Assembly: GCA_030427255.1 (NCBI GenBank)
Contig: JAUHWY010000022.1
Location: 1-58,563, forward strand
Length of the DNA stretch: 58,563 bases
Direction: 5' to 3'
DNA from: Bacteroidia bacterium
Lineage (GTDB): Bacteria; Bacteroidota; Bacteroidia; CAIKAF01
In this document: positions 1-58,563 of the stretch, piece after piece
Layout: each line of letters starts with the position of its first letter
How positions within the stretch are numbered: position 1 is the stretch's first letter
The notes under the pieces: model-generated
What the model saw: the letters and a program-made list of their open reading frames with translations, nothing else
Databases searched by the model: none
What the model was told of the DNA's origin: nothing
Position numbers and translations under genes: made by a program

Positions 1-1339
1 GAAGCATAGCACCGGTTTTTTCTGCTTCGCTCACGCCGGTAAGGGCATAGCAAGAGGGGTGGTGGGGCAAGTGACTCACCGTATCTACAATTATATTGGT
101 ATCTCCCGGAAAATAATGCGACACGTTGAAGTAAATGATCATCATCTCGTCCTCCGTGCCTTCCCCTGCACTCACATTTTGAGGAGGGTTGTTGGGATTG
201 TAGGGATTGTTGGTGGTATTATCGTAAACCGCTTCGGCGTGGACCACGCTATTGGCCGGAATGCGCAAAGGTTTGGGGAATTGATAAAAACCTTGCCAAT
301 GGAAATCCCATTGAGGAATATCTATGAGGTGAATGGTGTCTTGAGCGGGTGTAAGGGCATAAGCTTTAATGGAAGTGCCAATCAAATGCATGTGCGGCAT
401 AACGCTGGTAACCGTAACGTCGGAGGGAACCTGAAATTCTGCATACATGGTCTTTACCGTGTTCGCAGGAATAAACAAAGGGCCGTTGGTTAGGGTAGTT
501 ACATGGTTAATTACAGGCAATACCGCCAATTCTCTGGGCGTGGTAGATGCATACTTTATGCGCACGGAGGTGGAATCCACCTGATTGCTTATACCTCCGG
601 GATAATGAATTTGCAGAAGTACATTGGTGTTGGGTTCCAATTTTACGCCAAATCCTGGGGCATATTTAAAGACTTTTTGCCCGGGAGTATAGCCCCAAAG
701 CAGGGTAGAGTTTGGCGAGTTGGTTCCCCCAAAGGCGGTGTAGCCCGGTCCCGGATCGTTGGCATCTAAATTTAAGGGTACTTGGCTATTGTCTTGATAC
801 ACCAAGGCATGGTGCACAATATCTCGGTTGCCCGGCACCACCTCAATTTCTGAGATGTATTGTGTGCCGCTGTTGCCCACCGGAAGCACAAAAACGCGGT
901 ATAAGTCGTTTACGGTATTTACGGTATAGTTTGGCATGCGCAGCACCACATCGGCATTTTGGAGCTCATAGCCGTTGGGATACACCGGAGGAGTAGGCAT
1001 ATCGGCGACATTGCCTAAAGGGGCGAAATTGTTGACCCAATCCACAATTTCATCGATTTCATGTTGGCTCAACACATTGGCGTGTGCCAGGCGCTGCTTA
1101 GACATGTTGGGAGGGAAAGGAGGCATGCTTTTGGCTTGAACGGAAGCGGCAATGGAAAAGCGGTTGGCGTATACCTCGTCGTAGGTAGTTAGGCTAAAGG
1201 GAGCTATTCCGTTGCTGTTGTGACAGCTTGAGCAATGAGAGTAAATAATGCAGGCAATGCCGTCGGTCCAAGTGGGGGAGTGCGCCTTGAGGGACGGTCC
1301 AAACAGTGCCAAAATACACAGAGCGAAAAGCTTTTTCAT
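1..1339 (-). CDS. Cytochrome c / copper type II monooxygenase-like protein (partial)
   Basis: The reverse strand is open from an ATG at 1339 to the window edge, giving the first 446 residues; the C-terminus lies outside. Seen: a signal peptide (residues 1-19), a c-type haem motif CSSCH (36-40), then a two-domain copper monooxygenase-like region with HH (176-177), a further His near 245, the HMH pair (316-318) and a Met-rich EDEMM near 398. These match in order the CuH and CuM ligands of the peptidylglycine alpha-hydroxylating and dopamine beta-monooxygenase fold. Proteins of this design in Bacteroidota are exported, and the haem probably feeds electrons to the copper sites. The substrate is unknown. 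Reading frames on the opposite strand between 59 and 996 are shadows of this gene. Confidence 0.85.
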   Translation of the reverse strand, partial: MKKLFALCILALFGPSLKAHSPTWTDGIACIIYSHCSSCHNSNGIAPFSLTTYDEVYANRFSIAASVQAKSMPPFPPNMSKQRLAHANVLSQHEIDEIVDWVNNFAPLGNVADMPTPPVYPNGYELQNADVVLRMPNYTVNTVNDLYRVFVLPVGNSGTQYISEIEVVPGNRDIVHHALVYQDNSQVPLNLDANDPGPGYTAFGGTNSPNSTLLWGYTPGQKVFKYAPGFGVKLEPNTNVLLQIHYPGGISNQVDSTSVRIKYASTTPRELAVLPVINHVTTLTNGPLFIPANTVKTMYAEFQVPSDVTVTSVMPHMHLIGTSIKAYALTPAQDTIHLIDIPQWDFHWQGFYQFPKPLRIPANSVVHAEAVYDNTTNNPYNPNNPPQNVSAGEGTEDEMMIIYFNVSHYFPGDTNIIVDTVSHLPHHPSCYALTGVSEAEKTGAML

Positions 1340-1553
1340 GTTGAAAGTTAGTGTTTAATCCTTAGACTTCGCAAAAGTGCTCAGGTTTAATTTAAAAGGC
1401 TTAGAAAGAACGGTCTCGCTTACTGGTGGAGCCCAAGCTTAAAACCCGAGGACAAATAGCAAAAAAACACCCTAGGGTATTGCAAACTTTCTGAGGTGTT
1501 GTTATTTTTACCTTAGGTTGCTGCAGCACCTTAACCATTAAATACTTTTTAGC

Positions 1554-2066
1554 ATGAACTACCAAAACAACCGCGTACACACTACGCTGGGTAAGGAAAA
1601 GCTAGAGGCCATCCTTGCCCAAATTCGTGCACTCGAGGAATCCTTCCCTCAGTTGACTCCACTTACGTCAAAGGAACGGGCGCACATGCAAACCATCAGC
1701 GGTTCCAACAAACTCTTTGTGGAAGATGCCACGGAGTTGATGGCCGGAAAGCCGGAGCTTCTGCCCAAATTTTTGGAAGCAAAGGATGTGCAGCTGGACT
1801 ACCAGCTATTTCAAGAACTGGACCAGATATGCCAAGCCATGGAAATCCTTTTCTCCAAAATCTCGGACACACGGTTTTTGGCTGGGGCCGAGGCCTTCAA
1901 TGGGGCGCTCATGTTTTACCAATCGGTTAAGTTCGCCACGCGGGCAGCTGTTCCCGGCGCTAAGCCCGTTTACGAACAACTAAAGGGTCGATTCAAGTTT
2001 CAGGCCTCCAACAGCAAGCCCTCAGGAGCCGAAACAGAGTTTACAGAAAACCCGGATTTGGCCTAA
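1554..2066 (+). CDS. 170-aa helical protein of unknown function (paralogue 1)
   Basis: I do not recognise this family. The protein is soluble, has no signal peptide or membrane segment, looks mainly alpha-helical, and ends in an acidic tail. It aligns end to end with the 170-aa product of 51696-52208: both begin with an NRVH.TLGK segment, share a central ELDQI segment, and share a region with the pattern R.LAGAEA..GAL.FY.SV followed by a YE/YD.LK.RF stretch. The ATG at 1554 is preceded by an A/T-rich leader with a possible -7 box near 1504. Downstream come a perfect poly-G/poly-C palindrome (2119-2137) and a phased tandem array (2174-2425); the second paralogue has the same order of parts. 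A nucleic-acid-binding or array-linked role is only inference from this context. Confidence 0.8.
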   Translation: MNYQNNRVHTTLGKEKLEAILAQIRALEESFPQLTPLTSKERAHMQTISGSNKLFVEDATELMAGKPELLPKFLEAKDVQLDYQLFQELDQICQAMEILFSKISDTRFLAGAEAFNGALMFYQSVKFATRAAVPGAKPVYEQLKGRFKFQASNSKPSGAETEFTENPDLA

Positions 2067-2118
2067 AGCACACCCTGCTACCTTCCAAAGGATGGGCGCT
2101 ACCTAAACTCCAATAAGA

Positions 2119-2137
2119 GGGGGGGGGTACCCCCCCC
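2119..2137. other. G9-TA-C8 palindromic homopolymer tract
   Basis: Nine G, then TA, then eight C form a near-perfect palindrome 52 bases after the stop of the 170-aa gene and 36 bases before its repeat array. It could be a strong hairpin or a slippage-prone tract. A comparable G10/G7 double tract lies between the other 170-aa gene and its array (51496-51517). Confidence 0.85.
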
Positions 2138-2173
2138 TTTACCGGTTCTGAAACCACCCAAGCCGGGGCAAAA

Positions 2174-2425
2174 CACAAGCACACTTGACTAAAACACAAG
2201 CCAAGGGATTCCAAAAACAAGCCGGCTTGTCCAAGTCACAAGCCAAGCGTTTCCGAAGTCATGACAGCTTGTCTAAGTCACAAGCACCCTTCGTCAAGCC
2301 ACAAGCTCAAGGGTTCCTAAGTCAAGACAGCTTGTTCAAACCAAAAGCTCACTTCGCTGTACCCTAAGCCAAGCAGTTCGGAAGTCAAGACAGCTTGTGC
2401 AAGCCACAGCTGCGCTTTGCGTAAA
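2174..2425 (+). repeat. Phased tandem array, 63-bp unit (21 + 42 bp)
   Basis: Units beginning near CACAAGC start at 2174, 2195, 2237, 2279, 2300, 2342, 2363 and 2405, so every spacing is exactly 21 or 42 bases and the higher-order unit is 63. The 42-bp modules carry an inverted repeat such as ACAAGCT/AGCTTGT; one copy has ACAAGCC/GGCTTGT, a compensated change. The array lies directly downstream of the 170-aa gene on the same strand. A TTG-started frame of 60 codons runs through it, but this follows from the 21-base period and has no visible ribosome-binding site, so I treat the array as non-coding. Confidence 0.85.
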
Positions 2426-2628
2426 AACGCTTAGCATGCTGCTATTCTTAGGGCGATCTAGTCCTTCTACTTTGTGCAGACGCTACGTGCTGAGGCTTCG
2501 AGTCAGCATCTTCCAGGAGCAGCTTTGTTTAGTGATTTCGTCTTGAGAACACAACCTGTCAACGGGTTCTTTTAGGTTTCATAATCCAAAGTATTCAAGT
2601 TTTTATGCAGCTTTTGTAAGTTTACTAA

Positions 2629-3747
2629 ATGAAAAAGGGCCTTATTTTTTTCGTATTCCTTTGCACCCTTGCGCCGGCGGTTGTGGGCCAAAGTCAGTCT
2701 TTGGAGTTTAGCCGGGTGCTGTTGTTTAATAGCGACAGCGGCTTGGTTACCGTGCCGGCAGGTAAGGTGTGGAAGGTGATTGCTGTGGTAGATGAAACCA
2801 AACCCTATCGATCTTCGGTTTCGGTGAGCTATCCTAGAGGCAATGCCAGTACGCCCGATGCCTGCAATGGTTGCGCCAACAGCTCGTGCAACAACCGGGA
2901 GTTGCGCAGCTATTCTTGGTCCGACTGCAGTTCTCGGCAGGCTCCGGTTTACATCAATGGTCAAGAAACCGCCATAGAAAATGGGCAATCTACTAGTTTG
3001 GTGCGGCTTAAGGCTCCGTTATGGTTAAAGGCCGGCGATAGCTTGCAGGTGGGGCACAGCGCTCCTTGTTATTCCATTCCTGTAGTGCAGCAACCCACCG
3101 GCAGCTGTTGGAATTGCGGTACTATTTTTCAGGACGATTATAACGATTGCACCCCGGATGTGAGGCAATGCGGCACCTCGGCCATTCCGGGGGCGGTAGT
3201 GCGGGTGAGCCGTTGGGTTAATGTGTTGGAATTTGATGCGACTGCCAACCCTCAAAGCAGTTTGAGGTTTGTGCAAGTGCATACCTTTTCGGCCAGCGAT
3301 GGAATTCAAACGGTACCTGCCAATCGGCAGTGGAAGCTTGCCAAAGTAATGGGGAACAGCCAAGTGCAGCAGGTACAAAGCCAAAGTAGCCAAACCATAC
3401 AGGCCAGTCCTGCGCAGCCAAACCCTTGCACGGGAGATACGGTGGGCAGCTATACCCGATGGGACTTGCAAATGAGCAGTTGCTGCGACGGTTCAGGCAT
3501 TAAGTTGAATGGAACCCGGCTGCGCTATCGCGATCAAGCCTATTTCGAAGACTATAATGTATGGCTTGCGGCAGGAAATAGCGTGGAATTGGAAGGAAGT
3601 TCCTGCAGCCATCAAAGCAGTGTAAACATTCCTGCACAGGGAGTTTATTATGTGAACAACAACCAGCTGCGTTGTGGTCCTGCTCAATTTTCGGGCGCTG
3701 CTGCTTTTTCGCCATTGTTGAGCGTGTTGGAGTTTGAGAAACAATAA
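2629..3747 (+). CDS. Exported cysteine-rich protein with two internal repeats
   Basis: This 372-aa protein begins with a clear signal peptide (MKKGLIFFVF..., cleavage near residue 20) and is rich in Cys, Ser and Gln. It consists of two related halves. Each starts with a strand ending in VLLFNSDSG or VHTFSASDG, then a VTVPAGKVWK- or QTVPANRQWK-like segment, then Cys-containing loops, and each closes with a hydrophobic LEF stretch. It is probably periplasmic or surface exposed with disulphide bonds. I recognise no catalytic motif and no T9SS-type C-terminal domain. It stands alone between the repeat array and the REP/transposase locus. The function is unknown. Confidence 0.8.
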   Translation: MKKGLIFFVFLCTLAPAVVGQSQSLEFSRVLLFNSDSGLVTVPAGKVWKVIAVVDETKPYRSSVSVSYPRGNASTPDACNGCANSSCNNRELRSYSWSDCSSRQAPVYINGQETAIENGQSTSLVRLKAPLWLKAGDSLQVGHSAPCYSIPVVQQPTGSCWNCGTIFQDDYNDCTPDVRQCGTSAIPGAVVRVSRWVNVLEFDATANPQSSLRFVQVHTFSASDGIQTVPANRQWKLAKVMGNSQVQQVQSQSSQTIQASPAQPNPCTGDTVGSYTRWDLQMSSCCDGSGIKLNGTRLRYRDQAYFEDYNVWLAAGNSVELEGSSCSHQSSVNIPAQGVYYVNNNQLRCGPAQFSGAAAFSPLLSVLEFEKQ

Positions 3748-3776
3748 AAGCAAATAAAATAAGTTGAATTAATCCA

Positions 3777-3884
3777 GCTCCGTAGAAGCGCATTCTTTGC
3801 TGCTAGCTCCGTAGGAGCGGAACCTCCGGAGCTCCGTAGGAGCGGAATCTTTTCACCTCAGCTCCGTAGGAGCGTAATCTTTGT
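3777..3884 (+). repeat. REP palindromes, left flank of RAYT
   Basis: Four copies of GCTCCGTAGGAGCG (the first with one change) start at 3777, 3806, 3831 and 3861, mostly followed by a TAATCTTTG-like tail. The last tail runs almost into the ATG of the transposase at 3888. The palindromic head plus unpaired tail is the form expected of REP sites recognised by RAYT transposases. Confidence 0.9.
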
Positions 3885-3887
3885 GCT

Positions 3888-4349
3888 ATGGCAAACACTT
3901 ACACTCAATTACTGATTCAACTTGTATTTGTGGTAAAGTATCGCAGGGCGATGATCCACGAAGATTTCCGGGTGCCGCTTGAAAAATACATGACCGGAAT
4001 CATTCAAAACAACAAACATAAACTACTTGCCATTTATTGCATGCCGGACCATTGTCATATTTTGGTAGGCCTTCACCCCTCGCAATCCATTTCAGATTTA
4101 GCAAGGGACATTAAATCGAATTCCTCCAAATGGATAAACGACCATAATTATACCATTGCTAAATTCCAATGGCAGGAAGGGTATGGTGCATTTAGCTATG
4201 CCAAAAGCGAATTGGATAGGGTGGTCAATTACATTTTGAATCAACCGGAACGTCACCGGAAAAAAAACCTCAAGAAAGAGTACATTGAACTTTTAGAGAT
4301 TTTCCATATTGAATATGAGCATCGATATCTGTTTGATTGGCTAGACTAA
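3888..4349 (+). CDS. REP-associated tyrosine transposase (RAYT, Y1/IS200-like)
   Basis: This 153-aa protein has the Y1 HUH signature PDHCHILVG (about residues 53-61) and a downstream helix, GYGAFSYAKSELDRVVNYI, where the nucleophilic Tyr is expected. The length and the absence of a partner TnpB fit the domesticated RAYT family. Such enzymes nick and join single-stranded DNA at REP hairpins. Here the gene sits between four REP copies on the left and seven on the right, which is strong contextual support. It may still be active, since the core motifs are intact and the palindromes are nearly identical. Confidence 0.9.
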   Translation: MANTYTQLLIQLVFVVKYRRAMIHEDFRVPLEKYMTGIIQNNKHKLLAIYCMPDHCHILVGLHPSQSISDLARDIKSNSSKWINDHNYTIAKFQWQEGYGAFSYAKSELDRVVNYILNQPERHRKKNLKKEYIELLEIFHIEYEHRYLFDWLD

Positions 4350-4354
4350 GGTTT

Positions 4355-4617
4355 CGCTCCTACGGAGCTAAGGGGTAGGGAGACAGCCAAAAGAAAGGTT
4401 TCGCTCCTACGGAGCTAAGGGGCAGGGAGACAGCCAAAACTAAGGTTTCGCTCCTACGGAGCTAAGGGGCGGGGAGACAGCCAAAAGAAAGGTTTCGCTC
4501 CTACGGAGCTAAGGGGTGCGCACAGCTCCGTAGGAGCGAAATCTTCGTGGTCGGGCAAGCGCAGCTCCGTAGGAGCGTAATCTTTGCGCGAACAGCTCCG
4601 TAGGAGCGTAACCTTTG
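4355..4617 (-). repeat. REP palindromes, right flank of RAYT (47-bp tandem plus three inverted)
   Basis: The palindrome in inverse orientation (CGCTCCTACGGAGC) starts at 4355, 4402, 4449 and 4496, exactly 47 bases apart, with a conserved AAGGGG.AGGGAGACAGCC spacer. Three copies in forward orientation follow at 4525, 4564 and 4594. The whole RAYT gene is therefore bracketed by REPs in opposite orientations. Confidence 0.9.
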
Positions 4618-4638
4618 TCGGCAATCTTTGTCGGCGGC

Positions 4639-5064
4639 TTATTTGCTGAAGGTGAGCTCGTCTATGTCTCCGTCGCTGCTTTCGTCAATTAGAACGATTT
4701 CGCTGGCAGTAAAGCTCTGTACGTCCCAATCGTCGTTTAGCTCGTCCCATGGGAAAGACTCGTTTATGGAAATTACGAAGTCTAGGTCGTTGCCGCTGTT
4801 GCTGTCGTCGCTGCTGTCGTCTTCGGTTATGGACCAAGTGCCTGTTATAGTGTCGCTTGAGCTGGTGGCTTTAAGCGTGCCGCCGGATGCGAAGGTGAAA
4901 CGGTAGTCGATAAAATAGGAAGACTCATCGGTTCCTGAGTCCGTGAGCTTGGTTATGGTCCATTCTCCATCCTGTGCAAGGCTTTCCAATTCTTCCTTTG
5001 AATTGTCGCCGGAGCAGGCGCTGAGGGCAAGGCATGCAACTGCCGATAAAAGAAGTCTGTTCAT
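4639..5064 (-). CDS. Lipocalin-like lipoprotein
   Basis: This 141-aa protein has a lipoprotein signal with the lipobox LSAC at the end of the hydrophobic stretch (Cys 17). The mature part begins with acidic/serine residues, followed by beta-strands with WTITKL and GTWSI motifs, as in the small lipocalin-like lipoproteins common in Bacteroidota. It is probably anchored in the envelope. The layout resembles the tandem lipoproteins at 35041 and 35741, but sequence similarity is limited to the general pattern. Its 3' end abuts the right-hand REP cluster. No specific function can be given. Confidence 0.75.
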   Translation of the reverse strand: MNRLLLSAVACLALSACSGDNSKEELESLAQDGEWTITKLTDSGTDESSYFIDYRFTFASGGTLKATSSSDTITGTWSITEDDSSDDSNSGNDLDFVISINESFPWDELNDDWDVQSFTASEIVLIDESSDGDIDELTFSK

Positions 5065-5195
5065 GCGTTTATTTTTTTTGGCAAGTTATCTACTATTTAG
5101 GTCAATATTGATGATTTTAATCATGCGGGCGTTGCTTTTGCGCATGGATTAAAATAATATGCATAAAGGATAGTTTATCCTTAAGGGAGGTGCAA

Positions 5196-6233
5196 ATGGT
5201 AAAAGAACATGCTATGATTTTAGGGAAGATAGAGGTAAACGGGGTTTTGGTGGCAATTATTGCTTTTGCCTTGGACTTTTTGGGCGGAGCATATCTAAGC
5301 GCACAGCGGCCCGAAGGGCGTGATTTTTTGCGTCAACTTAAAGCTAAGGAAGTGCAATGGGGGCCGGAAAGCTGTGGAGACCAAGCGATGGTTAGACCCC
5401 GTGGAAGCAAGCGTTGGGGGTTGTTTGTGCTGGACTATGGCGACAACAAGGTATTTGGGATAGACACCTTGCTCCCTCCGGCTTACGATTCCATTGGCTT
5501 TTTTTGTGACCTTGACCGCTTTGTGTTTGTAAAAAAGGACGGCAAATACGGTTTGTTTTTGCTGCCCTCGGAGGTACACGATGCCGCGGAACGCATTGAC
5601 TGTCGGTTTGATGCTTTGCAGCATATTTTGGAGGATGGCGAAGACTATGTAAAGGCAAAACAGGGAAAGGGTTGGGGCTTGCTGGACTGGTTTACTCAAA
5701 CGTGGCTCATAGAGCCTGTATATGCGCAAGCAGAGGAGGTCCCGTTGGTGTATTTTGACTCATGGATGCAATCGATACTACCGGAAATTAAATCGGGTGT
5801 AGACGCGGATTTGGTGTTTTTTGACGGGGGCAACGGAGACGGCGTGTTTAAAGCAAGGCATAAAGTCACCGGAAAGTGGGGGATGTTTCAATATGGAGGA
5901 TCAGAAATCCAGACCTTAATTCCCATGGAATACGACAGCCTACGTTTCTTTCCGTTCAATGGCATGTATACGGCAGTATATACAGGCGGAAATGTGGGTA
6001 TTTATTTGTCTTATTGGAGTTACGGAGCCGATGCCCACCAAACGCTGCCCTGCGCCTACGAAGATTACAAGCGTTTTAGTGCCGATGGTGTTTCAAAATT
6101 GGCCATGAAAAAAAATGGAAAATGGGGCTGGGTAGATTGGCTCCATGGCACCGAAAAAAGCGAATTCCGTTATGAAACAACGGACGATTTGCCCTATCCC
6201 TATTTTAAGCAGGACTATTATGAGGAAGACTAA
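5196..6233 (+). CDS. WG-repeat-like exported protein
   Basis: A GTG at 5190 lies inside the Shine-Dalgarno-like AGGGAGG, so the ATG at 5196 is the better start (345 aa). An N-terminal hydrophobic segment (about residues 8-30) suggests a signal anchor. The rest contains repeated motifs of the form KRWGLFVL, GKYGLFLL, KGWGLLDW, GKWGMFQY and GKWGWVDW spaced through the chain. This is the pattern of WG beta-repeat proteins (KWG/WG family), which are thought to mediate binding at the cell surface or in the periplasm. The gene overlaps its convergent neighbour by four bases (6230-6233). The ligand is unknown. Confidence 0.8.
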   Translation: MVKEHAMILGKIEVNGVLVAIIAFALDFLGGAYLSAQRPEGRDFLRQLKAKEVQWGPESCGDQAMVRPRGSKRWGLFVLDYGDNKVFGIDTLLPPAYDSIGFFCDLDRFVFVKKDGKYGLFLLPSEVHDAAERIDCRFDALQHILEDGEDYVKAKQGKGWGLLDWFTQTWLIEPVYAQAEEVPLVYFDSWMQSILPEIKSGVDADLVFFDGGNGDGVFKARHKVTGKWGMFQYGGSEIQTLIPMEYDSLRFFPFNGMYTAVYTGGNVGIYLSYWSYGADAHQTLPCAYEDYKRFSADGVSKLAMKKNGKWGWVDWLHGTEKSEFRYETTDDLPYPYFKQDYYEED

Positions 6234-6742
6234 TCGAGCTTTTCCATAAGCCAGCTGCGCTGCAGCATCCAAAGGCTGCCATCGGCACGCACCGTTTCAT
6301 GGTGCAGCTCCCATTGTTTTTCCTTAAGAAGTATGCGCCAGCGATTGGCGTAGAGGCCTCCTTTGCCGTCGGGTCGGTAAGCTCCTATAAATACGATGCT
6401 TTGGTTGTCGAGTTTGGCGCCTTCCAATAGTTCGGTATCGCCTAGGGCGTTGGTAATCAAGGCCAGCCAGCGCAATTGATTTTTTTGGAAACTTAGGTTC
6501 CACAGGCTGTGGACTCCGGGGATGGTAAGTTTGAGTGACCAGGCACAGCCGTTGAGGCTTTGGGACCAAGTGGCCGTGCCGCTGACGTCCGGGCCTTCGA
6601 GGGCGCGGAGGGTCCATTCTCCTTCTAAGGGTTCAAAAATCCGGTGTACAGCACTGCAGCAGGAGCAATCAGAAAGTTCGGGCTCTTGGGCTGAAACGGA
6701 TAGGGAAAAGGCCAAAAAAGCAAGGAAAACTAGATGTCTCAT
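6230..6742 (-). CDS. Exported protein of unknown function (DUF1579-like)
   Basis: This 170-aa protein has a signal peptide ending near SVSAQ (residue 19) and a short CSCC cluster just after it. A beta-rich body contains EGEWTL, GTATWSQSLNGCAW and HHETVRADGSLW segments. The pattern of a baseline weighting strand followed by alternating strands resembles small periplasmic proteins of the DUF1579 type, but I cannot confirm the family. It overlaps the convergent WG-repeat gene by four bases, so the two genes probably share transcriptional termination. Confidence 0.65.
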   Translation of the reverse strand: MRHLVFLAFLAFSLSVSAQEPELSDCSCCSAVHRIFEPLEGEWTLRALEGPDVSGTATWSQSLNGCAWSLKLTIPGVHSLWNLSFQKNQLRWLALITNALGDTELLEGAKLDNQSIVFIGAYRPDGKGGLYANRWRILLKEKQWELHHETVRADGSLWMLQRSWLMEKLD

Positions 6743-6772
6743 AGGTTGTGTTAGGCAATAATGGTACCAAAG

Positions 6773-7150
6773 TTAAGCATCGGGATGCAGGTATTGTTTT
6801 TGAATGGCTTGCCTTTGCGATTTAGGCAGGTTGCTTACTACCAACTCGTAGGAGTGCCGCACCATATGTTCGGCCAAATGCGCTTTAGGCAACTCGGTAA
6901 TGGCCACCGTATTCCAGTGTTTTTTGTTCATGTGGTATCCGGGTTTTACCAATTCGGGGTACTCGTTGCGGTAGCGGAGGGCCAATTCCGGATTGCATTT
7001 TAGGTTTACGGTTTTATCGATCCATTCAATGTCAAGGGCAGCAAACATTTTACCTGCCACTTTAAACACCAAGGTACGTTGGTCAAAGGGAAAAGACTCC
7101 TCCGTTTCCGGCAAGCTAAGGCAAAAGTTTCTTAGTTCGTCAATTTCCAT
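6773..7150 (-). CDS. MmcQ/YjbR family protein
   Basis: The open frame extends upstream to 7264, but homology to the family begins at the ATG at 7150 (MEIDELRNFCLSLP), giving 125 aa, the usual size. Conserved family features are the ETEESFPF and GKMFA segments, and the Lys/Tyr-rich GYHMNKKHWNTV region. The fold is CyaY-like and the proteins are often annotated as DNA-binding. The start lies 11 bases inside the end of the upstream cyclase gene on the same strand, so the two are probably co-transcribed. Confidence 0.85.
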   Translation of the reverse strand: MEIDELRNFCLSLPETEESFPFDQRTLVFKVAGKMFAALDIEWIDKTVNLKCNPELALRYRNEYPELVKPGYHMNKKHWNTVAITELPKAHLAEHMVRHSYELVVSNLPKSQRQAIQKQYLHPDA

Positions 7151-7901
7151 GGCTGTGGGGTTCAAGCGGGAACAAACAGGGCATGGAGGGTGCTGCGTCG
7201 TTTTGCCAGGGGAGCACAGGAAGGTGCAGCAGGTAAAGTCCGTCGGGCAGTTGATCGGGCACAAAAATCATTTCGGTGATGCTGCAGTGGCTTCTGGGAT
7301 GGTTCGGAAGCCCCCAAAAGCTATGGTGCACGCTAAGCAAACCTTGGTCTTGTTCACGGTCTACGGAAGGCAAGTCCAGCAACAGGTGTTCCACCTCATG
7401 TTGCACCAGCCAAGGGCCGCAATCGGGATGCAAATAGCAAGGGTTTGCGCCGGAATAGTCTTGGGTTTGTTTGTCGAGTTGGTTGGGCAGGGTTCGAATA
7501 ACCAAAGCCTGTGCCTTTTGCCACTTTTCTTGCAGTTGTTCGGGGAGGATGATGCTGTCGCCCTCTATATGTTTTGGCTCCACGGAGCAAAGGCAGGCCA
7601 CCAACCAGGGGCTAGGAACGGCCTCGTTTGCTGCCAGAGGCGTTTGGGTAATATGGGCCAGGCTTTCGGTGTGGGTGCCGTGCCCATGCGGGTTTAGCTG
7701 TACGTTTCGAAAATTAACGGGAGCGCCTCGACTTACTTCTCCCACCCAATCGCCCATTACAACGGGTTCAATGGAGAAGGGAGCGGCATACCAAGCCCTT
7801 GGATGTTTGCCGGGAGCTATGGGAATGGTGAGCGAAACCCCCTCATGCAGGTTTGCTTGGTAATTTTTCCCGTTCCAGTGCAGGCTGCATTTAAGCTTCA
7901 T
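7140..7901 (-). CDS. Cyclase family (kynurenine formamidase-like) metal-dependent hydrolase
   Basis: This 253-aa protein carries the family's metal-binding signature HGHGTHTES (about residues 73-81), later LDLPSVDRE, and a C-terminal H-x-x-x-E-like region near EMIFVP. Cyclase-family enzymes hydrolyse formyl-amide or cyclic substrates such as N-formylkynurenine. The substrate here is not determined because no kynurenine pathway genes are nearby. It is the first gene of a two-gene unit with the MmcQ-like gene. The ATG at 7901 is preceded by an A/T-rich divergent intergenic region shared with the Kazal gene. Confidence 0.8.
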   Translation of the reverse strand: MKLKCSLHWNGKNYQANLHEGVSLTIPIAPGKHPRAWYAAPFSIEPVVMGDWVGEVSRGAPVNFRNVQLNPHGHGTHTESLAHITQTPLAANEAVPSPWLVACLCSVEPKHIEGDSIILPEQLQEKWQKAQALVIRTLPNQLDKQTQDYSGANPCYLHPDCGPWLVQHEVEHLLLDLPSVDREQDQGLLSVHHSFWGLPNHPRSHCSITEMIFVPDQLPDGLYLLHLPVLPWQNDAAPSMPCLFPLEPHSHGN

Positions 7902-7982
7902 AGCGGAATGTTTGGCAAATTTTTTGTAAATTACTTTTTCGGAGGCAACGCTTTGCGTGTCTTCAGCATCTAAATTAGTGGA

Positions 7983-8237
7983 ATGAAATTAAAGCTTTGG
8001 AGTTTGTGTGTGCCTTTCGTTTGTTTAATTGCTTGCAAAAGCAGTGAGGGAAGCGGTGCCAAAGAAGAAAAGTGCCAAGGCGCACCTGACTTAGGTTTGA
8101 TGTGTCCACAAATTTACGAGCCGGTATGTGGCTGCGATGGCTTGACGTACAGCAACGATTGCATGGCCGAAGCCGCCGGAATTTTACGATTTACCCAAGG
8201 AGCTTGTCCGGATTCAACAGAGCATGGAAGTAAATGA
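7983..8237 (+). CDS. Kazal-type serine protease inhibitor lipoprotein
   Basis: This 84-aa protein starts with a lipoprotein signal (VCLIAC, Cys 18), has a short charged linker, and ends with one Kazal domain. The PVCGCDGLTYSNDC signature is complete, with the expected spacing of six cysteines including the final GACP. Kazal domains inhibit serine proteases by a substrate-like loop. The protein is probably outer-membrane or periplasmic-face anchored. Its 3' end overlaps the sigma-factor gene by 14 bases, suggesting one transcript. Confidence 0.9.
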   Translation: MKLKLWSLCVPFVCLIACKSSEGSGAKEEKCQGAPDLGLMCPQIYEPVCGCDGLTYSNDCMAEAAGILRFTQGACPDSTEHGSK

Positions 8238-8784
8238 CATCATCATAGGCTGCCAGCGCGGTGAGCGCCATGCCCAATCGGCTTTGTACGATTGGTTGAG
8301 CGGTCTTATGTATGCGGTTTGCCTGCGTTACGCCCGCGATGCTTCCGAAGCCGAAGACATGCTTCAAGATGGGTTCATTAAAGTATATCAGAACATTCAA
8401 AGCTTCAAGTTTGAAGGCTCCTTTGAGGGGTGGGTCCGCCGCATTATGGTGAACACGGCCTTGGAGCGTTTCAGAAAGAAAAATCAATTGTATCCGGTTG
8501 GTGAAATTCATGAAGTGGCCGGTGAGCTGCCCGATTTGTACAGCGTAGAGGCTCATATTTCGGCCAAGGAACTCATGGATTTGGTGCGCAGTTTGCCTAC
8601 GGGCTACCGCGTGGTGTTTAACTTGTATGCCATTGAAGGCTACTCCCACAAGGAAATTTCTGAGCAATTGGGCATATCTGAAGGAACTTCAAAATCTCAA
8701 TTGGCCAGAGCCCGCCAAACCCTGCAACAAAAAGTAAAAACCATGCATTCCAGAAGGAAAATCGCAACTAAAATTGGTGGATAG
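8224..8784 (+). CDS. ECF RNA polymerase sigma factor
   Basis: This 186-aa protein has the sigma-70 region 2 (YDWLSGLMYAVCLRYARD, then AEDMLQDGFIKVYQN and FEGSFEGWVRRIMVN) and region 4 with the helix-turn-helix GYSHKEISEQLGISEGT. Region 1 and region 3 are absent, as in ECF sigma factors. It overlaps the Kazal gene by 14 bases and is followed immediately (TAG then GTG) by a gene whose N-terminus looks like an anti-sigma region. A regulator pair is therefore likely, with translation coupling. Confidence 0.92.
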   Translation: MEVNDIIIGCQRGERHAQSALYDWLSGLMYAVCLRYARDASEAEDMLQDGFIKVYQNIQSFKFEGSFEGWVRRIMVNTALERFRKKNQLYPVGEIHEVAGELPDLYSVEAHISAKELMDLVRSLPTGYRVVFNLYAIEGYSHKEISEQLGISEGTSKSQLARARQTLQQKVKTMHSRRKIATKIGG

Positions 8785-10320
8785 GTGAAAGAGCATGCTT
8801 CCATAGATCGTTTGTTCGCCCGGGGGCTGCAAGGACATGAGGTACATCCGCCTCAGGGTTCCTTCGATAGGCTTATGGAACGGATGGACGAATCCCACCA
8901 CCCGGTCGACCGCTTATTTAAGCGTGCCGCTGAAGTGCATTCCGAGGCTCCGGGCTATTGGGTAAAGGAGGAGTTGCAGGCGCGCATGGACCGGAAGCGG
9001 CGCCGCCGTGTTTTGGTGTGGTGGTATAGTTCCGGTATGGTGGCTACGGTTTTCCTTGCCTTTATGGCCGGTTATTTGGCTCGCCCGGGAATCGATGGCC
9101 AAAGCCGCGGTTCCAGCCCCTTTGCAGGACTGCCAGACCCCATAAGTACTTCCTCTCCGGAAGTTTCTTCCCATGCCAAAGCCTCAAAACCCTTGGCCGG
9201 TGAGGCTTCCCTTGCTTTACAAGCCCAGGAAACACCAAAGGAATCATCACAGCAGGGCATGGCTACCGCTCCATCCCAACCTTTGGCTTCCGCTCCCCAA
9301 AAAGAGGGAAATGTTCGGTCAGGGTACCCATCTTCGGATCAAACACCGGCTTTGTCCAATACCATAGCCGACAAGCCAAGCATGGCCCTTATGGAGGGAG
9401 AACAAGAAAATGAACGAGTGGCCCTCCAGCCCGTCAGCCTTATTCCTCAAGATCCCCATGCTTTGGTTCAGGAAAAATGGGGTATGCTAAGGCCGGAACC
9501 TTCTCAGGAAAAAGAAAATGTGGTGGAGGAGTGGACAGCTTCCGGATGCAACCACACGTATACTCCCAAAGGCTGGTATGTTCAAGCGCATGCAGGCCCC
9601 TTGTATGCTTGGCAAAATGCCAGCCCCGTCGATAAACCTGCGGCCGCTCCCTTGTTTGGACCCAATATGGGCTTTAGAGAACAGCCGATTAATGGCATAC
9701 GTTTAGGAGTTCAAACCGGGAAGTTCATCGGTCGAAACATCGCGTTATTTAGCGGATTACAATACCAGCGTTTTGGACACTATACTCCAAGAAGTCAATT
9801 GCAAAGCCTACCTACAGGTAAAGGAAACTCGGGAAGCTCAGCTCCTGTGGTAACCTCAGCAGGATTGGTGGAAGGACTTACCGCTTCCATAGACAACAAC
9901 AGTGTGCAAGGCAGCGACCCTTACTTATCCGTTGACCAAGTAATGAGCGATCCCATGGAACGTTTGGTGCAGGAGTTTGCTTTGGTATCCGTGCCCATTG
10001 GCATCCGGGCGGAGTTTGGACGTGGTTTGGTGCGCTTCACTTCCTCTGCAGCGCTGGAGCCGGGGGTTTTGGTAAGCAATCGAGTATTTGCCGAAAACAA
10101 CCGTTCGGCCATTGAAATAGGACGTACCTCGGGCATACGAGATGTGCATTTGGCAGCTCGCATTGGCGCCGGTTTCCATGTAACTCCGGGCAGGCACTGG
10201 TCCTTTGGCTTTGAGCCCAGCCTAAGTTACAGCCTCACCGATTGGAGCAACACCTCCGATACGCAAATGCGCCCCATCTTTTTTGCGGCCAACTTGAACC
10301 TGGTCTACCAACTTTTTTAA
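8785..10320 (+). CDS. Beta-barrel protein with N-terminal anti-sigma-like region
   Basis: The frame starts with GTG directly after the sigma-factor stop codon (511 aa). Residues 1-75 are soluble and contain two copies of a HPPQGSFDRL- or APGYWVKEEL-like helix. A basic RKRRRR stretch precedes a single membrane segment (about 78-97, ending GYLARPG). A long Pro/Ser/Ala/Gln-rich linker (100-250) leads to a C-terminal beta-rich domain ending in FAANLNLVYQLF, an outer-membrane-type terminal strand. This design, inner-membrane anchor, periplasmic linker and barrel-like end after an ECF sigma gene, suggests envelope sensing coupled to the sigma factor. That role is inferred. Confidence 0.75.
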   Translation: MKEHASIDRLFARGLQGHEVHPPQGSFDRLMERMDESHHPVDRLFKRAAEVHSEAPGYWVKEELQARMDRKRRRRVLVWWYSSGMVATVFLAFMAGYLARPGIDGQSRGSSPFAGLPDPISTSSPEVSSHAKASKPLAGEASLALQAQETPKESSQQGMATAPSQPLASAPQKEGNVRSGYPSSDQTPALSNTIADKPSMALMEGEQENERVALQPVSLIPQDPHALVQEKWGMLRPEPSQEKENVVEEWTASGCNHTYTPKGWYVQAHAGPLYAWQNASPVDKPAAAPLFGPNMGFREQPINGIRLGVQTGKFIGRNIALFSGLQYQRFGHYTPRSQLQSLPTGKGNSGSSAPVVTSAGLVEGLTASIDNNSVQGSDPYLSVDQVMSDPMERLVQEFALVSVPIGIRAEFGRGLVRFTSSAALEPGVLVSNRVFAENNRSAIEIGRTSGIRDVHLAARIGAGFHVTPGRHWSFGFEPSLSYSLTDWSNTSDTQMRPIFFAANLNLVYQLF

Positions 10321-11553
10321 ATGGAATCAAGGGACGCTTATCCCTTAGTAGTCCTAGGGGCCGGTCCCGCAGGTGCTACCTTTGCTGCCCATGCAGGTGC
10401 TTTGGGCTTGCCTGTGCTGTTGCTGGACGCCCATACCTTTCCTCGCGACAAAATTTGTGGCGATGCCCTCAGCGGAAACACCACCTATGAGCTGGAAAAA
10501 TTGCCAAAATCTCCCGTGCCTGACTTTTTGGAAAGGGTCCCCGCCACTCCTTCCGGTGGCATTCGCTTTGTGGCCCCGGGCGGCAAGGTGCTCGATCTAA
10601 AACTTAAGCGCACCCGTGATGGCTTTCCCTCCTCGGGCCTGGTGGCGCGCCGGATGGATTTCGATGCCTTTTTGTGGCAGCAAGCCACCGCTTGGCCTAC
10701 GGTAGAATTTGTGCAATGCAAAGTGCAGCAGGTAGAAGCTTTGCCTCAGGGTTGGGACATTCAGACCAACCAAGGCAGCATAAAGGCCGAAGTTGTTGTA
10801 GCGGCCGATGGCGCCCAAAGCCGCTTTGTGCGCGAACTCCAAAAAGGAGAAACCATACACCGCAAGCACCATTCGGCCGGACTGCGCATGTATATGGAAA
10901 ACGTAAAGGGCTTCAGCTCCGATGGTTTGATTGAGCTGTATTTTAGAAAGGATCTGCTGCCGGGCTATTTTTGGATGTTTCCCATGCCCGGTAATCGAGC
11001 CAATATAGGCCTGGGCGTACGCTCCGATGTGGTTGCGCGAAATCAAATGAAACTCCGGCCAAAACTCTTGGAAATTGTTCGCGAGAACAGCGCACTTGGG
11101 GAGCGGTTTTCCGAAGCAAGCGCTTTGGAGCAACCGCAGGGCTTTGGTCTGCCCCTAGGAAGCACCCGCCGCAAAGCCGGGGGAAATGGCTATGTGGTTC
11201 TGGGCGATGCCGCCGGCTTGATTGACCCATTTTCCGGCGAGGGCATAGGCCCGGCCATGGCCAGCGGACGCTTGGCTGCCTTGCACCTCCATGAGGCTTG
11301 GAACGGCAAAACTTGGATGCACCGCGATTTTGACTCCTTTACCAACCGCCTGTGGAAGCATGTAGGCGACGATTTTCGAATCAGCTACCTACTCCAAAGG
11401 CTCTTGCGCTTTCCGCCCCTATTCGACGCCGTAGTGGCGCGCTGCAACCGAAGTCCCAAATGGCACCAAAGCCTGGAAATGATGCTGGACCGGCCCGAAG
11501 AGCGCAAACAAATGGCTCGTCCCGGCTTTTGGCTGAGTCTATTAAGGGGTTAA
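10321..11553 (+). CDS. FAD-dependent oxidoreductase, geranylgeranyl-reductase family
   Basis: This 410-aa protein has an N-terminal dinucleotide-binding motif GAGPAGATFAAH, the DKICGD segment typical of geranylgeranyl reductase/halogenase-like flavoproteins, and the second FAD motif GDAAGLIDPFSGEGIG (about residues 292-307). Members reduce isoprenoid double bonds or act as monooxygenases on lipids and pigments; the substrate here is unknown. The ATG follows the stop of the barrel gene without a gap, so it belongs to the same operon. The GC-rich hairpin element at 11572 follows about 20 bases after the stop. Confidence 0.85.
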   Translation: MESRDAYPLVVLGAGPAGATFAAHAGALGLPVLLLDAHTFPRDKICGDALSGNTTYELEKLPKSPVPDFLERVPATPSGGIRFVAPGGKVLDLKLKRTRDGFPSSGLVARRMDFDAFLWQQATAWPTVEFVQCKVQQVEALPQGWDIQTNQGSIKAEVVVAADGAQSRFVRELQKGETIHRKHHSAGLRMYMENVKGFSSDGLIELYFRKDLLPGYFWMFPMPGNRANIGLGVRSDVVARNQMKLRPKLLEIVRENSALGERFSEASALEQPQGFGLPLGSTRRKAGGNGYVVLGDAAGLIDPFSGEGIGPAMASGRLAALHLHEAWNGKTWMHRDFDSFTNRLWKHVGDDFRISYLLQRLLRFPPLFDAVVARCNRSPKWHQSLEMMLDRPEERKQMARPGFWLSLLRG

Positions 11554-11571
11554 AAAAAGGTTTTTTTTAGG

Positions 11572-11722
11572 GCGGCTGAACCGGGCTGTCAGCTATAGTC
11601 CTCGGCCCGGGCTCGGGAGCGCTAGGCGGTGCGGGGTCCCCCTCCAAGCCTCGGGGGCCTCCGCCCGCCAAGCGCTCCCAAGAGCCCGTTCCTGCGGGCT
11701 GCCGCTTCCATCCCTGCCGCAA
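11572..11722 (+). repeat. GC-rich hairpin element, family B copy 1
   Basis: This non-coding GC-rich block starts with GGCTGAACCGGGCTG. A long helix follows: the arm at 11609-11629 (GGGCTC, GGGAGCGCT, A, GGCGG) pairs with 11665-11687 (CCGCC, A, AGCGCTCCC, AA, GAGCCC). The apical region is a smaller hairpin between TGCG and GCCTCC. The copy at 46358-46508 has the same conserved flanks and loop boundaries but different, still complementary, helix bases. The function is unknown. Confidence 0.75.
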
Positions 11723-11808
11723 AAGAAATCTTGGAATAATGTATTGTTTAAAGTCAGCCGCATCAATCATTCCTCTATGAATGTTATCCGCTCCCCGTAG
11801 GCGATCTT

Positions 11809-12933
11809 CTAGATGTTTTTGTGTCGTTCTTTTTCTTTCGTTAGTAGTTGTACGGTTTGAAGCCAATAGTAGAATGAAGACTTGTCTGGCTGCTTTTTCA
11901 ACTTGTTTAGAAAGTTCCAATCAGGGTCGTCTATATTCAATTTTTTGACATCCTGTCCTTCGTAGTAGTTGATAGGCGACATGTCATTTGTCATAATTTT
12001 AGCCGCCAGATATGCAATACGAGCTGATGCCTGCACAGCATCATCAATGCGGAAGTTACCTGACATCAGAAAGCCAAAATCAAAAGCCTTAATTCCTCTT
12101 TGTAATTCGACAAACTTTTGCTTTTCATCATCGGATCCGCCACCTCTTTTGGCAATGATGAGACAGGTGTCCATGGTGTCTTGCAACACCGTTTCAAGCG
12201 TTAGGTCACTTTCAGGGTTTCCACTTTTTCGGTAGTTTATTTCCTGTTCCGCAAAGGCTATAAAGCTTTTCGCCACCAATTCAACGTCTTCGATGTGCTC
12301 AAACAACTTGCTCAAGTCGAATAGTTGTTTGCAAATCTCCATTGAGAAAGGTTGCTTGTCCTTTCCTTTGAAATAGGGAATACCTATCGTGTTGGGAGCA
12401 AAGGCTGTAAGCTTGTCACCAGTTATGGAATCAATGGTGGGAACCGTGACCATGGTCTCTGTCTCTGTTTCAATCCATTTTGTATCGACAGGCAGTTCAG
12501 CCAGTGCTGGATAAATCGAATTTTCAATCAGCACATCAAGCAATAGGGTCCCAGATCCTTGTTGTTTGGTATCGAATGAAAACTTATAATGCGCTTTTGG
12601 AACTCCCGGCTGGTAGCTACGGTGTTTATCCAACTTCCATTCTTTAAAATGGGAACTTGCGATAACCTTGTTCAGGATTTCTTCGAGGTCTTTTCTTTCG
12701 GCAGTGCAAATGATATCAATGTCAATGGAGAACCGGTTCCCTTCTTTAAGGAGGAGTACCAAACTCGTTCCACCTTTGAAGACGAAGTCCAGTCCTTTTG
12801 CCTTGAGTCTTTCAAGTAAATGCAGGGCATATATCATTTTTTCGAGAATGATCTTGTCAATTCGTTTGTGGTCCTTCTGCTTTTTGAATTGCTCCAGCCA
12901 CTCTTCGGTAAAACACTTGTCTTTAATCATCAA
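11809..12933 (-). CDS. abiEii: AbiEii-type nucleotidyltransferase toxin
   Basis: This 374-aa protein shows the nucleotidyltransferase motif of the AbiEii/AbiGii family: DFVFKGGTSL, then SIDIDI as the D-x-D catalytic pair (about residues 50-80), and later DSITGDKLTAF. In type IV toxin-antitoxin systems this enzyme transfers nucleotides to tRNA acceptor ends or comparable targets and blocks growth on phage infection. The start overlaps the end of the upstream AbiEi-like gene by 11 bases, the usual operon order. It appears intact. It sits at the left edge of the defence island. Confidence 0.88.
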   Translation of the reverse strand: MMIKDKCFTEEWLEQFKKQKDHKRIDKIILEKMIYALHLLERLKAKGLDFVFKGGTSLVLLLKEGNRFSIDIDIICTAERKDLEEILNKVIASSHFKEWKLDKHRSYQPGVPKAHYKFSFDTKQQGSGTLLLDVLIENSIYPALAELPVDTKWIETETETMVTVPTIDSITGDKLTAFAPNTIGIPYFKGKDKQPFSMEICKQLFDLSKLFEHIEDVELVAKSFIAFAEQEINYRKSGNPESDLTLETVLQDTMDTCLIIAKRGGGSDDEKQKFVELQRGIKAFDFGFLMSGNFRIDDAVQASARIAYLAAKIMTNDMSPINYYEGQDVKKLNIDDPDWNFLNKLKKQPDKSSFYYWLQTVQLLTKEKERHKNI

Positions 12934-13690
12934 TAATATCTTTTACCAAGTGAAACATGTGGTTGGTCATGAATTGCTTTATATCATGTTCTCTTTCCCT
13001 TCTTTTTGCATAGCTGAACAATTTGGTGAAATTGATGGTGTAATTGCTGAGGGCATTTTCATAAATGTGCATCAATTCACCGCCTTGCAGATAATAGAAG
13101 AGCCGCTCTTCAGCGAACAGATCAACGAGCATCTTCTCCAGAGTAGGAGTGTAAAACTTGACCTTATTTTCTGTTCGTTTCATCAATGGCGCTCTTGTAA
13201 GCAGCTTCTTAATGATGACCGGTTTATTGCTTTCAGCAATGTAGAAGTCAATAGCTTTTTCATCCGGATTTAGAAAAACTTCCCTGTGCATGTTGTCCTT
13301 TATGGCATAAAACAATGATTCTTCGAATCCTTTTTCCACTTCTATGAACAACGTTGATTTGCTCGTTTGGTGTTGTACAAATTCATTGAGCCATAGCGTT
13401 TCCCAAACACAGTGCTTGACTTCATCAAACTTTTGGGATAGTTTCTTCGCAATCTTGAGGAGGTTGGGAGAGATGTCCGGTCTGTATTTGGGTTTATAGG
13501 AGATCACATAAAGCCCTCTTTTGAGAGGCTTAATGATGTTTCTGTTTTTCAGGTCATAGATTCTCCACCCGAAAGTTCCTTTGTTCAGTTCAGGTTCGAA
13601 GTAGCGGTAGAATTGAAAGAGTTCTTCGCGTGAAAAAGACCCCTGACCCTTGAATGCTTCGATTAATCTTTTCTCTAGTATTTTAGGCAT
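12923..13690 (-). CDS. abiEi: AbiEi-like antitoxin (DUF6577-type)
   Basis: This 255-aa protein lies directly upstream of the AbiEii toxin. It begins with a winged-helix-like segment (residues 1-60, FSREELFQFYRYF to GTFGWRIYDLKNRNII) followed by KPLKRGLYVIS. This matches AbiEi-type antitoxins, in which an N-terminal wHTH represses the operon and the C-terminal domain neutralises the toxin. A good -7 box lies just upstream on this strand, giving a leader of only about 12 bases. The assignment rests on gene order plus the N-terminal pattern. Confidence 0.8.
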   Translation of the reverse strand: MPKILEKRLIEAFKGQGSFSREELFQFYRYFEPELNKGTFGWRIYDLKNRNIIKPLKRGLYVISYKPKYRPDISPNLLKIAKKLSQKFDEVKHCVWETLWLNEFVQHQTSKSTLFIEVEKGFEESLFYAIKDNMHREVFLNPDEKAIDFYIAESNKPVIIKKLLTRAPLMKRTENKVKFYTPTLEKMLVDLFAEERLFYYLQGGELMHIYENALSNYTINFTKLFSYAKRREREHDIKQFMTNHMFHLVKDIIDD

Positions 13691-13708
13691 ATGGAACCCA
13701 ATTTATAC

Positions 13709-13716
13709 CAAAGATA
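13709..13716 (-). promoter_or_regulatory. -7 box for abiE operon
   Basis: TATCTTTG on the reverse strand matches the Bacteroidota TAnnTTTG box 18 bases upstream of the abiEi start. No well-placed -33 TTTG is visible. Confidence 0.55.
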
Positions 13717-13837
13717 GGCAATTCCGGCTTAATTTGGAAATCAAAAAAACGCCAGTAAAGTGAAATACCGGCAAAATTTGGATCTTTTGAAAAGCTTGAT
13801 TTGTGGGTTGGTTTTATGGAATACTGTCCGAAATAAG

Positions 13838-14162
13838 GATACTGTCCCAAAAAGTGTGTAAAAAAAGAAAGGGTGTCTCTTTTAGAGCGAATAACCCATA
13901 AGCTCAAAATTAAAGACAAAAGCCCTTTCCTTGCAGGAGTTCGGAATCTACGGGCCTTTCGAAAAGGGCTTAAAGGCACTTGATGGAATAGACCAAGTGC
14001 ACCTGGTTTTTCACGAGCGTTTGTTCCTTTTTTATAAACGGAGTCCCTTTTGGATTAGGGCTTTGCCTCAATGGACACTACCTCTAGGTATTCCGGCCCG
14101 CCACTTAAGGGATATCCTTCGATGGGCGTCCCTACCACGCGTACTTGTTGATTCACTCAAGG
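13838..14162. repeat. 325-bp direct repeat, copy A
   Basis: About 90 percent identical by eye to 15003-15328. It begins with GATACTGTCCCAAAAAG, which resembles a transposon terminal repeat, and ends inside the coding sequence of a lipoprotein gene. The two copies bracket the HEPN/MNT genes. Confidence 0.88.
14055..14155 (-). pseudogene. 3' fragment of lipoprotein gene (duplicate of 15221-15514)
   Basis: The last 33 codons of the 15221-15514 lipoprotein (from VNQQVRVVGTP to the stop) are repeated here in frame, without the signal peptide or start. It is carried by the 325-bp direct repeat. Confidence 0.85.
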
Positions 14163-14255
14163 AGACCGTTGACGCTTTGTGTTTTCAAGCTTTTTTGTCC
14201 TGACCGAAGCGTCAGGGCAGGATCGCCGTCAGAATAGCATCGCATCAACAGTCTC
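14162..14255. repeat. MITE-like element with 11-bp terminal inverted repeats, copy 1
   Basis: Ends GAGACCGTTGA and TCAACAGTCTC are inverted repeats with one mismatch. Its inside shares a GAAGCGTCAGGGCAGG ... CAGAATAGC segment with the element at 30703-30818. Confidence 0.6.
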
Positions 14256-14274
14256 AATGTTCTTAAGCACGAAT

Positions 14275-14328
14275 AGGTTTCCGTTTAGCACTAAAACCCC
14301 CATTGCAGCCAAACCTGTGTTATGGCCA
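14275..14328 (-). repeat. attC-like 3' flank repeat of HEPN gene
   Basis: Reading the reverse strand, GGCCATAACACAGGTTTGG followed by an A/G-rich GGGGGTTTTAGTGCT starts just after the HEPN stop. The same arrangement follows the zorE-like gene (15749 to 15711). The sequence contains an AGGTTT/AAACCT inverted repeat, as in integron-cassette recombination sites, but no integron integrase is in the window. Confidence 0.45.
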
Positions 14329-14332
14329 GTAC

Positions 14333-14670
14333 TTAGTTTCTGTCCATAAGACTTTTTACCTCTTCAAATAAATCAGGTAATTCTCTTGTGGCTATCGTCC
14401 AAATTACTTCGTCGGAGATATTGTCGTAACTATGAATGATACGATTTCTTGTGCCAATAATGTTCTTGGCATTTTTAATTTGTATAGAAGAATCGGCTTT
14501 CAAAATCCTGTTTACTGCCTCACCTATGATTTCTAAGTTTCGCTCTACAGCTTTTTTCGTTTTTAAATCTTCTTGATAGGTGATGAAATTTATTTTTCAC
14601 CTAGGAATAGAAAAGCCGCTTCAATGGCTTGCTGGATGTCCAGCAACCAAACCTTGATTTTTATATCCAT
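14333..14670 (-). pseudogene. hepT: HEPN-domain toxin (HepT-like), frameshifted
   Basis: The reverse strand from the ATG at 14670 encodes a HepT start (MDIKIKVWLLDIQQAIEAA...FLGEK) and then meets TAA after about 26 codons. A one-base shift there restores FITYQEDLKTKKAVERNL, the HEPN catalytic motif RNRIIHSYD (R-x4-H-x-Y) and a normal C-terminus ending KSLMDRN. The total of 338 bases is one base short of a multiple of three, consistent with a single-base deletion in an A-rich run. HepT is the RNase toxin of the pair. Unless the shift is programmed or a sequencing error, the toxin is inactive. Confidence 0.8.
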
Positions 14671-14962
14671 AGATTTTAACTTTGGTATCGTCGAGTTGTT
14701 TTCTAAAAAGCCGATTTTGAATACCTCTTTCTTCAAGCAAATCAACTTGACTTTTCAATATGTCTTCTAGCTTTGTTTTTAAGCTGAAATAAAGGTCTGC
14801 GTACTTAAAAGGGTCTTTTTCGTCAAAATCTACTACCAAGTCAATATCAGAAGATTCATTAAAATCATCTCTTGTTACTGAACCAAAAGCAAAAAGAGAC
14901 TTTACCTTGCTTGTTTTGCAAAGTTCTTGTATCAATTCTATTTGGGCCTTGTCGATTTTCAT
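14621..14962 (-). CDS. mntA: MNT-domain nucleotidyltransferase antitoxin (MntA-like)
   Basis: The frame is open from 15064, but the ATG at 14962 (MKIDKAQIELIQEL) is the sensible start, giving 113 aa. The minimal nucleotidyltransferase motif GS-x10-D-x-D is present as GSVTRDDFNESSDIDLVV (about residues 27-44). MntA enzymes AMPylate the Tyr of the HepT R-x4-H-x-Y motif and so silence the toxin. The reading frame runs 50 bases past the HepT start, longer than the usual few-base overlap, which suggests that the stop codon has been lost or moved. The antitoxin remains intact while the toxin is frameshifted. Confidence 0.85.
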   Translation of the reverse strand: MKIDKAQIELIQELCKTSKVKSLFAFGSVTRDDFNESSDIDLVVDFDEKDPFKYADLYFSLKTKLEDILKSQVDLLEERGIQNRLFRKQLDDTKVKIYGYKNQGLVAGHPASH

Positions 14963-15002
14963 ACTCCAATTTAGGATTTTACTGCTATTTCGCCAAATTG
15001 GT

Positions 15003-15328
15003 GATACTGTCCCAAAAAGTGTGTAAAAAAAGAAAGGGTGTCTCTTTTTGAGCGAACAACCCATAAGCTCAAAATTAAAGACAAAAGCCCTTTCCTTTGC
15101 ATGGAGTTCAGAATCTACGGGCCTTTCGAAAAGGGCTTAAAGGCACTTGTTGGCAAAGACCAAGTGCACCTGGTTTTTTTGAGCCTTTGTGCCCTTTTAA
15201 TAAACGGAGTCCATTTTGGATTATGGCTTTGCCTCAATGGAAACCACTTCTAAATATTCCGGTCCGCCACTTAAGGGATATCCTTCGATGGGCGTCCCTA
15301 CCACCCGTACTTGTTGATTCACCCAAGG
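15003..15328. repeat. 326-bp direct repeat, copy B
   Basis: Partner of 13838-14162. It contains the downstream region and the last codons of the complete lipoprotein gene 15221-15514, so this is the parental copy. Confidence 0.88.
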
Positions 15329-15514
15329 TTCCAAATCTATGGTTTGGCTACGTAAGGCATAGGGCGTAATGCCATAGGGGCCATATTGGTAGGTCGTAGC
15401 AAACTCATCCGAGGCTTTTAGCAAGATTCCTTCTACTGCAATTTCTTTTGGTTCTTCGGAGCATCCCAACGTCAATACTCCTGCAAGTAAAAGAGCAAAG
15501 ATTCTACCTGTCAT
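15221..15514 (-). CDS. Small lipoprotein of unknown function
   Basis: This 97-aa protein has a lipoprotein signal with the lipobox LTLGC (Cys 18). The mature part is beta-rich with Tyr/Gly-rich segments (TTYQYGPYGITPYAL) and ends in an OB-like VVGTPIEGYPLSGG stretch. No family is recognised. Its 3' part is duplicated at 14055-14155. The envelope location is inferred from the lipobox. Confidence 0.7.
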   Translation of the reverse strand: MTGRIFALLLAGVLTLGCSEEPKEIAVEGILLKASDEFATTYQYGPYGITPYALRSQTIDLEPWVNQQVRVVGTPIEGYPLSGGPEYLEVVSIEAKP

Positions 15515-15610
15515 GCTTTGTTTTTTTGAAAGAACGTTGAAATCCTAGAATATTGTGTTGTATTGGGGTTGCTTAGGGATGATTTTGCAGTGGGGCAATC
15601 GCTTGTTCTG

Positions 15611-15749
15611 CTTGGGCTAATGGTTTGGCGCTTGGCGCATTGGCGGGTTTATAGCACAAAAGTTCAATCGAAGAACTGCACTTGAATCTACCACAAAACT
15701 GTCGTACGAAGCACTGAACCCGCCGTTACGCCAAACCGGTGTTATGCCC
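15611..15749 (-). repeat. attC-like imperfect palindrome after zorE-like gene
   Basis: On the reverse strand the end of the HNH gene runs into GGCATAACACCGGTTTGGCG, then GGCGGGTT, and about 70 bases later the inverse AACCCGCC and CGCCAAACC. This gives a 130-bp imperfect palindrome like a cassette recombination site. Its first 40 bases match those after the HEPN gene. Confidence 0.5.
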
Positions 15750-16547
15750 ATGCTTTCTTTTAATTTGTTCATATTCTGATAGTTGTATTGAGTTTAGTTT
15801 GCTTTTATAATTGTCAATAAAGTCCTGAACTTCTAAAAAACCTGTTCCCTTGGTCAGTTTTTCTTTATGACTCAGAGAATGACAAAGCAAACAAAGTGCT
15901 TTAAAGTTTCCTTGTCTGTTGTCTTTTTTATTTCCGTTCTTATGATGCGTGTGTAACCATTTTTTATCTTCCTGATTTGATAAGTCTATATGGCAAGATT
16001 CACATTTATAACCAACACTTTCTCTATATGCTTCACTTATTTGATTCCACATAGAATGATAACCGTCTGATTTGAATAATGGATTGTTTTGGTGTTCCAA
16101 ATATTTTAAAACTGCTTCATACCAAGGTTGATTAGTACCCCACCAAGATTTAAAAACTTGTCGACTACAGTTTTTACAGAGTTCCAATTTTTCAAGTGTT
16201 GACTGATGATTTTCTCTTGATGTTACTTTTACAGGCATTTTATTGGCAAATACAAAGCCACCATATTCTTGACGGGTTTCACAGTGTACAATGTGATACT
16301 TAGGAAGCTTCCTGCTACCTGTCCAATTTGTATAGAAAAATTGTTTGTAATAAAAGAGAAACATTCTTTCTTCACCGTTTTTGTAAACAGCAAAACCATT
16401 TTCATCAATTTCAATTTTTGATGGGTCGTATTTTATTCCATCAATTTGAATTAATTCTACATTTCTAAACATTTCAAACGTTAGTTTTCTAACGTTTGAG
16501 AGAAACTGTGCTGTTTTACCTTTTGTAAAGTCGTGGAGTTTAATCAT
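15726..16547 (-). CDS. zorE: HNH endonuclease, ZorE-like effector
   Basis: This 273-aa protein has a C-terminal HNH/zinc region: CESCHIDL (CxxC), then WLHTHHKNGNKKDN (His-His, Asn) and ALCLLCHSLSHKEK (CxxC plus final His), covering about residues 190-250. The N-terminal two thirds is Lys/Tyr rich and not recognised, with another CKNC pair near residue 120. It overlaps the ZorB-like gene by four bases (ATGA). In type II Zorya systems ZorA and ZorB are followed by the HNH nuclease ZorE, so both order and domain match. The final residues run into the attC-like repeat. Confidence 0.75.
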   Translation of the reverse strand: MIKLHDFTKGKTAQFLSNVRKLTFEMFRNVELIQIDGIKYDPSKIEIDENGFAVYKNGEERMFLFYYKQFFYTNWTGSRKLPKYHIVHCETRQEYGGFVFANKMPVKVTSRENHQSTLEKLELCKNCSRQVFKSWWGTNQPWYEAVLKYLEHQNNPLFKSDGYHSMWNQISEAYRESVGYKCESCHIDLSNQEDKKWLHTHHKNGNKKDNRQGNFKALCLLCHSLSHKEKLTKGTGFLEVQDFIDNYKSKLNSIQLSEYEQIKRKHGHNTGLA

Positions 16548-17242
16548 TCGTTCACTTTATTAATTGCTTCAATTAACTTTTCGTTCGAGGTTACAATTCT
16601 AAATTCCACACGTCTTGACAAATTATCATTTACAATTTTGTTGCTGTCAAGATGTACATAATTTTTTTCTTCATTTAATGCTCTTGAGTAAGAAAATCCA
16701 ATTGCTGTAAAAAGGAAGTCCATTCTACTTTTTTCTTTTTCACTTGCTTCTTTATATACAGGTTGCTCCCTTAAATACTTCAACACAGAAGCTGCCCTTC
16801 TTGATGATAAATCAAGGTTGTATAAATAACTGTCCCCACCGTTTTTAGGAGGTTTTGTGTCTGCGTGACCTTCAATTCTAATTTCCTTGATATAGTCGAA
16901 ATAAGTAGTGTCGGAAGTCAAAACCTCCCAATACTTTGGGATGAAACTTGACAACGACATTTTAAAACCAGGTGTTAGTTTATCATCATTTATTTCAAAC
17001 AAATTGTCTGAATTTGGTGAGTTAAATCTTATCGTTCCATCAGGTCCAAGTTCAATTTCGTGTTTCTTAATTTCTTCATTAAACACTTCTTGAAGTTTGT
17101 TGTAAATCTCATCTTGAACAAATGTGTGTTCAATTACCTGCGTAATATAGTTAATGGCAATAAACATGAATATTACCATTAATGCAGTCATCATATCTGC
17201 AATTGAAATCCAATTAGAGTCGTCTGTTTTTCTACCAAGCAT
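16544..17242 (-). CDS. zorB: ZorB-like MotB/OmpA-domain stator protein
   Basis: This 232-aa protein has one N-terminal membrane helix (about residues 12-33) that contains the key Asp in WISIADMMTALMVIFM, equivalent to the proton-carrying Asp of MotB and ZorB. A periplasmic OmpA-like peptidoglycan-binding domain follows, with IRIEGHADTKPP and LDLSSRRAASVLKYL (about 120-160). It lies nine bases after zorA and overlaps the HNH gene by four bases. In Zorya the ZorA5-ZorB2 motor anchors to the cell wall, senses phage entry and activates the effector. Confidence 0.85.
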   Translation of the reverse strand: MLGRKTDDSNWISIADMMTALMVIFMFIAINYITQVIEHTFVQDEIYNKLQEVFNEEIKKHEIELGPDGTIRFNSPNSDNLFEINDDKLTPGFKMSLSSFIPKYWEVLTSDTTYFDYIKEIRIEGHADTKPPKNGGDSYLYNLDLSSRRAASVLKYLREQPVYKEASEKEKSRMDFLFTAIGFSYSRALNEEKNYVHLDSNKIVNDNLSRRVEFRIVTSNEKLIEAINKVNE

Positions 17243-17251
17243 TTTTTTCTA

Positions 17252-18325
17252 TCATTTTTTGTTTAGACGATTTTCGATGTCCTTTATATATTCAAGGAAC
17301 AGGGCATCCATACTGGCTAACATTTTGTTTAAACTTTCAACATCTATAGACCTTAATGTTCTTACACTTTCAACAATATTAGAAGCTGAATTTGAAACTG
17401 ATTCAACACTCGTAGTCCATTTAGTGACATTTTCGCCAGTCGATTTTATCGAGTCAGTTGTCTCATTCATTTTAGTTGATAGTTTGTTAAAGTTCTCTGT
17501 CACTTTCATAAGTTCAGAAGTCGCCCCTTGAACATCTTTCAAAAGTTTTGAAAGATTTCCATTCTCATTAAATGCCGAATTAAATTCGTCAATCACCTTT
17601 TGAAGCTTACTTGATTGACCTGATATTTCATCTAATTTAGATACCCAAACTACTGCAGTGTCAGCAAATTTTTGATGTTGAGTAACAAGACTTTTGTATG
17701 CTGTTTTTAGTGCTTGAACATCTTCTTTGTGTTCTCTCTGCCAACTGGATAGTTCATTTATAGTTCGTGATAGTTCTTCAAAGTTACTTTTAACTAAGTC
17801 TTCTATGAAAATTTTGAAAACATCATTAAAGTTGGTAATTACTTCTCTGAATGCGTCCATTATTGCATTGTATTGAGAGGTTGAAATTGCGTTCTTAAAT
17901 TCTTCAAAGTTTTTATTGAGATTTCTTAGTTCTATAAGTTCTGGGCTTTCAGGTTCAGCAATGTACTTCGTGTTAATGAAAATTTTAATAATCTTCGAGA
18001 ATACAAGGGATAACAATATCCCTACTATTGAAGTGAACATTGCCGACTTCAAACCGTCAAGCAATAATTTAATACTGTCCTTAATATGGTCGGGAGTAGT
18101 ATCAAAATTTAATAGTCCAAATGCTATACCTGTAAAAGTGCCAAACAGTCCAAGTGTCACGAAAACATTTGGAATTGACTCTATAATGTAGAAGTTTGAA
18201 ATGTATTTGCGTATTGGTCTGAAAAAAATACTCAAGATTGCGTACACTGTCCAAAAGCCAATGAGCCACCAAGGAAGTTGTTTTAAAAGAAATTCAATTA
18301 TTTCAGGTCTAATTATTTGGTCCAC
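17252..18325 (-). CDS. zorA: ZorA-like MotA/TolQ/ExbB proton-channel protein with coiled-coil tail
   Basis: This 357-aa protein begins with membrane helices (about residues 15-33, 45-75 and 90-115). The second carries the MotA/ExbB signature VTLGLFGTFTGIAFGLLNF, and the third GLKSAMFTSIVGILLSLVF. From residue 130 to the end it is predominantly heptad-rich coiled coil, like the cytoplasmic tail of ZorA but much shorter than in type I systems. It is the first gene of the ZorA-ZorB-HNH unit. Alternatives such as an ExbB-like energiser are less likely, given the HNH neighbour and the lack of TonB-type partners. Confidence 0.85.
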   Translation of the reverse strand: MDQIIRPEIIEFLLKQLPWWLIGFWTVYAILSIFFRPIRKYISNFYIIESIPNVFVTLGLFGTFTGIAFGLLNFDTTPDHIKDSIKLLLDGLKSAMFTSIVGILLSLVFSKIIKIFINTKYIAEPESPELIELRNLNKNFEEFKNAISTSQYNAIMDAFREVITNFNDVFKIFIEDLVKSNFEELSRTINELSSWQREHKEDVQALKTAYKSLVTQHQKFADTAVVWVSKLDEISGQSSKLQKVIDEFNSAFNENGNLSKLLKDVQGATSELMKVTENFNKLSTKMNETTDSIKSTGENVTKWTTSVESVSNSASNIVESVRTLRSIDVESLNKMLASMDALFLEYIKDIENRLNKK

Positions 18326-18458
18326 TTATTCGGTTGTTGTTGTTAATATTGGGCATAACTCATTTATAAACCAAGCCAACCCTCATTTATCCACCCTCAA
18401 TGGTAGGCATAGGGATGGTTTTTCTCATTCGGTTACTCTTTGCTAATATAAGTAGTTT

Positions 18459-18629
18459 TTACAGATCATCGAACGGGGAACGCACCTGTTGAAGCAGCCG
18501 CTTGCTAACATGCGGGTAAATCCCTGTTGGCTTCCTGCTCTTATGCCCAACTATCTCTTGGATGACCCGCCAATCGATGCCTGATTCCCATAGATTTGGT
18601 GCAGAACTGTGCCCTAGCAAATGAAGCGT
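18459..18629 (-). pseudogene. Tyrosine recombinase, C-terminal remnant
   Basis: On the reverse strand a frame ending at 18459 encodes the tail of a phage-type integrase: LHLLGHSSAPNLWESGIDWR (the degenerate H-x-x-R-H box region), VIQEIVGHKSRKPTGIYPHV (GH-S and the Tyr-containing box), and SKRLLQQVRSPFDDL before TAA. The catalytic domain upstream is missing: the match stops at about 18629, where palindromic repeats begin. It lies just upstream of zorA and marks past site-specific mobility of this island. It is too short to be active. Confidence 0.8.
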
Positions 18630-18653
18630 AGAATTTTTGTTGACTGCTGTTTA

Positions 18654-18694
18654 GCCCACGGTTAAAACCCACAGCCCACGGTTAAAACCGTGGG
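18654..18694. repeat. CCCACGGTTAAAACCGTGGG palindromes
   Basis: A perfect 20-bp palindrome at 18675-18694 is preceded by a half copy (18655-18671). Related, more diverged copies occur at 44196-44224 and 47753-47825. These are REP-like dispersed palindromes. Confidence 0.75.
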
Positions 18695-18723
18695 ATAGGG
18701 GAAAAACCCCAAACGGAGCTTAA

Positions 18724-18868
18724 GCGCCCCGGCGCAGGCCAATTAGCCTGCCGATGTGGGGGGCACAGCCGCTGCGGAGGCAAGAGCGACCACAGGAAGC
18801 TCCTTGCCTCCGCAGAGCGGCGTAACCCCCCACAAGGCAGCTAATGGCCGGAGACGGATTAGGCGCCC
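18724..18868 (-). repeat. 150-bp hairpin element, family A copy 1
   Basis: Inverse orientation of the element at 43998, 47836 and 52402. Outer ends GGGCGCCTAATCCG and GCGCCCCGGCGCAGG are conserved. Inner arms CTGCGGAG and CTCCGCAG pair as in copy 2. It lies between the recombinase remnant and the ATPase gene. It is non-coding. Confidence 0.88.
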
Positions 18869-18966
18869 AAATAAAATCTCCTCATTTTCATTCGGCAAAG
18901 GGTGGACCGGGTCAGGCCAAAAGGCTGAAAACAGCAGGTGTCCAAGGTCTCATATGCTTTGTCCCT

Positions 18967-20151
18967 TTACTCAAGTAACCACTTAAAAACATTTACATGC
19001 TGTATTCCGTTTCGACTTTCCGGAAAACCCTCCGTTGTGAGTAAATATTTTGGATAGTTGTCTTTTATCTTTTCTAAGGCCCCAAACTCTCGCGCTACGG
19101 TGCTTTCGTTGTGCATACTCCAAGCTACTTGATAATACGCGATGCTGCCTGTATTGGTTTTACAAACAAAATCCACTTCGCTGTTTCTACCGGTCCCGGT
19201 CCATATTTTATTGCCTCTGCGAAGCAACTCTAAAAAAACAATATTTTCCAAAATATGCCCTCGGTCAGCCATCCGTTCTTTGCCCATGAAAACATTGAGT
19301 AGTCCCATGTCCACTAAGTAGTATTTTTCTTGGGTGGCTAATTGTTTTCTGCCTTTCAAATCAAACCGATTTACTTTGTAAAACACAAAACTCGCGACCA
19401 AATACCCCAAATATTTTTCGATGGTAGCTCTATGTATGCTTTGTCCGTCTTGTTTAAGCATGTTTGATATATTGTTGGGGGAAAGGGCATTACCCACATT
19501 TGAAGCCATAAATTTTACCAAATTTTTAAATGCCCTTTTATCGTTTATTTGAAATCGCTGAATAATGTCTTTTTCTACAATAGTTGTATAAATAGCTTCC
19601 AGGTATTCGTAAATTTTGTCATAGCCACTTTCTCGCAACTCAACGCCTTTGGGCAAGGACGTTTCATTCACATAATCAAAAAACAAGCCTTCGTAATTGA
19701 GGTATGCATTGCTTGTGTCTATATTCCTTGCGGTTAAATACTCGTTGAACGAAAACGGTAAAATGGAAATCTCAATGTAGCGACCACTTAACAAAGTAGC
19801 CAGCTCTCCACTTAGTAAAAATGCATTTGAACCCGTGATGTAAACGTCCACATTTTTGCTTGCAAAAAGCCCGTCTACCAGTTTTTCGAACAGGGGAATG
19901 TTTTGTACCTCGTCCAAAAATATATAGTTGGGCTTATCGGCCTGTAACTTCTCTTTGATGTCAAAATAAATGTTGTCCCAACTTTTTCCGACAAAATTTT
20001 CCGGCAGTTCAAAATTGTAAAACTGTATTTGCGTCTTACTAATTCCTGATTTAAGAATTTGTTCTCGATACAATTCCAAAAGCGTGGACTCACCCGACCT
20101 ACGCAAACCACTAACGACCTTTATAAGGTCTTTATCCTTGTATGCCAGCAA
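18967..20151 (-). CDS. AAA ATPase with DUF4143-type C-terminus, probably decaying
   Basis: The 394-aa frame matches the AAA_14/DUF4143 ATPase family: VVSGLRRSGESTLLELY (Walker A region), YIFLDEVQNIP (Walker B), ITGSNAFLLSGELATLLSGR (sensor), and a C-terminal nuclease-like ...GTGRNSEVDFVCK. Two defects are visible. The Walker A Lys is replaced by Glu (GEST instead of GKST). Homology also continues upstream of the only usable start (TTG at 20151) through TNRKAYIDKLLA to a TGA, so the original ATG is gone. The 40-bp repeat at 20183 sits exactly there, suggesting that an insertion removed the start. ATP binding is expected to be lost. Confidence 0.7.
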   Translation of the reverse strand: MLAYKDKDLIKVVSGLRRSGESTLLELYREQILKSGISKTQIQFYNFELPENFVGKSWDNIYFDIKEKLQADKPNYIFLDEVQNIPLFEKLVDGLFASKNVDVYITGSNAFLLSGELATLLSGRYIEISILPFSFNEYLTARNIDTSNAYLNYEGLFFDYVNETSLPKGVELRESGYDKIYEYLEAIYTTIVEKDIIQRFQINDKRAFKNLVKFMASNVGNALSPNNISNMLKQDGQSIHRATIEKYLGYLVASFVFYKVNRFDLKGRKQLATQEKYYLVDMGLLNVFMGKERMADRGHILENIVFLELLRRGNKIWTGTGRNSEVDFVCKTNTGSIAYYQVAWSMHNESTVAREFGALEKIKDNYPKYLLTTEGFPESRNGIQHVNVFKWLLE

Positions 20152-20182
20152 TTTGTCTATATATGCCTTGCGATTGGTATAC

Positions 20183-20225
20183 TGTCACATAAAGCAAAAA
20201 TAGGCGAATGGATTAGCGAAACTTG
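20183..20225 (+). repeat. 40-bp dispersed repeat, copy 1
   Basis: CATAAAGCAA and TAGGCGAATGGATTAGCGAA match 44267-44312 (inverse). It is followed by a short CTTGCAAAAATTGCAAG hairpin at 20221-20237. It abuts the damaged 5' end of the ATPase gene. Confidence 0.75.
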
Positions 20226-20289
20226 CAAAAATTGCAAGTTTCGCTAATGGTGATGTTTCATACGGTCAAGACTTATCCTTTGCTTGAAA

Positions 20290-20475
20290 TTCGGATAAGG
20301 TGGCCCCCCGGCCCGGTCGTAGGGCCCTCCGAAAGAAGGCTTTAGGGGCGCTTAAGCGAGGAGGTGTAGCTTTGCGGAACCCCCGGAGCTTTAGGGCCCC
20401 TTAAGCCTGATGAGGAGGACCGAAGCAGGGGCCGGATAGAATCCTAAGGCTTCCTATGGAACCGGGGCCCCAAAC
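20290..20475 (-). repeat. GC-rich hairpin element, family B-like copy
   Basis: This non-coding stretch fills the gap between the ATPase and the M1 peptidase. The arms GGCTTTAGGGGC (about 20337) and GCCCCTTAAGCC (about 20396) pair with one mismatch. Read on the reverse strand, GGTCCTCC precedes the helix, as in other family B copies. Similarity to the family is weaker than for the copies at 11572, 30839 and 46358. Confidence 0.5.
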
Positions 20476-20480
20476 CTCCC

Positions 20481-22907
20481 TCAGCCTCGAATGGAGGCAA
20501 AAAGTGCTTGATGTTGCGGGTTTTGCGCCAGCCAGCGGTCTATGGTTATCCGATGCCGATGGGTGCCGTAAAAGTCTTTGAGCGTGGCGGCTATCGGGCC
20601 GGCTAACCTGCGATTGGCGTGGCTCAATGCCTGCGGCGCGGTTTCGAGCATGGCCTCGGTGAGGACGTTGAGCCGGTACAACGCCTGCCAAGCCTGGGTG
20701 CGCGTTATGAATTCATGGGCCGGACTGCACAAATCTTCCAAGGCCGCCAAGGCTTCTTCGGCCTTTACGGCATGCTGCACTTGCATTTCGAGCCGCGCCA
20801 CGCCAAGGTTTTGACCGCGGTTGCCTAATCCTTTTCCGGAAGCGGCAATCCACCGAGCGGCTTCCTTGGGACGGTGGCGACACAAAAGGCGTAAGGTGCT
20901 TTCCTGCAGCTGATAGGAAGCATGGTCGAGCGCAAACTGCGCCACCAGAGGTTCTACCAAAGCGTCAGGCACCTGCTGCAACAGATCTACCGCGGCTTTT
21001 CGCACTTCCTGATCGGTGTCGTTTAGGGCCTTGGCAAACAGCTCCTGAACGGCCGGATCGTTGCTGTGGTCGGTTAACTGTTGCAAGGCTTCGGCCTTTA
21101 GGGCATGAAATTCTCCTTTGCGTTGAATGACTTGGCTGAGCAAGGGCAGGCGCTGGGCAAATTCCATGCTGCGCAGCTGTTGCAGGGCATAAAAACGGTC
21201 CAATACGCCTTCGGCCTTCTCCACCATGGCCTTGAAATGTGCCTGAGGCTGCATTTGCTTCATGCTTCCCAAAATGTGGCGGTTGGGATCTGCCAGCCAA
21301 TAGCTTAGGTTCTTTTTGTCGGGAAGCTCCAAGCGGACGCTTTGCTCGGTTTTATGGATTCGGGCTTCGGTTTGGACTTTGCTTCCGTCTTCAAAGTGGG
21401 CCTCAAAGCGCATGGGCATGTCAAACACCGAATTGAGGGGGCTTATGGCCTGGGTTTGCTTTACGGTAAAGACCAAAACGCGGTTTGTGCTGCTTCCTCC
21501 CAATAGATCGGCAGACACCTCGTAATGGGGTTCGCCTCCTTTGTACACCCATTGGTCCCAAAAATAATCGAGCGAAAGCCCCAATCCGTCTTGAAAGGCG
21601 TTGAGCAAATCGTCGGAGTCTACATTGGCAAAGGCATGCCTATGCAAGTACAAGCGGATGGCCTTGTTGTAGTTTTCGCGGCCCACCAAATGGCGCAGCA
21701 TGTGCAACACCACCGCTCCTTTGGGATAGTAGCGCACGGTTCCTGCTTGGGTATGGGCAATGGGCAGCAGGTCGGCCTCGGAGGCCTTAAGGGCGCTTTG
21801 GGCCGCTTGGTAACGCTTCCAGTCGTAATGGTCTTTGCCAAACACCTCCTGCTCGTACATCATGTTGTAGAAGGTGGCAAAACTTTCTTGCAACCAATGG
21901 TGCTGCAAGGAGCGGGCGGTAACCAAATCGCCAAACCATTGGTGGGCCAACTCATGGGCATTCACAGCCACGTAATTTCGGTCGTGGTAGCCATGGTTGT
22001 CCACCAAAAAGAAGTCGCCAAAAATGGTGGCCGTGGTATTTTCCATGGCGCCGTACATAAAGTCTTGCACGGGCACTTGGGCATAGCTTCCCCAGGGATA
22101 GGGATAACCGATTTCTTTTTCGAAGAAGTCAAACATTTCTACCGAATAGCGGTAGGTTGGTTCGGCCTGTTCGGGAAACTCAGGGTAATAGAGCAAACGC
22201 ATGGGCACTCCGGAGGCCGATTGTTTCTCTAGCACATCGTATTTGCCAATGCCCAGCATCATTAAGTAGGTGGCGTGTGGGTAAGGCATGCGGTAGTGCC
22301 AACGGGTGGTGCCGTTGCCTTGTTTCTTCTTTTCTATGAGTTTTCCGTTGGAAACTACTTCAAAATCCGAATCGAAGTTGAGGGTGATTTCCGAGATTAC
22401 TTTGTCGTTTTGGCTATCGTACATGGGAATCCAGTGCCGGTTGTCGATTCCCTGGCCTTGGGTCCATATTTGCTTTCGGCAACGTCCGGTGGGGTCGTCC
22501 CAGCCAATGAAATACAGGCCTTTTTTGGGTTTTACGCGGTAGCTGATGCGCAGGCTGTGCACGGTAGAGGTATCGGGGCTTTGGGCAAAGGGAATGCGAA
22601 TTCCTCCATCGACCGACTCAAAGTCTGCGCTTTTGTTGTCTAGTTGAAGCGATAGAATTTGAATGCCTGGGGCATCCAAAAAGAACGATTCTACGCCTAA
22701 GCGCTTGGCTTTGAAGGTATGGGTAACGGTACCTTTAACCAGGCCGGAGTCCGGGACAAAATTCAGGTCCAGTTTGAGTTCTAAAAAATCCAAGCCGTGT
22801 GCACGAGGAGCTGCATCTTGGTCTTGCGCGTAGCTACGCAAGGGGTGCTGAGCAGTCAATACCGTAGTCAGGCCAAGGCCTGCCAAAACAAAAAGCGTAC
22901 GAAGCAT
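20481..22907 (-). CDS. M1 family aminopeptidase (exported)
   Basis: This 808-aa protein has a signal peptide (about 1-19). The M1 exopeptidase motif GAMENTTATIF is near residue 285 and the zinc motif HELAHQWFGD near 315, followed by the distal Glu in QESFATFYN. The C-terminal third (about 550-808) consists of HEAT-like helical repeats, as in bacterial M1 peptidases with an ERAP-like domain. It probably removes N-terminal residues from peptides in the periplasm. It follows the M16 gene by 18 bases on the same strand, so the two are likely co-transcribed and act together in peptide breakdown. Confidence 0.93.
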   Translation of the reverse strand: MLRTLFVLAGLGLTTVLTAQHPLRSYAQDQDAAPRAHGLDFLELKLDLNFVPDSGLVKGTVTHTFKAKRLGVESFFLDAPGIQILSLQLDNKSADFESVDGGIRIPFAQSPDTSTVHSLRISYRVKPKKGLYFIGWDDPTGRCRKQIWTQGQGIDNRHWIPMYDSQNDKVISEITLNFDSDFEVVSNGKLIEKKKQGNGTTRWHYRMPYPHATYLMMLGIGKYDVLEKQSASGVPMRLLYYPEFPEQAEPTYRYSVEMFDFFEKEIGYPYPWGSYAQVPVQDFMYGAMENTTATIFGDFFLVDNHGYHDRNYVAVNAHELAHQWFGDLVTARSLQHHWLQESFATFYNMMYEQEVFGKDHYDWKRYQAAQSALKASEADLLPIAHTQAGTVRYYPKGAVVLHMLRHLVGRENYNKAIRLYLHRHAFANVDSDDLLNAFQDGLGLSLDYFWDQWVYKGGEPHYEVSADLLGGSSTNRVLVFTVKQTQAISPLNSVFDMPMRFEAHFEDGSKVQTEARIHKTEQSVRLELPDKKNLSYWLADPNRHILGSMKQMQPQAHFKAMVEKAEGVLDRFYALQQLRSMEFAQRLPLLSQVIQRKGEFHALKAEALQQLTDHSNDPAVQELFAKALNDTDQEVRKAAVDLLQQVPDALVEPLVAQFALDHASYQLQESTLRLLCRHRPKEAARWIAASGKGLGNRGQNLGVARLEMQVQHAVKAEEALAALEDLCSPAHEFITRTQAWQALYRLNVLTEAMLETAPQALSHANRRLAGPIAATLKDFYGTHRHRITIDRWLAQNPQHQALFASIRG

Positions 22908-22925
22908 AAAAAATTAGGTCAAAAA

Positions 22926-25751
22926 TTAGGGAATGGGATTGCCTTGGGCGTCGATAACCTCCATAGGGTAGCCCAATTTCTCAAGCGGCTCGCGAATGGT
23001 TTCGGCATCGCCGACCACCACAATAAAGCCACGGTCGTAGCGCAATTCCTGCTTCATTAGGTCGGCGTAGGTTTGCTTGGTCATATCGGCCAGCATGTCT
23101 TGTTGAATTTTGGTGTATTCCAAGGGAAGGTTGTATTCCAAAATTTGAGCAATCATGCCTGCACGTTGCCAGGGAGCCTCATAATTAAGGGCATCTCTTT
23201 GACCGATGGAGCTACGGGTGAAAGCGATTTCTTCGTCGCTGGGTCCTTCTTCGCGGTATTTCTTGAGTTCCTTAACGATTTCGACAATGGTTTTGTCGGT
23301 CGACTCTTTTAAGAAGGCACCGGAAACCAAATAGTATCCATAAAAGCGATTTCCTCTAAATCCGCTGCGTACGCCGTAAGTATAGCCTTTGTCTTCGCGC
23401 AAATTGAGGTTTAATCGGCTGTTAAACGCTCCGCCAAGCACGTAATTGGCCACGTTCAGTTGGTAATACAGCCCCGTAGCGCTGTAGGGAGGTCCATCAA
23501 AGGCATAGCGAATTTCGGATTGCGCGGCACCGGGTTTATCTACCAAAATCAATTTGGTTTTTTCGGGGAAACGCGAGTCTGCTGCGCCTAGATTCACTTG
23601 GCTCATGCGGGATGGCATCTTGGAAAGGAAGGACAAGGAAGGGATAATATTGTCGGGGTGATCGACTCCAACAATGGCCACCCGCACCAAGGCGGGAGAA
23701 AAGATTCGGTCGCAAAAGCCCATAACGTCGGCCAGTTCCATGCGGCTGATGATCTCTTTGGTTCCATTGCCGCTGATGCCCAACACGTGATCGGGGAACA
23801 TATACCTAAATAAAGTTTTGTTGGCTAAAGCTCCGGCATTGTTTTCCTCGTTGGCAATGTCTTCGAGCTGCTCCATTTTAACCCGTTGAAACTCTTCTTC
23901 TTTAAAGCCGGGTTCCAAAATCATTTCTTCTAGAATCGCCAAGGCTTTGTCGATGTTGGCAAAGGGAACACGAACATTAAAGCCCATTTCGTCTTCGGAG
24001 GCATAGGCAGAAACCTCTGCTCCCAGCAAATCCATGCGATCGCGCAGTGCTTCTTTGCTGCTCTTTTTGGTAGACTCGTTGAGCATGGAGGCAGTGAGCT
24101 TTGCCAAACCTGCTTCGTTCATGCCTTCGGCCATACGGCCACCGGGCCAGCTTAGGCGTACCGAAACCAGTGGAACTTCGTCGTAAGGCGCCCCAATGGC
24201 CTTACCACCGTCGGGCAAATCGGCTTCCCAAATGGCAGGAAGTTGCACCACAGGATTGGGGCCCGGCTTAGGCCGCACACTCCGATCAAAGGTATCCTTT
24301 GCTTTTCGGTACTTTAGGTTGGCATACATACTCAAATCGGGAGAAAAGCCTTGAGGCACCTCAGGCCTTCCGGCATTGTCGGGAGCTGCAATAAGTTCTG
24401 AGCCACCTTTGGGTACGCAGCTCAGATGCACGGCATAGGCTCCTTTGATGTATTTCTTAAACACCCGCATCAAGTCCTCGGGCTTGAGTTTTTTGTACTT
24501 TTTTAAATCTTCTCCTATCTGGTTTGGGTTTCCGGTAAAGGTTTCATAGGCGGCTAAAGCCGAGGCTTTTCCACGAATGGTGGCCAAAGTACTGAGCTGT
24601 CCGGACTCGTATTGTGCGGCATAGCGGTCGATGTCTTCCTGCTTAAAGCCGCGCTTTTCTACGGCATCAAACAAAGAGTCTAGGATGCGGTGCATTTCCG
24701 CCAAGGGTTTGTCGGGGTAAGCCATAATGCCAAAACCCATAGCACCGGCCAACTCGCTGCATGGGTGGCTGGCATAAGCAGTTCGGGCCAATCCTCCTTT
24801 TACAAAGGTGCGGTACATCATGGAGCTTTCGCCCCCGCCCAACACATCGGCCACCACATCCAGGGCCGGCTCGTCGGGGTGACGGGCCTCCACGGTTGGA
24901 TAGCTGATGTACAACATGGGAAACCTCACCTTATCCTCGTAGGAAACGTACTTGTCTTCATTTAGGGTGGTGGGCATGGGCGGCATGTCTTCCACCTCAG
25001 GTCCTTTGGGAATGGGACCAAAGTATTTTTCTACCAATGCCAAGGCTTGGGCGGTTTCAAAATCTCCGGCAATGGTCAAGGTGGCATTATTGGGACCATA
25101 CCAACGCAAAAAGAACTGCTTTAAATCGTCGAGGGTGGCCGCGTTTAAGTCTTCGATATACCCAATGGTTGACCAAGAATAAGGGTGACCAAAGGGATAT
25201 AAAGCTTCAATGGTTTTTTCGTACACCAAACCATAGGGGCGGTTGTCGTAGCGCTGGCCTCTTTCGTTTTTAACAGTGGCGCGTTGCACTTCAAATTTTT
25301 CTTGGGTTACGGCGTCCAGAAAAAATCCCATGCGATCGGCTTCCAGCCAAAGCGCGGTTTCCAATTGATTGGCCGGCATGGTTTCAAAATAGTTGGTTCG
25401 GTCGGTATTGGTGGTTCCGTTGAGTGTTCCTCCCGATTCGGTGACTATTTTAAAATGCTCTTCGTCGGCTACATGGTCGGAGCCTTGAAACATCATATGC
25501 TCAAAGAAATGCGCGAATCCTGACCGTCCCGGAACTTCTCGGGCCGAGCCCACATGGTAAGTAACATCTACGTGCACCATGGGGTCGGAGTTGTCTTGGT
25601 GCAGCAAAACCACCAGGCCGTTGGGCAAGCTATACTTTTCGTAAGGAATAACCAGGCCATTCGACTCGGTATCTTCCACTTTCTCAATCAATGTGGGCTG
25701 TGCAAGCGCTATAGCGGCAGTGGCCCAAAAGCAAAAAAACAAGGCTTTCAT
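22926..25751 (-). CDS. M16 family zinc metallopeptidase (two-domain, exported)
   Basis: This 941-aa protein has a signal peptide (about 1-18). The first M16 domain contains the inverted zinc motif HFFEHMMFQG (H-x-x-E-H, about residue 80) with a downstream Glu in NERGQRYDNRPYG. A second, inactive M16 domain follows, ending with EDKGYTYGVRSGF-like and VVGDAETI segments. This fused arrangement is typical of periplasmic pitrilysin-like peptidases in Bacteroidota. It is the first gene of the unit with the M1 aminopeptidase. It appears intact. Confidence 0.93.
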   Translation of the reverse strand: MKALFFCFWATAAIALAQPTLIEKVEDTESNGLVIPYEKYSLPNGLVVLLHQDNSDPMVHVDVTYHVGSAREVPGRSGFAHFFEHMMFQGSDHVADEEHFKIVTESGGTLNGTTNTDRTNYFETMPANQLETALWLEADRMGFFLDAVTQEKFEVQRATVKNERGQRYDNRPYGLVYEKTIEALYPFGHPYSWSTIGYIEDLNAATLDDLKQFFLRWYGPNNATLTIAGDFETAQALALVEKYFGPIPKGPEVEDMPPMPTTLNEDKYVSYEDKVRFPMLYISYPTVEARHPDEPALDVVADVLGGGESSMMYRTFVKGGLARTAYASHPCSELAGAMGFGIMAYPDKPLAEMHRILDSLFDAVEKRGFKQEDIDRYAAQYESGQLSTLATIRGKASALAAYETFTGNPNQIGEDLKKYKKLKPEDLMRVFKKYIKGAYAVHLSCVPKGGSELIAAPDNAGRPEVPQGFSPDLSMYANLKYRKAKDTFDRSVRPKPGPNPVVQLPAIWEADLPDGGKAIGAPYDEVPLVSVRLSWPGGRMAEGMNEAGLAKLTASMLNESTKKSSKEALRDRMDLLGAEVSAYASEDEMGFNVRVPFANIDKALAILEEMILEPGFKEEEFQRVKMEQLEDIANEENNAGALANKTLFRYMFPDHVLGISGNGTKEIISRMELADVMGFCDRIFSPALVRVAIVGVDHPDNIIPSLSFLSKMPSRMSQVNLGAADSRFPEKTKLILVDKPGAAQSEIRYAFDGPPYSATGLYYQLNVANYVLGGAFNSRLNLNLREDKGYTYGVRSGFRGNRFYGYYLVSGAFLKESTDKTIVEIVKELKKYREEGPSDEEIAFTRSSIGQRDALNYEAPWQRAGMIAQILEYNLPLEYTKIQQDMLADMTKQTYADLMKQELRYDRGFIVVVGDAETIREPLEKLGYPMEVIDAQGNPIP

Positions 25752-26035
25752 GGCATGAAAATACAGAAAAGTGCCATAAGTTTTCGGTACAATCCTGCTA
25801 GTTTTGGCTTCTTAGGGAACGTAGGGTTGACTTAGAAAGCTACTAAGCTCCTACATCATGGCAGCGTTTCGAAAGGCAAAACCGAGAAAAACATCTACCT
25901 TTAGTAGCAATAAACATCGTTCAATGCCTCGGTTTTCATTTCTTGCATGATTTCTTTGGTTGCTTACATGCTGTGCCTTTTCGCCCGCTTTTTTTCGGAG
26001 GTTTCGAACGGCTTTCCTAAAAAGGAGGTAGAGCT

Positions 26036-27109
26036 ATGCCCGTAAAACGCATCCTCTGGTTTGCCAATTATAGCCCTAAGGGCATTAGCGTTCGATACCG
26101 CGGCCTGTATGTTTTGCAAGAACAGCATAAGTCACACGGAATTTCCTACCATTTCGTATATCCAGGGTACCGCCCTAAGCAGCTGCTTCATTTTGCTGTG
26201 GGTCTGTTCATGGCCCTATTTTTCTCAAGAAAACATACTGCGGTAGTGTTTCAAAAGCTCCATACCGATGGCGTATATGTGCGTTTACTCAAAGTACTAC
26301 TCCGGCTTAGACCTAAGTCTTGCTTTTACGATACCGACGATGCAGACTTTTTGAGGTATCCACCAAAAAACATTCTATTCTTCATTAAGCATTGCTCGGC
26401 GACCCTTGTTGGTAGCCAATGGCTTTGCCGTTATGTAGAATCGGTAGGCGGCAAACCGGTTTTTCTAAGCTCTGCGGTTATTCACCACAACCACCAAAAA
26501 AGCGAAAAGAACTCCTTGCTGCATGTAGGCTGGATAGGCGACTATGCCGCATTGAATACCCAAGACCACGCCGAACTTAGCCACAGAGAAAGCTTGCATC
26601 GCCTGCTGTTCCCGGCCTTAAAGAAACTAAACTTTGAATTTAAACTAACGCTTTTAGGTATAGTTTACCCGAAAGATAAACAAGAAGTGGAACAGCTTCT
26701 TGAAACCTACCCAAACATTCAATTGGATATTCCATTAAACATGGATTGGCTTAACGAAGAAAAGGTCTATGACCGCATCAAAAACTTTGATGTGGGCGTG
26801 TCACCTATGATAGACCATGACTACAATAAAGCAAAATCAGCATTTAAAGCAAAGCAATACCTTTCGTGTAAGGTTCCGGTGTTGGCGAGCCCAACCGGTG
26901 AAAACGCATGGGTTGTGCAGCACGAAAAAAATGGCTTTGTCTGCCACTCCCCGGAGGACTTCACCCGGTATTTAACGTTTTTTCATTCCATGCCACCCGA
27001 GGAGTATAAAAAATGGATTAATCAAATCGAAGACTATAAACCCCGGTTTGGCATCCAACAATATGCCCTTCAACTCCTAACCGAGCTAAACAAAACCCTT
27101 GACCATTGA
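26036..27109 (+). CDS. Glycosyltransferase, GT4-like
   Basis: This 357-aa protein starts 8 bases after a very good Shine-Dalgarno AAAGGAGG, unusual for Bacteroidota. It begins with RILWFANYSPKGISVRYRG and has an internal LLHVGWIGDYAAL (donor-side linker) and a C-terminal VGVSPMIDHDYNKAKSAFKAKQYLSCKVPVLASPTG, the pattern of GT-B fold group 1 glycosyltransferases with an E-x7-E-like region altered to K/A. No signal peptide; probably cytoplasmic or membrane-associated. It is isolated from polysaccharide genes, so the acceptor is unknown. Confidence 0.75.
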   Translation: MPVKRILWFANYSPKGISVRYRGLYVLQEQHKSHGISYHFVYPGYRPKQLLHFAVGLFMALFFSRKHTAVVFQKLHTDGVYVRLLKVLLRLRPKSCFYDTDDADFLRYPPKNILFFIKHCSATLVGSQWLCRYVESVGGKPVFLSSAVIHHNHQKSEKNSLLHVGWIGDYAALNTQDHAELSHRESLHRLLFPALKKLNFEFKLTLLGIVYPKDKQEVEQLLETYPNIQLDIPLNMDWLNEEKVYDRIKNFDVGVSPMIDHDYNKAKSAFKAKQYLSCKVPVLASPTGENAWVVQHEKNGFVCHSPEDFTRYLTFFHSMPPEEYKKWINQIEDYKPRFGIQQYALQLLTELNKTLDH

Positions 27110-27211
27110 GTCCATCCTAAATCCAAAACAGCAGCGCTTTATTCCGCCCTAAGCTTCCCAAAGCCCTAAACATTTTTTGGGCTTGCGCCTTTATTCCCAT
27201 AAACAACGCCT

Positions 27212-28513
27212 GTGACTCCCAAAAAAGCGCTTCTTTGGTTCCGCAACGACCTGCGCCTCGACGACCATGAGGTATTCGCACAATTGCCCGAATCGGTATA
27301 CCAATTGCTTTGCGTCTACTGCATAGACCCTAGAGATTGGGAAAGCCAAGACCCGGGAATTTCTAGAACCGGGCCCTTTAGAACCCAATTTTTACTGGAA
27401 AGCTTGCATCAATTGCGTCAAGATTTGCGGGCCCGAGGCAACCACCTTATGGTGCGCATTGGCCCACCGGAATTGGTGATTCCCGAAGTTTCCCAGGTTT
27501 GGGATCCCGACATCATTTACTTCGAAAAAGAAATCGCTCCCTACGAAAACCAAGTAGAGGTGGAGCTCATCAATAATGTCCGCAGCCGCTGGTTCATTAA
27601 AACCTATTACGGAAAAAGCCTCATCCACCCCTTGGATTTACCCTTCGACATCGATCAACTGCCCGATGTATTTACCAAATTCAGAAACTTGGTCGAAAAA
27701 AAGGCTTCTTTACGGCCTCCCTACCCTTGTCCTGAAACCTTACCGCCTTACCCTCAAGAGGAGTGGCCCACAGCTCCCATCCCCGAATTCCAAGACATCT
27801 GCAGCGAAAAGCTACCTCCGGTCGACCCCAGAGCCAAATTCAGCTACCAAGGAGGGGAGAAATCCGCACAAGAACACCTAATCCAATACTTCTCGGCGCC
27901 CCAAAAAGTGCTGCGTTATAAAGAAACCCGCAATGGATTGCTCGGCGCCGATTTTTCTACCCGTTTTAGCGCTTGGTTATCCATGGGCAACCTTTCGCCC
28001 AGGCGCATTATGCAGCAACTCAAGGATTTTGAGGCCCAACATGGGGCCAACGATTCCACCTATTGGATTTTCTTTGAATTGCTGTGGCGCGATTATTTCC
28101 GATTTGCCGTGTGGAAATACGGTTCAGCCTTCTTTCAAAAGAATGGCATAAAAAATCAGGCCCCATCTATGCAGGCGCACAAAGGACGCTTTGAACAATG
28201 GCGCACCGGACAAACCGGACAGCCCTTTGTAGATGCCTGCATGCGCGAATTGCTGCATACCGGATTCATGAGCAATAGAGGCAGACAAAATGTGGCGAGC
28301 TACCTCGTAAAAGACCTCAATGTAGATTGGCGCTGGGGCGCTGCCTGGTTCGAAAACCGACTGATTGACTACGACCCCTGCTCCAACTACGGCAACTGGG
28401 CCTACGTGGCCGGCGTGGGCAACGACCCAAGACCCAACCGCTGGTTCAACGTAGAACGTCAGGCCGAAATGTACGATCCCGAACAAAGCTTTCAGCACCA
28501 TTGGCTCTCCTAA
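27212..28513 (+). CDS. DASH-type cryptochrome/photolyase
   Basis: The frame starts with GTG at 27212 (433 aa). It has the N-terminal photolyase alpha/beta domain (LLWFRNDLRLDDHE) and the FAD-binding region with FSAWLSMGNLSPRRI, ELLHTGFMSNRGRQNVASYL and FENRLIDYDPCSNYGNW, the CRY-DASH hallmarks. DASH enzymes bind FAD and a folate antenna and repair cyclobutane dimers in single-stranded DNA. It overlaps the following DUF429 gene by 13 bases and forms a light-repair operon with the FeS photolyase. Confidence 0.93.
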   Translation: MTPKKALLWFRNDLRLDDHEVFAQLPESVYQLLCVYCIDPRDWESQDPGISRTGPFRTQFLLESLHQLRQDLRARGNHLMVRIGPPELVIPEVSQVWDPDIIYFEKEIAPYENQVEVELINNVRSRWFIKTYYGKSLIHPLDLPFDIDQLPDVFTKFRNLVEKKASLRPPYPCPETLPPYPQEEWPTAPIPEFQDICSEKLPPVDPRAKFSYQGGEKSAQEHLIQYFSAPQKVLRYKETRNGLLGADFSTRFSAWLSMGNLSPRRIMQQLKDFEAQHGANDSTYWIFFELLWRDYFRFAVWKYGSAFFQKNGIKNQAPSMQAHKGRFEQWRTGQTGQPFVDACMRELLHTGFMSNRGRQNVASYLVKDLNVDWRWGAAWFENRLIDYDPCSNYGNWAYVAGVGNDPRPNRWFNVERQAEMYDPEQSFQHHWLS

Positions 28514-29100
28514 GCTTCGCCGGCATCGACTTCGGGGCAAAAACCGCCGGAACTACCGCTTGGTGTCAACTTGGCCCAAAAGGATGGGTTTGGGAACAAT
28601 GCCCCAAGGGCCAAGATGCGGACCTTTGGTTGGAACAGATGGTCCAAAACCACTCCCCTCAAGCATTGTTCATTGATGCGCCCCTTAGTTTACCCCGGGC
28701 TTGCATTGCACCAACCCCCATGGGAGATTTTGCCTACCGCAGCGCAGACCGACAACTCCAAGCCATGAGTCCCATGTTTTTGGGAGGCCTCACTGCCCGT
28801 GCCATGCGCTTGGCTTGCCGGTTTAGGGGCCAGGGGATTCCATGCCACGAAGTGTATCCCGCGCACTGCGCTTCTTTGCTCTTCCCCAAACCCTGGTACA
28901 AAAAAGGAAAATACCGGCTGTCCGACCTTATTGCCGTGCTTAGCCCTCGTTTGCCCCAACCTTTGCCATCCATGGAACAGCTCAACGAACATCGCTTCGA
29001 CGCCCTGTTGGCCTGGTTCACCGGATACCAACATCAACTGGGAAATAGCGAATGGATTGGCGACCCAAAGGAAGGCTGCGTTTTAACCATCCGTATATAA
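28501..29100 (+). CDS. DUF429 family protein (RNase H-like fold)
   Basis: This 199-aa frame begins with a TTG at 28501 that overlaps the end of the CRY-DASH gene; MALLSFAGIDFGAKTAGTTAW gives the first RNase H-like strand with its acidic residue. Later come ALFIDAPLSLPRA (second conserved Asp) and RFDALLAWFTGYQ (third acidic position), the DUF429 pattern. Function is unproven; the fold suggests nucleic-acid hydrolysis. Its position between two photolyase genes, with overlap on one side and 30 bases on the other, hints at a role in light-linked DNA repair. Confidence 0.75.
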   Translation: MALLSFAGIDFGAKTAGTTAWCQLGPKGWVWEQCPKGQDADLWLEQMVQNHSPQALFIDAPLSLPRACIAPTPMGDFAYRSADRQLQAMSPMFLGGLTARAMRLACRFRGQGIPCHEVYPAHCASLLFPKPWYKKGKYRLSDLIAVLSPRLPQPLPSMEQLNEHRFDALLAWFTGYQHQLGNSEWIGDPKEGCVLTIRI

Positions 29101-29130
29101 CTCTTAACCTAAAGTAGCACGAACTATACC

Positions 29131-30663
29131 ATGGAAATTCGACTTATACTGGGAGATCAACTCAATGCCGCCCATTCTTGGTTCAAAGAAACCCGACCAA
29201 AGGTGCTGTATGTGATGATGGAAATGCGCCAGGAAACCGACTACGTGCGCCATCATGCGCAAAAAGTCCTGGGATTCTTCGCCGCCATGCGGCGCTTTGC
29301 CGAATACTTAAAAGCTCAAGGACATGCCGTTTATTACCTCCACATTAGCGACCCCAAAAACCGGCAAAACCTAAAAGAGAACCTAAAACGCATCGTTCAG
29401 GAACAAAATGCCAAGTCTTGGGCCTACCAAGCCCCCGACGAATACCGCTTAGACCAACAACTCCAAGAAATCGGGAAGGAATTGGCCCTCCCCTACCGAA
29501 TGGACGACAGCCACCATTTTTTGACCCAAAGGCAGGACTTGGCCGAGCATTTCAAAGGCAAAAAAACCTATCTCATGGAATCCTTTTATCGGGCCATGCG
29601 CAAAAAGCACGGGATTCTTATGGACCCGGGAGAGCAGCCTGCCGGAGGAAAATGGAATTTCGACGCCCAAAACCGCAAAAAATATCAAGGAAGTCCAAAC
29701 ACTCCTCAACCTTGGGTAAAAGGACACAACCTAGAGTATTTATGGAAAGAAATAGAGCAAGCCGGCGTTCAAACGCTGGGTAATGCCGCTGAAGATGCCT
29801 TTCCATGGCCTCTGGATCGGCAAGAAGCACTCGAACAACTCAGCGATTTCACCCAACGGCTACTGCCTTGGTTTGGTGATTTCCAAGACGCTATGGTGCG
29901 CCAAACCTGGACCTTATGGCATAGCCGTCTAAGCTTCGCCCTCAACACCAAAATGCTGCATCCCCTCGAGGTCATTCAAGCCGCAGAAAAGGCCTGGAGG
30001 CAGAACCCCGAAATCTATCCCCTCCACGCCGTAGAAGGCTTCATCCGCCAAATCCTCGGCTGGCGCGAATACATGCGCGGCATCTATTGGGCGCACATGC
30101 CTCACTATGCCCAAATGAATTTCTTCGACCATCAACGTCCGCTCCCTTCCTGGTTTTGGACCGGAAAAACCAAGATGCGCTGCCTAAGCGAAGCCATTGG
30201 CCAATCCCTCGACAAAGCTTACGCACATCACATTCAACGACTTATGGTTACCGGAGCCTTCGGACTCATGGCCGGCATACACCCCGACGAAATGGACCGC
30301 TGGTACTTGGGCATCTACATCGACGCCATCGAATGGGTCGAAATCACCAACACCCGCGGCATGAGCCAATTCGCCGACGGCGGCATCGTCGGAACCAAAC
30401 CCTACCTGGGCACCGCCGCATACATGCACCGCATGAGCGATTATTGCAGCAGCTGCCCCTACGACCGAAACGAAAAAACCGGCCCCAAGGCCTGCCCGCT
30501 CAACAGCCTGTATTGGGACTTTTACGCCCGCAACCGCGACAAACTCCACAACAACCCACGCATCGGCATGATGTACCGCACCTGGGACAAAATGCCCCCC
30601 GAAAACCAACAAGCGCTCCGCCAACGCGCCGCATGGCTCCTGGAAAACATCGAAAACATTTGA
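29131..30663 (+). CDS. phrB: FeS-type bacterial cryptochrome/(6-4) photolyase
   Basis: This 510-aa protein belongs to the photolyase-related FeS-BCP group. It begins EIRLILGDQLNAAHSWF, has the FAD region QILGWREYMRGIYW, and carries four Cys for a [4Fe-4S] cluster: one in TKMRCLSEA, two in CSSCPYD, and one in KACPLNSLYWDF. Studied relatives repair (6-4) photoproducts using FAD and a ribolumazine antenna. The length is normal and the key residues are present. It is the last gene of the operon with CRY-DASH and DUF429, so the cell can repair both main classes of UV lesions. Confidence 0.92.
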   Translation: MEIRLILGDQLNAAHSWFKETRPKVLYVMMEMRQETDYVRHHAQKVLGFFAAMRRFAEYLKAQGHAVYYLHISDPKNRQNLKENLKRIVQEQNAKSWAYQAPDEYRLDQQLQEIGKELALPYRMDDSHHFLTQRQDLAEHFKGKKTYLMESFYRAMRKKHGILMDPGEQPAGGKWNFDAQNRKKYQGSPNTPQPWVKGHNLEYLWKEIEQAGVQTLGNAAEDAFPWPLDRQEALEQLSDFTQRLLPWFGDFQDAMVRQTWTLWHSRLSFALNTKMLHPLEVIQAAEKAWRQNPEIYPLHAVEGFIRQILGWREYMRGIYWAHMPHYAQMNFFDHQRPLPSWFWTGKTKMRCLSEAIGQSLDKAYAHHIQRLMVTGAFGLMAGIHPDEMDRWYLGIYIDAIEWVEITNTRGMSQFADGGIVGTKPYLGTAAYMHRMSDYCSSCPYDRNEKTGPKACPLNSLYWDFYARNRDKLHNNPRIGMMYRTWDKMPPENQQALRQRAAWLLENIENI

Positions 30664-30702
30664 GCGCTAATTCGCCTGTGAACTATTCTTAGTAGCTTCA
30701 TG

Positions 30703-30818
30703 AGGCCCTTGACGGGAGGCATTTTCAAGACGCAGTCCCTGACTCGAAGATGCTGACCGCAGCGTCAGCACGAAGCGTCAGGGCAGGTATGCCGCCAGAA
30801 TAGCTTCCCGTCAATGGT
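30703..30818. repeat. MITE-like element, copy 2
   Basis: Terminal TTGACGGGA (30709) and TCCCGTCAA (30806) are inverted repeats. Inside, GCTGACCGCAGCGTCAGC is a hairpin, and GAAGCGTCAGGGCAGG ... CAGAATAGC matches the element at 14162-14255. Confidence 0.6.
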
Positions 30819-30838
30819 GGCCACCTGCCTTTCCTTGC

Positions 30839-30990
30839 CCGCATGGCCCCCGCACGGCACCGGGCCCTCCCTCCAAGTCCTCGTTTGGCGGCTAAGGGCA
30901 GTCAAGCCCTGCGGGGGCCCCCACAGGGGCCTCCTCGGGCAGCCTGCCCTAAGCCGCCAAACTCCGGGCTTTCCGTACCGGTCCCTGGTG
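30839..30990 (+). repeat. GC-rich hairpin element, family B copy 3
   Basis: ACCGGGC and AAGTCCTC precede a helix whose arms are 30883-30901 (GTTTGGCGGC, TA, AGGGCAG) and 30944-30962 (CTGCCCT, AA, GCCGCCAAAC). The apex again has TGCG, a GGGGGCCCCC hairpin, and GCCTCC, and TCCGGG follows the helix. The stretch 30664-31043 contains this and the MITE-like element but no gene. Confidence 0.7.
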
Positions 30991-31043
30991 GATGGTATCT
31001 TCTAACATCTCCTTAAACCTGAGAAAAAATGCCTATCCAATCC

Positions 31044-34000
31044 CTAAAAAAAAGCCCGCAACTGCGCCGTAGCCAAATGCACCGTGGGATTGCCGGGCGA
31101 TTGTCGACCTTCGTACTGAACCGTTAGTTGCAAATTATCCCCCAGACTTCGAAGTACGGTTAAACCCCAAGTAAAATTACTTCCCGGGACCAAACTTTCC
31201 AGCATTTCAAACTGCAAAGGACTTTGCTCCGGTCCGTCAAACACATTGTAAATGTAGCGCAACCTTAATTCCACACTTCCTTTTCCCGGGTCGTTCCACT
31301 TTACTTCTGCCGCCGGCTGAAACATTTGGGCCATTTCTCCACCCTCCTGAACGATGCCCGCACTTTCAAAAGCTTGGTTCAAACGCTCCGTATAATTAAA
31401 GCTTAGTCCGGCCCGCCAACGCACCCCCGGCTGAAACCAAAGCTTGGGCTCCACGGAAGCTTCTTTCAATTCAAATTCCCGATTACGCAACAAATCGGCA
31501 CGTCGGCTTCTATTTCCTAACCTGCCCTCCGTTTCCAAGGTCCAGTATTTATGAAAACTCCAACGCACGCGCCCCAAATGCCCGGCTTGGCTCTGCAATT
31601 CCCGCCCACCCGAAAGCAAACTTTGCCGCATTTGCTCTTGCCAGGTGTATTCCAAACTCAAATCCCCTCCAAAGCGGTTCCAATACAGCGACTGACGAAA
31701 CTGGTATTGAATGGAAAGCAAATTGGTATCCCGAATGTCCGGAGGCAAGGGATTTAGTACTTCGGTGGGCAGATCTGTAGCGGTTTTGCGGTCGGTTCTA
31801 AACACGGTTTGCGAGGAGGCGCGGTGCAGGGCTCGCTTCCACCAAGCGCTTTCTTTCTTTTTCCATGCCGCCGGACTGCGCAGGTTCAATTGCCCGGTAA
31901 ATCGATTAAACCAAGCGCGAACGTATTCGTTGGTGGGCAACCAAACCCGTACATAGCTAAGGCCATCGGTACCGGTCACGGTGCCGCTTCTCGGTTCAAA
32001 CTCATCGCGGGCTTGCAATCCGTCGTTGTTGTAATCGATCCATACAAAATCACCCAAACCATTTAAGCTGGGTATAAATTGATAATCCCTTTGATTCTCC
32101 AGGCCGGCCCCAGTTTCGTAAAACAGGTCGAGTTTTATGGCCTGTTTAAACCAAGAAGCCTGATAATCGGCCCGAGTAAGGATGTTTGAAGCTGCTTGGA
32201 CATTGGTTAAGCTGCTGTCCAAAATGTTCAATTCCCTCCAAGTGACCGTAAGGTCTAAGCGATTGCCCTTGGCCCCTTTAATGGCGGCCTGCATACCGGC
32301 ATGGTGCGCTACCGAGGCCTCCCTAAGTTCGGTAGCATCGGGCAGCTCATCCAACCTCCAGCGATAAAACATGCGCCAACTGAGTCTGCTGCTGTCGCCG
32401 CTTCCAAACCATCCTTCCACATCATGAAAAGTGTAGGAAGATGCCAACAGGCTGTCGGAGTTCAATAGGCGCTGAGGGTTGACTTCATTTTCTCCTTTGG
32501 CACCCAAGGCAAAAAACTTCCAAGATTTGGTCAAGGCCCAGTTTTGTCTCAAAAAAAGTCCCTCCCACACCTGGTCTTGGGTGCGCGTAGAGGAGCCTTG
32601 CCAATCTAAACTCCAGCCTTTTGGCATAAATTTTAAAGCAGCCTTTTGCCTTAAGCCACTAAAACTGTTGCCTTTCTCATAAAGGTGCATTTGGTAAGAA
32701 AGCTCTTGTGCACCGTTTTTAAGCCGTATTCCGGCCTGAGGAAGGTAATCTATGCCCTCCAATTGTCGCTCCAATACTTGGTTTGGATTGTTTCGGTTCA
32801 CCAAATTCCAATCCCTCTCAAACTCTACCGACCTAAAGCGAATAAAAGGTCTAAAATGGCGGTCTACCTGCTCCATACCCAACGATGGTTCAAGAATCAA
32901 TGAGTCGCCCCAAAGCTTGGTTAAGGCAATAGGCCGTGATAATTCCAATCGGTAGGCATAGCCTTGATTGTCGGCAGCATCCAAATCCGAAAAACGGTTT
33001 TGGTCAAAATGACTCAGGGCGGCCTCTACCTTCCAACGCCAAGGCCCTTGGGTAGATTGGGCCCCTAAAACCAGCATCTGTTGCAAACGGGGCGCCACTA
33101 AAGGTTCCACCGGCGCATAACTGCCTGTAGAACTACCATCTGAATTGGGGGCAACCCAACCATATACCCGACCGTTCGATTCGGTTGCCACCGGCTCGTA
33201 ATCCCCATTTCCGGGTCCTACATAACTAAAGCGCACCCTCCAAAGCGCCGTTTGAGGGTCTGTTGATATCACAAAAATGGGATAAGAAGTCCCGTTAACT
33301 AAACTGTCTACCTTTTTGTACCTCAGCTCGTCGGGACTATAACCCACCGAATCGGCGGTGGAACTTAAGGCCTGCAAACTGCTATCTCCGGCGGCGGCAA
33401 GGAGTGCTTTGTCTTCTTCGGAAAGGGAAGTATTGACGGGACTGTTGCCATCGTCGAATTCAGTAAAAAACTGCAAACTGGTGCGCACGGAACCCAAATC
33501 CCAAGCGTGACCGGCCTGCACCATCCATCGTTGGTACCTTCGGTCGGCATATTCAAACTCAACCACAATGCGGTTGTCTTTGGTAATCATCCGCTTGGAA
33601 GTGAACTGAAGCTCCGCTGTATTGTAATCGATGATGTAATCGTAGTCTTGGCCTCGGGTCATTTTTTGCCCATCTACATAAACGGCTTCGGAGCCGGACA
33701 AAATAATGATGAAGCTCTCGCCGTCGTTTCCGTTTAATCGATAGGGGCCAAGATTTCCCTCTTGTCCTTGGAATTCTTGCCGTCGAAACTTTCCGCGGGA
33801 AACAGCCCCGGCAGCCCGCACTTCTTGGGCTCCTTGAGGCCAGGATTTTCCCAGCAAACGGTTGGGGATTTTGGTAGAGGCCATAAGCCCTTGTCCTCGT
33901 TTGCGCAATACCAAAAAATAGCCGGGCAGCGGATTCAACCAAAAGTCACCGGCGGTAAGGGAGTGCTCGTCTTTGTGCAAACGCACATAAATTTGGTCAA

Positions 34001-34595
34001 AATCTTGGAGTTGACGGGTATTTCCATCGGGTTGCACGGGAATGTTCTCGTCGGTAATGGCCGCCTCAATGCCTATATCCTCGTTGAGCATTCCGCTTAA
34101 TTGCAAATTAAAGGAAGATAGTAAAGTGGCATCGGTGGCGCTTCCAAAAGCTACTCCACGGGTCAAGCTTCCCGATTTGCGGAGCTGACCGTTATTGCCC
34201 ATGAGTCGGTCGACCAAATCCGGTTCGGGCTGATTAAGAATTCTAAAGTCGGGGAAAGGGTTGGAGTCAACGGGTACCGGATTCCAATATGGGTCGCGTA
34301 AGGTATCGTATAGACGAAAAGGCAGTACCCTAAAGCTAACCCAAAGGGTGTCTTTCAATTCCCTGGGCAAGCACCATTGATTGTTGGCCAAATCCAAGGT
34401 CCAGTCTTGAGATGCCGGGCTTAAAAGTCCGGGCTTGGGTCCTGTGACCAAAGTCCCCGGCATAAGGTTTAGGCTGTCGCCCACACAAGATTGACCCGGC
34501 AACAGGCGCAAGGTGCGCAAAGAGCTTTGCGCATGCCCTTGAATAAAGACCAGCATCCAAAGCATGGAGACATAAAAAAAGAGAGCGGCTCTCAT
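31044..34595 (-). CDS. Large outer-membrane beta-barrel protein of unknown function
   Basis: The ATG at 34595 (MRAALFFYVSMLW...) gives a normal signal peptide ending IQGHAQ; the frame is open 9 codons further upstream. The 1183-aa chain is almost wholly beta-rich, with alternating aromatic strands (for example AALKFMPKGWSLDWQ and VRWSFHKYWTLETEGR) and a final LATAQLRAFF strand ending in Phe, typical of outer-membrane barrels. An N-terminal region of about 150 residues contains two Cys. I see no TonB-plug or SprA signature. It stands alone upstream of tRNA-Arg on the opposite strand. The function is unknown. Confidence 0.7.
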   Translation of the reverse strand: MRAALFFYVSMLWMLVFIQGHAQSSLRTLRLLPGQSCVGDSLNLMPGTLVTGPKPGLLSPASQDWTLDLANNQWCLPRELKDTLWVSFRVLPFRLYDTLRDPYWNPVPVDSNPFPDFRILNQPEPDLVDRLMGNNGQLRKSGSLTRGVAFGSATDATLLSSFNLQLSGMLNEDIGIEAAITDENIPVQPDGNTRQLQDFDQIYVRLHKDEHSLTAGDFWLNPLPGYFLVLRKRGQGLMASTKIPNRLLGKSWPQGAQEVRAAGAVSRGKFRRQEFQGQEGNLGPYRLNGNDGESFIIILSGSEAVYVDGQKMTRGQDYDYIIDYNTAELQFTSKRMITKDNRIVVEFEYADRRYQRWMVQAGHAWDLGSVRTSLQFFTEFDDGNSPVNTSLSEEDKALLAAAGDSSLQALSSTADSVGYSPDELRYKKVDSLVNGTSYPIFVISTDPQTALWRVRFSYVGPGNGDYEPVATESNGRVYGWVAPNSDGSSTGSYAPVEPLVAPRLQQMLVLGAQSTQGPWRWKVEAALSHFDQNRFSDLDAADNQGYAYRLELSRPIALTKLWGDSLILEPSLGMEQVDRHFRPFIRFRSVEFERDWNLVNRNNPNQVLERQLEGIDYLPQAGIRLKNGAQELSYQMHLYEKGNSFSGLRQKAALKFMPKGWSLDWQGSSTRTQDQVWEGLFLRQNWALTKSWKFFALGAKGENEVNPQRLLNSDSLLASSYTFHDVEGWFGSGDSSRLSWRMFYRWRLDELPDATELREASVAHHAGMQAAIKGAKGNRLDLTVTWRELNILDSSLTNVQAASNILTRADYQASWFKQAIKLDLFYETGAGLENQRDYQFIPSLNGLGDFVWIDYNNDGLQARDEFEPRSGTVTGTDGLSYVRVWLPTNEYVRAWFNRFTGQLNLRSPAAWKKKESAWWKRALHRASSQTVFRTDRKTATDLPTEVLNPLPPDIRDTNLLSIQYQFRQSLYWNRFGGDLSLEYTWQEQMRQSLLSGGRELQSQAGHLGRVRWSFHKYWTLETEGRLGNRSRRADLLRNREFELKEASVEPKLWFQPGVRWRAGLSFNYTERLNQAFESAGIVQEGGEMAQMFQPAAEVKWNDPGKGSVELRLRYIYNVFDGPEQSPLQFEMLESLVPGSNFTWGLTVLRSLGDNLQLTVQYEGRQSPGNPTVHLATAQLRAFF

Positions 34596-34703
34596 GGCTA
34601 AAACCAAAGGTACATCAAGCATGGGATTTGAAGCAAGCTAGTGGCACAAGCTTGCCATGGCAGGCTTCCTTGGCTGAGCAAAAAAAGATTTAGCCAAGCT
34701 TTG

Positions 34704-34711
34704 TATCTTTG
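34704..34711 (+). promoter_or_regulatory. -7 box for tRNA-Arg
   Basis: TATCTTTG is a perfect TAnnTTTG box 27 bases upstream of the tRNA. No clear -33 TTTG at the usual spacing. Confidence 0.6.
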
Positions 34712-34738
34712 CCCACCGATAAGCGTTGCTCATCGATT

Positions 34739-34810
34739 GGCTCCATAGTTCAAGGGATAGAATAGAAGTTTCCTAAACTTTAGATCCAGGTTCGAGTCCT
34801 GGTGGAGCCA
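34739..34810 (+). tRNA. tRNA-Arg, anticodon CCT
   Basis: The acceptor arm GGCTCCA pairs with TGGAGCC, followed by discriminator A at 34810. The D stem is GTTC/GAAT. The anticodon stem GAAGT/ACTTT closes the 7-base loop TTCCTAA with anticodon CCT. The T arm is CCAGG-TTCGAGT-CCTGG. The terminal CCA is not encoded. Confidence 0.95.
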
Positions 34811-34984
34811 CAACATTGTACACGCCCGAAATAAACCATCTCGTAAGCCGCAAAAGGCGTATCCATTTAAATGGTGTAAAGTTGATTGCTTTCCCAAACA
34901 GCAATCGTTGAATCGGGCTCCCCCCAAATGGGAAACCAAACTCTAGTTGATTGATTATAAGAAACTTATTTTTAGTTCAAAGTG

Positions 34985-35015
34985 TTGTTTTGTATGTTTC
35001 TTCTATCTAAGTTTG
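34985..35015 (+). promoter_or_regulatory. Promoter of lipoprotein gene 35041
   Basis: TTG at 34985 and TAAGTTTG at 35008 are separated by 20 bases, a good Bacteroidota -33/-7 pair, placing the start of transcription about 20 bases before the ATG. Confidence 0.65.
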
Positions 35016-35040
35016 GTATAGAATTGAACATTATTTTACT

Positions 35041-35433
35041 ATGAAAACATCTTTCCTGTGCATTGCAGCATCTGCAGCGCTTCTTTTTGCCTCATGCGGC
35101 CAAAGTAAAACCGAAATCCTTCAAGACGGACCGTGGAATGTGGATGAAGTTTTGGTAGACGGCGAAGATGTAACTCCCGACCAAGCTACCTGGACCTTTA
35201 ATGAAGGAGGCACTTTTACTCAGAGTTCCCCGGATATGGACCCCCAATCGGGAACCTATACCTTCAATGAAGAAACCGACGAGCTTTCTATGAATGTTGA
35301 GATGAACAGCATTCAAGCGACCCTTAGCGCTACTTTGACTGTTTTGGAGTCAAACACCATGTCCGGAACCGGCAATGTTAGTGTTTTGGGGTTGAATGTG
35401 GCTACATTTAGTGCCAAAGCCAGCCGCCCTTAA
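35041..35433 (+). CDS. Small lipoprotein, tandem paralogue 1
   Basis: This 130-aa protein has a lipoprotein signal (LLFASC, Cys 19) followed by GQSKTEILQDGPWNVDEV. The mature beta-rich domain of about 110 residues resembles lipocalin-like Bacteroidota lipoproteins. It is paralogous to the next gene (35741-36127): both have SKTEILQDGPW, a FNE/WFFLENGxF segment, G.YTFNE...ELS and a final ASRP. A strong terminator follows, so the two genes are transcribed separately. The function is unknown. Confidence 0.85.
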   Translation: MKTSFLCIAASAALLFASCGQSKTEILQDGPWNVDEVLVDGEDVTPDQATWTFNEGGTFTQSSPDMDPQSGTYTFNEETDELSMNVEMNSIQATLSATLTVLESNTMSGTGNVSVLGLNVATFSAKASRP

Positions 35434-35455
35434 GCTTTCGCCCCCTATTTTGGAC

Positions 35456-35484
35456 GGCAAACCGGCTTCGGTTTGCCGTTTTTG
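35456..35484 (+). terminator. Rho-independent terminator
   Basis: GGCAAACCG-GCTT-CGGTTTGCC is a perfect 9-bp stem with a 4-base loop followed by GTTTTTG, 22 bases after the lipoprotein stop. Confidence 0.9.
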
Positions 35485-35493
35485 TTTATGCAC

Positions 35494-35645
35494 TTCATAA
35501 AATGGCCTCCCGGCCCCTACAGAGGACCCGCCGCAGCCAAGTGCCCCGGGAACTGCAGGCCTGCCGAAGCCCCAAATCCCTTTGGGGATCTCGGTCAGGC
35601 CGCAGATCCCGGCACTTGGCAAGGCTGGCCGATGCAAAGGGCCGG
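35494..35645 (-). repeat. GC-rich long hairpin (family B-like)
   Basis: Non-coding. GCCAAGTGCC, GGGA, CTGC and GGCCTG at 35537-35566 pair in order with CAGGCC, GCAG, TCCC and GGCACTTGGC at 35598-35623; the apex is CCCCAAATCCCTTTGGGG. It separates two paralogous lipoprotein genes. The GTCCTC flank on the reverse strand weakly suggests membership of family B. Confidence 0.6.
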
Positions 35646-35740
35646 ATACGGAGCAAATTCCAATAGATGGGAAGGCCCAAAGCTTGGTGCAACGAAAAAC
35701 CAATTTTGGACATCTATGTTTTGTATTTAAAATCGGACAC

Positions 35741-36127
35741 ATGCGTAGCGTACTTTTACTTTCTGCCCTCGGATTTTTTTTGGCGTCCTGCTCCTCCAGC
35801 AAAACAGAAATTTTGCAAGATGGCCCTTGGATTGTGGAATCTGCCGGTCTGGAGGGGGTTGAATTCACCCCGCAAGGCACTCAGTGGTTTTTCTTGGAAA
35901 ATGGGATTTTTCGGCAAATGGATCCGAATACCGGCACCACCGAAGGCAGCTATACTTTTAACGAAGATCTTAACGAATTGAGTCTAAATATTGATTTCAA
36001 TGGGCTTTCGGCCAATATTGACCTTACCCTTTCGGCCTTGGACGACAACCTTATGGTGGGTTCCGGTCCGCTGTCTGCGCTTAATTTTCCGATTGGGACG
36101 GTAACCGTAGAGGCTAGTCGGCCATAA
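35741..36127 (+). CDS. Small lipoprotein, tandem paralogue 2
   Basis: The open frame begins at 35582, but the ATG at 35741 gives a proper lipoprotein signal (ALGFFLASC, Cys 17) and 128 aa. The mature domain repeats the features of the upstream paralogue: SKTEILQDGPW, an aromatic WFFLENGIF strand, GSYTFNEDLNELSLN, and the end VEASRP. A TATTTAAA/TTTTG pair just upstream may be its promoter. The tandem arrangement implies a duplication, later split by the GC-rich hairpin. The function is unknown. Confidence 0.8.
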   Translation: MRSVLLLSALGFFLASCSSSKTEILQDGPWIVESAGLEGVEFTPQGTQWFFLENGIFRQMDPNTGTTEGSYTFNEDLNELSLNIDFNGLSANIDLTLSALDDNLMVGSGPLSALNFPIGTVTVEASRP

Positions 36128-36190
36128 TTCAATCCATCAATTGAACATTTTTAACAGGGCGAATTGCAGAACATTCTGCAACTTTACCCC

Positions 36191-37549
36191 ATGAGAACGC
36201 TGCCGGTTTTATGGCTGAGTCTAAGCATGATGTTGGCTCTTGGGCTTGGAGCACAGAGCTCGGAGCCCCTGACACTGAACAAATGTTTGGCGCTGGCCAA
36301 AGAAAACAACATCAATCTGCGCCAGATTCAATGGCAAAGGGCACAAGCCAAAGCCAATTTGACACAATCTTGGGCTAGGCTGTTTCCTACTTTGAACATT
36401 TCTACCAGCGCTTCTGAAAATTTCGGACTCAATTTCGACCCCAACTCACTTACCCTACAATCGAGCAATTACACCAGCATGTCGTTGGGGGCCAGCAGCA
36501 CCCTGAATGTATTCGATGGATTGCAACGCTACCATACCATTCGATCGGGCAGCAGCAGTTACAAAGCTGCCCAATTGGATTTTCAGCAAGCTTTAGACGA
36601 CTTGTACCTAAATGTGGCTGACTTGTTTTTGCAAGTAGTTTTTGCAGAAGAACGATTGTCGATTGCCCAAAAACAGCTGGAATTGTTAGAAGCACAGGTG
36701 GAACGCACCCAATTGCTCTATGAGAGCGGCAGTTTGGTTAAAGGAGAATACCTGAGCATGAAAGCCCAAGCCGCAAGTCAAGAAACCCAAGTAATTACGG
36801 CTCAAAACGCACTAAATATTGCCAAGCTTTCGCTAGCTCAAGCCCTAAATATCGAGGATACCCAGCCCGACATTCAACGTCCGGATTTTGGGGCCTTGCA
36901 GTTGCCCAAACCCACGGCCTTGCCTGCCGCCCAACTGGTGTATGAAGAGGCCGTAGGCATAAGACCTGCGGTGGAGGCAGCAGGCTTTCGGGTAGATGCC
37001 CGGCGCTACGATTTGGCCACCAGCCGCGGCGCTTACCTGCCCAACTTGAATTTTAATGCCAACATGGGAACCGTCTATTCCGAATTGAGGAAACAAAATC
37101 CTTTTGACCCGACCTCTCCTCCTATTCCCCTTGGTGAACAACTTCGACAAAACAACGCTCAGACCTTGAGTTTTGGCCTAAGCATTCCCATTTTTAATGG
37201 GTTGAGCGTTCGGACCCAGGTGCAACAGGCAAAAATTGGACTGGAAACGGCCAAGCTGAATCTTGAAAACGAAAAACTTCAGCTCAAAAACACCATTTTC
37301 AGAGCCTATGCGGATGCGCAAGCAGCCTATGCGGTATACCGTGCCAATTTGGAAAATGCGGCAGCTCTCGAAGAAGCCTTCACCTATGCTCAGGAACGCT
37401 TTGAACTGCAGGCCACTCAGCCGGTAGAATACAACGATGCGGCAACTCGTTTGTTCAATGCAAAAGCCGAACTGCTCATTGCCGAGTTTGATTATATTTT
37501 TAAAACCCTGGTGCTAGAATTTTACCGGGGCAAACGTTACGACTTTTAA
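36191..37549 (+). CDS. TolC family outer-membrane efflux protein
   Basis: The ATG at 36191 gives a signal peptide (MRTLPVLWLSLSMMLALGLGAQ), preferred over a TTG nine codons upstream; 452 aa. Two OEP repeats are visible, each with long heptad-rich helices (LNKCLALAKENNINLRQIQW; QVQQAKIGLETAKLNLENEK) and Ser/Gly-rich barrel strands (LSFGLSIPIFNG). It forms the outer-membrane channel of a tripartite exporter or efflux pump. It is followed after three bases by an HlyD-type adaptor, so the two are co-expressed; no RND or ABC inner-membrane component is in the window. Confidence 0.92.
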   Translation: MRTLPVLWLSLSMMLALGLGAQSSEPLTLNKCLALAKENNINLRQIQWQRAQAKANLTQSWARLFPTLNISTSASENFGLNFDPNSLTLQSSNYTSMSLGASSTLNVFDGLQRYHTIRSGSSSYKAAQLDFQQALDDLYLNVADLFLQVVFAEERLSIAQKQLELLEAQVERTQLLYESGSLVKGEYLSMKAQAASQETQVITAQNALNIAKLSLAQALNIEDTQPDIQRPDFGALQLPKPTALPAAQLVYEEAVGIRPAVEAAGFRVDARRYDLATSRGAYLPNLNFNANMGTVYSELRKQNPFDPTSPPIPLGEQLRQNNAQTLSFGLSIPIFNGLSVRTQVQQAKIGLETAKLNLENEKLQLKNTIFRAYADAQAAYAVYRANLENAAALEEAFTYAQERFELQATQPVEYNDAATRLFNAKAELLIAEFDYIFKTLVLEFYRGKRYDF

Positions 37550-37552
37550 ACC

Positions 37553-38848
37553 ATGCTGCACCTAAACCCACTTATTCCGGTATCCCTATCCTTAGTGCTG
37601 TTAAGTGCCTGCGGTGGCGGCGGCGGCACTCAAGTTTATGCAGATAAAGCCGAGGCCCGCACCATAATTGAAACCATTTCAGCCTCCGGAAAAATTCAAC
37701 CCGAAGTAGAGGTTAAGATTTCTTCCGACGTGTCCGGCGAAATTGTGTCCCTCTTTGTTCAAGAAGGCGACTCGGTGCAAGAAGGCCAGCTGTTGCTTGA
37801 AATTGACCCGGAAATTTATGCCTCGGAAACGGACCGAATGCAAGCTATGGTGCAGCAGGCCGAGTCTAATTTAGCCTCTGCTGAGGCACGGCTTAAACAG
37901 TCACAAGCTCAATGGGTGCAAGCGCAGGCAGCATTTAAACGAAGCAAAAGCTTGTATGCCAAAGAGGCCATTTCCACCGCTGAATGGGAGCAGGCTCAAG
38001 CCAATTACGAAGTGGCGCAAAGCGAAGTGAAGGCCGCCCAGGAAGCCACAGAAGGAGCCAAATACAACGTAGAAAGCGCGCAAGCTTCCCTTAAAGCAGC
38101 CACTGAAAACCTAACCCGCACCCGTATCCTTGCCCCTATGGACGGAGTGGTTTCGAGGTTGGTGGTAGAAAAGGGCGAACGTGTGGTAGGAACCGCCCAG
38201 ATGACCGGGACCGAAATGCTGCGTGTAGCCAACCTAAGCAATATGGAGGTGAGTGTAGAAGTAAACGAAAACGACATCATAAAAGTAAGTTTGGGCGATA
38301 CCGCATTTATTGAAGTGGACGCCTACACGAATCGGCAGTTTGCGGGTGTAGTTACTTCCATTGCAAATTCACCGGTGGCAAACGCTGCTGCATTGTCGAC
38401 CGATGAGGTGACCAATTTTGAAGTTAAGATTCGGATTTTGCGCAGCTCGTATCAGGATTTATTGCAGGGGCAAAACTCCCGAATGTCTCCCTTTAGACCC
38501 GGCATGTCGGCCTCGGTAGACATCCGTACCGAGCGCAAAGAAAATGTGCTGTCGGTGCCTGTGGGAGCGGTAACGGCAAGAGCGGACTCATCAACAGGAA
38601 GTGGAAGGTCTACCTACAAAGAATTTGTTTTTCTTATTGATTCCGGGAAAGTAAGCTTGGTAGAAGTAAAAACCGGGATTCAAGACCTCAAGTTTATTGA
38701 AATTTCTGAGGGGCTTAAGGCCGGCGATCAAATTGTGGCGGGTCCTTACGAAGCCATTTCCAAAACATTACGGAACGGAGACCCTGTAGAAGTAATGGAT
38801 CAAGAAAGCTTTTACAATCAGTTTATGACCATGCCGGGGCAGCCATGA
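37553..38848 (+). CDS. HlyD/AcrA-family periplasmic adaptor (efflux)
   Basis: This 431-aa lipoprotein has a signal ending VLLSAC (Cys 20), followed by a Gly-rich tether. The lipoyl half GEIVSLFVQEGDSVQEGQLLLEID, a long coiled-coil hairpin (about 90-190), the second lipoyl half RILAPMDGVVSRLVVEKGERV, a beta-barrel, and a membrane-proximal domain are in the usual order. It links the TolC-like channel to an inner-membrane pump that is not encoded here. Its stop overlaps the tsaB start by four bases. Confidence 0.92.
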   Translation: MLHLNPLIPVSLSLVLLSACGGGGGTQVYADKAEARTIIETISASGKIQPEVEVKISSDVSGEIVSLFVQEGDSVQEGQLLLEIDPEIYASETDRMQAMVQQAESNLASAEARLKQSQAQWVQAQAAFKRSKSLYAKEAISTAEWEQAQANYEVAQSEVKAAQEATEGAKYNVESAQASLKAATENLTRTRILAPMDGVVSRLVVEKGERVVGTAQMTGTEMLRVANLSNMEVSVEVNENDIIKVSLGDTAFIEVDAYTNRQFAGVVTSIANSPVANAAALSTDEVTNFEVKIRILRSSYQDLLQGQNSRMSPFRPGMSASVDIRTERKENVLSVPVGAVTARADSSTGSGRSTYKEFVFLIDSGKVSLVEVKTGIQDLKFIEISEGLKAGDQIVAGPYEAISKTLRNGDPVEVMDQESFYNQFMTMPGQP

Positions 38849-39495
38849 TACTGCTTTTAGACACCAGCGGTCCGGTTTGTCGTTGCGGCATTGCCAATGA
38901 TTCAGAGCTGTTGATTTGGGAAGAAATCCATGAGCCGATGGCCCATGGTGAAAGGCTTGCTCCTATGGTTCAGCAGCAGTTGGCGCAGGCAAATGAAAAG
39001 CTCAGCGCCATAGCCTTGGTAAGTGGCCCCGGCTCATATACCGGTCTGCGTATTGGTGCCGGCCTAGCTAAGGGCTTGGCCTATGGACTCCACCTCCCAA
39101 TGTATGCGCTGCCCATGACGGAAGTGTTGGCATTGGCGGCATTGCCTTTGGTTCAAGAGCCGGGCTTAATTCAGCCGGTGATAGATGCCCGACGCATGGA
39201 AGTGTATACGGCACGGTTCAACAACCGGGGAGAACGCTTAAGTGAGGACGAAGCTTTGGTGATTGAGGACTCCTTTTTTGAGGAGCCAAAATATTTGATA
39301 GGCGATGGGGTGCCAAAGATCCGTGAGGAGTTTGGGGAGAAAAAGGGCATACATTACCTTGAACTTCCTCCGCTGGGCCCTGCCATGCGGCTAGCGGCCT
39401 TAAAGGCTGTAGAACATAGAAATCCTATAGATACGGCTTATTGGGAACCGCACTATCTAAAAACCTTTCAACCCGGCCCCAAGCGATCGGCTTAG
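38845..39495 (+). CDS. tsaB: tRNA threonylcarbamoyladenosine biosynthesis protein TsaB
   Basis: This 216-aa protein starts MILLLDTSGPVCRCGIA and carries the family signature ALVSGPGSYTGLRIGAGLAKGLAYG (split across about residues 55-80) and IDARRMEVYTARF. TsaB is the non-catalytic partner of TsaD in making t6A37 in tRNA. It overlaps the adaptor gene by four bases upstream and the convergent ytxJ-like gene by four bases downstream. The length is standard. Confidence 0.95.
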   Translation: MILLLDTSGPVCRCGIANDSELLIWEEIHEPMAHGERLAPMVQQQLAQANEKLSAIALVSGPGSYTGLRIGAGLAKGLAYGLHLPMYALPMTEVLALAALPLVQEPGLIQPVIDARRMEVYTARFNNRGERLSEDEALVIEDSFFEEPKYLIGDGVPKIREEFGEKKGIHYLELPPLGPAMRLAALKAVEHRNPIDTAYWEPHYLKTFQPGPKRSA

Positions 39496-39866
39496 GCCAC
39501 TTGCAAAGCCATTAAAGCTTCGGGTTCAATCAAATGGTGGCTTGCGTCAAAGACCAGTTTTCCTTTGTGAAACACCAACACTTGAGGAGAAGCGTGCGGA
39601 ATCCCGGAGGCTTGAGTTATGGCATCGGTCACCGGTCGGTAGGCGATTAAATCCAAATAATGCAAATCGTAGGTGTTGGCTAAGGCCTCTTCTTGGGCGA
39701 GGATTCGATGCCAAGCCATAGAGGAGATGGAGCACCGGGTGCTGTGTTTAAATACCAGTTGTGGACGTTCCTGAGAGGCGTCCAAGACCTCTTGAACTTG
39801 GGTGGTTTCGTTTAAAATATGCCAATGTGCTGAAAGCCCTTGCTGCTTTCGTCTAAAAAAAATCAT
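39492..39866 (-). CDS. ytxJ: YtxJ-like bacillithiol-system thioredoxin-fold protein
   Basis: This 124-aa protein has a thioredoxin-like fold with the single-Cys active site KHSTRCSISSMA (about residues 40-51) and the cis-Pro region SGIPHASPQVLVF. YtxJ proteins are linked to bacillithiol redox metabolism and are common in Bacteroidota. It is convergent with tsaB, overlapping by four bases. The divergent cytosine deaminase gene shares its upstream region. Confidence 0.88.
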   Translation of the reverse strand: MIFFRRKQQGLSAHWHILNETTQVQEVLDASQERPQLVFKHSTRCSISSMAWHRILAQEEALANTYDLHYLDLIAYRPVTDAITQASGIPHASPQVLVFHKGKLVFDASHHLIEPEALMALQVA

Positions 39867-39876
39867 AAATCACAGG

Positions 39877-39884
39877 TACATTTG
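39877..39884 (+). promoter_or_regulatory. -7 box of cytosine deaminase gene
   Basis: TACATTTG matches TAnnTTTG, 49 bases before the ATG at 39933. The expected -33 region is a run of A, so a canonical -33 is missing. Confidence 0.5.
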
Positions 39885-39932
39885 CTTCCCATAAATTTAC
39901 ATAAATTTAAACTAGCCCGTAAATCAAGCCTT

Positions 39933-40373
39933 ATGAAAGCAGACATGCACATGCAAGAAGCCATTCGCCAAGCCAAAAAAAGTCTGAACGAGGGAGGCAT
40001 CCCCATAGGCTCGGTTTTGGTAAAAGAGGGAGTGGCCATTGCGGCCGGCCACAACCAACGCGTACAGTTAAACAACCCCATTTTGCATGGCGAAATGGAC
40101 TGCCTGACCCAAGCCGGTCGTTTAGGAAGTTTCCACGACACCACCATTTACTCCACGCTCATGCCTTGTTACATGTGTGCAGGCACTATTGTACAGTTTG
40201 GGATAAAAAAAGTAATTGTAGGGGAGTCGCGCAATTTTGAGGGAGCCCGCGCATTTATGGAATCGCATGGGGTAGAAGTGGTGGATTTGGATTTGCCGGA
40301 GTGCATTGGCATGATGGAGGAGTTTATAAAAGAGAAGCCGGAGCTATGGAATGAGGATATTGGAAAGCCCTGA
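39933..40373 (+). CDS. Cytosine deaminase, fungal (Fcy1) type
   Basis: The ATG at 39933 follows the promoter at 39877 and gives 146 aa; an upstream frame to 39840 overlaps the promoter and is ignored. Zinc motifs are HGEMDC (H-x-E) and TLMPCYMCAGT (P-C-x2-C). The chain closely follows the yeast enzyme: QAGRLGSFHDTTIYSTL, VVGESRNF-like GESRNFEGA, and the C-terminal FIKEKPELWNEDIG. It should deaminate cytosine to uracil for pyrimidine salvage. Bacterial CodA is unrelated in fold, so this is the less common type in bacteria. Confidence 0.85.
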   Translation: MKADMHMQEAIRQAKKSLNEGGIPIGSVLVKEGVAIAAGHNQRVQLNNPILHGEMDCLTQAGRLGSFHDTTIYSTLMPCYMCAGTIVQFGIKKVIVGESRNFEGARAFMESHGVEVVDLDLPECIGMMEEFIKEKPELWNEDIGKP

Positions 40374-40593
40374 AAGGCTGTCGTACCCTAGCCTTGAAAA
40401 AGCAGCTCTACAGGGCATCTTTGGTTACTAGGAATGGGGAAGGGTAGCAAATCGCCCAAAAAGACTTTTCTAAACACCCAAACAGACTAACCAAAAAATG
40501 GCTGGACAATAAAACCTCGGCTTAATAGCCTTAAAGGACAAGCTTTGACAAAACGCCAAAAAGCGAGACAGATATTTCGGTTTGACTGTTTAC

Positions 40594-40601
40594 TATCTTT
40601 G
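40594..40601 (+). promoter_or_regulatory. -7 box of bacteriophytochrome operon
   Basis: TATCTTTG lies 63 bases before the chosen ATG at 40657. Transcription should start near 40608, so a frame opening at 40582 cannot be used. Confidence 0.6.
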
Positions 40602-40656
40602 CCTGATAGTTTTAAGTATGTTTAATACATGCCATATTCAAACCAAGACTCCCAAA

Positions 40657-43008
40657 ATGTCAAAAAGTCCCGATACTGAAATAGACCTAAGCATTTGTGA
40701 CAAAGAGCCCATCCATTTGTTGGGAAAAGTCCAAAGCCATGGGCACTTATTGGTTTTTAGTGGAAGCAGCTTAAATCTTAGATTTTTTAGCGAAGGGGCC
40801 GAAAAACAGCTTGGCATAAGCAAGTCCCAATTTCAGAAACTCAACCTTAATCTGCTACTCAAACTGACGAATGCGGGACAAGAGTTGGCAAAAATCGACT
40901 CTTTAAAATTTGGAAATGAAAAGCATGTTTTTTCGGGCTTTCTAAATGGAATACTCTATAATTTTACAGCAAGTAAACACCAAGGCCACCTTAATGTAGA
41001 GTTTGAAATGGCCGATGGCTTGGACAAACACAGCATTCAAGTAAGTCAAAACTTCTTATTTCTTCAGCGGTTGGCTACCGGTCTGCGAACTATTAAAGAG
41101 GAACAGCAATTATGGAGCTATGCAGCAGATGCCTTTAGAAAATACACCGGCTATGACCGGGTTATGGTTTACAAGTTTGACCTAGATGGAAATGGAGAAG
41201 TCATTGCGGAGTCCAAAATCTTTGGGTTGGACACCTTTCTTGGCTTAAAATATCCTGCCAGCGACATTCCAAAACAAGCCCGAAAGCTCTACGAAAAAAA
41301 CATTTTGCGCATCATTGGGGATGTAGACGATAATGGCAAAGAGATACAAAGCATAGGTAAGGAAGGCGCCTCAGGATTGCTCGACCTAAGCTTCGTAGGC
41401 CTGAGAAGTGTTAGTCCAACCCACTTGCAATATCTAAAAAACATGGGGGTTAAGGCCACTCTTGGCCTATCTATTCTAGAGCAAGGGTGTTTGTGGGGAA
41501 TGGTAATTGCACACCACTACACAGAACCTAAAATACCCGATTTTTCGATAAGACTTAGCTCAGAAGTATTCGGGGAAATGATAACCCACAGATACTTAGG
41601 ACTTAAAAGCCAAAAAAGGCTAGAGATCGAAAAAGAGTTTCAAGAAACTCTAGAATCCTTCCGCAGTAGCAGCAACAGTGTTGTGGAAGGGTTACAAAAA
41701 TTCAGTCCAAAAATTTTTTCCTATTTAGGTGTTTGCGGAGCTTGGTGGGTTTCAAAACAAGAAATTTTCACTTTTGGACACTGCCCAAGCCCTTCTATGG
41801 ATTTGCTTAAAAAGTTGGCTGCTGTTTGCAATGAGGACCTTATTAGTTACCACCACGATTTACCCAGGAAAGGGTTTTTAGACCAAGAACTAAATAACTG
41901 CGCCGGTGTGGCGTGCTTGAAACTTTCCAAGGATTATAAAAATGGGTTTTTGCTTTTTCGAAAAGAAGAAAACCAAACCGTGCATTGGGCAGGGAACCCG
42001 GAAAAAGCAATAATACCCAACAAAGAGGATCCAAAAAAGCTTTCTCCCCGCAACTCCTTCGCCCTGTGGGAAGAGCGTGTCAAAGGCTTTAGTCAGCCAT
42101 GGCAAATGAAAGAAAAAGAACTGGCTTCAAGACTTAGGCATGCTCTTATTGATCTTTGGATAAGCACCAGCCAAAAAGAGGAGGAACCTTCGGCCCTGCA
42201 CCGAAATATACCATGGGGCCAAATTATTAACGACCAGCGGGCGACTTTAGCTGAAAAAGAAAAGACCATAACCAACCTAAAAAGAGGGATCAAAGAAGCC
42301 AAAAGCCGATCCCTAGAAAGGGCACGATTTGTGGCTACCATGAGTCACGAGCTTAAAACTCCTTTGAATGGAATTATGGGGCTCTCGCAGCTGGTCGAAG
42401 ATGAGGGAGACCCAAAATCAAGGGAATATGCTCATATGATATTGAATGCCTCCAACCGACTTTTGGATACCATTCAACGCATTTTGGAATACCTACGCAT
42501 GGAAGAATATGCTCCTGCGGAAAGTCCGGAAGCTACCGACATGAGCATACTATTGGATAGGGTATTGGAACCCATTAGGGTTTTGGCTCAGAAAAAAAAT
42601 CATCTTCTCATCGTCAATGTTCATACCGGACATAGATCCTTTTGGCTCGACCAAACCATGACCTCAGCCATTCTTTCCAACCTCATTAGCAATGCCATTA
42701 AATACACACCTAAGGAAGGACGTATTGAAGTAAATGTTAAAACCGGGGTTGAACACCAAAAAGAAGTACTGATCTTATCCGTAGAAGACAATGGCATAGG
42801 AATCCCGCTCAAAGACCAAAGCCGCATTTTTGACCCATTCTACTCCTTAGGTGATATCACCCATCAATCCGACCAAAGCAGTGGCCTTGGCTTATTCCTT
42901 GTTAAACGATTTGTAGAACATTTGGGCGGAACTGTCCATTTAGAAAGCTACCCCGGCAAAGGAAGCTTGTTTACCATTAAGCTTCCAATTCATTCCGACG
43001 CCTTATGA
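40657..43008 (+). CDS. bphP: Bacteriophytochrome histidine kinase
   Basis: The ATG at 40657 (783 aa) puts the biliverdin-binding Cys at residue 14 (LSICDKEPIH), the usual place. The PAS-GAF-PHY sensor includes KVQSHGHLL and the GAF signature YPASDIPKQAR (about residue 198). The transmitter has the H-box FVATMSHELKTPLNG (His about 564), the N-box NAIKYTP and G-boxes VEDNGIGIP and GLGLFLVKRF. It is a red/far-red-sensing kinase. The stop overlaps the response regulator (ATGA), and the heme oxygenase that makes its chromophore is third in the operon. Confidence 0.95.
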   Translation: MSKSPDTEIDLSICDKEPIHLLGKVQSHGHLLVFSGSSLNLRFFSEGAEKQLGISKSQFQKLNLNLLLKLTNAGQELAKIDSLKFGNEKHVFSGFLNGILYNFTASKHQGHLNVEFEMADGLDKHSIQVSQNFLFLQRLATGLRTIKEEQQLWSYAADAFRKYTGYDRVMVYKFDLDGNGEVIAESKIFGLDTFLGLKYPASDIPKQARKLYEKNILRIIGDVDDNGKEIQSIGKEGASGLLDLSFVGLRSVSPTHLQYLKNMGVKATLGLSILEQGCLWGMVIAHHYTEPKIPDFSIRLSSEVFGEMITHRYLGLKSQKRLEIEKEFQETLESFRSSSNSVVEGLQKFSPKIFSYLGVCGAWWVSKQEIFTFGHCPSPSMDLLKKLAAVCNEDLISYHHDLPRKGFLDQELNNCAGVACLKLSKDYKNGFLLFRKEENQTVHWAGNPEKAIIPNKEDPKKLSPRNSFALWEERVKGFSQPWQMKEKELASRLRHALIDLWISTSQKEEEPSALHRNIPWGQIINDQRATLAEKEKTITNLKRGIKEAKSRSLERARFVATMSHELKTPLNGIMGLSQLVEDEGDPKSREYAHMILNASNRLLDTIQRILEYLRMEEYAPAESPEATDMSILLDRVLEPIRVLAQKKNHLLIVNVHTGHRSFWLDQTMTSAILSNLISNAIKYTPKEGRIEVNVKTGVEHQKEVLILSVEDNGIGIPLKDQSRIFDPFYSLGDITHQSDQSSGLGLFLVKRFVEHLGGTVHLESYPGKGSLFTIKLPIHSDAL

Positions 43009-43358
43009 ACATATTGTATATCGAAGACAACCAAATAAACCGCTTTGTATTCGAAAAAAGAATTAAAAAGTGCAATGGTTTCTTTGTTAAAACGGTAGAG
43101 AGCCCGGAAGAAGGAATTCAGGAAGCCTGCTCCGGAAAATACAACCATGTGTTCATTGATATTAACCTAAACCACCCTCGCCTTGATGGATTTGATGTAT
43201 TGACTGCCATAAGGGAGTCGGATTCCCAGCCCGAACAAGTTTTTGCCTTAACTTCTTATTCAGGTGCGGATTGGCGCAGAAAATGTTTAGAGGCCGGATT
43301 CGACGACTTTTTGGAAAAGCCTTTTGACCCATTTGCTTTTTACCAAAACCACATATGA
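43005..43358 (+). CDS. Single-domain response regulator
   Basis: This 117-aa receiver domain has IEDN (acidic pair), phospho-acceptor Asp52 in VFIDINL, Thr83 in ALTSYSG and Lys105 in LEKPF. There is no output domain, so it acts by protein interaction or as a phosphate shuttle, as is usual next to phytochrome kinases. Four-base overlaps on both sides show tight coupling with the kinase and the heme oxygenase. Confidence 0.93.
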   Translation: MNILYIEDNQINRFVFEKRIKKCNGFFVKTVESPEEGIQEACSGKYNHVFIDINLNHPRLDGFDVLTAIRESDSQPEQVFALTSYSGADWRRKCLEAGFDDFLEKPFDPFAFYQNHI

Positions 43359-43954
43359 CACTTTCCCAGAAACTGAAACAAGAAACAAAAAGCCTGCACG
43401 CAGCTACTGAAAAAGCAATGGGCGCAAAGCAATTGATGAGTCCGGGCTATTTGCTCGATGACTACCGCCAATTATTGCTGACCTTGTACTATGCCCATCA
43501 AGCTTTGGAGCCTCTTTGCTTGACAAATGGCAGTTCATTACCTACTTGGCAGGAGAGTCCGCCGGCCTACAGACCCTTGCTCCCGTTTTTGGAACAGGAC
43601 TTAAAGGTATTAGGGGAGCTATACTGCCCTTTTCGTTCCCAAGTTTCAGTGCCTGAGATAAGCATGGCAGCGAGTCCCGGAGTGCGCTATGTGCTTGAAG
43701 GTGCAAGCCAAGGAGCACAGTTTATTTTGCCTGCCCTCCAAAGAAGCAATTGGGAAGTTAAACCCTTGGGTTATTATACGGCCTCTGCTCTTTCAGGTCA
43801 GGAGCGTTGGGGAGCATACAAACGATGGTTAGATACCCAAGTTCCCGAGAATTACGCTATAGAGATTATAGATGCCGCAGTCAAAAGCTTTGAATACCTT
43901 TTGGCCTTAGCCCAAGCAGGGCAAGCTATGGACTCCTTGCAAAATCATCCCTAA
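43355..43954 (+). CDS. bphO: Biliverdin-producing heme oxygenase
   Basis: This 199-aa all-helical protein has the proximal His at about residue 15 (LKQETKSLHAATEK) and the distal-helix region YVLEGASQGAQFILPAL in the place of the YVLEGSxLGG motif of bacterial heme oxygenases. It cleaves heme to biliverdin, CO and iron. Its position directly after the phytochrome and regulator genes, with a four-base overlap, indicates chromophore supply. Confidence 0.92.
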   Translation: MTLSQKLKQETKSLHAATEKAMGAKQLMSPGYLLDDYRQLLLTLYYAHQALEPLCLTNGSSLPTWQESPPAYRPLLPFLEQDLKVLGELYCPFRSQVSVPEISMAASPGVRYVLEGASQGAQFILPALQRSNWEVKPLGYYTASALSGQERWGAYKRWLDTQVPENYAIEIIDAAVKSFEYLLALAQAGQAMDSLQNHP

Positions 43955-43997
43955 GCAACCGCAGCACAACACAATACTCCGGAATTTTAACTTATTT

Positions 43998-44142
43998 GGG
44001 CGCCTAATCCGTCTCCGGCCATTAGCTGCCTTGTGGGGGGGTACGCCGCTCTGCGGAGACAAGGAGCTTCCTGTGGTCGCTCTTGCCTCCGCAGCGGCTG
44101 TGCCCCCCACATCGGCAGGCTAATTGGCCTGCGCCGGGGCGC
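43998..44142 (+). repeat. 150-bp hairpin element, family A copy 2
   Basis: GGGCGCCTAATCCGTCTCCG at the left and TTGGCCTGCGCCGGGGCGC at the right pair imperfectly. The inner arms CTGCGGAG (44051-44058) and CTCCGCAG (44087-44094) are a perfect match. It is non-coding and lies after the heme oxygenase gene. A diverged REP-like palindrome follows near 44196-44224. Confidence 0.9.
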
Positions 44143-44264
44143 AGATCCCGCTTCGAAAATAAACCGCTACAGGGACAAGCCTTACCGAGCCACCCAGCGA
44201 TTTCAACGGTGAGATAACCCACCGCTGAATCCTTAGGTTTTGGGCGCCTTATCGGAATTTCAAA

Positions 44265-44522
44265 CTAGGGAAAAGTTTCGCTAATCCATTCGCCTAACCT
44301 TGCTTTATGGGACATTGAATCAATCGCATGGTGATCCACCCTCCCGATAACAAATCCCCAATCCATTAATTTCTTAGCGTACCAAACACCAACTCCTTGA
44401 AGCAAATTAGATAAATGGAAAAACATTTGAATTTTAATCAGGTCGGGCGTAACCAAAAATTGCTGAAATGCTAAGAATATGACTTTCGGTGTATTAAGAA
44501 TTAACTCAAGGGCTAAAATCAA
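44265..44522 (-). CDS. Possible small ORF of unknown function
   Basis: An 85-codon ATG-started frame with a hydrophobic N-terminal half (LALELILNTPKVIFLAF...). It matches no family I know. Its last residues (SHKARLGEWISET) come from the 40-bp dispersed repeat also found at 20183, so the 3' end at least is not native coding sequence. It may be a degraded gene fragment. Low confidence. Confidence 0.25.
   Translation of the reverse strand: MILALELILNTPKVIFLAFQQFLVTPDLIKIQMFFHLSNLLQGVGVWYAKKLMDWGFVIGRVDHHAIDSMSHKARLGEWISETFP
44267..44312 (-). repeat. 40-bp dispersed repeat, copy 2
   Basis: Inverse copy of 20183-20225: CATAAAGCAA then TTAGGCGAATGGATTAGCG and AAACTT. It includes no complete gene. 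Confidence 0.75.
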
Positions 44523-44649
44523 GTAGCGAAAGTTGTGTGTATACTGAGGATTTTGTCAAAATTAGAAGCACAGCAATGACAAGAAGAAATCGGAAATCTC
44601 AATACTAATTAGTAACTTTACATGACCATATGGAGAAAAAAACGACATA

Positions 44650-44853
44650 TTGATAAAAATTTTATCAAAGGACAATTCAGATTCATTGGATAAAAAGTAC
44701 GCTGAAACCTTGAGGTTCTACAGAGAATGTAGTGAATTGGTTGAGAAGACTTATTTTGCTTTAGGCAGAAAAGGAAAATACCATTTTACAAATCAATCAA
44801 CTACGAATGGCAGTATCGACACCAAAACCATCTCCCCAACGTCCAAGATTTAA
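44650..44853 (+). CDS. Possible small protein upstream of Clp-fold protease remnant
   Basis: This 67-codon frame has only a TTG start (44650), is charged and helical (LDKKYAETLRFYRECSELVEK), and overlaps the next frame by 47 bases. No family is recognised. Its position suggests a partner or upstream part of the SDH-type protease locus. It may itself be degraded, because no ATG is available in this frame. Confidence 0.35.
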   Translation: MIKILSKDNSDSLDKKYAETLRFYRECSELVEKTYFALGRKGKYHFTNQSTTNGSIDTKTISPTSKI

Positions 44854-45184
44854 GTCTACTCAGGACTGGAATAACTACATAGAAGCAAATCGACAATGGT
44901 TGACAGGGGATCACCTTCTACAACTTAGGACACAATGTTATCATGAAATTGAAGCATTGAGAAAAAGACCACTTTTGGTATATGCATCAAGGTTTTTGAA
45001 TGCTCCTCAAGGTGCCCCTGTTTCAATCGACTTGTCCGATATAGATGGATTTACGGACTTAGTTGGTTCTTTTAAGGATTCGGAGAGCGTTGATGTTCTT
45101 ATTCACAGTCCGGGTGGTCAACCCGATGCGACTGAAAGAATCGTCAATATTTTAAGAAATAATTTTAGAGAGGTACATTTTTAA
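44807..45184 (+). pseudogene. SDH-family Clp-fold serine protease, truncated
   Basis: This 125-aa frame matches the N-terminal part of the SDH/ClpP-like serine proteinase family: PVSIDLSDIDGFTDLVGSF, then VDVLIHSPGGQPDATERIV and REVHF. In full-length members this point is followed by the segment with the catalytic Ser (A-Y-S-A-A-T-M-type). Here the frame ends in TAA, and unrelated sequence follows, so the active site is missing. The cause of the truncation is not visible. Such proteases occur in phage-defence and stress islands. Confidence 0.65.
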
Positions 45185-45254
45185 TACCGCATTCCGCCTA
45201 ATCCGCGGCAAGTTTAATGCACCACACAACAGACAATAAAAAGCTGAGTTGACA

Positions 45255-46268
45255 ATGGAATTCAAGAAATATAACTCAATAGAAAATTCGTATCAGTACG
45301 ACTTTATCAGTTCAATTTTTGAACAAGGTTTTGGCGACCTTGACTATGTAGTTCAAGAAAAAGTTCACGGCGCAAATTTGAGTTTCATTACGGACGGACA
45401 GAATATCTTAACTGCCAAGCGGACAGAACTAATTTTAGACCACGAACCGTTTTTTAACTCAAAACTTGTTCAAGAAAAGTACAGCAACAAAGTATTCAAC
45501 CTTTTCAAAGAAATTAGCAAATCATTTGACACCAAAACAGTGACAATATTTGGAGAATTATTTGGTGGCGGTTATCCTCATCCGGACATTCCAAAAGACG
45601 ACAATGCAAAACTGGTTCAACGTGGTATTTATTACTGTCCCTCAAATGACTTTTTCGCTTTTGACATCTTACTTAACAACGACAAATTTTTGGACGTTGA
45701 GACAGCGTCAGGACTTTTTGAACAATTGGGCTTTGTTTATGCAAAAACCTTATTTAAAGGGAAATTAGCGGACTGTTTGGCCTTTCCAAACGAATTTAAA
45801 ACAACAATCCCAAACGAATATGGACTACCACAACTTGACGGTAACATTTGTGAAGGCGTTGTAGTGCGACCAATACAACCTTTATTTCTTCGGACAGGTT
45901 CAAGAGTTTTGATTAAAAACAAAAACGAAAAGTGGGCAGAAAACAACAACTACATTGACAAAGCGATTTTAAGTAAACTGCTTCATGAAGGAGAAGAACT
46001 TAGCGAAGAAGCGAGTTTCCTTTGTGAGGAAATTTACAAACTTATAACGCAAAATCGACTGACAAACTTGTTAAGCAAAATAGGCGAAGTAAATCCCAAT
46101 AAGGACTTGGGAAAAGTTTTAGGTTTGTACAACAAAGACGTACTGTCCGACTTTTTTAAAACTTATAAAGACCACTATGATGGTTTAGAAAAGCACGAAA
46201 GTAAATCAGTAAACAAATTTTTAAACAAACACGCCGGACAACTAATTAATGACTACTTTGACAGGTAG
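45255..46268 (+). CDS. RNA ligase, Rnl2-like
   Basis: The ATG at 45255 (337 aa) is preferred to a TTG two codons upstream. Nucleotidyltransferase motifs are in order: motif I EKVHGANLSF (adenylated Lys in K-x-x-G), motif III FGELFGGGYP, motif IIIa FFAFDI, motif IV EGVVVRP and motif V LIKNKNEKW. This is the Rnl2 (T4 gp24.1-like) family, which seals 3'-OH/5'-P nicks in RNA. A C-terminal helical domain (about 230-337) matches the Rnl2 layout. Its location in a defence island suggests RNA repair, for example of tRNA cleaved by toxins. Confidence 0.85.
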   Translation: MEFKKYNSIENSYQYDFISSIFEQGFGDLDYVVQEKVHGANLSFITDGQNILTAKRTELILDHEPFFNSKLVQEKYSNKVFNLFKEISKSFDTKTVTIFGELFGGGYPHPDIPKDDNAKLVQRGIYYCPSNDFFAFDILLNNDKFLDVETASGLFEQLGFVYAKTLFKGKLADCLAFPNEFKTTIPNEYGLPQLDGNICEGVVVRPIQPLFLRTGSRVLIKNKNEKWAENNNYIDKAILSKLLHEGEELSEEASFLCEEIYKLITQNRLTNLLSKIGEVNPNKDLGKVLGLYNKDVLSDFFKTYKDHYDGLEKHESKSVNKFLNKHAGQLINDYFDR

Positions 46269-46357
46269 AAAACCTACCCTTAACAGTTCGTTGCATATCC
46301 CGGCGATCCGGACCCTTAAATACTCAACCTCCTCCTCTTGGTTTCTCTTTCTTTACC

Positions 46358-46508
46358 GCAATCCCGGGGCAGGGATGCCGCGGAAAACCCGGAAGGCGGC
46401 GGCCCGGAGGCCTTGGCGGGTGGAGGCTGAGGAACGAAGCCCACGCACCGCCTAGGCCTCCGTGGCCGCCGGCTGAGGATTTGAAGCAGGCAGCCCGGTT
46501 CAGCCCCC
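46358..46508 (-). repeat. GC-rich hairpin element, family B copy 2
   Basis: On the reverse strand GGCTGAACCGGGCTG (identical to copy 1) and ATCCTCAG lead into a helix: 46448-46470 pairs with 46398-46419, that is GGCGGCC, CGGAGGCCT, A, GGCGG with CCGCC, A, AGGCCTCCG, GGCCGCC. The apex again runs TGCG ... GCCTCC. ATCCCTGCC follows, as in copy 1. The gap 46269-46690 holds this element and no gene. Confidence 0.8.
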
Positions 46509-46689
46509 CCCTAAAAAAACAACCCCCTCTTTTTACAAAGGCTTGGGCCGGTGTGCAATTTTCTCCAAAGCCCTTGGAAATTTAACCCCAAAATGCTATT
46601 TTTGGTTGTAAACAACCCAATATGAAATCCAAACTACTCTTTTGAAAGTTTTTGGTATAACCCGAACAATCTCGACGCATCCTTCATGT

Positions 46690-46843
46690 GCAGTAACTCC
46701 AAAACAAAAAGGGACGATGACTTTTATTTTGGCGAACGATTTACCGGCTTAAAGGCGAATTTGAAGCCCAATTGAAAGATGAAGTAGAACTCAGCGAACC
46801 CATTGCCGCTAACCTCTCTAAAATCAAACTAGATGATTCCTGA
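46690..46843 (+). pseudogene. HsdM-type N6-adenine methyltransferase, C-terminal remnant
   Basis: Two frames together give the tail of a type I methyltransferase: KRDDDFYFGERF in one frame (about 46702-46740), then YRLKGEFEAQLKDEVELSEP and IAANLSKIKLDDS with TGA at 46841 in the other. A frameshift near 46740 separates them. The catalytic part is absent. The tail overlaps the RhuM start by 11 bases, preserving the original operon spacing hsdM-rhuM. The assignment is by pattern and by the neighbour. Confidence 0.5.
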
Positions 46844-47708
46844 GCCGAATGAAATCGTGGTTTATCAATCCAATGAGCAAAGCACTCGTATAGAAGTTCG
46901 CTTAGAAGATGAAACCATTTGGCTTACACAGCAACAAATCGTGGAATTATTTGACAGCAGTAAAGCGAACATCAGCGAGCATATCAAGCACATTTTTGAA
47001 TCTGGAGAATTGAAGGAAACGGCAACTGTTCGGAATTTCCGAACAGTTCGAACCGAGGGCAACCGCAAGGTAAGCCGAGCGCTTACGCACTATAGTTTGG
47101 ATGTGATTATCTCTGTAGGCTATCGCGTTAATTCTATTCGAGGTACGCAATTTAGGATATGGGCAAATGAGGTGCTTAAATCCTATTTATTGAAAGGCTA
47201 TGCAGTGAATGAGCGCATAGGGCGGCTCGAAAAAAATATCCATGGCTTAGTTGGCCGAATGAATCATCTGGAACTACAAATCAACGCCAACCTACCGCCA
47301 AAGCAGGGTATATTTTTTGATGGGCAAGTTTTTGACGCTTACGTTTTTGTAGCAGATCTTGTGAAGCGCGCTAAAAAGAACGTCTATCTGATAGACAATT
47401 ATGTAGACGAAACGGTACTCACACTACTTTCGAAAAGAGCCAACAAAGTTACCGCCACCATCTACACCAAGAGCATAAGCAAGCAATTACAGCTCGACCT
47501 GAAAAAGCACAACAGCCAGTATCCGGAAATAAATGTTGTGGAGTTCAAACCCGCCCACGACCGCTTTCTTATTTTGGATGAAAAAGACTGCTACCATATA
47601 GGAGCTTCGCTCAAGGATTTGGGGAGGAAGTGGTTTGCCTTCTCGAAGATGGAAGGAATGGCGGAAATCTTAGTTGCAAACCTTCAAAAGACGAACATGG
47701 ATGAGTGA
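46833..47708 (+). CDS. RhuM-family protein with C-terminal PLD-like domain
   Basis: This 291-aa protein begins with the RhuM N-terminal domain (TIWLTQQQIVELFDSSKANI, then HIKHIFESGEL, VRNFRTVRTEGNRKV and the SLDVIISVGYRVNSIRGTQF box). A short coiled coil (about 135-150) leads to a C-terminal domain with PAHDRFLILDEKDCYHIGAS, resembling a phospholipase-D-like H-x-K/D fold. RhuM genes are frequent passengers in type I restriction loci between hsdM and hsdS; here the methyltransferase tail precedes it but hsdS and hsdR are absent. The function of RhuM is unknown. Confidence 0.8.
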   Translation: MIPEPNEIVVYQSNEQSTRIEVRLEDETIWLTQQQIVELFDSSKANISEHIKHIFESGELKETATVRNFRTVRTEGNRKVSRALTHYSLDVIISVGYRVNSIRGTQFRIWANEVLKSYLLKGYAVNERIGRLEKNIHGLVGRMNHLELQINANLPPKQGIFFDGQVFDAYVFVADLVKRAKKNVYLIDNYVDETVLTLLSKRANKVTATIYTKSISKQLQLDLKKHNSQYPEINVVEFKPAHDRFLILDEKDCYHIGASLKDLGRKWFAFSKMEGMAEILVANLQKTNMDE

Positions 47709-47752
47709 TACGATGAGCTTGTCGAATGCTGTGTTTCAATTGTGACATAACC

Positions 47753-47825
47753 CAAGATTTCAACTGTGGGATAACCCACCGCGCAAACCCACGATTTCAG
47801 CCGTGGGATGACCCACCGCGGAACC
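47753..47825. repeat. Diverged REP-like palindromes
   Basis: Two copies of CCCA(C/A)GATTTCA(G/A)C(C/T)GTGGGAT followed by (A/G)ACCCACCGCG. They are related to the perfect palindrome at 18675. They lie directly in front of family A copy 3. Confidence 0.7.
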
Positions 47826-47835
47826 CTTAGGTTTT

Positions 47836-48330
47836 GGGCGCCTAATCCGTCTCCGGCCATTAGCTGCCTTGTGGGGTAGCTACGCCGCTAGGCCCACCTA
47901 AGGAGCTTCCTGTGGTCGCTCTTAGTTGGGCAGCGGCTGTGCCCCCCACCTCGGCAGGCTAATTGGCCTGCGCCGGGGCGCGTTAAGCTCCGTGGGGTTG
48001 TTTTCCTAAGGAAAGAAGAGCTACAACTTTTGCCACGGCGGTAAGATGCTCCAAGGCAAAATAGGAGACCAAGAGGTGGTACATTTTTGTTGGCTCAAAT
48101 CCGTTTTTTTCTATTTTTATGGTTGAGAACACCGCCCATGAATTGGCCCATCATCCAACATAGAAGAGAAAAACGGGTTGCTTTGGCATTTCCTGTTCAA
48201 TGGGTTAGAACAGGCGCAATAAGAAGTTCTTTCGATGATTTGGAAATGGTACATATCCATAGCAAAAACCGCGCGTATGCTCCAAAATGGAGGTATTTAT
48301 GCATAGGACATGCGGGTATGAGCAAGTTAT
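47836..48330 (+). repeat. Duplicated block 1: family A hairpin element plus conserved leader and ORF
   Basis: 47836-47981 is family A copy 3, with inner arms of the GCCCA/TTGGGC type. The next 350 bases are about 93 percent identical by eye to 52551-52895: a GTTAAGCTCCG junction, a leader containing CTTTTGCCACGGCGGTAAG, and the start and middle of a small ORF. Identity ends near 48330, inside that ORF. Confidence 0.88.
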
Positions 48331-48377
48331 GGCACATAATAAATGAAAGACGTAATTCAAATATTCAAGTCGGTTGA
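48138..48377 (+). CDS. Small conserved ORF in duplicated block 1
   Basis: The ATG at 48138 (79 aa) is the first Met shared with the second copy; an upstream TTG extends the frame by 17 codons through a U-rich leader. The chain is basic and ends in aromatic residues (NWPIIQHRREKRVALAFPVQ, WVRTGAIRSSFDDLEMV). No family is recognised. Its C-terminus beyond about residue 65 differs from that of copy 2 and overlaps the next gene by 35 bases, so this copy may be fused to foreign sequence. The second copy (52707-52922) ends cleanly. Confidence 0.5.
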   Translation: MNWPIIQHRREKRVALAFPVQWVRTGAIRSSFDDLEMVHIHSKNRAYAPKWRYLCIGHAGMSKLWHIINERRNSNIQVG

Positions 48378-49014
48378 AAGAATTGAAAAACCAGACTATA
48401 ACACAGCTTCAAGACAAAGCGTTGGAGATTGGGAAACCATTGCCTCAAAGACAGGTTTTTTCAAAGACGACACCATTACCTTGCCAATAGAATGCAAAAA
48501 TGACCCAAAGGTTAAGGATGCGGATTTAATAATAATTCAAGACATAAAAGGCTTTGACCCATTTTTAGTGAATAAATTTTTGGACTATTCGCCATTTCCA
48601 AAATGGTTGAAAGATTCGAGAAAAGAATATATAAACTCAGACAATCTTCAACTTAAAGGATTTAGTATCCTCTCTAAGCCCTGGAATTTTGAAATATTTG
48701 AATTCAAAAGAGCGGCCAATGCCAGTATCGAAGTTTGGCTTAAGTACTCTCCCAAAATTGGAGTACCGAAAAGAGAAAGCCATAAAATTGCAGAACTGAA
48801 AATTGGAAAACCAATTAGGTTTAAAATTAATGGAAAGGACGACCATGCAATGACTGGCAACAGACAAAGGGCATTTTCCGAGTTCGACTACATCATGGAA
48901 TACTTAGGAACAGCTGACAAATTAGAATTCAAAGAGTTGAACAAAATGGAAACATGTAAGAAGGTCCCAGCAAAGGACTGCAAGGTAATCGACGAAAGAA
49001 AGATATTTACTTGA
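48343..49014 (+). CDS. Hypothetical protein, cassette-like
   Basis: This 223-aa soluble protein has mixed alpha/beta composition with no signal peptide. Visible stretches include ADLIIIQDIKGFDPFLVNKF and SIEVWLKYSPKIGVPKRES, but no family is recognised. It is A/T-richer than the core genes. It lies directly after the duplicated small ORF and is followed 15 bases after its stop by the 30-bp CCCCCTAACAACACCCACCC repeat that also follows the next gene. This suggests mobile gene-cassette structure. Confidence 0.6.
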   Translation: MKDVIQIFKSVERIEKPDYNTASRQSVGDWETIASKTGFFKDDTITLPIECKNDPKVKDADLIIIQDIKGFDPFLVNKFLDYSPFPKWLKDSRKEYINSDNLQLKGFSILSKPWNFEIFEFKRAANASIEVWLKYSPKIGVPKRESHKIAELKIGKPIRFKINGKDDHAMTGNRQRAFSEFDYIMEYLGTADKLEFKELNKMETCKKVPAKDCKVIDERKIFT

Positions 49015-49028
49015 TGGAAAAAATTATG

Positions 49029-49058
49029 CCCCCTAACAACACCCACCCAAAAGTGCCG
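49029..49058 (+). repeat. 30-bp cassette-end repeat, copy 1
   Basis: GCCCCCTAACAACACCCACC plus CAAAAGTG is repeated at 49651-49680, in both cases right after a hypothetical gene. A CGTTATGGC motif near 49179 could be the other side of an attC-like palindrome. Confidence 0.7.
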
Positions 49059-49137
49059 GTTAAGGACTTAATTCAAGCCTTTTGCTTCCATCAAAATTTA
49101 CCTTCGATGCTGCTTCCCAGTGTGCTTGGTTGCCAGT

Positions 49138-49171
49138 GAAGTGCTTCGAAATCGCCACCTTCGGGTAGCTG
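49138..49171 (+). repeat. TGCTTCGAAA/CGCCACCTTCGGG repeat, copy 1
   Basis: AAGTGCTTCGAAA, CGCCACCTTCGGG and GCT are shared with 53636-53669. It contains a CGAA...TTCG inverted repeat. Confidence 0.65.
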
Positions 49172-49227
49172 CAAAACGTTATGGCTCATTTTAAGAAGAC
49201 GCAGTATAGAACGTTCGACATCAACAA

Positions 49228-49659
49228 ATGACTAAAAAAGAAGAACAAATTATTTTAGTAGTTGGACTAGTTTGTATCCTTGGATACGCAGGTGTGTGGT
49301 TGACATATTTCTTCGCAATGGAGAAGGCAAACAAAAATGGACTAGAAATGTCATGCAAGGAAAATATAGAAAGAGAATTTGTTGGCCGAATCATTGACAT
49401 AAATACTTTTGATTATTCTGATTATATGCACGGACGCTTTTTTAACCTGCACATCAGAATCAATGACAGTACTAAAGAGAATATAGACTATCATTACAAT
49501 TTAAAGCCAAACAAAGAAATTCTTGACTTTGCCAAGGTTGGACAAAAGGCAATTAAGATTAAAGGAGAGGACACTTTCAAACTTGCTGACTCTACAGGTT
49601 TAGAACGGACATTCAAAATTGCCAAATGTGCGAAAATAGAATACAAAAACGCCCCCTAA
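49228..49659 (+). CDS. Hypothetical membrane-anchored protein, cassette-like
   Basis: This 143-aa protein has one N-terminal membrane segment (about residues 8-30, IILVVGLVCILGYAGVWLTYFF) with a Cys in it, and a soluble domain of about 110 residues (FVGRIIDINTFDYSDYMHGR...). No catalytic motif is visible. It carries the same 30-bp repeat immediately after its coding end as the previous gene. The function is unknown; toxin immunity or secreted-effector roles are possible but unsupported. Confidence 0.6.
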   Translation: MTKKEEQIILVVGLVCILGYAGVWLTYFFAMEKANKNGLEMSCKENIEREFVGRIIDINTFDYSDYMHGRFFNLHIRINDSTKENIDYHYNLKPNKEILDFAKVGQKAIKIKGEDTFKLADSTGLERTFKIAKCAKIEYKNAP

Positions 49660-49680
49660 CAACACCCACCCAAAAGTGGC
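49651..49680 (+). repeat. 30-bp cassette-end repeat, copy 2
   Basis: Identical to 49029-49058 over nearly all positions. It includes the last codons of the preceding gene. Confidence 0.7.
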
Positions 49681-49790
49681 AGTCAGTGCTAGAATCAAGC
49701 CTTGCGGATCTCCTCAGGTTTCAGCTTGATTGACAGAATAGCTCCCTAATCCCCAATACGCTTATTTTTGACCGTCGTCGGTAATTTTTA

Positions 49791-50831
49791 ATGAAGTACA
49801 TCCAATTCATATCCATCCTTCTAACCTTTGGTTCAATTTATGGGCAGGCGGGGTTGACTTCCTATTCAGCCGACCCACCTGCAAAGGACACCTTAGAAGT
49901 CCCATTAACGGACATCAAAAAATCGGATTATGTTTTTTACTTCCGACTTCTATTAAGTGGACAAATTGTGGAGTTGTACAGTCGAGACAATAAAACCTTT
50001 GACGGAAAAATTGTCAACTCAATCAAAGAGTATAACCAAGTAAAGGTGGATGGTGAGTACCAGATCAATGCAACAAAGCTGTACACTGAGAACGTGTCGA
50101 TTGAACGTTCAAAAGCCACTTCCTTAGCTCGGCAAATTATTGAATCAGGCCAGGTCTCCATTCCAACAGACTCCTTGATTGAAACTGGGACAAGATTGTT
50201 TTTTCATTGTGAAAGTTTAAAATTCGAAATAATGTATGGAGGAAGGTATTTGGAGCAGTCGTTTCATTGTCCATGGAGGCAACCTGACTCACTTGAATTT
50301 ATAGATGTGATTCTCTCAAATTACGACCTGCTGAAACGAGAACTTAATTTGGACAGTATCTATCAAAATTTTTGGTCACAACTTCCAAAAGGTAGAACGT
50401 ACTCTCGCAACGGATATGAAATGGCATACTTATTCACTAATAAACAACTAGACGCTTTGGAGAAAAGCAAACCACAAAGAGATTATCTCAAATCAATCAA
50501 AGACACAATAGACGCCTATTTGAGCGCTGAATTGGATAAGCTACAAATCAAACTGAAGGACCTAAGCTGCTCCGGAAATTATCACTTGATTTTTAAAGAG
50601 AATGGTAAACTATGGAAAATGAAAGTTTCGGGCTACTACAAGCCTAAACTTTTTGATGGGCTCCGGTGGTACTTGGAAGACAAAAGAGAAATGCGTAGAT
50701 GTAAAAAAGCAATTAAGCAAGCAGTTAGAGCAATTGATCTGAGTTCGTTCAATCTGAAATACAAAGTCTATCGAACCCTCACCTTTGGAATTAAAGGCGA
50801 CATACAATTAATAGATAATACGCTCTATTAA
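49791..50831 (+). CDS. Exported hypothetical protein
   Basis: This 346-aa protein has a signal peptide (MKYIQFISILLTFGSIYG, cleavage about residue 18). The mature part is of mixed composition with many Tyr, Lys and Asp (for example GRYLEQSFHCPWRQPDSLEF). No family is recognised. It is followed by the repeat array of the second 170-aa gene. Base composition is A/T-rich, as in its neighbours. Confidence 0.6.
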   Translation: MKYIQFISILLTFGSIYGQAGLTSYSADPPAKDTLEVPLTDIKKSDYVFYFRLLLSGQIVELYSRDNKTFDGKIVNSIKEYNQVKVDGEYQINATKLYTENVSIERSKATSLARQIIESGQVSIPTDSLIETGTRLFFHCESLKFEIMYGGRYLEQSFHCPWRQPDSLEFIDVILSNYDLLKRELNLDSIYQNFWSQLPKGRTYSRNGYEMAYLFTNKQLDALEKSKPQRDYLKSIKDTIDAYLSAELDKLQIKLKDLSCSGNYHLIFKENGKLWKMKVSGYYKPKLFDGLRWYLEDKREMRRCKKAIKQAVRAIDLSSFNLKYKVYRTLTFGIKGDIQLIDNTLY

Positions 50832-50954
50832 AAGAAAAAGCTATCGCCACATCGGTCGCGGCAAATGCAGGCTAATGGCTTAAAAATGAAGACATTTCTT
50901 CTTTATGAATCCCGGCAGACGGACGTGAATGCAGTTTCAAAGTCCTGCACTTGC

Positions 50955-51516
50955 CAATGCCAAGGCCCTGGCGACGAAATATCCATGCACTAAACATTGC
51001 ATTACCTAAATTCCGGATATACTATCCACTTTTTACCCAAAGCATTACCCAACCAAGCTATATGCTATCCATGCATCAAGCAATGCATTACCTAAATTCC
51101 GGATATGCTATCCACTTTTTGACCAATGCATTACCCAGGCGAGGTATATGTTATCCATGTAATAGGCAATGCATTACCTAAACTCCGGATATGCTATCCA
51201 CTTTTTGACCAATGCATTACCCAAGCGAGGAATATGCTATACAAGTATTAGGCAATGCATTACCTAAATTTCGGATATACTATCCACTTTTCACACAAAC
51301 CATTACCCAAGCGAGGTATATGCTATACATGCATTAGGCAATGCATTACCTAACTAATGGATATGCTATCCACAATTTCACCCCTGATATACCAAAACAA
51401 GGAATATGCTATCCATGTAGGGAACAATGCATTACCTAAATTCCGGATATGCTATCCATTTTTTGACCCCCGATATACCTGAAAAAGGTATATGGCCCCC
51501 CCTTTTACCCCCCCCC
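50955..51516 (-). repeat. 86-bp tandem array (43-bp half-units) of the second 170-aa gene
   Basis: ATTACCTAA starts at 51001, 51087, 51173, 51259, 51345 and 51431, exactly 86 bases apart, and a related half-unit with ATTACCCAA lies 42-43 bases after most of these. A partial half-unit precedes the array from 50955. Each half ends in a hairpin core like GGATA-TGC-TATCC. The last unit decays into a GGTATATGG/C-tract. The array lies downstream of the 170-aa gene (reverse strand). 86 is not a multiple of three, so it is non-coding. Confidence 0.9.
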
Positions 51517-51517
51517 C
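51496..51517 (-). other. Double G tract (G10-TAAAA-G7 on the coding strand)
   Basis: On the plus strand C7, TTTTA and C10 lie between the array and the terminator of the 170-aa gene. It is the counterpart of the G9/C8 palindrome at 2119-2137. Confidence 0.85.
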
Positions 51518-51636
51518 TTTATTTGCCGCCCATATAGACTTTCCTTTTCTGCCGGCGGTTTACAGGCTGGTTTGGATTATGGATTATTGGCAGCTCCAAG
51601 CGGAGAAGAATACCGGTTAAGCATTACCTTCCGCCA

Positions 51637-51660
51637 ACAAAAAGCCCCGCAAGCGGGGCT
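51637..51660 (-). terminator. Rho-independent terminator of the 170-aa gene
   Basis: On the reverse strand AGCCCCG, C-TTG, CGGGGCT and TTTTTG form a strong hairpin with U-tract, 36 bases after the stop. An isolated GCATTACC half-unit lies just beyond it (51621). Confidence 0.9.
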
Positions 51661-51695
51661 ATCGTGGAGTTAAGAAAAGGATTGGATTTGGCGGC

Positions 51696-52208
51696 TTAGG
51701 CCGGATCTTCGGGAACAGCTTCGGCGGTTTCTTCGTCCGGGGCTTTGGAGAAATTGCCTTGACCTTCGAAGCGGGCTTTAAGCGCATCGTAAAGGGCTTT
51801 GCTGTGGGACACGCCTAGGTTTGCGGCGGAACGGACCGAGCGGTAAAAAATCAGCGCCCCTTGCATGGCCTCTGCCCCGGCCAAACGGCGGGTATCGGTA
51901 ATCTTTTGTTGCAAAGCCGCCAACACATCCGAGATTTGGTCCAGCTCCCTATACAACTCAAAATCGGCCGCCACCTCTTCGGTAGAAACAAAGCCGGGCA
52001 GCATATCCGGATGACGTTGCATCATCTCCACGGCATCCTGCACAAAGGAGAGATTTCCATCACCTAAGGGAAGAATTTGATTCCGTTCCCTGTTGTTTAG
52101 GTTTTGGAGCATAGGCATTTGCGTTTCCAAACGCTTTAACTCGTTAAGGATGTTGTTTACAGCATCCTTTCCCAAGGTGGCATGCACCCGATTCATAGAA
52201 TTACTCAT
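51696..52208 (-). CDS. 170-aa helical protein of unknown function (paralogue 2)
   Basis: This is the full-length paralogue of 1554-2066 and has exactly the same length. Shared features are the NRVH.TLGK start, an F-V-x-D-A-x-E-x-M/L segment, ELDQI, a DTR.LAGAEA..GAL.FY.SVR/K stretch and an acidic tail (ETAEAVPEDPA). It is probably a soluble helical bundle. It has its own terminator, then a double G tract, then a 43/86-bp array on the coding-strand side, the same order as at the first locus. The function is unknown; link to the array is inferred from the repeated architecture. Confidence 0.82.
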   Translation of the reverse strand: MSNSMNRVHATLGKDAVNNILNELKRLETQMPMLQNLNNRERNQILPLGDGNLSFVQDAVEMMQRHPDMLPGFVSTEEVAADFELYRELDQISDVLAALQQKITDTRRLAGAEAMQGALIFYRSVRSAANLGVSHSKALYDALKARFEGQGNFSKAPDEETAEAVPEDPA

Positions 52209-52401
52209 ACGGTAAACAATTTTGAATGGTGGGCAAAGCCCTTAAAACTATCAAGGGTGAATTTAAACACCATTTTAGAAATACGCAAACTTTTTCTAGT
52301 ATTTTTTGATCGAATTTTTCTGATAGGCCGGAATTACAAGCCCTTCAAGGGAAACCCAGGCTAGTTTTTTGCATGGTTTAAGGTATGAGGAGGAGTTATT
52401 T

Positions 52402-52895
52402 GGGCGCCTAATCCGTCTCCGGCCATTAGCTGCCTAGTGGGGGGTTACGCCGCTCCGCCCACCTAAGGAGCTTCCTGTGGTCGCTCTTAGTTGGGCAGCG
52501 GCTGTGCCCCCCCCCCACATCGGCAGGCTAATTGGCCTGCGCCGGGGCGCGTTAAGCTCCGTTTGGTTGTTGTCCTAAGGAAAGAAGATCTACAACTTTT
52601 GCCACGGCGGTAAGATGCTCCAAGGCAAAATAGGAGACCAAGAGCTGGCACATTTTTGTTGGTTCAAATCCGTTTTTTTCTATTTTTATGGTTGAAATCA
52701 ACGCCCATGTATTGGCCCATCATCCAACATAGAAGAGAAAAACGGGTTGCTTTGGCATTTCCTGTTCAATGGGTTAGAATTGGCGCAATAAGAAGTTCTT
52801 TCGATGAATTGGAAATGGCTTATGATTCGAACAAAAATTGCGGATTTAATCCCAAATGGAGGTATTTGCGCATGAAAGATGCGGGTATAAACAAG
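52402..52895 (+). repeat. Duplicated block 2: family A hairpin element plus conserved leader and ORF
   Basis: 52402-52550 is family A copy 4, with GCCCA (52457) and CTAAG (52463) pairing with CTTAG (52486) and TTGGGC (52491). The remainder matches block 1. Here the small ORF is complete. The part 52209-52401 before it holds the leader of the 170-aa gene and nothing else that I can identify. Confidence 0.88.
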
Positions 52896-52922
52896 TTAGT
52901 GGCAATTAAAGCAAAAAAATAG
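52707..52922 (+). CDS. Small conserved ORF in duplicated block 2
   Basis: The 71-aa product (YWPIIQHRREKRVALAFPVQ, then WVRIGAIRSSFDELEMAYDS and NPKWRYLRMKDAGIN...) is nearly the same as copy 1 over the first 60 residues; most differences are conservative. It ends with a Lys-rich tail 3 bases before the next ATG, so it is likely the first gene of a three-gene unit. No family is recognised. Repeated association with the hairpin element suggests a mobile module. Confidence 0.6.
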   Translation: MYWPIIQHRREKRVALAFPVQWVRIGAIRSSFDELEMAYDSNKNCGFNPKWRYLRMKDAGINKLVAIKAKK

Positions 52923-52925
52923 AAA

Positions 52926-53219
52926 ATGACAAAAGAAGAACTTTATAAATCGGTTGTTGATGAACTCCCAATTGGAGACCTTCATCCCCTTCACAAAGCA
53001 ATGATGGATGAATGTTGCGAAACAGCTTTGCAGAGCAACCCTGAAATCACGGATAAAGAAACTTTGACTTTAGCTGTTCAAGTAGCTTTTTTGACCTGCA
53101 ACTCTACTCTGAAAGCGACATTAAATTCTTTTCTCAAATTGGCAGACGCAGACCAAGTTACTCTTAATTATAGAAATCAGACTTTTACAATCCCCAAGAA
53201 CTCGAATCTGTTACAATAG
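52926..53219 (+). CDS. Hypothetical helical protein
   Basis: This 97-aa protein is predominantly helical with two Cys pairs (DECCETAL; LTCNST). It starts three bases after the conserved small ORF and ends six bases before the next gene, so it is part of the same unit. No family is recognised. Confidence 0.6.
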   Translation: MTKEELYKSVVDELPIGDLHPLHKAMMDECCETALQSNPEITDKETLTLAVQVAFLTCNSTLKATLNSFLKLADADQVTLNYRNQTFTIPKNSNLLQ

Positions 53220-53225
53220 ATCATA

Positions 53226-53528
53226 ATGGTAATGAATTATAGAAAACCCCAAGATGTATTAAGTCCAAGAGATGCCGTAAATAGTATATCTGTGCTTTAT
53301 GATGGCGGTGAAGGTTCAATATCGGTAGCCAAAATAAAATGGTATGACAAAGAAGTAATGGGAGTTCGATGGAATGTAGCAATGCGAGAATGGGATGACC
53401 CAAATAAAATCAACGGAAAAGAGTGTCTTGGTATGCCAACTTCCACAGGACACCCAGTTTGGTTTATTTTGCCAAACGAGTTTTTGACACGGAATCAAAG
53501 CTTTGGAAGGACTTGGGACAAAAACTGA
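53226..53528 (+). CDS. Hypothetical protein
   Basis: This 100-aa soluble protein has a beta-rich core (SISVLYDGGEGSISVAKIKW, then GVRWNVAMREWDDP) with several Trp. It is the last gene of the unit starting at 52707. No family is recognised; the WYDKEVMGVRWN pattern has a vague resemblance to small immunity or chaperone-like folds, but this is not enough for a call. Confidence 0.6.
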   Translation: MVMNYRKPQDVLSPRDAVNSISVLYDGGEGSISVAKIKWYDKEVMGVRWNVAMREWDDPNKINGKECLGMPTSTGHPVWFILPNEFLTRNQSFGRTWDKN

Positions 53529-53635
53529 AAGCGAACAAATAAAAAAGCTGCTGCTAATAATGGGTATAAAACATAGGGCGGGCAGTGGTTTCCGCAAGTT
53601 ATCGGTTCTTAGCAGGTTTGTTTTCGGACAGACCG

Positions 53636-53669
53636 TTAAGTGCTTCGAAAGCGCCACCTTCGGGCGGCT
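53636..53669 (+). repeat. TGCTTCGAAA/CGCCACCTTCGGG repeat, copy 2
   Basis: Partner of 49138-49171. It is located in the 300-base gap 53529-53834 between a hypothetical gene and the XRE regulator, where I otherwise see nothing. Confidence 0.65.
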
Positions 53670-53834
53670 TTGATACTTAATACGCCATGTGGAAAAGAGC
53701 TTACCGTGCAAATAGCAGATTTGTAAATATCGGCTGAAAAAAGAGCCTGCCTTTTTCTTACCACACGAATGAAATTCAAAAGAACATGTTTACATTAGCC
53801 AGAATATGTCAAGTCAACTAAGGTATAGACAACA

Positions 53835-54119
53835 ATGATTGGTGATAGGATAAGGGAGCTAAGAGAAGGTAAGGAAATATTACTGCGACAATTAGCCGCC
53901 CAATTAGATATGGATACTGCCTTACTGAGTAAAATGGAACGTGGTGACCGTCTCTTTAGAAAAGAAGACATTGTTTCCCTGTCTGAGATTTTCAATCAAC
54001 CCCTAAACGAATTACTTACCCTTTGGTTAGCCGATAAAGTCCTGCAAACCGTACAGGAGGAAGAACACCAAATTGAAGCTCTTGAGCTTGCATTAGCCAC
54101 CTTAAATAAAAATGCCTAA
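53835..54119 (+). CDS. XRE-family transcriptional regulator
   Basis: This 94-aa protein is an N-terminal HTH domain (RIRELREGKEILLRQLAAQL, LSKMERGDRLF) with a C-terminal coiled helix (EEEHQIEALELALATL). It overlaps the next gene by eight bases and opens a restriction-modification locus, so it probably controls the timing or level of that operon, as C-proteins and XRE regulators of restriction systems do. Confidence 0.9.
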   Translation: MIGDRIRELREGKEILLRQLAAQLDMDTALLSKMERGDRLFRKEDIVSLSEIFNQPLNELLTLWLADKVLQTVQEEEHQIEALELALATLNKNA

Positions 54120-54657
54120 ACCCACCATTTACATGTCACCTATTGGGCAAACGCCAATCAAAGGCCAAACCTCCAGCTGTATAGAATCTCAAGCAGATGC
54201 TACGCAGTACAGCGTTAAAGGCAATTTGCATGCGGACTATGCACTCATTTTGCAATTCCAGCAATGGCAAACAAATGAAACCGATATTGTTTGTATTGAG
54301 GCCAAAGGCTCCAACTTGTTGCATACTGTAATTGGGAGAATGCGCTTGAGCCTTTACCCCCTAAATGAAAACAAATGGTGGTTTGCGCTAAAAACAGCAC
54401 AGCTCAAAAGCCAAAGCCCACCTCATGCCAACTTATTTATGGCGGGTACAGATTTCTACCAGGAGCAGCTTGGTTTCTCTTCAAGTGATTTTTGGATTGA
54501 CCAAGCTCTTTGTAAGGTAGGAACCAAAGAAGAACTCCTAAAGGAAACAGGCAGAAGCAAAAGCACGTTGACTGTAGTTTACAATAAAGAAGATATTAAC
54601 GTACCACTTGCTGCTTTTACGGCAAGCCGTGTATTACCCCTTTTAATGAACAGTTAG
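54112..54657 (+). CDS. Unknown protein with E-x-K motif in restriction locus
   Basis: This 181-aa protein lies between the XRE regulator and the Mod gene (four-base gap to Mod). It contains ADYALILQF ... IVCIEAKGSNLLHT, where D, then E-x-K could be a PD-(D/E)xK nuclease-type active site, but the first acidic residue is not certain. The rest (SFYLYPLNENKWWFALKT-like) is beta-rich. It might be an accessory nuclease or regulator; not recognised with confidence. Confidence 0.6.
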   Translation: MPKPTIYMSPIGQTPIKGQTSSCIESQADATQYSVKGNLHADYALILQFQQWQTNETDIVCIEAKGSNLLHTVIGRMRLSLYPLNENKWWFALKTAQLKSQSPPHANLFMAGTDFYQEQLGFSSSDFWIDQALCKVGTKEELLKETGRSKSTLTVVYNKEDINVPLAAFTASRVLPLLMNS

Positions 54658-54661
54658 ACGT

Positions 54662-56497
54662 ATGAACAAAAAAGACATACTCGATAAAATAAAAAGCCTA
54701 GACGGCCTCAGCAATGAAGAACGTGCCTACTTGGTGAACTTGGTAAACACCAAAAAGAAGTACGGCTTGGTATGGGAAGACAAACCAGAAGAAGTAGAAG
54801 AGCAACTACGCACCAAGCTACCCATACTCAAAGAGGTAAAAGAACGGGCCATTATTAACGATACCTTTACCCTGAGCGGAGCTGAAGGGGAAACCTACCC
54901 CAACCACATTCTCATAGAAGGCGACAACCTACACGCCCTCACCGCCCTCACCTTTACCCACGAAAATAAAATTGACTTGATTTATATTGACCCGCCTTAC
55001 AATACGGGGAAAAAAGATGAATTTAAATACAACGATAAATACGTAGATAAAGAGGATACTTTTCGGCACAGTAAATGGCTGTCATTCATTTCGAAACGAT
55101 TGGCCATTGCAAAAAAACTACTTCAAGATGATGGCTTAATTCTAATCTCAATTGATGATAATGAATTGGCTCAGTTAAAACTTCTTGGCAATGAGATTTT
55201 TGGAGAAAGAAATTTTGTGGGTCAATGGCAATGGTATAAATCTGCAACACCCCCAAATCTATCTCATAAAATTCGTAAGAATTTAGAATACATAGTAGGT
55301 TGGGAGAAGCAAAAAAACAATACGAAGTATGAAGGTGCTCAAAAAGAAAGTAAAAGTGATGATCCGCTAACAAAGCCCCAAAATACGATAAAGGAGTTAG
55401 TTTTTCCACCAAACTCCATAGAGTTTAAAGTTGAAAAGGCCTTCTACAAGCCAGGAATTTACGGAACATCTAAGTACCCTAATGAATTGTTAGAGACTAT
55501 CGAAGTAGAAAACTTTACGAATAAGACAGAGGTAATATTTAAAAATAGATTTGTTTGGACCCAACCAAAATTAGAGGAGGAGCTTGAAAACAAAACAAAG
55601 ATTAAGTGTTCAAAAACCTTAGTTCTCTCCTACAAAAAAAGCAATTACGACAAAGAGGTCCCTTTAAACCTTATTGATGAAAGCGTTGGCGTTGATACAA
55701 CAGAAGAAGCAGGTAAATATCTTTTCAGCCTTTTTGGAACTAAAGTTTTTGATTACCCAAAGCCTGTTTCCTTGCTGAAATATCTTCTTCAGTTTAAGAA
55801 ATCTGAATTGATACTCGACTTTTTCGCAGGGTCAGGAACAACACTTGAAGCCACTATGGAAATCAACGAAGAATTGGAAACTCATAAACAATGCATACTT
55901 GTTACTAACAACGAAAACAACATTGCAGAAGAAGTGACCTATGAGCGTAACAAGCGGGTGATACAAGGTTATACCAATGCCAAAGGGCAAGCTATAGAAG
56001 GTCTCAAAAACAACAACCTCCGATACTACCAATGTGATTTTGTAGAGCGTGAGCCTTCTTTGGCCAATAAACGCCAGCTCACCCAATTGGCTACCGAGCT
56101 GCTGTGTATTAAAGAAGATTGTTATCAAGAGGTTACAAGCACTCTCAATTCAGAAGTATGGAATAAACTCTTTACCAACGGCCAAGGGCAGTATGTTTAT
56201 GTAGTCTTTGATGATCTGTTCATCGAAGAGGCGGTTGAAAGTCTTACTGAGTTTGTAGCACAAGAAGCACCTGAAAATAAAATTAAAGTCTATGTATTTG
56301 CCAATGGCCAATACGCCTACGCAGAAGAGTTCGAAGACATAGCGGAGAACATTACCCTAGCTGCCTTACCGGATGCCATTTACAAAGCCTATCAAAACGT
56401 GCTGCCTAAAGAAAACAAGGACTTTGTTCCTGTTTTAGAGGAAGACTTGGAGGCCAATGCAGAACAGAGTGATTTGTTTAATCAAGAACAAGATTAG
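54662..56497 (+). CDS. mod: Type III restriction-modification DNA methyltransferase (Mod)
   Basis: This 611-aa N6-adenine or N4-cytosine methyltransferase is of the beta class: motif IV DLIYIDPPYNTG (about residues 102-113) precedes motif I LDFFAGSGTTLEA (about 385-397). An N-terminal helical region and a central target-recognition region of about 200 residues complete the usual Mod size. It pairs with the Res subunit (57529-58491), which is interrupted. The methyltransferase alone may still modify host DNA. It appears intact. Confidence 0.92.
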   Translation: MNKKDILDKIKSLDGLSNEERAYLVNLVNTKKKYGLVWEDKPEEVEEQLRTKLPILKEVKERAIINDTFTLSGAEGETYPNHILIEGDNLHALTALTFTHENKIDLIYIDPPYNTGKKDEFKYNDKYVDKEDTFRHSKWLSFISKRLAIAKKLLQDDGLILISIDDNELAQLKLLGNEIFGERNFVGQWQWYKSATPPNLSHKIRKNLEYIVGWEKQKNNTKYEGAQKESKSDDPLTKPQNTIKELVFPPNSIEFKVEKAFYKPGIYGTSKYPNELLETIEVENFTNKTEVIFKNRFVWTQPKLEEELENKTKIKCSKTLVLSYKKSNYDKEVPLNLIDESVGVDTTEEAGKYLFSLFGTKVFDYPKPVSLLKYLLQFKKSELILDFFAGSGTTLEATMEINEELETHKQCILVTNNENNIAEEVTYERNKRVIQGYTNAKGQAIEGLKNNNLRYYQCDFVEREPSLANKRQLTQLATELLCIKEDCYQEVTSTLNSEVWNKLFTNGQGQYVYVVFDDLFIEEAVESLTEFVAQEAPENKIKVYVFANGQYAYAEEFEDIAENITLAALPDAIYKAYQNVLPKENKDFVPVLEEDLEANAEQSDLFNQEQD

Positions 56498-56506
56498 GCA
56501 GATGGC

Positions 56507-56554
56507 TTTTGGTAATCTCATAAATATCCGTACCTTTGCAGGTAATAGTACCTG
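56507..56554 (+). promoter_or_regulatory. Promoter and operator-like palindrome of abi gene
   Basis: TTTTG at 56507-56511, a spacer of 19 bases, then TACCTTTG at 56531-56538 form the best Bacteroidota promoter in the window. Immediately after is the palindrome CAGGTA-ATAG-TACCTG (56539-56554), at the expected transcription start. A second inverted repeat, CCTGCC and GGCAGG (56551, 56580), could form an alternative leader hairpin. Confidence 0.75.
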
Positions 56555-56632
56555 CCATGCCTCTCAAAGAAGCACACTCTGGCAGGTTTTCGCTTTTAAT
56601 AGCCCTATGTTGTCTTATCAAAACAAGGGCTT

Positions 56633-57532
56633 ATGAAGTATCAAAAGCCAGCCCTAACCATTGCCGAGCAAATTCAACGCCTTCAAAATCGTGGGTTATT
56701 TATACCCGATCCCAAGCGTGCGGCACATTATTTAGGCAACATTAGTTATTACCGCCTGCGGGCTTATACCTATCCGTTTCAAAATAATGAGGATCCCAAC
56801 CACCCCTTCATTCAAGAAATCAGCTTTGACGAAATCCTCAACCTCTATGTCTTTGATAGACAGTTACGTTTGTTGCTATTCAATGCCATAGAGAAGATTG
56901 AGATTGCCTTCCGCACCCAAATCATTTATCGCTATGCTCTAGCCTATGGTGCTTTTTGGCATTTAAACACCGAATTATACAACAACTCACATTATTTTGC
57001 TCAGCACATTGCTGCACTCGATAAGGAAATCTTTCGTAGTAAGGAAACCTTTATAGAACACTACAAAGCTACGTACACTGAACCCGACACTCCACCTGCT
57101 TGGATGGCCTTAGAAGTGAGCAGTATGGGCTTGCTGTCTAAAATTTTCTCTAACCTAAGAAGAGATAAAGGTCCCAAAGATGAAATTACACGGTACTTCG
57201 GAGTTAAAGACGTTGACACGATTGAGAATTGGTTGCGTTGTTTCTCACTTTTGCGCAACCTATGCGCCCACCACAGCCGCGTTTGGAATAGGCGCATGAC
57301 CAAAATGAAGATTCCGCGCAAAACGCTCAATCCATTCATTGAGAACAAAAACATACTGCCGTACAAGGTTTACAGCTACATCACGGCCATCAATTACATA
57401 TTGAACATCATCAGTCCGGGGCATCATTTTAAAGCCAATTTATTGGCTTTAATGGAAAACTGCCCCTTGGCACAAGAAAGAGAAATGGGCTTTCCTGAAA
57501 ATTGGAAGGCAGAAAACTATTGGAATTTATGA
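56633..57532 (+). CDS. Abi_2 family abortive infection protein
   Basis: This 299-aa protein has the AbiD/AbiF (Abi_2) pattern: an N-terminal TIAEQIQRLQNRGL helix, LGNISYYRLRAYTYPF, ILNLYVFDRQLRLLLFNAIE, EIAFRTQII, and a C-terminal RNLCAHHSRVWNR, which has the R-x4-H of HEPN RNases. The gene has its own strong promoter and sits between mod and res, overlapping res by ATGA. It is probably an RNase-type effector acting in phage defence. The unusual position inside a type III operon suggests selection for co-inheritance or co-control. Confidence 0.88.
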   Translation: MKYQKPALTIAEQIQRLQNRGLFIPDPKRAAHYLGNISYYRLRAYTYPFQNNEDPNHPFIQEISFDEILNLYVFDRQLRLLLFNAIEKIEIAFRTQIIYRYALAYGAFWHLNTELYNNSHYFAQHIAALDKEIFRSKETFIEHYKATYTEPDTPPAWMALEVSSMGLLSKIFSNLRRDKGPKDEITRYFGVKDVDTIENWLRCFSLLRNLCAHHSRVWNRRMTKMKIPRKTLNPFIENKNILPYKVYSYITAINYILNIISPGHHFKANLLALMENCPLAQEREMGFPENWKAENYWNL

Positions 57533-58491
57533 TTACCCTACGCAAATACCAGGAAGAAGCGGTTCAAGGTCTTTTGAAGGACACCTACAGCTTATTAGCT
57601 AAACCTGGGGCCAGGCACAAAATGGTGTTTAAAGCCCCTACAGGTGCAGGTAAAACGGTTTCGATGGCGGCATATCTGAATCAGCTAAGCAATGAAATGC
57701 CTGATAAACTAGAGTTGCCCAAACGTAAAGTGGCCTTTATTTGGTTTGCTCCCAATCAACTGCATTTGCAGTCGTATCTATCGCTTAAAGATTACTTCGA
57801 GGAGTTAAGAACCATTAAGCCTATCCAATTTGAAGATATTTCAGATGGGCAACTTAAGCCCAACGAAATGCTATTTGTGAATTGGCAATCAGTAAACAAA
57901 GAGAACAATCTATTCATAAAAGAAAATGAGCAAGGCAAAGACCTTATCAAGTTTGTGCATAGCGCCATGCTAGATGATATTGTAATCATCTGCATTCTGG
58001 ATGAAGCACATTACCATGCCAAGGGTACTAAGGCCAAAGAACTGTTGCAAAAAATTCACGCAAAGGTTGAAATTGACGTATCGGCCACTCCTCACTTCAG
58101 ATCAGACTATGGCTATACCATTAGAAGAGATGCGGTAATTGAAGCAGAGATGATTAAGAAAAATGTGGTACTCAACCCAGCATTAGACAAACACACCCAA
58201 CAAGGTCGTTCACTTAGTCAGGTATTGCTAGAAGAAGCTTTAAAAAAGCGAGAAGAGTTGGCAAGGGCTTATCAAGAACTGGGGTCTAAGGTCAATCCAT
58301 TATTGCTCATTCAATTACCTAATGAAACCAAAACGGAATCAGCTTTAGACAAGCAGATGATTGAAGAGGTAGAAAACTTCTTAGACTACAAGGGTATAAC
58401 CACCCAAAACGAACGATTGGCCGTTTGGCTTAGCAATGCATATTCCGGCGATACTGACCCCCCTTCCGGTGATATTGCCCCCCCTTTTTAG
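57529..58491 (+). pseudogene. res: Type III restriction endonuclease Res subunit, truncated by IS21-like end
   Basis: The ATG at 57529 overlaps the Abi_2 stop. The 320-aa frame begins RKYQEEAVQGLL, with helicase motif I FKAPTGAGKTVSM, motif II LDEAHYHAK (DEAH), motif III DVSATPHF, all normal. Res proteins are usually 850 aa or longer. Here the frame runs into IS21-like terminal sequence near 58440 and ends at 58491, so the second helicase domain and the nuclease domain are lost. Restriction activity is not expected, while Mod and Abi_2 remain. Confidence 0.85.
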
Positions 58492-58563
58492 GTTTTGGTT
58501 TCAAAGAACATGACAGCCTGACAATTTTACTGTTTTTTCCTTAGACTCTCTCCTTTTAACTCA
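58440..58563. mobile_element. IS21-like insertion sequence, left end
   Basis: Two tandem copies of TTCCGG(C/T)GATA(C/T)TG(A/C)CCCCCC at 58444-58487, as in the multiple terminal repeats of IS21-family elements, lie at the point where the Res frame becomes unrelated sequence. The rest of the element lies outside the window. Confidence 0.65.

Follow-up and report, generated by a model that had tools for sequence, protein, structure and literature searches.

In the ParR/parC and TubR/tubC plasmid centromeres, tandem sites set at whole helical turns lie beside genes for small DNA-binding proteins, and the sequence of these sites varies while their spacing is kept. Plasmid iterons are helix-phased repeats of 17-22 bp that accompany the gene for a small protein. 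Here we analyse a window, a stretch of 58,563 nucleotides of Bacteroidia DNA taken at its full length, in which two copies of a gene, here termed family A, are each followed by a phased tandem array.

Two family A loci in one window

The first-pass annotation had described 170-aa paralogues at 1554 and 51696, each followed by a phased array, and this description is confirmed, with periods of 42/63 and 43/86 bp at the two loci. The features of both loci are as follows:

1554..2066, plus strand: family A gene, copy 1 (170 aa, acidic, predicted to be all-helical)
2119..2140, plus strand: terminator-like hairpin, G9-TA-C8-TTT, which accounts for the poly-G tract of copy 1
2195..2406, no strand: phased tandem array 1, with periods of 21/42/63 bp
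50980..51468, no strand: phased tandem array 2, with periods of 43/86 bp
51496..51531, minus strand: poly-G leader GGGCGGCAAATAAAG10TAAAAG7, 3' of the copy 2 hairpin
about 51639..51660, minus strand: terminator-like hairpin AGCCCCGCTTGCGGGGCTTTTTG, directly 3' of copy 2, as read from the sequence
51696..52208, minus strand: family A gene, copy 2 (170 aa)

Pairwise comparison of the two proteins gave 42% identity over their full length. The G tract of copy 1 reads as one arm of the terminator-like hairpin, which is composed of G9 (2119-2127), TA, C8 (2130-2137) and then TTT. At copy 2, the order on the coding strand is gene, hairpin, G tracts (G10 at 51508-51517 and G7 at 51496-51502, both beyond the hairpin) and array 2. 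Array 1 occurs once in its own genome. Array 2 contains palindromes such as GGATAGCATATCC as well as the imperfect TAGGTAATGCATTGCCTA, and is one of six dispersed genomic copies (C3, C39, C44, C51, C53 and C55) that are 72-87% alike; the loci L248, L249, L251, L262 and L263 correspond to contigs C39, C51, C55, C53 and C3. Five of the six copies have no family A gene adjoining, and one partial copy was found in a congener without family A. The poly-G leader is part of the dispersed repeat, with similar leaders at C39, C44 and C51. Chromosomal target sites for the array 2 palindrome were considered and rejected, as genome sites with up to three mismatches were confined to the arrays and one position inside a ribosomal protein gene.

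Defence genes lie near five of the six array 2 copies, with type III restriction-modification near those of C44 and C51, and AbiL with AbiE, DarTG with AbiD, or DUF1016 next to a pair resembling AbiE (the pair judged by eye) near other copies. The window from 54662 to 58563 together with L249:1-1505 holds a type III methyltransferase, an AbiD-like gene and a restriction subunit truncated by the end of the window. The assembly has probably split a single island, with its ends on C44 and C51; since C51 probably continues the restriction subunit at the window end, the arrays may bracket this island. The dispersed copies of array 2 may represent a distinct phenomenon, that of repeats linked to islands.

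Another dispersed repeat, containing a C10 run, occupies 52396-52566 of the window and is 87% identical over 172 bases to a stretch that lies next to the related array in the congener G006 (L255). At 3775-4516, an IS200-like (Y1) transposase gene (3888-4349) lies between arrays (3775-3882 and 4348-4516) of short palindromic repeats built around GCTCCGTAGGAGCG, an arrangement that resembles a REP-associated transposase.

Family A and its association with tandem arrays

Searches with a single window protein recovered the two known copies alone from its own genome, and nothing from 15 relatives belonging to the same family. When GTDB genomes were scanned with patterns from one window protein, no match appeared because the patterns were too specific. 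With a profile built from both copies, 35 of the 395 Bacteroidia genomes searched gave matches, up to seven per genome; profile searching found about 80 family A genes in these genomes, and the iterated profile joined 79 open frames as one family (set 1). A further profile search, seeded with four homologues, returned 323 loci in GTDB genomes, 80 of which were kept (set 2, L108-L187). The two sets are nearly independent samples; three of the 80 set 2 loci repeat set 1, and these are counted in the set 2 figures and excluded from the pooled 150 genes. Set 2 hosts include Pedobacter, Tannerella, Paludibacter, Maribellus, Draconibacterium and Taibaiella, along with metagenome-assembled genomes (MAGs) labelled Spirochaetes, Ignavibacteria, Verrucomicrobia and Planctomycetes. 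Family A is found across Bacteroidota, and its range probably extends beyond them. MAG contamination can account for single labels (e.g. Rubrivivax), less easily for the several Spirochaetia. The loci sit on contigs of up to 3.1 Mb. A phage or plasmid origin was rejected, as no match was found for copy 1 by tblastn against 72,556 plasmids, for copy 2 in phages, or for the family in viral contigs.

Family A is under purifying selection (Ka/Ks 0.05-0.20) and its members are acidic, with a median pI of 5.4, which makes direct DNA binding by the protein doubtful. The structure predicted for A (pLDDT 90.9) is all-helical and includes one helix of 55 residues. Comparison of this model with the PDB gave a best Foldseek E value of 3.8 and a best VIA Z score of 4.7 over 44 residues, and no viral fold match was found. 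No Pfam family matched more than one of the 79 members, and neither a Rep family nor Y1_Tnp was matched; NCBIfam gave no credible match for the two window copies, and PHROGs gave none for four homologues. No homology between A and the array-linked proteins A2-A10 was detected by hhalign, which is weak evidence given that the profiles are very shallow.

Arrays were scored as tandem repeats with a period of 20-22 bp, or a multiple thereof, within 500 nt past the stop codon. This revealed an array downstream of 56/76 family A genes in set 1 and 54/76 in set 2, with upstream counts of only 5/79 and 3/79, respectively; among control genes of the same loci, arrays were present downstream of 5/291 and upstream of 5/269. 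The link between gene and array is established statistically (Fisher p about 1e-40 per set, with relatives counted as independent genes), and amounts to a roughly 40-fold enrichment over control genes, nearly always on the same side. The array starts a median of 89 nt past the family A stop. Mean autocorrelation is about 0.41-0.44 at lag 21, 0.40-0.45 at lag 42 and 0.38-0.41 at lag 63, versus about 0.26 elsewhere. A terminator-like hairpin is found within 90 nt past the stop in 46% of family A genes, whereas the figure is 10% for control genes and 9% for the reverse strand. Array similarity stays at the null expectation where the proteins are less than 40% identical and increases once identity passes about 70%, and the pairs L085/L033 and L146/L154 have unrelated arrays despite close A proteins.

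These counts uphold the first-pass view that the repeats are more than chance and that a conserved architecture accompanies non-conserved repeats, a combination now seen across 150 family A genes. The annotation had also asked whether homologues lack arrays, or whether arrays are equally common beside unrelated genes, and on this point the comparison with ordinary genes came out in favour of the annotation. The shared order it had proposed, gene, G tract and array, is retained for gene and array but not for the G tract: runs of at least seven G or C are not enriched beside family A (4/150 versus 6/291 controls), contrary to the G tracts expected downstream of homologues, and the poly-G tract was rejected as a part of the family.

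Neighbour clustering identified no constant neighbour of A besides the array, apart from two families of small genes (B), which encode proteins of 81 aa or proteins of 100-126 aa with an HTH and a coiled coil. Both lie directly beyond the array on the same strand (15/15 immediately downstream and 11/11, respectively), as at L043:4383-4641 and L057:4218-4563 (families in L188-L247), and the HTH domain of the one B family is of the XRE type. Small B genes found without A have an array with a period of 21 bp or a multiple thereof (21n array) upstream in 10/12 and 13/19 cases. At most A loci no small B-type gene adjoins, and the next gene past the array is of any kind, in the same orientation in 90 cases and the opposite in 53. 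A general defence-island location of A was rejected, neighbours elsewhere being ordinary and diverse. Two individual arrangements were also noted: in genome G170 (L044, L047), tandem family A genes, one of them in a frame of about 324 codons, precede one shared array and an 81-aa gene, and at L095 the family A gene (6285-6758) is followed 391 nt later by the start of a type II-C-like Cas9 gene, probably by chance.

The arrays are not exclusive to A, as at least four other small-protein families share them on the upstream side (24/28, 20/30, 28/31 and 21/30). In a class-wide test within L265-L361, A2 (239 aa; L302-L361) had the array upstream in 24/28 and downstream in 1/29 loci, and A8 (313 aa; L265-L301) upstream in 20/30 and downstream in 8/30. 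The array is thus a general element whose side is characteristic of each protein family. In a 740-kb sample of genome G100, intergenic 21n arrays numbered about 16; many of them adjoin other small proteins, and unnamed helical or Fn3-like ones are among the array neighbours.

Nature of the arrays and candidate roles

While unit sequences vary by locus, the spacing of 21 bp, equal to two turns of DNA, is constant. A significant dyad axis was detected in 51% of 110 arrays at p<0.05 and in 33% at p<0.01, relative to columns permuted within the unit; a 10.5-bp spacing of dyad centres was discarded as a signal, being a trivial outcome of the 21-bp period. Rotational alignment uncovered a weak common motif, CTYNRAG with an A/T box (AATT) about half a unit apart, which carries 5.2 bits of information versus 3.5 bits in permuted controls and transferred between samples, with 22% and 37% of the arrays reaching p<0.05. 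A/T steps occur in 10.5-bp phase more than expected. Set 2 arrays also show a weak 7-bp sub-period (lags 7, 14, 28 and 35) within the 21-bp units, which is extreme in L146 (GAACTCT repeats).

The palindromic units and their length, similar to that of small guide RNAs, could suggest an RNA element, with arrays transcribed as repeated hairpins or processed into 21-22-nt RNAs. This is improbable, as terminator-like hairpins separate the gene from the array, the units show no compensatory change (z=0.3), and the motif can face either way with respect to the gene, 60-67% sharing one orientation. That 21 bp should represent seven codons of a hidden, translated heptad repeat can practically be discarded: many arrays are open in some frame, but open frames are not in excess of those in column-permuted arrays (1.87 versus 1.97), and the periods of 20, 22, 43 and 44 that occur disrupt the frame. 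The terminator-like hairpins between gene and array, the lack of compensatory pairing and the presence of dyads favour DNA over RNA, and the features of the units point to a helix-phased, two-fold symmetric element acting at the DNA level. Where the first-pass annotation had allowed for a DNA- or RNA-based element, the data therefore speak for the former and against the latter.

A satellite-like dispersed element is a more serious contender, if a somewhat unlikely one. Self-spreading or amplified repeats would settle by certain genes, the proteins being neighbours or hitchhikers, and this would agree with the five array 2 copies that lack A, the copy in a congener without A, and the density of arrays in G100, many by unrelated proteins. 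It fits poorly with the strength and one-sidedness of the A association, with the different but fairly constant side taken by the arrays of other families, and with units that differ by locus, as copying one element would not yield such a difference. The same observations qualify the earlier proposal that protein and array form one module: their association holds, but the array is not private to A, being shared with the other families and, for array 2, found mostly without it. Plain cis-regulation, in which an operator- or enhancer-like array would set the expression of the adjacent gene (the downstream gene for B, A2 and A8, and autoregulation for A), is unlikely. Dyads and helical phasing are operator hallmarks, and four families carry the array upstream; in family A, however, the array is 3' of the gene, often past a terminator-like hairpin, and is followed by a gene of any kind in either orientation.

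Since helical phase is combined with dyads, protein binding is the most economical reading of the arrays. We tentatively favour, at somewhat less than even confidence for the whole, a model in which the arrays would be double-stranded DNA platforms, with phased DNA bound by protein and A as a partner. Dyad-symmetric tandem sites spaced by 21 bp would present one face of the helix, and a dimeric DNA-binding protein could bind them cooperatively. If recognition is specific to each locus, unit sequences would be expected to differ while spacing and symmetry persist. Family A would be a small, cytosolic, helical protein acting with, or on, the nucleoprotein array, and in the three-gene loci the small gene beyond the array probably encodes the DNA reader, either the protein with the XRE-type HTH and coiled coil or the 81-aa protein. 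Such a platform may serve to anchor or organise the chromosome locally, or to control a neighbour in a graded way.

More broadly, these loci could belong to a large and as yet undescribed class of chromosomal cassettes with two or three parts, each cassette comprising a small cytosolic protein from one of several unrelated families, a locus-specific dyad array with units two turns apart and sometimes a small DNA reader. In such a class, sequence would diversify while geometry is kept, in the manner of private address tags or miniature centromeres on one chromosome; we regard this as possible rather than probable. Arrays number about 20 per megabase in G100, the one genome sampled besides the window's own, and the protein families beside them match few Pfam domains or none. 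Outside centromeres and operators, fixed geometry is rarely combined with free sequence, and motif searches would therefore miss the whole class. As bound platforms, the arrays would constitute a widespread added layer of chromosome organisation or regulation in Bacteroidota; as selfish elements, they would amount to a novel type of bacterial satellite linked to proteins.

Comparison with known systems

No described system with the anatomy of a gene and a 21-bp array was found in the open-licence full-text literature, although an earlier description is possible, and we rate the combination as a kind of system undescribed in that literature. CRISPR loci are similar in having direct-repeat arrays with a period of roughly 20-45 bp beside genes. 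The A arrays differ in lacking variable spacers, their contiguous units matching at 21, 42 and 63, and no cas genes are present at A loci other than the Cas9 neighbour at L095. REP/BIME elements and their RAYT proteins likewise tie short extragenic palindromes to a protein family; REPs, however, are scattered and share one sequence genome-wide, whereas A units form locus-specific tandem arrays, and A is not a Y1 (IS200-like) transposase. Iterons resemble the A arrays in placing short helix-phased repeats beside a small protein gene, while A differs in the absence of a Rep domain and of a plasmid match and in its many paralogues per genome. Relative to parC and tubC, clustering and a Pfam scan revealed no recurring motor gene of the ParA, ParM or TubZ type among the neighbours of A, and the A loci lie on large chromosomal contigs, with copy 1 unmatched among plasmids. 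The likeness to these centromeres lies in the arrays themselves, whose 21-bp spacing and dyads would fit a phased-repeat binding platform.
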